From JAUXIQ01 sp030620925 [NCBI: Nitrospinota bacterium] (GTDB taxonomy: Bacteria > JAUXIQ01), in the NCBI GenBank assembly GCA_030620925.1, contig JAUXIQ010000060.1:1-8782 (forward strand): a stretch of 8,782 bases of DNA. The letters run 5' to 3'. Shown piece after piece: positions 1-8,782 of this stretch. The first letter of the stretch is position 1. Each line of letters starts with the position of its first letter. The notes under the pieces are model-generated. The model did not search any database. It was not told where the DNA came from and saw only the letters and a list, made by a program, of their open reading frames with translations. Made by a program: the position numbers and the translations under genes.

Positions 1-66
1 ACCACCAATGGCGACTAAACCTTAACTCGAAATTCAGAAGCAGAATTCGAAATCATCATATGTGAC
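1..66 (+). pseudogene. Upstream part of a receiver domain, interrupted by an in-frame TAA
   Basis: This stretch is in the same frame as the ORF that begins at 67. It reads TTNGD, then TAA at 16-18, then TLTRNSEAEFEIIICD running directly into MKMPG. The spacing fits a CheY-like receiver: the glycine of the usual 'NGEEAL' helix start, then the hydrophobic strand ending in the phosphoacceptor Asp (codon 64-66), then the x-x-M-P-G loop. The TAA sits where Glu (GAA) is common in the family, so one G-to-T change would explain it. No ATG, GTG or TTG in this frame lies between the stop and codon 67. The gene therefore appears broken, or the read contains an error. The true 5' part lies beyond the left edge, and a hybrid histidine kinase or a free response regulator is equally possible. 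Confidence 0.6.
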
Positions 67-507
67 ATGAAAATGCCCGGCATGAGCGGTATAGAATTAT
101 ACGAGCGTTTAAGCGAAGAATATCCTCAAGCGCTTAGTAAAATAATAGTGGCTACTGGAGACACCATCTCTAAGGAAACCAAGAAGTTTCTGGAAGAAAC
201 AGATGTTGCACACATAATGAAACCTGTAAATATTGATGAATTGGTAAACGTGATGTCGGCCATGGTCTCCAGCTTCTCGCTGTCCAACGGCAGCGGTAAA
301 ACCGCCACCAAGAGGCGCACCGGCGAAACACACTTTGGCCAGCGCCCGGTAGGGGCGCACCAGCAGAACGTTCTCCAGAAAACTAAGGCGGCTATGAAAG
401 GTGATGGCGACGACGGTGGCAGCGGCGATGACTCGAATAAGGAAACGCCTGAAAAACTTATACCTTTCAAGGAAGACGAAGACGGAAAGACACTGACCGA
501 TTTTTAA
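67..507 (+). CDS. Response-regulator receiver domain fragment with long charged C-terminal tail
   Basis: As called from the first ATG this is 146 residues. Residues 1-66 are the second half of a CheY-like receiver domain: the MPGMSG loop after the phosphoacceptor, T30 in IIVATGD as the conserved Thr/Ser of strand 4, and K52 followed by P53 as the conserved Lys-Pro of strand 5. The phosphoacceptor Asp itself is the codon just before this ATG, so a protein starting here would lack the first half of the domain and could not be phosphorylated normally. The phrase ATGDTISKETKKFLEET resembles receivers at the C-terminus of hybrid histidine kinases. Residues about 67-146 form no recognised domain. 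They are rich in Gly, Asp, Lys and Glu (for example GDGDDGGSGDD at 112-122) and end in an acidic stretch. No good Shine-Dalgarno precedes 67. The gene is most likely a 3' remnant of a longer reading frame that includes 1-66. Confidence 0.55.
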   Translation: MKMPGMSGIELYERLSEEYPQALSKIIVATGDTISKETKKFLEETDVAHIMKPVNIDELVNVMSAMVSSFSLSNGSGKTATKRRTGETHFGQRPVGAHQQNVLQKTKAAMKGDGDDGGSGDDSNKETPEKLIPFKEDEDGKTLTDF

Positions 508-526
508 ACCGGTTTTATCGCGAACG

Positions 527-573
527 GGAGGGGCACGTGCACTCTGCTCGTGCTCCTGAGGCACGAGGCCTCC
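527..573. terminator. Hairpin cluster after the receiver gene, possible bidirectional terminator
   Basis: A perfect 7-bp inverted repeat, CTCGTGC (547-553) and GCACGAG (561-567), encloses a 7-nt loop. It sits inside a larger potential stem, GGAGG (527-531) with CCTCC (569-573), which also encloses the self-complementary GCACGTGC (533-540). The position between the 3' ends of the receiver gene and the minus-strand small ORF suits a terminator for both strands. No T-run follows the stem on either strand, so intrinsic termination is uncertain. Confidence 0.35.
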
Positions 574-587
574 GGTAATTTAAAGGG

Positions 588-597
588 TTGTTAACAA
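588..597. promoter_or_regulatory. Perfect 10-bp palindrome TTGTTAACAA
   Basis: TTGTTAACAA is fully self-complementary and could be a dimeric regulator site. It lies at the 3' side of the minus-strand small ORF, not next to a recognisable promoter, so a role is only speculative. A further inverted repeat, CCTCCTCC (601-608) with GGAGGAGG (627-634), follows directly. Confidence 0.2.
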
Positions 598-607
598 TTC
601 CCTCCTC

Positions 608-766
608 CTAAGATACCCAACTCACCGGAGGAGGCCTGCGGCCCTGGCCGCCCGCCCTCTCCGAAATAGACGCCGCCAGGGCAAATGCACCTATGCGCTG
701 CAGCGCCACGGCTATGATGGCGTATTTCATTCCCGCTCTCAGCGCCAACCAGGTCTTCCATTCCAT
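608..766 (-). CDS. Possible small single-span membrane protein (52 aa), unknown
   Basis: From ATG at 766 this minus-strand frame codes for 52 residues. The start is preceded by a strong G-rich ribosome binding site (AAGGGGGGGAG, ending 4 nt before the ATG), very like the one in front of the livK-like gene. Residues about 13-33 (MKYAIIAVALQRIGAFALAAS) form a mostly hydrophobic segment that could cross the membrane, with Lys and Arg on its N-terminal side. The C-terminal part is Gly/Arg/Pro-rich. A longer start at 823 is open but lacks this binding site. I recognise no family. The 3' end runs through the GC-rich inverted repeat at 601-634, which could instead mean the frame is fortuitous. It is transcribed away from livK, so the two could share the regulatory region between 767 and 933. 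Confidence 0.35.
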   Translation of the reverse strand: MEWKTWLALRAGMKYAIIAVALQRIGAFALAASISERAGGQGRRPPPVSWVS

Positions 767-837
767 TTCGCTCCCCCCCTTAATAGATGACATGCGCAAC
801 GTAATGAAAGCTCTGTCAAGCACAGGGTTAGAATCCT

Positions 838-859
838 GTTGACAATACTGAGAGTCAAC
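838..859. promoter_or_regulatory. Perfect inverted repeat GTTGAC-N10-GTCAAC overlapping the livK promoter
   Basis: GTTGAC (838-843) and GTCAAC (854-859) are exact reverse complements separated by 10 bases. The left arm includes most of the -35 hexamer and the right arm ends just before the -10. A third GTCAA half-site lies upstream at 815-819. A dimeric repressor bound here would block RNA polymerase, so this is a good candidate operator for solute-responsive control of the importer. The regulator is not identifiable from the window. Confidence 0.5.
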
Positions 860-867
860 GTTATTAT
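839..867 (+). promoter_or_regulatory. Sigma70-type promoter of the livK-livH-livM operon
   Basis: TTGACA (839-844) matches the -35 consensus exactly. It is followed after 17 bases by TATTAT (862-867), five of six matches to TATAAT. Transcription would start near 874, giving an AT-rich leader of about 60 nt before the livK start at 934. This is the clearest promoter in the window. Confidence 0.75.
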
Positions 868-933
868 TTTGTGCCTAAAATAATATTCTATTTAAACAAT
901 TACCGTCTAAATTCGCTAAACAAGGGGGGCGAG

Positions 934-2151
934 ATGAAGAAAAAAAGACTCATAATCACGATTTTTTTCGTTCTGGTTATGGCCGCGATGGCCTTTACAA
1001 ACGGCGCGGCTTACGCTGGAAAAGCCCCTAAGGAGATTCTCATCGGGGGCACGGCGGCGGCCACGGGCAAGTTCAGCGGTTACGGAGAGCTTTATCGAAA
1101 GATGCATGATACCTGGGCCTCCATGATAAACGAGAGGGGCGGTCTCTACGTCAAGGAGTACGGAAAACGCATCCCCGTGAGGGTGATCACCTACGATGAC
1201 AAAAGCGATCCTAACACCGCGATAAAGTTTTACGAGCGCCTGGTAACAGTGGACAAGGTGGACCTGCTTATCGGCCCCTTCAGCAGTCCTTTGACCTTCG
1301 CCGCCAGCACAGTGTCTGAAAAGCACAAGGTGCCCATGGTTGCCATATGCGCCAACTCCCCCAAGATTTACGCCCGGGACTTCAAATGGATAGTGGGGGT
1401 GCTGGATTCGGCCCTCAACTGGTCCTACCAGTATTTCAGTATGTTGAAGAGCGAAGGCAGGGTCAAGACCGTGGCCATGATCAGCGAGGATAACCTGCAT
1501 GCCAAAGGAGTCTATAAGGGCTCCCTGAAAATCGCCAAGGACATGGGTTTCCAGGTGGTGTTCAAGGAAATAGCCCCTTCGGACATCCGCGACTTCACCC
1601 CCATCATCACCAAGCTCAAGGCGTTGAATGCCGACGTGGTGTTCATCTCGGCCTTCCATACGTTCGAAGTCACTTTCATGAAGCAGGCCAAGGAGTTCGG
1701 GCTCAACCCCATGGAGTTCCACGTAACGCACGGCGGTAAGGGTTTTGACAGCCCCCTGGGCGCAGACGCCAACTACGTCACTAGCGACGTCTACTGGATG
1801 CCGGGAATAACTTACAGCGACACCGCCTTTTTCCAGAAGCTGCTGGCAAAATCGGGAATGGAGGTGGGAAAGTATCCTTACTCCGCCATCCGTATGACCG
1901 CTCTGGAAACGGTCGCCGCCGCCATAGAGCAGGCAGGCACGCTGGACAAAACCAAGCTCATGGAAACGCTCAAAAACCTCAACATCATGACCATCGGCGG
2001 CCCCATGAGATTTCAGCCCAACGGAGTGGGGACTTATAACCCCTTCCCGGTGCAGTTCTACAATGGAGAATACTTCGCCGTCTGGCCGCCCGCGATAGTG
2101 AAGACCAAGCACATCTACCCCACGCCTTCGTGGGGTGAACGTAAGAAGTGA
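934..2151 (+). CDS. livK: Branched-chain amino acid-type ABC transporter substrate-binding protein (LivK-like)
   Basis: Periplasmic (or lipid-free extracytoplasmic) binding protein of the Peripla_BP_6 / HAAT family, 405 residues, which captures the solute and delivers it to the LivHM permease. Residues 1-28 form a Sec signal peptide: KKKR, a hydrophobic core, then AYA before the likely cleavage at G29. There is no lipobox Cys. The mature N-terminus EILIGGTAAATGKFSGYG is the typical first strand and ligand-binding loop. GPFSSPLTFAAS and EKHKVPMV follow as in LivK-type lobes. The ATG at 934 was chosen because AAGGGGGG lies just ahead of it. The frame stays open upstream to a GTG at 871, but that codon falls next to the promoter -10 and would precede the transcription start. 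It overlaps livH by 4 bases. The ligand is not determinable; relatives bind Leu/Ile/Val, amides, or aromatic and aliphatic acids, and the linked CoA ligase favours a carboxylic acid. Confidence 0.9.
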   Translation: MKKKRLIITIFFVLVMAAMAFTNGAAYAGKAPKEILIGGTAAATGKFSGYGELYRKMHDTWASMINERGGLYVKEYGKRIPVRVITYDDKSDPNTAIKFYERLVTVDKVDLLIGPFSSPLTFAASTVSEKHKVPMVAICANSPKIYARDFKWIVGVLDSALNWSYQYFSMLKSEGRVKTVAMISEDNLHAKGVYKGSLKIAKDMGFQVVFKEIAPSDIRDFTPIITKLKALNADVVFISAFHTFEVTFMKQAKEFGLNPMEFHVTHGGKGFDSPLGADANYVTSDVYWMPGITYSDTAFFQKLLAKSGMEVGKYPYSAIRMTALETVAAAIEQAGTLDKTKLMETLKNLNIMTIGGPMRFQPNGVGTYNPFPVQFYNGEYFAVWPPAIVKTKHIYPTPSWGERKK

Positions 2152-3023
2152 TCAGCTTCCCCATAATTTTACAGCTAATCATAGGAGGGATTCTGTTAGG
2201 GGGGATTTACGCTCTTGCCGCTTTCGGGTTGTCTCTCATCTTCGGCGTTTCCAGGGTGTTGAACATAGCCCACGGGGATATGCTGATGCTGGGGGCCTTA
2301 ATGAGCTACGGGGTGTTCAGCTTTATGGGTGTAAATCCCTTCTATTCTCTTTTCATCATATTGCCCTTCTTCTTCGCCGTGGGGATGGTTTTCGAACGGT
2401 TTCTCATCCGGCCCATAGCGGGCAGGCCTCACCACGAGGCGCTGGTGGCCTCCGTCCTTATCACCCTGGGCGCTTCGCTGACTATAGCCGACCTGACCTC
2501 CTTCTTCACCGGAGCCGATGTGAAGGGCATCTCCTACTCGCTGCCCCCGCTGAACATAGGGCTATTCTCTGTTTCCTCGCTCCGACTGCTCGTTCTGGGG
2601 GTCATCCTGGTCCTCACCCTCTGCCTCCATTTTTACCTGAGACGAACATTCACGGGGATGGCCATACGTGCGATCACCCAGGAGAGGGAAGGGGCCATGC
2701 TGGTGGGCGTCAACATATCCCGGGTATCCATGGTGACCTTCGGCATCGGCACCTCCACTGCCGCGGCGGCGGGGATGTTCTTCGCCATCTTATTCGCAGT
2801 CACCCCCTTCATGGGTATACCCCTTACCGTAAAATACCTGGCTATCATCGTGCTGGGCGGACTGGGAAGCCTGGTGGGCTCTCTGGTGGGAGGGCTGATA
2901 TTGGGCCTCACCGAGTCGTTCACAGGCTTCTACCTGGGAACGCAATGGTCCCCCACGGTGGCTTTTTTAGTCCTCATTCTGATCCTTCTGTTCAGACCAA
3001 GGGGCCTGTTCGGAATAGAATAG
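2148..3023 (+). CDS. livH: Branched-chain amino acid-type ABC transporter permease (LivH-like)
   Basis: Inner-membrane permease, 291 residues, normal length for LivH, with about eight hydrophobic segments. Family marks: NIAHGDMLMLGA at residues 39-50 (the LivH signature after the first helices), a cytoplasmic ATPase-contact loop around 169-190 (GMAIRAITQEREGAMLVGVN), KYLAIIVLGGLGS at 229-241, and FRPRGLFG at 282-289 at the C-terminus. It starts with GTG at 2148, which shares GTGA with the TGA stop of livK, so translation is probably coupled. The Shine-Dalgarno is weak (AAGAAG), consistent with coupling. It should pair with the LivM-like protein to form the translocation channel. Confidence 0.9.
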   Translation: MISFPIILQLIIGGILLGGIYALAAFGLSLIFGVSRVLNIAHGDMLMLGALMSYGVFSFMGVNPFYSLFIILPFFFAVGMVFERFLIRPIAGRPHHEALVASVLITLGASLTIADLTSFFTGADVKGISYSLPPLNIGLFSVSSLRLLVLGVILVLTLCLHFYLRRTFTGMAIRAITQEREGAMLVGVNISRVSMVTFGIGTSTAAAAGMFFAILFAVTPFMGIPLTVKYLAIIVLGGLGSLVGSLVGGLILGLTESFTGFYLGTQWSPTVAFLVLILILLFRPRGLFGIE

Positions 3024-3048
3024 TTTTAATACGCGCAGATAAGGGAAT

Positions 3049-3165
3049 ATGCTAAAAGCCTTTATGGATAAGTATAGTAGCAGGATGCCTGTAAAAGACA
3101 GGTTAGAGAAGACACCGAAAAATACTGAAAAATCCCGCCATCGTTCATGCGGAGCAGAAAAATGA
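3049..3165 (+). CDS. Possible 38-residue Lys/Arg-rich small ORF coupled to livM
   Basis: In the 138-bp gap between livH and livM, an ATG at 3049 (preceded by AAGGG at 3041-3045, only 3 nt away) opens a 39-codon frame. Its TGA at 3163-3165 overlaps the livM ATG as ATGA. The peptide has about fourteen Lys/Arg/His residues, no hydrophobic segment and one Cys near the end. Alternative starts are the ATGs at 3064 and 3085. No family is recognised. It could be a translated leader that couples livM translation to livH, a real small protein, or chance. The 4-base stop/start overlap is the main argument for translation. Confidence 0.35.
   Translation: MLKAFMDKYSSRMPVKDRLEKTPKNTEKSRHRSCGAEK
3151..3154 (+). 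promoter_or_regulatory. Ribosome binding site that fixes the livM start
   Basis: GGAG is 7 nt before the ATG at 3162. The in-frame ATG at 3147 lies upstream of this GGAG and has no purine-rich motif of its own, so 3162 is the better start. Confidence 0.6.
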
Positions 3166-4094
3166 GAAGCGTCCCTTTTAAATTGAAATGGCTCTTTCTG
3201 GCCCTGTTATTGGGGGCATTGGCAATCATACCGCTGACCGGCGCTTCCACTTACCTCGTGGTCTTTTTTTTCTTCCTGTTCATGTTCGTGGTGCTGGCCA
3301 CCAGCTACGATCTTGTGGGCGGTTATCTGGGCTACCTCAACCTGGGACACTCGGTTTTCTTCGGCATCGGCGCTTATACCTTCGGGGTACTTTTTCTGCA
3401 CAAGGTGAACCTGTCGCTTTCGTTCACGCTTTCCGCGGCCCTGCCCATGCTCTTTGCGGCGAGTATAAGCTATCCCTTCTTCAGGCTGCGGGGCGCCTAC
3501 TTCGCCCTGGCCACCTTCGGGCTGATCAGGCTTCTGGAGCTCCTGGCCCAAAATCTGACGGGCTTAACCGGCGGCTCGGGCGGCCTCTCCATAGTTTCCG
3601 GTTTTAACTTGACTACCGCCTATTACGCCGCACTGTGCCTTGTGGTGGCCGTGGTGCTGACCAGCGTCGCAGTGAACAGGACGAAGTTCGGCCTGGCCCT
3701 CACGAGCATCCGCGAGGAAGAAGATGTGGCCTCCGCTCTGGGCGTGAACGCCGCCGCCTATAAAAGCATGACCCTGATAATAAGCGCTTTTTACGCGGGC
3801 ATCATGGGCGGAATTTACATGTGGTACATAACCTACATTCACCCTTCTTCCGTTTTCGGCCTGAGGATAGCCTTGCAGCCCATCGTCATGGCCATGTTGG
3901 GCGGCTCGGGTACTGTAGGCGGGCCGGTTGTGGGGGTGGTATTTCTCTACTTCGTGGACGAATTCCTCATGACTAAAATGGCCTACCTGCACGTGGCCGT
4001 TTACGGCGTTATTATGACCCTGGTAGGTCTCTTCATGCCCGGAGGAATTATGCGCAACGCCAGATTCAAGTATTTCCTCAAGTGGGTGAAATGA
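3162..4094 (+). CDS. livM: Branched-chain amino acid-type ABC transporter permease (LivM-like)
   Basis: Second inner-membrane permease of the importer, 310 residues from ATG 3162 (315 if the upstream ATG at 3147 is used). Family marks: SYDLVGGYLGYLNLGHSVFF from residue 48, with GIGAY at 68-72 (LivM signature); RLRGAYFALATFG at 108-120; TGGSGGLSIV at 136-145; the ATPase-contact loop TKFGLALTSIREEEDVASA at 174-192 with ALGVN after it; and MLGGSGTVGGPVVG at 245-258. The N-terminal helix begins right after a short basic segment. It is the last gene of the plus-strand operon and converges on livF, with 116 bp between the two stops. The GGAG at 3151 and the ATGA overlap with the small ORF support the chosen start. 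Confidence 0.9.
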   Translation: MRSVPFKLKWLFLALLLGALAIIPLTGASTYLVVFFFFLFMFVVLATSYDLVGGYLGYLNLGHSVFFGIGAYTFGVLFLHKVNLSLSFTLSAALPMLFAASISYPFFRLRGAYFALATFGLIRLLELLAQNLTGLTGGSGGLSIVSGFNLTTAYYAALCLVVAVVLTSVAVNRTKFGLALTSIREEEDVASALGVNAAAYKSMTLIISAFYAGIMGGIYMWYITYIHPSSVFGLRIALQPIVMAMLGGSGTVGGPVVGVVFLYFVDEFLMTKMAYLHVAVYGVIMTLVGLFMPGGIMRNARFKYFLKWVK

Positions 4095-4210
4095 CTGCCC
4101 GCTATCTCCCTCCCATGAGACCGCTCTTTGTGCTCTTCCCATCCAGGCGGATAAGGGTCTTTCTCCTTGAGAGGTCCCGGGCAGGCCATCCACCTTCTTC
4201 AGGGGACATA
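4095..4210. other. Convergent intergenic region between livM and livF
   Basis: No gene and no convincing terminator are seen. CTGCCCG (4095-4101) and CGGGCAG (4178-4184) are complementary but 76 bases apart, so they are unlikely to form an efficient terminator hairpin. How the two converging operons are insulated from each other is not evident from the sequence. Confidence 0.4.
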
Positions 4211-4915
4211 TTAAAGCCCTAAATATGCCTGCTTCACGCGCTGGTGCTTCAATATTTCCCCGCTGTTGCCCATCAGGATGATTTTGCCCGTCTCCATGAT
4301 GTAGGCCGTGCGGGCAATTTCGAGAGCTTCTCTTATATTCTGCTCCACCAGCAGAACGGTTATGCCCTGCCTGTTTATCTCCTCCAACACAGCGAACAGT
4401 TCCCTCACCAGGAGCGGGGCCAACCCCAGGGAAGGCTCATCTAACATGAGCAGTTTCGGCCTTGCCATGAGCCCCCTCGCTATGGCCACCATCTGCTGCT
4501 CCCCACCGCTGAGCGTGCCCGCAGCCTGGGTGCGCTTTTCCTTGAGAACGGGAAACAGTTGATAGACCCATTCCAACGATTCGTCCCTCTGCTCCCTGGC
4601 CCTGCTATTGAAGCAGCCGATCTCCAGGTTCTCCCGCACAGTCATCTGAGGGAAGAGCTTTCTGCCTTCCGGGATCTGGGAGATGCCCATGTCAACTATA
4701 GCGTGGGTGGGGGCTCCGATTATCTCCCGCCCCTCGAATCTTATACTTCCACTGGAGGGCCGGAGAAGGCCGGAGATGGTTCTCAGCGTTGTGGTTTTGC
4801 CTGCGCCGTTGGAACCGATCAGAGCAACCACTTCACCCCTCTCGACCTTCAGAGAGACTCCCCACAGGGCCTGCATCTCCCCGTAGGCAACTTCTATCCC
4901 TTCTACCACGAGCAT
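4211..4915 (-). CDS. livF: Branched-chain amino acid-type ABC transporter ATP-binding protein (LivF-like)
   Basis: Cytoplasmic ATPase, 234 residues, usual LivF length, which powers the LivHM channel together with LivG. Walker A is GSNGAGKTT at 34-42; the Q-loop region is ISQIPEGRKLFPQMTVREN around 78-96; the ABC signature LSGGEQQM is at 135-142; Walker B is LLMLDEP at 155-161. The switch position reads VEQN at 190-193, with Gln instead of His, which is normal for LivF proteins. The C-terminus GNSGEILKHQRVKQAYLG is also typical. The start is the ATG at 4915, with GAGGG about 11 nt upstream; the frame is open further upstream but offers no better start. It follows livG by 20 bp on the minus strand, so the two are almost certainly co-transcribed. 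Confidence 0.92.
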   Translation of the reverse strand: MLVVEGIEVAYGEMQALWGVSLKVERGEVVALIGSNGAGKTTTLRTISGLLRPSSGSIRFEGREIIGAPTHAIVDMGISQIPEGRKLFPQMTVRENLEIGCFNSRAREQRDESLEWVYQLFPVLKEKRTQAAGTLSGGEQQMVAIARGLMARPKLLMLDEPSLGLAPLLVRELFAVLEEINRQGITVLLVEQNIREALEIARTAYIMETGKIILMGNSGEILKHQRVKQAYLGL

Positions 4916-4935
4916 TCCGTTCTTTACCCTCTGAA

Positions 4936-5697
4936 TTAAAGGGGGCCGGGACGCATTCCCGTATCGCCGGTTTCCCCCAGATATGCATTGATAACCCTGG
5001 GCTCATTGGAAATCTCATCAGGCGCTCCATCGGCTATCTTTTTACCGTGGTGCAGCACCACCACCCTATCAGAGAGCCCCATTATTGCCCTCATAACATG
5101 CTCGATCATGAAGATGGTGATCCCCCTCTGCCTTATTCGGTTTATCAGCTCCATGGTCTCATTGGTCTCCCGGGGATTGAGGCCGGAAACGACCTCGTCC
5201 AGAAGCAGCAGCACGGGCATGGTGGCCAAAGCCCGTGCCATCTCCAGGCGGCGCATCTCGGCCATAGTCAGACTGTGGGCCATCTGCCGGCCCTTTTCGG
5301 CCAATGAGAAAAAATCCAATAGCTCATCCACCACTTCCTCATCCTCACCGCCCGATTTCTTCCCCCGACCGAAACGGGCCCCCACCAGTACGTTATCCCG
5401 AACGCTTATGGAGTTGAAGGGCCTCACTAGCTGGTATGTTCTGGCGATGCCCATGCGGCAAATCTGGTGTTGTTTTTTCCCCGTAATATCTCTACCCCTG
5501 AAAAGGATGCAACCCGAAGCCGGTTGATACGTGGAGGCGATGAGGTTGAAAAGGGTGGTCTTTCCCGCTCCATTGGGACCAATGAGGCCCAATATCTCAC
5601 CTTCGGAGATTGCAAAATCCACCTCGTGCAGGGCCATCAGCCCGCCGAACGTTTTAGTAATCTTCTGCCCTTCCAAGAGAGTATGTGCTGCTTCCAC
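4936..5697 (-). CDS. livG: Branched-chain amino acid-type ABC transporter ATP-binding protein (LivG-like)
   Basis: Cytoplasmic ATPase partner of LivF, 253 residues from a GTG at 5697. Residue positions from that start: Walker A GPNGAGKTT 40-48, Q-loop Gln 89 (RTYQLVRPF), signature region LTMAEMRRLEMARAL 143-157, Walker B LLLLDEV 163-169, switch His 200 (IEHVM). The signature is LTMAE instead of LSGGQ, and Walker B ends DEV instead of DEP. From memory, both variants occur in a LivG subgroup (LTLAxRKRLE...DEVMAGL), so they need not mean loss of function. The GTG was chosen because GGGAGG is 6 nt upstream of it. The frame also opens at a TTG at 5748 (270 residues), which has no binding site. It lies 65 bp downstream of the ligase stop. 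Confidence 0.9.
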   Translation of the reverse strand: MEAAHTLLEGQKITKTFGGLMALHEVDFAISEGEILGLIGPNGAGKTTLFNLIASTYQPASGCILFRGRDITGKKQHQICRMGIARTYQLVRPFNSISVRDNVLVGARFGRGKKSGGEDEEVVDELLDFFSLAEKGRQMAHSLTMAEMRRLEMARALATMPVLLLLDEVVSGLNPRETNETMELINRIRQRGITIFMIEHVMRAIMGLSDRVVVLHHGKKIADGAPDEISNEPRVINAYLGETGDTGMRPGPL

Positions 5698-5703
5698 TAC
5701 CTG

Positions 5704-5709
5704 CCTCCC
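5704..5709 (-). promoter_or_regulatory. Ribosome binding site that fixes the livG GTG start
   Basis: On the minus strand GGGAGG lies 6 nt before GTG 5697-5695. This is a near-ideal Shine-Dalgarno, while the alternative TTG at 5748 has none, so the shorter LivG is preferred. Confidence 0.65.
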
Positions 5710-5762
5710 GAGGGGTTCATGATCCCAGCGCTCTTTTTCCAACTGCAAAGCGACCGTTCATG

Positions 5763-7265
5763 CTATCTTAATTCCCTTCGTAAAATTTTCCCCACGCTGC
5801 TGGTGGGAAGACCGTCCATGAACTCCACCACCCGCGGGGCTTTGTAAGGGGCTATCCTTTCCCGGCAGAAAGAGATTATATCTTCGGCCGACGGCGCTTC
5901 CGCTCCCTCTTTCAGGACGACGCAGGCCTTTACAACCTCCCCCCGCTCCTCGTCGGGTACACCCACCGCAGCGGCCATGGCTATGTCGGGATGTGCGCAA
6001 AGTGCGTTCTCCACCTCGGCGGGGTAGACGTTATAGCCGCCGGTGATGATCATGTCTTTTTTACGGTCCACGATATAGATGTAGCCGTCTTCGTCAACCC
6101 TCCCCAGGTCGCCGGTGTGAAACCAGCCCCCCCTCAGCGCTTCAGCGTTCGCTTCAGGAAGACCCCGGTATCCTTTCATCACTGCCGGGCTCTTTATCAC
6201 TATTTCCCCCATCTCTTCGGGAGGCAGTTCGTTGACCGAATCATCCACCACCTTCACGCTGGTATGTGCGCAGGGGATGCCCACCGACCCCGGCTTAACC
6301 CGGCCGTAAACAGGGTTGGAGGCAGCCAGCCCCGTCTCGGTGAGACCGTAGGCCTCTAGTATGCGTGTGTTGAAGGCGGCCTCGAAATCTTCCATCACCT
6401 TGAGAGGCAGCGGGGCGCCTGCCGACACGCAGCGGTCGAGCGAAGCGGTATCGTAGGCGGCGGCGTTGGGGAGGTTCACCATGCGAGCGAACATGGTGGG
6501 CACCGCCTCGAACACCGTGGCACGATGCTCCTGAATCCCCTGGAGCATCTTTTCGGCGTCGAAAGCGGGCAGCACCACCAGCGTGGCGCCCGCCAGGAAT
6601 GAGCCGTTCATCACCACGTTCCCTCCGAAGACGTGGAACAGAGGCAGCGCGGTGATAACACAATCGTGTCTGTTGATTATATGGACCATGGCTGACATTT
6701 CGGCGTTTATGGTCATATTGCCGTGGGTCAACTGGGCCCCTTTCGGCTTTCCAGTCGTGCCGGAGGTATAAGGGAAGAAGAGGAAATCATCGTCCTGGCA
6801 GGGGACAAGGGGTGACGTCTGTACACTTTCCTCCAGCAGGCGGTGGAAAGAGGCAGCTCCTGCTTCATCCCCTTCGCCGGTGGTAATCACCGTTTCGAGG
6901 GAAGGGAGCTCTTTCCTGATCTCGGATATGATGGGTAAACATTCGGGTATAGCTATAACCGCCTTGGACCCCGCGTCCCCCATGATGTATCTTATCTCGT
7001 CAGCGCGGTACATAACGTTCAGGGGATTGATAACCGCACCGATCTTGGCCGCACCGTGGTAGGCTACGACGCATTCAATACTATTGGGAAGCAAGAGGGT
7101 TACCCGGTCCCCCTTCTCCACTCCCAATCTTTTGAGTGCATTGCCCGCCCTGTTAACCATGTCGTTAAGTTCGGTGTAGCTCAGGCGAGCCTCCTCCACA
7201 ACAAGCGCCGTCTTCTCGCCGAAGTTTTCGGCGCAAGCCTCCAGCATTTCACCCAGGCTGCCCAT
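5763..7265 (-). CDS. AMP-forming acyl-CoA synthetase (fatty/carboxylic acid-CoA ligase)
   Basis: Adenylate-forming enzyme of the ANL superfamily, 500 residues, full length for a FadD/LcfB-like ligase. It converts a carboxylic acid, ATP and CoA to acyl-CoA, AMP and pyrophosphate in the cytoplasm. Visible motifs in order: P-loop YTSGTTGKPKG 166-176, LPLFHVFG 207-214, SAGAPLP 281-287, AYGLTET 305-311, GWFHTGD 380-386, hinge DRKKDMIITGGYNVYPAEVE 400-419, and the C-terminal catalytic Lys 493 in SSVGKILRREL. All key residues are present, so it should be active. The start is ATG 7265 with GGGGG 8 nt upstream. It is the first gene of the minus-strand unit, followed by livG and livF, which suggests that it activates the acid brought in by the importer. 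Substrate chain length or aromaticity cannot be read from the sequence. Confidence 0.9.
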   Translation of the reverse strand: MGSLGEMLEACAENFGEKTALVVEEARLSYTELNDMVNRAGNALKRLGVEKGDRVTLLLPNSIECVVAYHGAAKIGAVINPLNVMYRADEIRYIMGDAGSKAVIAIPECLPIISEIRKELPSLETVITTGEGDEAGAASFHRLLEESVQTSPLVPCQDDDFLFFPYTSGTTGKPKGAQLTHGNMTINAEMSAMVHIINRHDCVITALPLFHVFGGNVVMNGSFLAGATLVVLPAFDAEKMLQGIQEHRATVFEAVPTMFARMVNLPNAAAYDTASLDRCVSAGAPLPLKVMEDFEAAFNTRILEAYGLTETGLAASNPVYGRVKPGSVGIPCAHTSVKVVDDSVNELPPEEMGEIVIKSPAVMKGYRGLPEANAEALRGGWFHTGDLGRVDEDGYIYIVDRKKDMIITGGYNVYPAEVENALCAHPDIAMAAAVGVPDEERGEVVKACVVLKEGAEAPSAEDIISFCRERIAPYKAPRVVEFMDGLPTSSVGKILRRELR

Positions 7266-7581
7266 AATGTTTCCCCCTTAAACGAACAGATGATGATCGA
7301 TCTCATAAAACGAATTATCTTTCTCTTCCCTTAATCATCCAGTTGGTAAAATCGTAAAACTATATCTCACATAATGTCTTTTTAATCAATACCAATCTGC
7401 GTTGAGGGGAGACAGGCTTAATTACAGAGGGGTGTTTAAGCATTCCCAGAAGCACATTTCACGCCGGTCCATCGAGCTGACAATCCAATCCTGGATATAT
7501 AAGTTTACCCTTAACCACATTAAAGGCTTTACCAAAGGAACAAATCAGCCGATAAATATATATAATAGAGGCTAAAATATG

Positions 7582-7611
7582 TTGTTTTAAACAGTAAAAG
7601 TCGTTTATAAT
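7582..7611 (+). promoter_or_regulatory. Candidate promoter of the aldolase gene
   Basis: A perfect -10 TATAAT (7606-7611) is preceded after 18 bases by TTGTTT (7582-7587), which keeps only the TTG of the -35 consensus. A start near 7618 would give a leader of about 125 nt that includes the hairpin at 7686-7716. AT-rich DNA produces such matches easily, so this is tentative. Confidence 0.35.
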
Positions 7612-7685
7612 ATTTAAGAAGTTTATATTTTCGTCCAATACCCTGCCGTTACGAGGGGTCTTTATATGGGGGTCATTGCGCGGAA

Positions 7686-7716
7686 TTAAGACCGCTGGCC
7701 TTGCTCAGCGGCTTAA
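7686..7716 (+). promoter_or_regulatory. Leader hairpin just upstream of the aldolase ribosome binding site
   Basis: TTAAG-A-CCGCTG (7686-7697) pairs with CAGCGG-CTTAA (7706-7716): 11 base pairs, one bulged A and an 8-nt loop. It ends 14 nt before the Shine-Dalgarno GAGGAGGT (7731-7738). It could stabilise the leader, act as an attenuator, or control access to the ribosome binding site. No T-run follows. Confidence 0.4.
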
Positions 7717-7730
7717 AGCCTGTTTAAGTT

Positions 7731-7738
7731 GAGGAGGT
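7731..7738 (+). promoter_or_regulatory. Ribosome binding site that fixes the aldolase TTG start
   Basis: GAGGAGGT lies 5 nt before the TTG at 7744. The ATG at 7739 is in another frame, and the TTG at 7729 overlaps the binding site itself, so 7744 is the likely initiation codon. Confidence 0.65.
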
Positions 7739-7743
7739 ATGAA

Positions 7744-8640
7744 TTGCTTGATAATACAGCCAAAAAAGCATTGGCAGACGGCAAGTCGATCATAGGTACC
7801 ATGACTATGGAGTTCAACTCCCCGGAGATTGGAAGAGTGCTGGCTGCCGCCGGATTCGACTTCGTCATCATCGATATGGAACACTCCTCATACAGCCTGG
7901 AAACGGTGACTGACCTTATACGAGCGGCGAAGTCCAAGGGACTGAACTGCGTGGTGCGTGTTGCCGACCCCCTGTACCACCTCATGGCCCGCACATGCGA
8001 CGCCGGAGCCCAGGGGCTCATGGTACCCAGAGTGGAAACCAAGGAACAGATAGAGAGCGTGATAAACGCCATAAAGTATCCACCGCAGGGCAAGAGAGGC
8101 TACGGGATAAGGCCCATCCATACCGACTACGAGAACATGGCCCTACCCGATCTGCTCAAACAGATGAACGAAGAGAGCATGATCATCGTCCAGGTAGAGA
8201 CCGGAAAAGCGCTTGATAATATAGACGACCTGCTGGCCGTTGGTAACATCGATGTAGCATTGGTGGGCCCCTATGATCTGTCTATAAACCTGGGGGTGCC
8301 CGGGGATTTCGAGCATCGCTCAATGATCGAGGCCATCGAGTGGGTCATCCATGCGTGCAAGCAGTCAAACGTGGCCCCCGGTATCCACCTGGGGGACGTG
8401 CAATCCCTATTAAACTGGCATGAAAAGGGCATGCGCTGTCTGACTTGCTCTTCCGACCTTGGGATGTTATTTGCAACGGCCGCAGCCAATGTGAAAAAGC
8501 TCAAGGAAGGCATCTCTCCCGGGCCTAAACCCAAAGCTGCAACCGAAGAAAAAGCGCCCAAAGCTGCAGCCGAGGAGAAAACACCCAAAGCCGCAGCCGA
8601 GGAGAAAGCACCCAAAGCCGCAGCCAAAGAAAAAGCTTAA
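7744..8640 (+). CDS. HpcH/HpaI-family aldolase with a tandem-repeat C-terminal tail
   Basis: Class II (divalent-metal) pyruvate/2-oxoacid aldolase of the HpcH/HpaI / citrate-lyase family, related to 4-hydroxy-2-oxoheptanedioate and 2-dehydro-3-deoxyglucarate aldolases; 298 residues from TTG 7744. The catalytic set seen in HpaI is present: D44 and H47 in IDMEHSS, R72 in VVRVAD, metal-binding E152 in VQVETGKA, and D178 in GPYDLS. SSDLGMLF at 236-243 is the family's final barrel motif. The core ends near residue 257, the usual family length. A tail of about 40 residues follows, made of four 9-residue repeats of the form PKAAAEEKA (residues 263-298), not part of the normal family. The exact substrate is unknown. 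The gene diverges from the ligase, and a metabolic link to the importer is possible but unproven. Confidence 0.85.
   Translation: MLDNTAKKALADGKSIIGTMTMEFNSPEIGRVLAAAGFDFVIIDMEHSSYSLETVTDLIRAAKSKGLNCVVRVADPLYHLMARTCDAGAQGLMVPRVETKEQIESVINAIKYPPQGKRGYGIRPIHTDYENMALPDLLKQMNEESMIIVQVETGKALDNIDDLLAVGNIDVALVGPYDLSINLGVPGDFEHRSMIEAIEWVIHACKQSNVAPGIHLGDVQSLLNWHEKGMRCLTCSSDLGMLFATAAANVKKLKEGISPGPKPKAATEEKAPKAAAEEKTPKAAAEEKAPKAAAKEKA
8530..8637 (+). repeat. Four tandem 27-bp repeats encoding PKAAAEEKA-type units
   Basis: Four head-to-tail 27-bp units at 8530-8556, 8557-8583, 8584-8610 and 8611-8637 encode PKAATEEKA, PKAAAEEKT, PKAAAEEKA and PKAAAKEKA. Units 2 and 3 differ at only two bases, so they probably arose by recent duplication. 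Unit 1 is the most diverged in codon use. The array lies in frame at the end of the aldolase gene, directly before its stop. Confidence 0.9.
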
Positions 8641-8678
8641 GGGACTCCTGAGAATCGCAGGGATATCTTTACGTCCCG

Positions 8679-8697
8679 GAGATCAGTATCTGATCTC
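8679..8697 (+). terminator. Strong hairpin after the aldolase gene, possible terminator
   Basis: GAGATCAG (8679-8686) and CTGATCTC (8690-8697) form a perfect 8-bp stem with a 3-nt loop, 38 bp past the stop. An outer GGGAC (8641-8645) / GTCCC (8673-8677) pair precedes it. No T-run follows immediately; the nearest is at 8729-8735. It may protect the 3' end or assist termination rather than act as a classic intrinsic terminator. Confidence 0.4.
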
Positions 8698-8739
8698 AAC
8701 AACCATTTTCCCCATCTCTTAAAATAAGTTTTTTTATCG

Positions 8740-8767
8740 CCTGAAAAGGTGGTAAGGGAGTTTCAGG
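8740..8767. repeat. Inverted repeat near the right edge
   Basis: CCTGAAA (8740-8746) and TTTCAGG (8761-8767) are exact reverse complements with a 14-nt loop, followed by AAAAAGTTTTT. It may belong to a terminator or to the control region of a gene beyond the window. No start of a following gene is visible. Confidence 0.35.
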
Positions 8768-8782
8768 AAAAAGTTTTTGGGG

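What the first reader, a model, noticed from the sequence alone, without database searches (positions are those of the whole stretch)
8518..8640. Aldolase carries a four-unit PKAAAEEKA repeat tail
The HpcH/HpaI barrel is complete by about residue 257, and the chain then continues with four 9-residue repeats rich in Lys, Ala, Glu and Pro, resembling histone-H1-like or ribosomal-protein tails. Such tails are not part of the known aldolase fold. The near-identical 27-bp units suggest recent expansion. The tail might drive assembly, nucleic-acid or membrane contact, or tethering to another enzyme.
Basis: partly seen in the sequence, partly recalled or inferred. Interest (0 to 1): 0.6.

Follow-up and report, generated by a model that had tools for sequence, protein, structure and literature searches.

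The report
Aldolase with a growing repeat tail
An otherwise ordinary-looking bacterial aldolase carries a floppy tail of four nearly identical nine-residue repeats that the relatives examined lack and whose copy number seems to vary between strains, most likely a recent and largely passive addition rather than a new device.

Summary
Window 7744-8640 (+) encodes a complete class II HpcH/HpaI-type aldolase (core residues 1-258, active-site residues conserved, confident model). It is followed by a 40-residue tail holding four 27-bp/9-aa units (8530-8637; TRF score 146, best of 200 shuffles 57). The closest homologue found (54% identity) stops at core residue 258, and no homologue whose end was inspected carries such a tail, the genome's own paralogue included. 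In the assembly the repeat was found elsewhere only on contig C356. C356 overlaps the window's right end and has one more unit between units 3 and 4, a 12-bp 3'-UTR indel and a SNP. Copy number therefore probably varies between co-assembled strains (4 versus at least 4, most simply 5), which supports recent expansion. The tail is a nearly balanced polyampholyte (10 Lys, 7 Glu; net +3), predicted disordered, which argues against a histone-H1-like nucleic-acid tail. Unit differences lean to silent changes (5 to 3, P 0.026-0.065), so composition may be weakly constrained. Best reading: a lineage-specific extension of an already flexible C-terminus, grown by tandem duplication, neutral or passively useful. 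A specific tethering or assembly role is possible but untested. Modest interest.

The parts
7744..8640 (+). Class II HpcH/HpaI-family aldolase gene, TTG start, 298 aa (an upstream in-frame TTG at 7729 is possible), stop TAA 8638-8640
   Evidence: PF03328 E 3.6e-33, 115.2 bits against cut-off 25; start position by alignment
7744..8517 (+). Catalytic core, residues 1-258; E46, H47, R72, E152, D178 conserved
   Evidence: invariant in an alignment of 41 sequences; AF2 mean pLDDT 90.3, last helix 238-256; best PDB fold match 3qz6
8518..8529 (+). Junction PGPK between the last helix region and the first repeat unit
8530..8556 (+). Repeat unit 1, PKAATEEKA
8557..8583 (+). Repeat unit 2, PKAAAEEKT
8584..8610 (+). 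Repeat unit 3, PKAAAEEKA (contig C356 has one further unit after this one)
8611..8637 (+). Repeat unit 4, PKAAAKEKA, directly before the stop codon
8679..8697 (+). Perfect 8-bp hairpin in the 3' untranslated region (possible mRNA end; no T-run directly after it)
   Evidence: fold of 8638-8782, z -2.62, 3 of 200 shuffles fold as well; not among the sites of the terminator scan

Best explanation
The gene encodes a normal, probably hexameric, metal-dependent class II aldolase of the HpcH/HpaI family. Its C-terminus, just after the last barrel helix, has gained a lineage-specific disordered tail. Shown: the tail is built of in-frame 27-bp tandem units, was not seen on any homologue whose end was inspected, and occurs with a different unit arrangement on a second contig of the same assembly. 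Inferred: the two contigs are alleles of one locus in two strains; the units arose by tandem duplication; in the hexamer each subunit contributes one hydrophilic, nearly charge-balanced tail (about 24 units per hexamer). Because the C-terminus of a studied family member is already flexible (residues 254-266 of AbHpaI have no electron density), growth there is tolerated. The tail most likely acts passively, as a solubility or spacer brush, or has no function, with weak selection on its composition and little on its length.
For: Core complete and catalytic residues present (AbHpaI Glu46, His47, Arg72, Glu151, Asp177 in PMC8560999, passages). Closest homologue, 54% identical, ends at core residue 258 (L165). 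Among homologues inspected none has such a tail: 0 of 80, 0 of 31, 0 of 35 including L165; 3 of these 146 rows are cut before a stop codon. Contig C356 has an extra unit plus a 3'-UTR indel and a SNP. The repeat was found nowhere else in the assembly. Tail predicted coil, 10-residue block pLDDT 67 falling to 48. Charge 10 K / 7 E, net +3. Unit differences: 5 silent versus 3 amino-acid changes (counted by site from the codons), expected silent fraction 0.25-0.31, P 0.026-0.065.
Against: The excess of silent changes, weak as it is (eight changes), hints that the peptide is maintained and not wholly neutral. No homologue above 54% identity was found, so the tail's age and conservation among close relatives are unknown. 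Low AF2 confidence in the tail is partly because no homologue covers it.
Confidence: 0.66

Rival explanations
1. The tail is a functional multivalent binding or tethering element: six repeated tails per hexamer bind a partner enzyme or scaffold, or drive clustering, and unit number tunes this.
For: Regular 9-residue units, silent-biased differences between units, multivalency expected from a hexamer (hexamer known for AbHpaI).
Against: No obvious partner is encoded beside it: the gene stands alone between a divergent AMP-binding ligase gene and, if C356 is its continuation, a convergent HD-domain response regulator gene. No similar tail was found on any other protein of this assembly at E up to 10. 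Not seen in the homologues inspected.
Confidence: 0.2
2. The tail binds nucleic acid, as histone-H1-like or MDP1-like Lys/Ala/Pro tails do.
For: Lys 25%, Ala 35%, Pro 15% (counts), near the 30-33% Lys, 35-42% Ala, 8-10% Pro given for MDP1 (PMC5974015, passages; I take these figures to be for its C-terminal disordered region).
Against: 17.5% Glu makes it a balanced polyampholyte: net +3 over 40 residues, on a core of about -9. The whole protein stays acidic, calculated pI 5.7.
Confidence: 0.04
3. The copy-number difference is not strain variation: C356 is a second genomic locus with its own tailed gene, or an assembly artefact of the repeat.
For: C356 begins inside the tail, so its aldolase core is not seen; the genome is a 445-contig assembly, 89.5% complete.
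Against: Only one copy of the core was found in the assembly besides a 31% paralogue without a tail. C356 matches the window right up to the window's last base, with a 12-base indel and one substitution beyond the stop codon, which repeat collapse alone would not make.
Confidence: 0.1

Closest known systems
AbHpaI and E. coli HpcH/HpaI class II pyruvate aldolases; nearest solved structure 3qz6 (Desulfitobacterium hafniense HpcH/HpaI aldolase)
   Same: Fold (3qz6: rmsd 1.3, 35% identity), metal and catalytic residues, last helix then a flexible end (AbHpaI residues 254-266 not seen in density).
   Different: The solved relatives in the listing are 251-287 residues long apart from macrophomate synthase (339), and none matched the tail. 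The window protein scores far below the HpaI equivalog cut-off (146.8 against 368.8 bits), so its substrate is unknown.
Mycobacterial MDP1/HupB C-terminal disordered region (PAKK repeats; PMC5974015, passages)
   Same: Short Lys/Ala/Pro repeats at a bacterial C-terminus, disordered.
   Different: That tail follows a DNA-binding domain, and the paper reports loss of genome compaction when it is deleted; here the tail is near charge-balanced and follows an enzyme.
Small protein tandem repeats at protein ends (census PMC7230257, passages)
   Same: Shorter repeats prefer both protein ends and overlap disorder; the authors favour origin by duplication. That a 9-residue unit falls in their 'small' class was not checked.
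   Different: Nothing fundamental; this is an instance on an aldolase, with a probable within-sample copy-number difference.

Membership tests
HpcH/HpaI aldolase / citrate lyase family (PF03328) | Profile match above the gathering score | tested here: met
   115.2 bits against cut-off 25
HpcH/HpaI aldolase / citrate lyase family (PF03328) | Barrel fold with metal ligands Glu and Asp plus Glu-His and Arg of the class II site | tested here: met
   E152, D178, E46, H47, R72 invariant in 41 sequences; the AbHpaI residues are named in PMC8560999 (passages); fold matches
HpaI equivalog (TIGR02311, 4-hydroxy-2-oxoheptanedioate aldolase) | Score above the curated equivalog cut-off | tested here: not met
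   146.8 against 368.8 bits
HpcH/HpaI aldolase / citrate lyase family (PF03328) | Hexamer (dimer of trimers), described for E. coli HpaI and AbHpaI; not a proven trait of the whole family | not testable with these tools
   stated for AbHpaI and EcHpaI; only the monomer was modelled here
Histone-H1-like / MDP1-like nucleic-acid-binding tail | Strong net positive charge, Lys-rich with few acids (the 'few acids' is recalled) | tested here: not met
   10 Lys, 7 Glu, net charge per residue 0.075
Histone-H1-like / MDP1-like nucleic-acid-binding tail | Binds DNA | not testable with these tools
   needs a binding assay
Short disordered protein tandem repeat | Tandem units, disorder, terminal position | tested here: met
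   tandem units and position; disorder only as predicted (low-confidence coil)

The most novel reading that the evidence does not exclude
A hexameric aldolase uses a rapidly length-changing, charge-balanced repeat brush, whose unit count is tuned within a population, to set its solubility, clustering or docking to a partner.
Probability: 0.1. Interest if true: 0.45.

Novelty: new variant of a known kind. Interest (0 to 1): 0.22.

Why it matters
It is a tidy example of how a disordered tail is born on a metabolic enzyme: a clear junction, few enough units to trace the duplications, tail-less relatives, and two lengths apparently coexisting in one sample. If the tail had a selected role, it would offer a simple with/without test of what polyampholyte tails do on an oligomeric enzyme.

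Tried and rejected
Search of the tail alone: no Pfam family at E up to 10 (8500-8637). No PDB chain at E up to 10. No plasmid match at E up to 1 (the low-complexity filter is on, so this is weak). In 385 other genomes nothing at E 0.001 or better. At E up to 10 there were 36 rows in 27 other genomes, best E 0.04. For the 28 rows that came with loci I looked at the most tail-like open frame of each (where the match held stop codons this need not be the match itself): scattered low-complexity or arbitrary frames, and no aldolase tail recognised by eye.

A first scan of named genomes with the single protein found no relative; the alignment scan returned the best 80 of 559. Homologues of the core on plasmids are common (751 records, all below 60% identity), but their C-termini were not inspected. 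An RNA-level role of the repeat was considered and dropped: fold z-score -0.35, no Rfam match in the window. The antisense 118-aa ORF at 8271-8627 mirrors the coding repeat and is not needed to explain anything. Homologues with C-terminal extensions of 20 residues or more do occur (L091, 33 aa; L095, 22 aa; 2 of 80), but they are neither repetitive nor K/A/E/P-rich.

Literature, listings only unless stated: HpcH/HpaI with C-terminal features (6 papers held all terms; 10 shown of 1,072 holding two terms) showed no title or abstract start reporting such a tail; this is no proof that none is in print. Searches found no papers. One search (15 shown of 12,930) gave MDP1; (10 shown of 73) gave the tandem-repeat census. 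Passages of three papers were read.

Rows not inspected: 7 matches came without loci (open frames 255-287 aa). Seven weaker homologues (L008, L009, L011-L015) were only translated, show no such tail, and are not in the counts. One of the 80 loci (L062) and two of the 35 (L173, L178) run off the stored sequence before a stop. Some rows may be the same genome held in two collections. The fold alignment used 40 of the 80 loci.

Full report
What is there. The finding's coordinates hold. The last gene of the window runs from TTG 7744 (alternative TTG 7729) to TAA 8638-8640 on the + strand. The nearest homologues begin at the position matching 7744 and a GAGGAGG stretch precedes it. The product has 298 residues. 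Residues 1-258 match Pfam PF03328 (115.2 bits, cut-off 25) and, well below its equivalog cut-off, TIGR02311 HpaI (146.8 against 368.8 bits). The family is therefore secure and the substrate is not known.

The core is intact. In an alignment of 41 sequences E46, H47, R72, E152 and D178 are invariant. The structural paper on AbHpaI names Glu46, His47, Arg72, Glu151 and Asp177 in the site or as metal ligands (PMC8560999, passages read). The AlphaFold2 model (41-sequence alignment) has mean pLDDT 90.3, with the last helix at 238-256. The tail is coil, with ten-residue block means falling from 67 to 48. Best solved match: 3qz6, rmsd 1.3, 35% identity.

The repeat. Units 1-4 occupy 8530-8637: PKAATEEKA, PKAAAEEKT, PKAAAEEKA, PKAAAKEKA, after a PGPK junction. 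TRF gives period 27, 4.0 copies, score 146. Of 200 dinucleotide shuffles of the window, 136 gave any array and the best scored 57. The C-terminal 40 residues are 92.5% K/A/E/P; the highest of 412 mechanical open-frame ends in 82 fetched loci was 45%.

Copy number differs between two contigs. A DNA search of the window's assembly (445 contigs, 89.5% complete) with 8400-8700 found one other place, C356:1-177. C356 starts inside the tail and matches the window up to its last base, 8782. It reads (partial)AAAEEKT, PKAAAEEKA, PKAAAEEKA, PKAAAKEKA, stop: one unit more between window units 3 and 4. It also has a 12-base insertion in the 3' untranslated region and one substitution beyond it. C356 then continues into a convergent response regulator gene with an HD domain. 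No second copy of the aldolase core was found in the assembly apart from a 31% paralogue on C360 that ends without a tail. The simplest reading is two strain alleles of one locus, one with 4 units and one with at least 4 (5 if the unseen start is the same). This is an inference from an assembly, not from reads.

Relatives. No other genome was offered for the window genome's phylum. The closest homologue found, 54% identical, is on G495 (L165). It stops at the equivalent of core residue 258, and its stop codon overlaps the start of the next open frame, so in that relative a tail would run into the next gene. Tails of this kind were seen in 0 of 80 named loci (two have unrelated extensions of 22 and 33 residues, one is cut by its end), 0 of 31 genome loci (longest extension 14) and 0 of 35 more (longest 14; two cut by the locus end). 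These sets may share a few genomes. The tail alone found nothing at E 0.001 or better in 385 other genomes, and only scattered low-complexity matches at E up to 10.

What it may do. The tail has 10 Lys and 7 Glu, fraction charged 0.425, net charge per residue 0.075, on a core of calculated charge about -8.6. That is a balanced polyampholyte, unlike a strongly basic nucleic-acid tail. For MDP1, whose C-terminus is a Lys/Ala/Pro-rich disordered region, 30-33% Lys, 35-42% Ala and 8-10% Pro are given (PMC5974015, passages; acid content not given in those passages). Between the four units I count five silent and three amino-acid-changing differences by site (codons). The expected silent fraction is 0.25-0.31, giving P 0.026 to 0.065 depending on transition bias. 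The pairwise tally was 13 and 13, the second number counting every difference in a codon whose amino acid changes. So there is a hint of selection on composition, from only eight changes.

In AbHpaI the last helix docks on the neighbouring trimer and residues 254-266 are not visible. The tail here would extend the same free end. I therefore favour a tolerated, passive extension grown by tandem duplication, at 0.66, over a specific binding role at 0.2 and nucleic-acid binding at 0.04. The census of protein tandem repeats (PMC7230257, passages) reports that shorter repeats lie towards both protein ends and overlap disorder, so the phenomenon is known. I saw no report of this instance in the listings, which is a narrow search.

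Surroundings. The aldolase gene stands alone, between a divergent AMP-binding ligase gene (5763-7265, minus) and, on C356, the convergent HD-domain regulator gene. A branched-chain amino-acid-type transporter gene set lies further left (three of its genes were searched). The 3' untranslated region folds better than most shuffles (z -2.62).

Noticed in passing
window 67-507 and L156 (contig C14) 1-126: The response-regulator gene at the window's left end has a diverged second copy (76% DNA identity over window 364-510) at the very start of contig C14. The two differ in a Gly/Asp-rich linker but keep the ending KLIPFKED...LTDF; again a contig begins inside a low-complexity gene end.
   Followed up: partly
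window 4-66: The receiver domain of that response regulator, searched from the ATG at 67, matches only positions 50-109 of 111; upstream its frame meets a TAA at 16-18 close to the contig end. The upstream piece was not searched.
   Followed up: no
window 8638-8782 and L018 104-319: The region between the aldolase gene and the convergent HD-domain regulator gene is structured (hairpin 8679-8697, long weak stem further on, z -2.62), and the C356 allele carries a 12-base insertion a few bases after the stop codon.
   Followed up: partly
L165 388-3760: In the closest homologue's genome the aldolase sits in a tight run with a uroporphyrinogen-decarboxylase-like protein, a D-2-hydroxyacid-dehydrogenase-like protein and a shikimate-dehydrogenase-like protein (open frames; names by eye, not searched), unlike the lone gene in the window.
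   Followed up: partly
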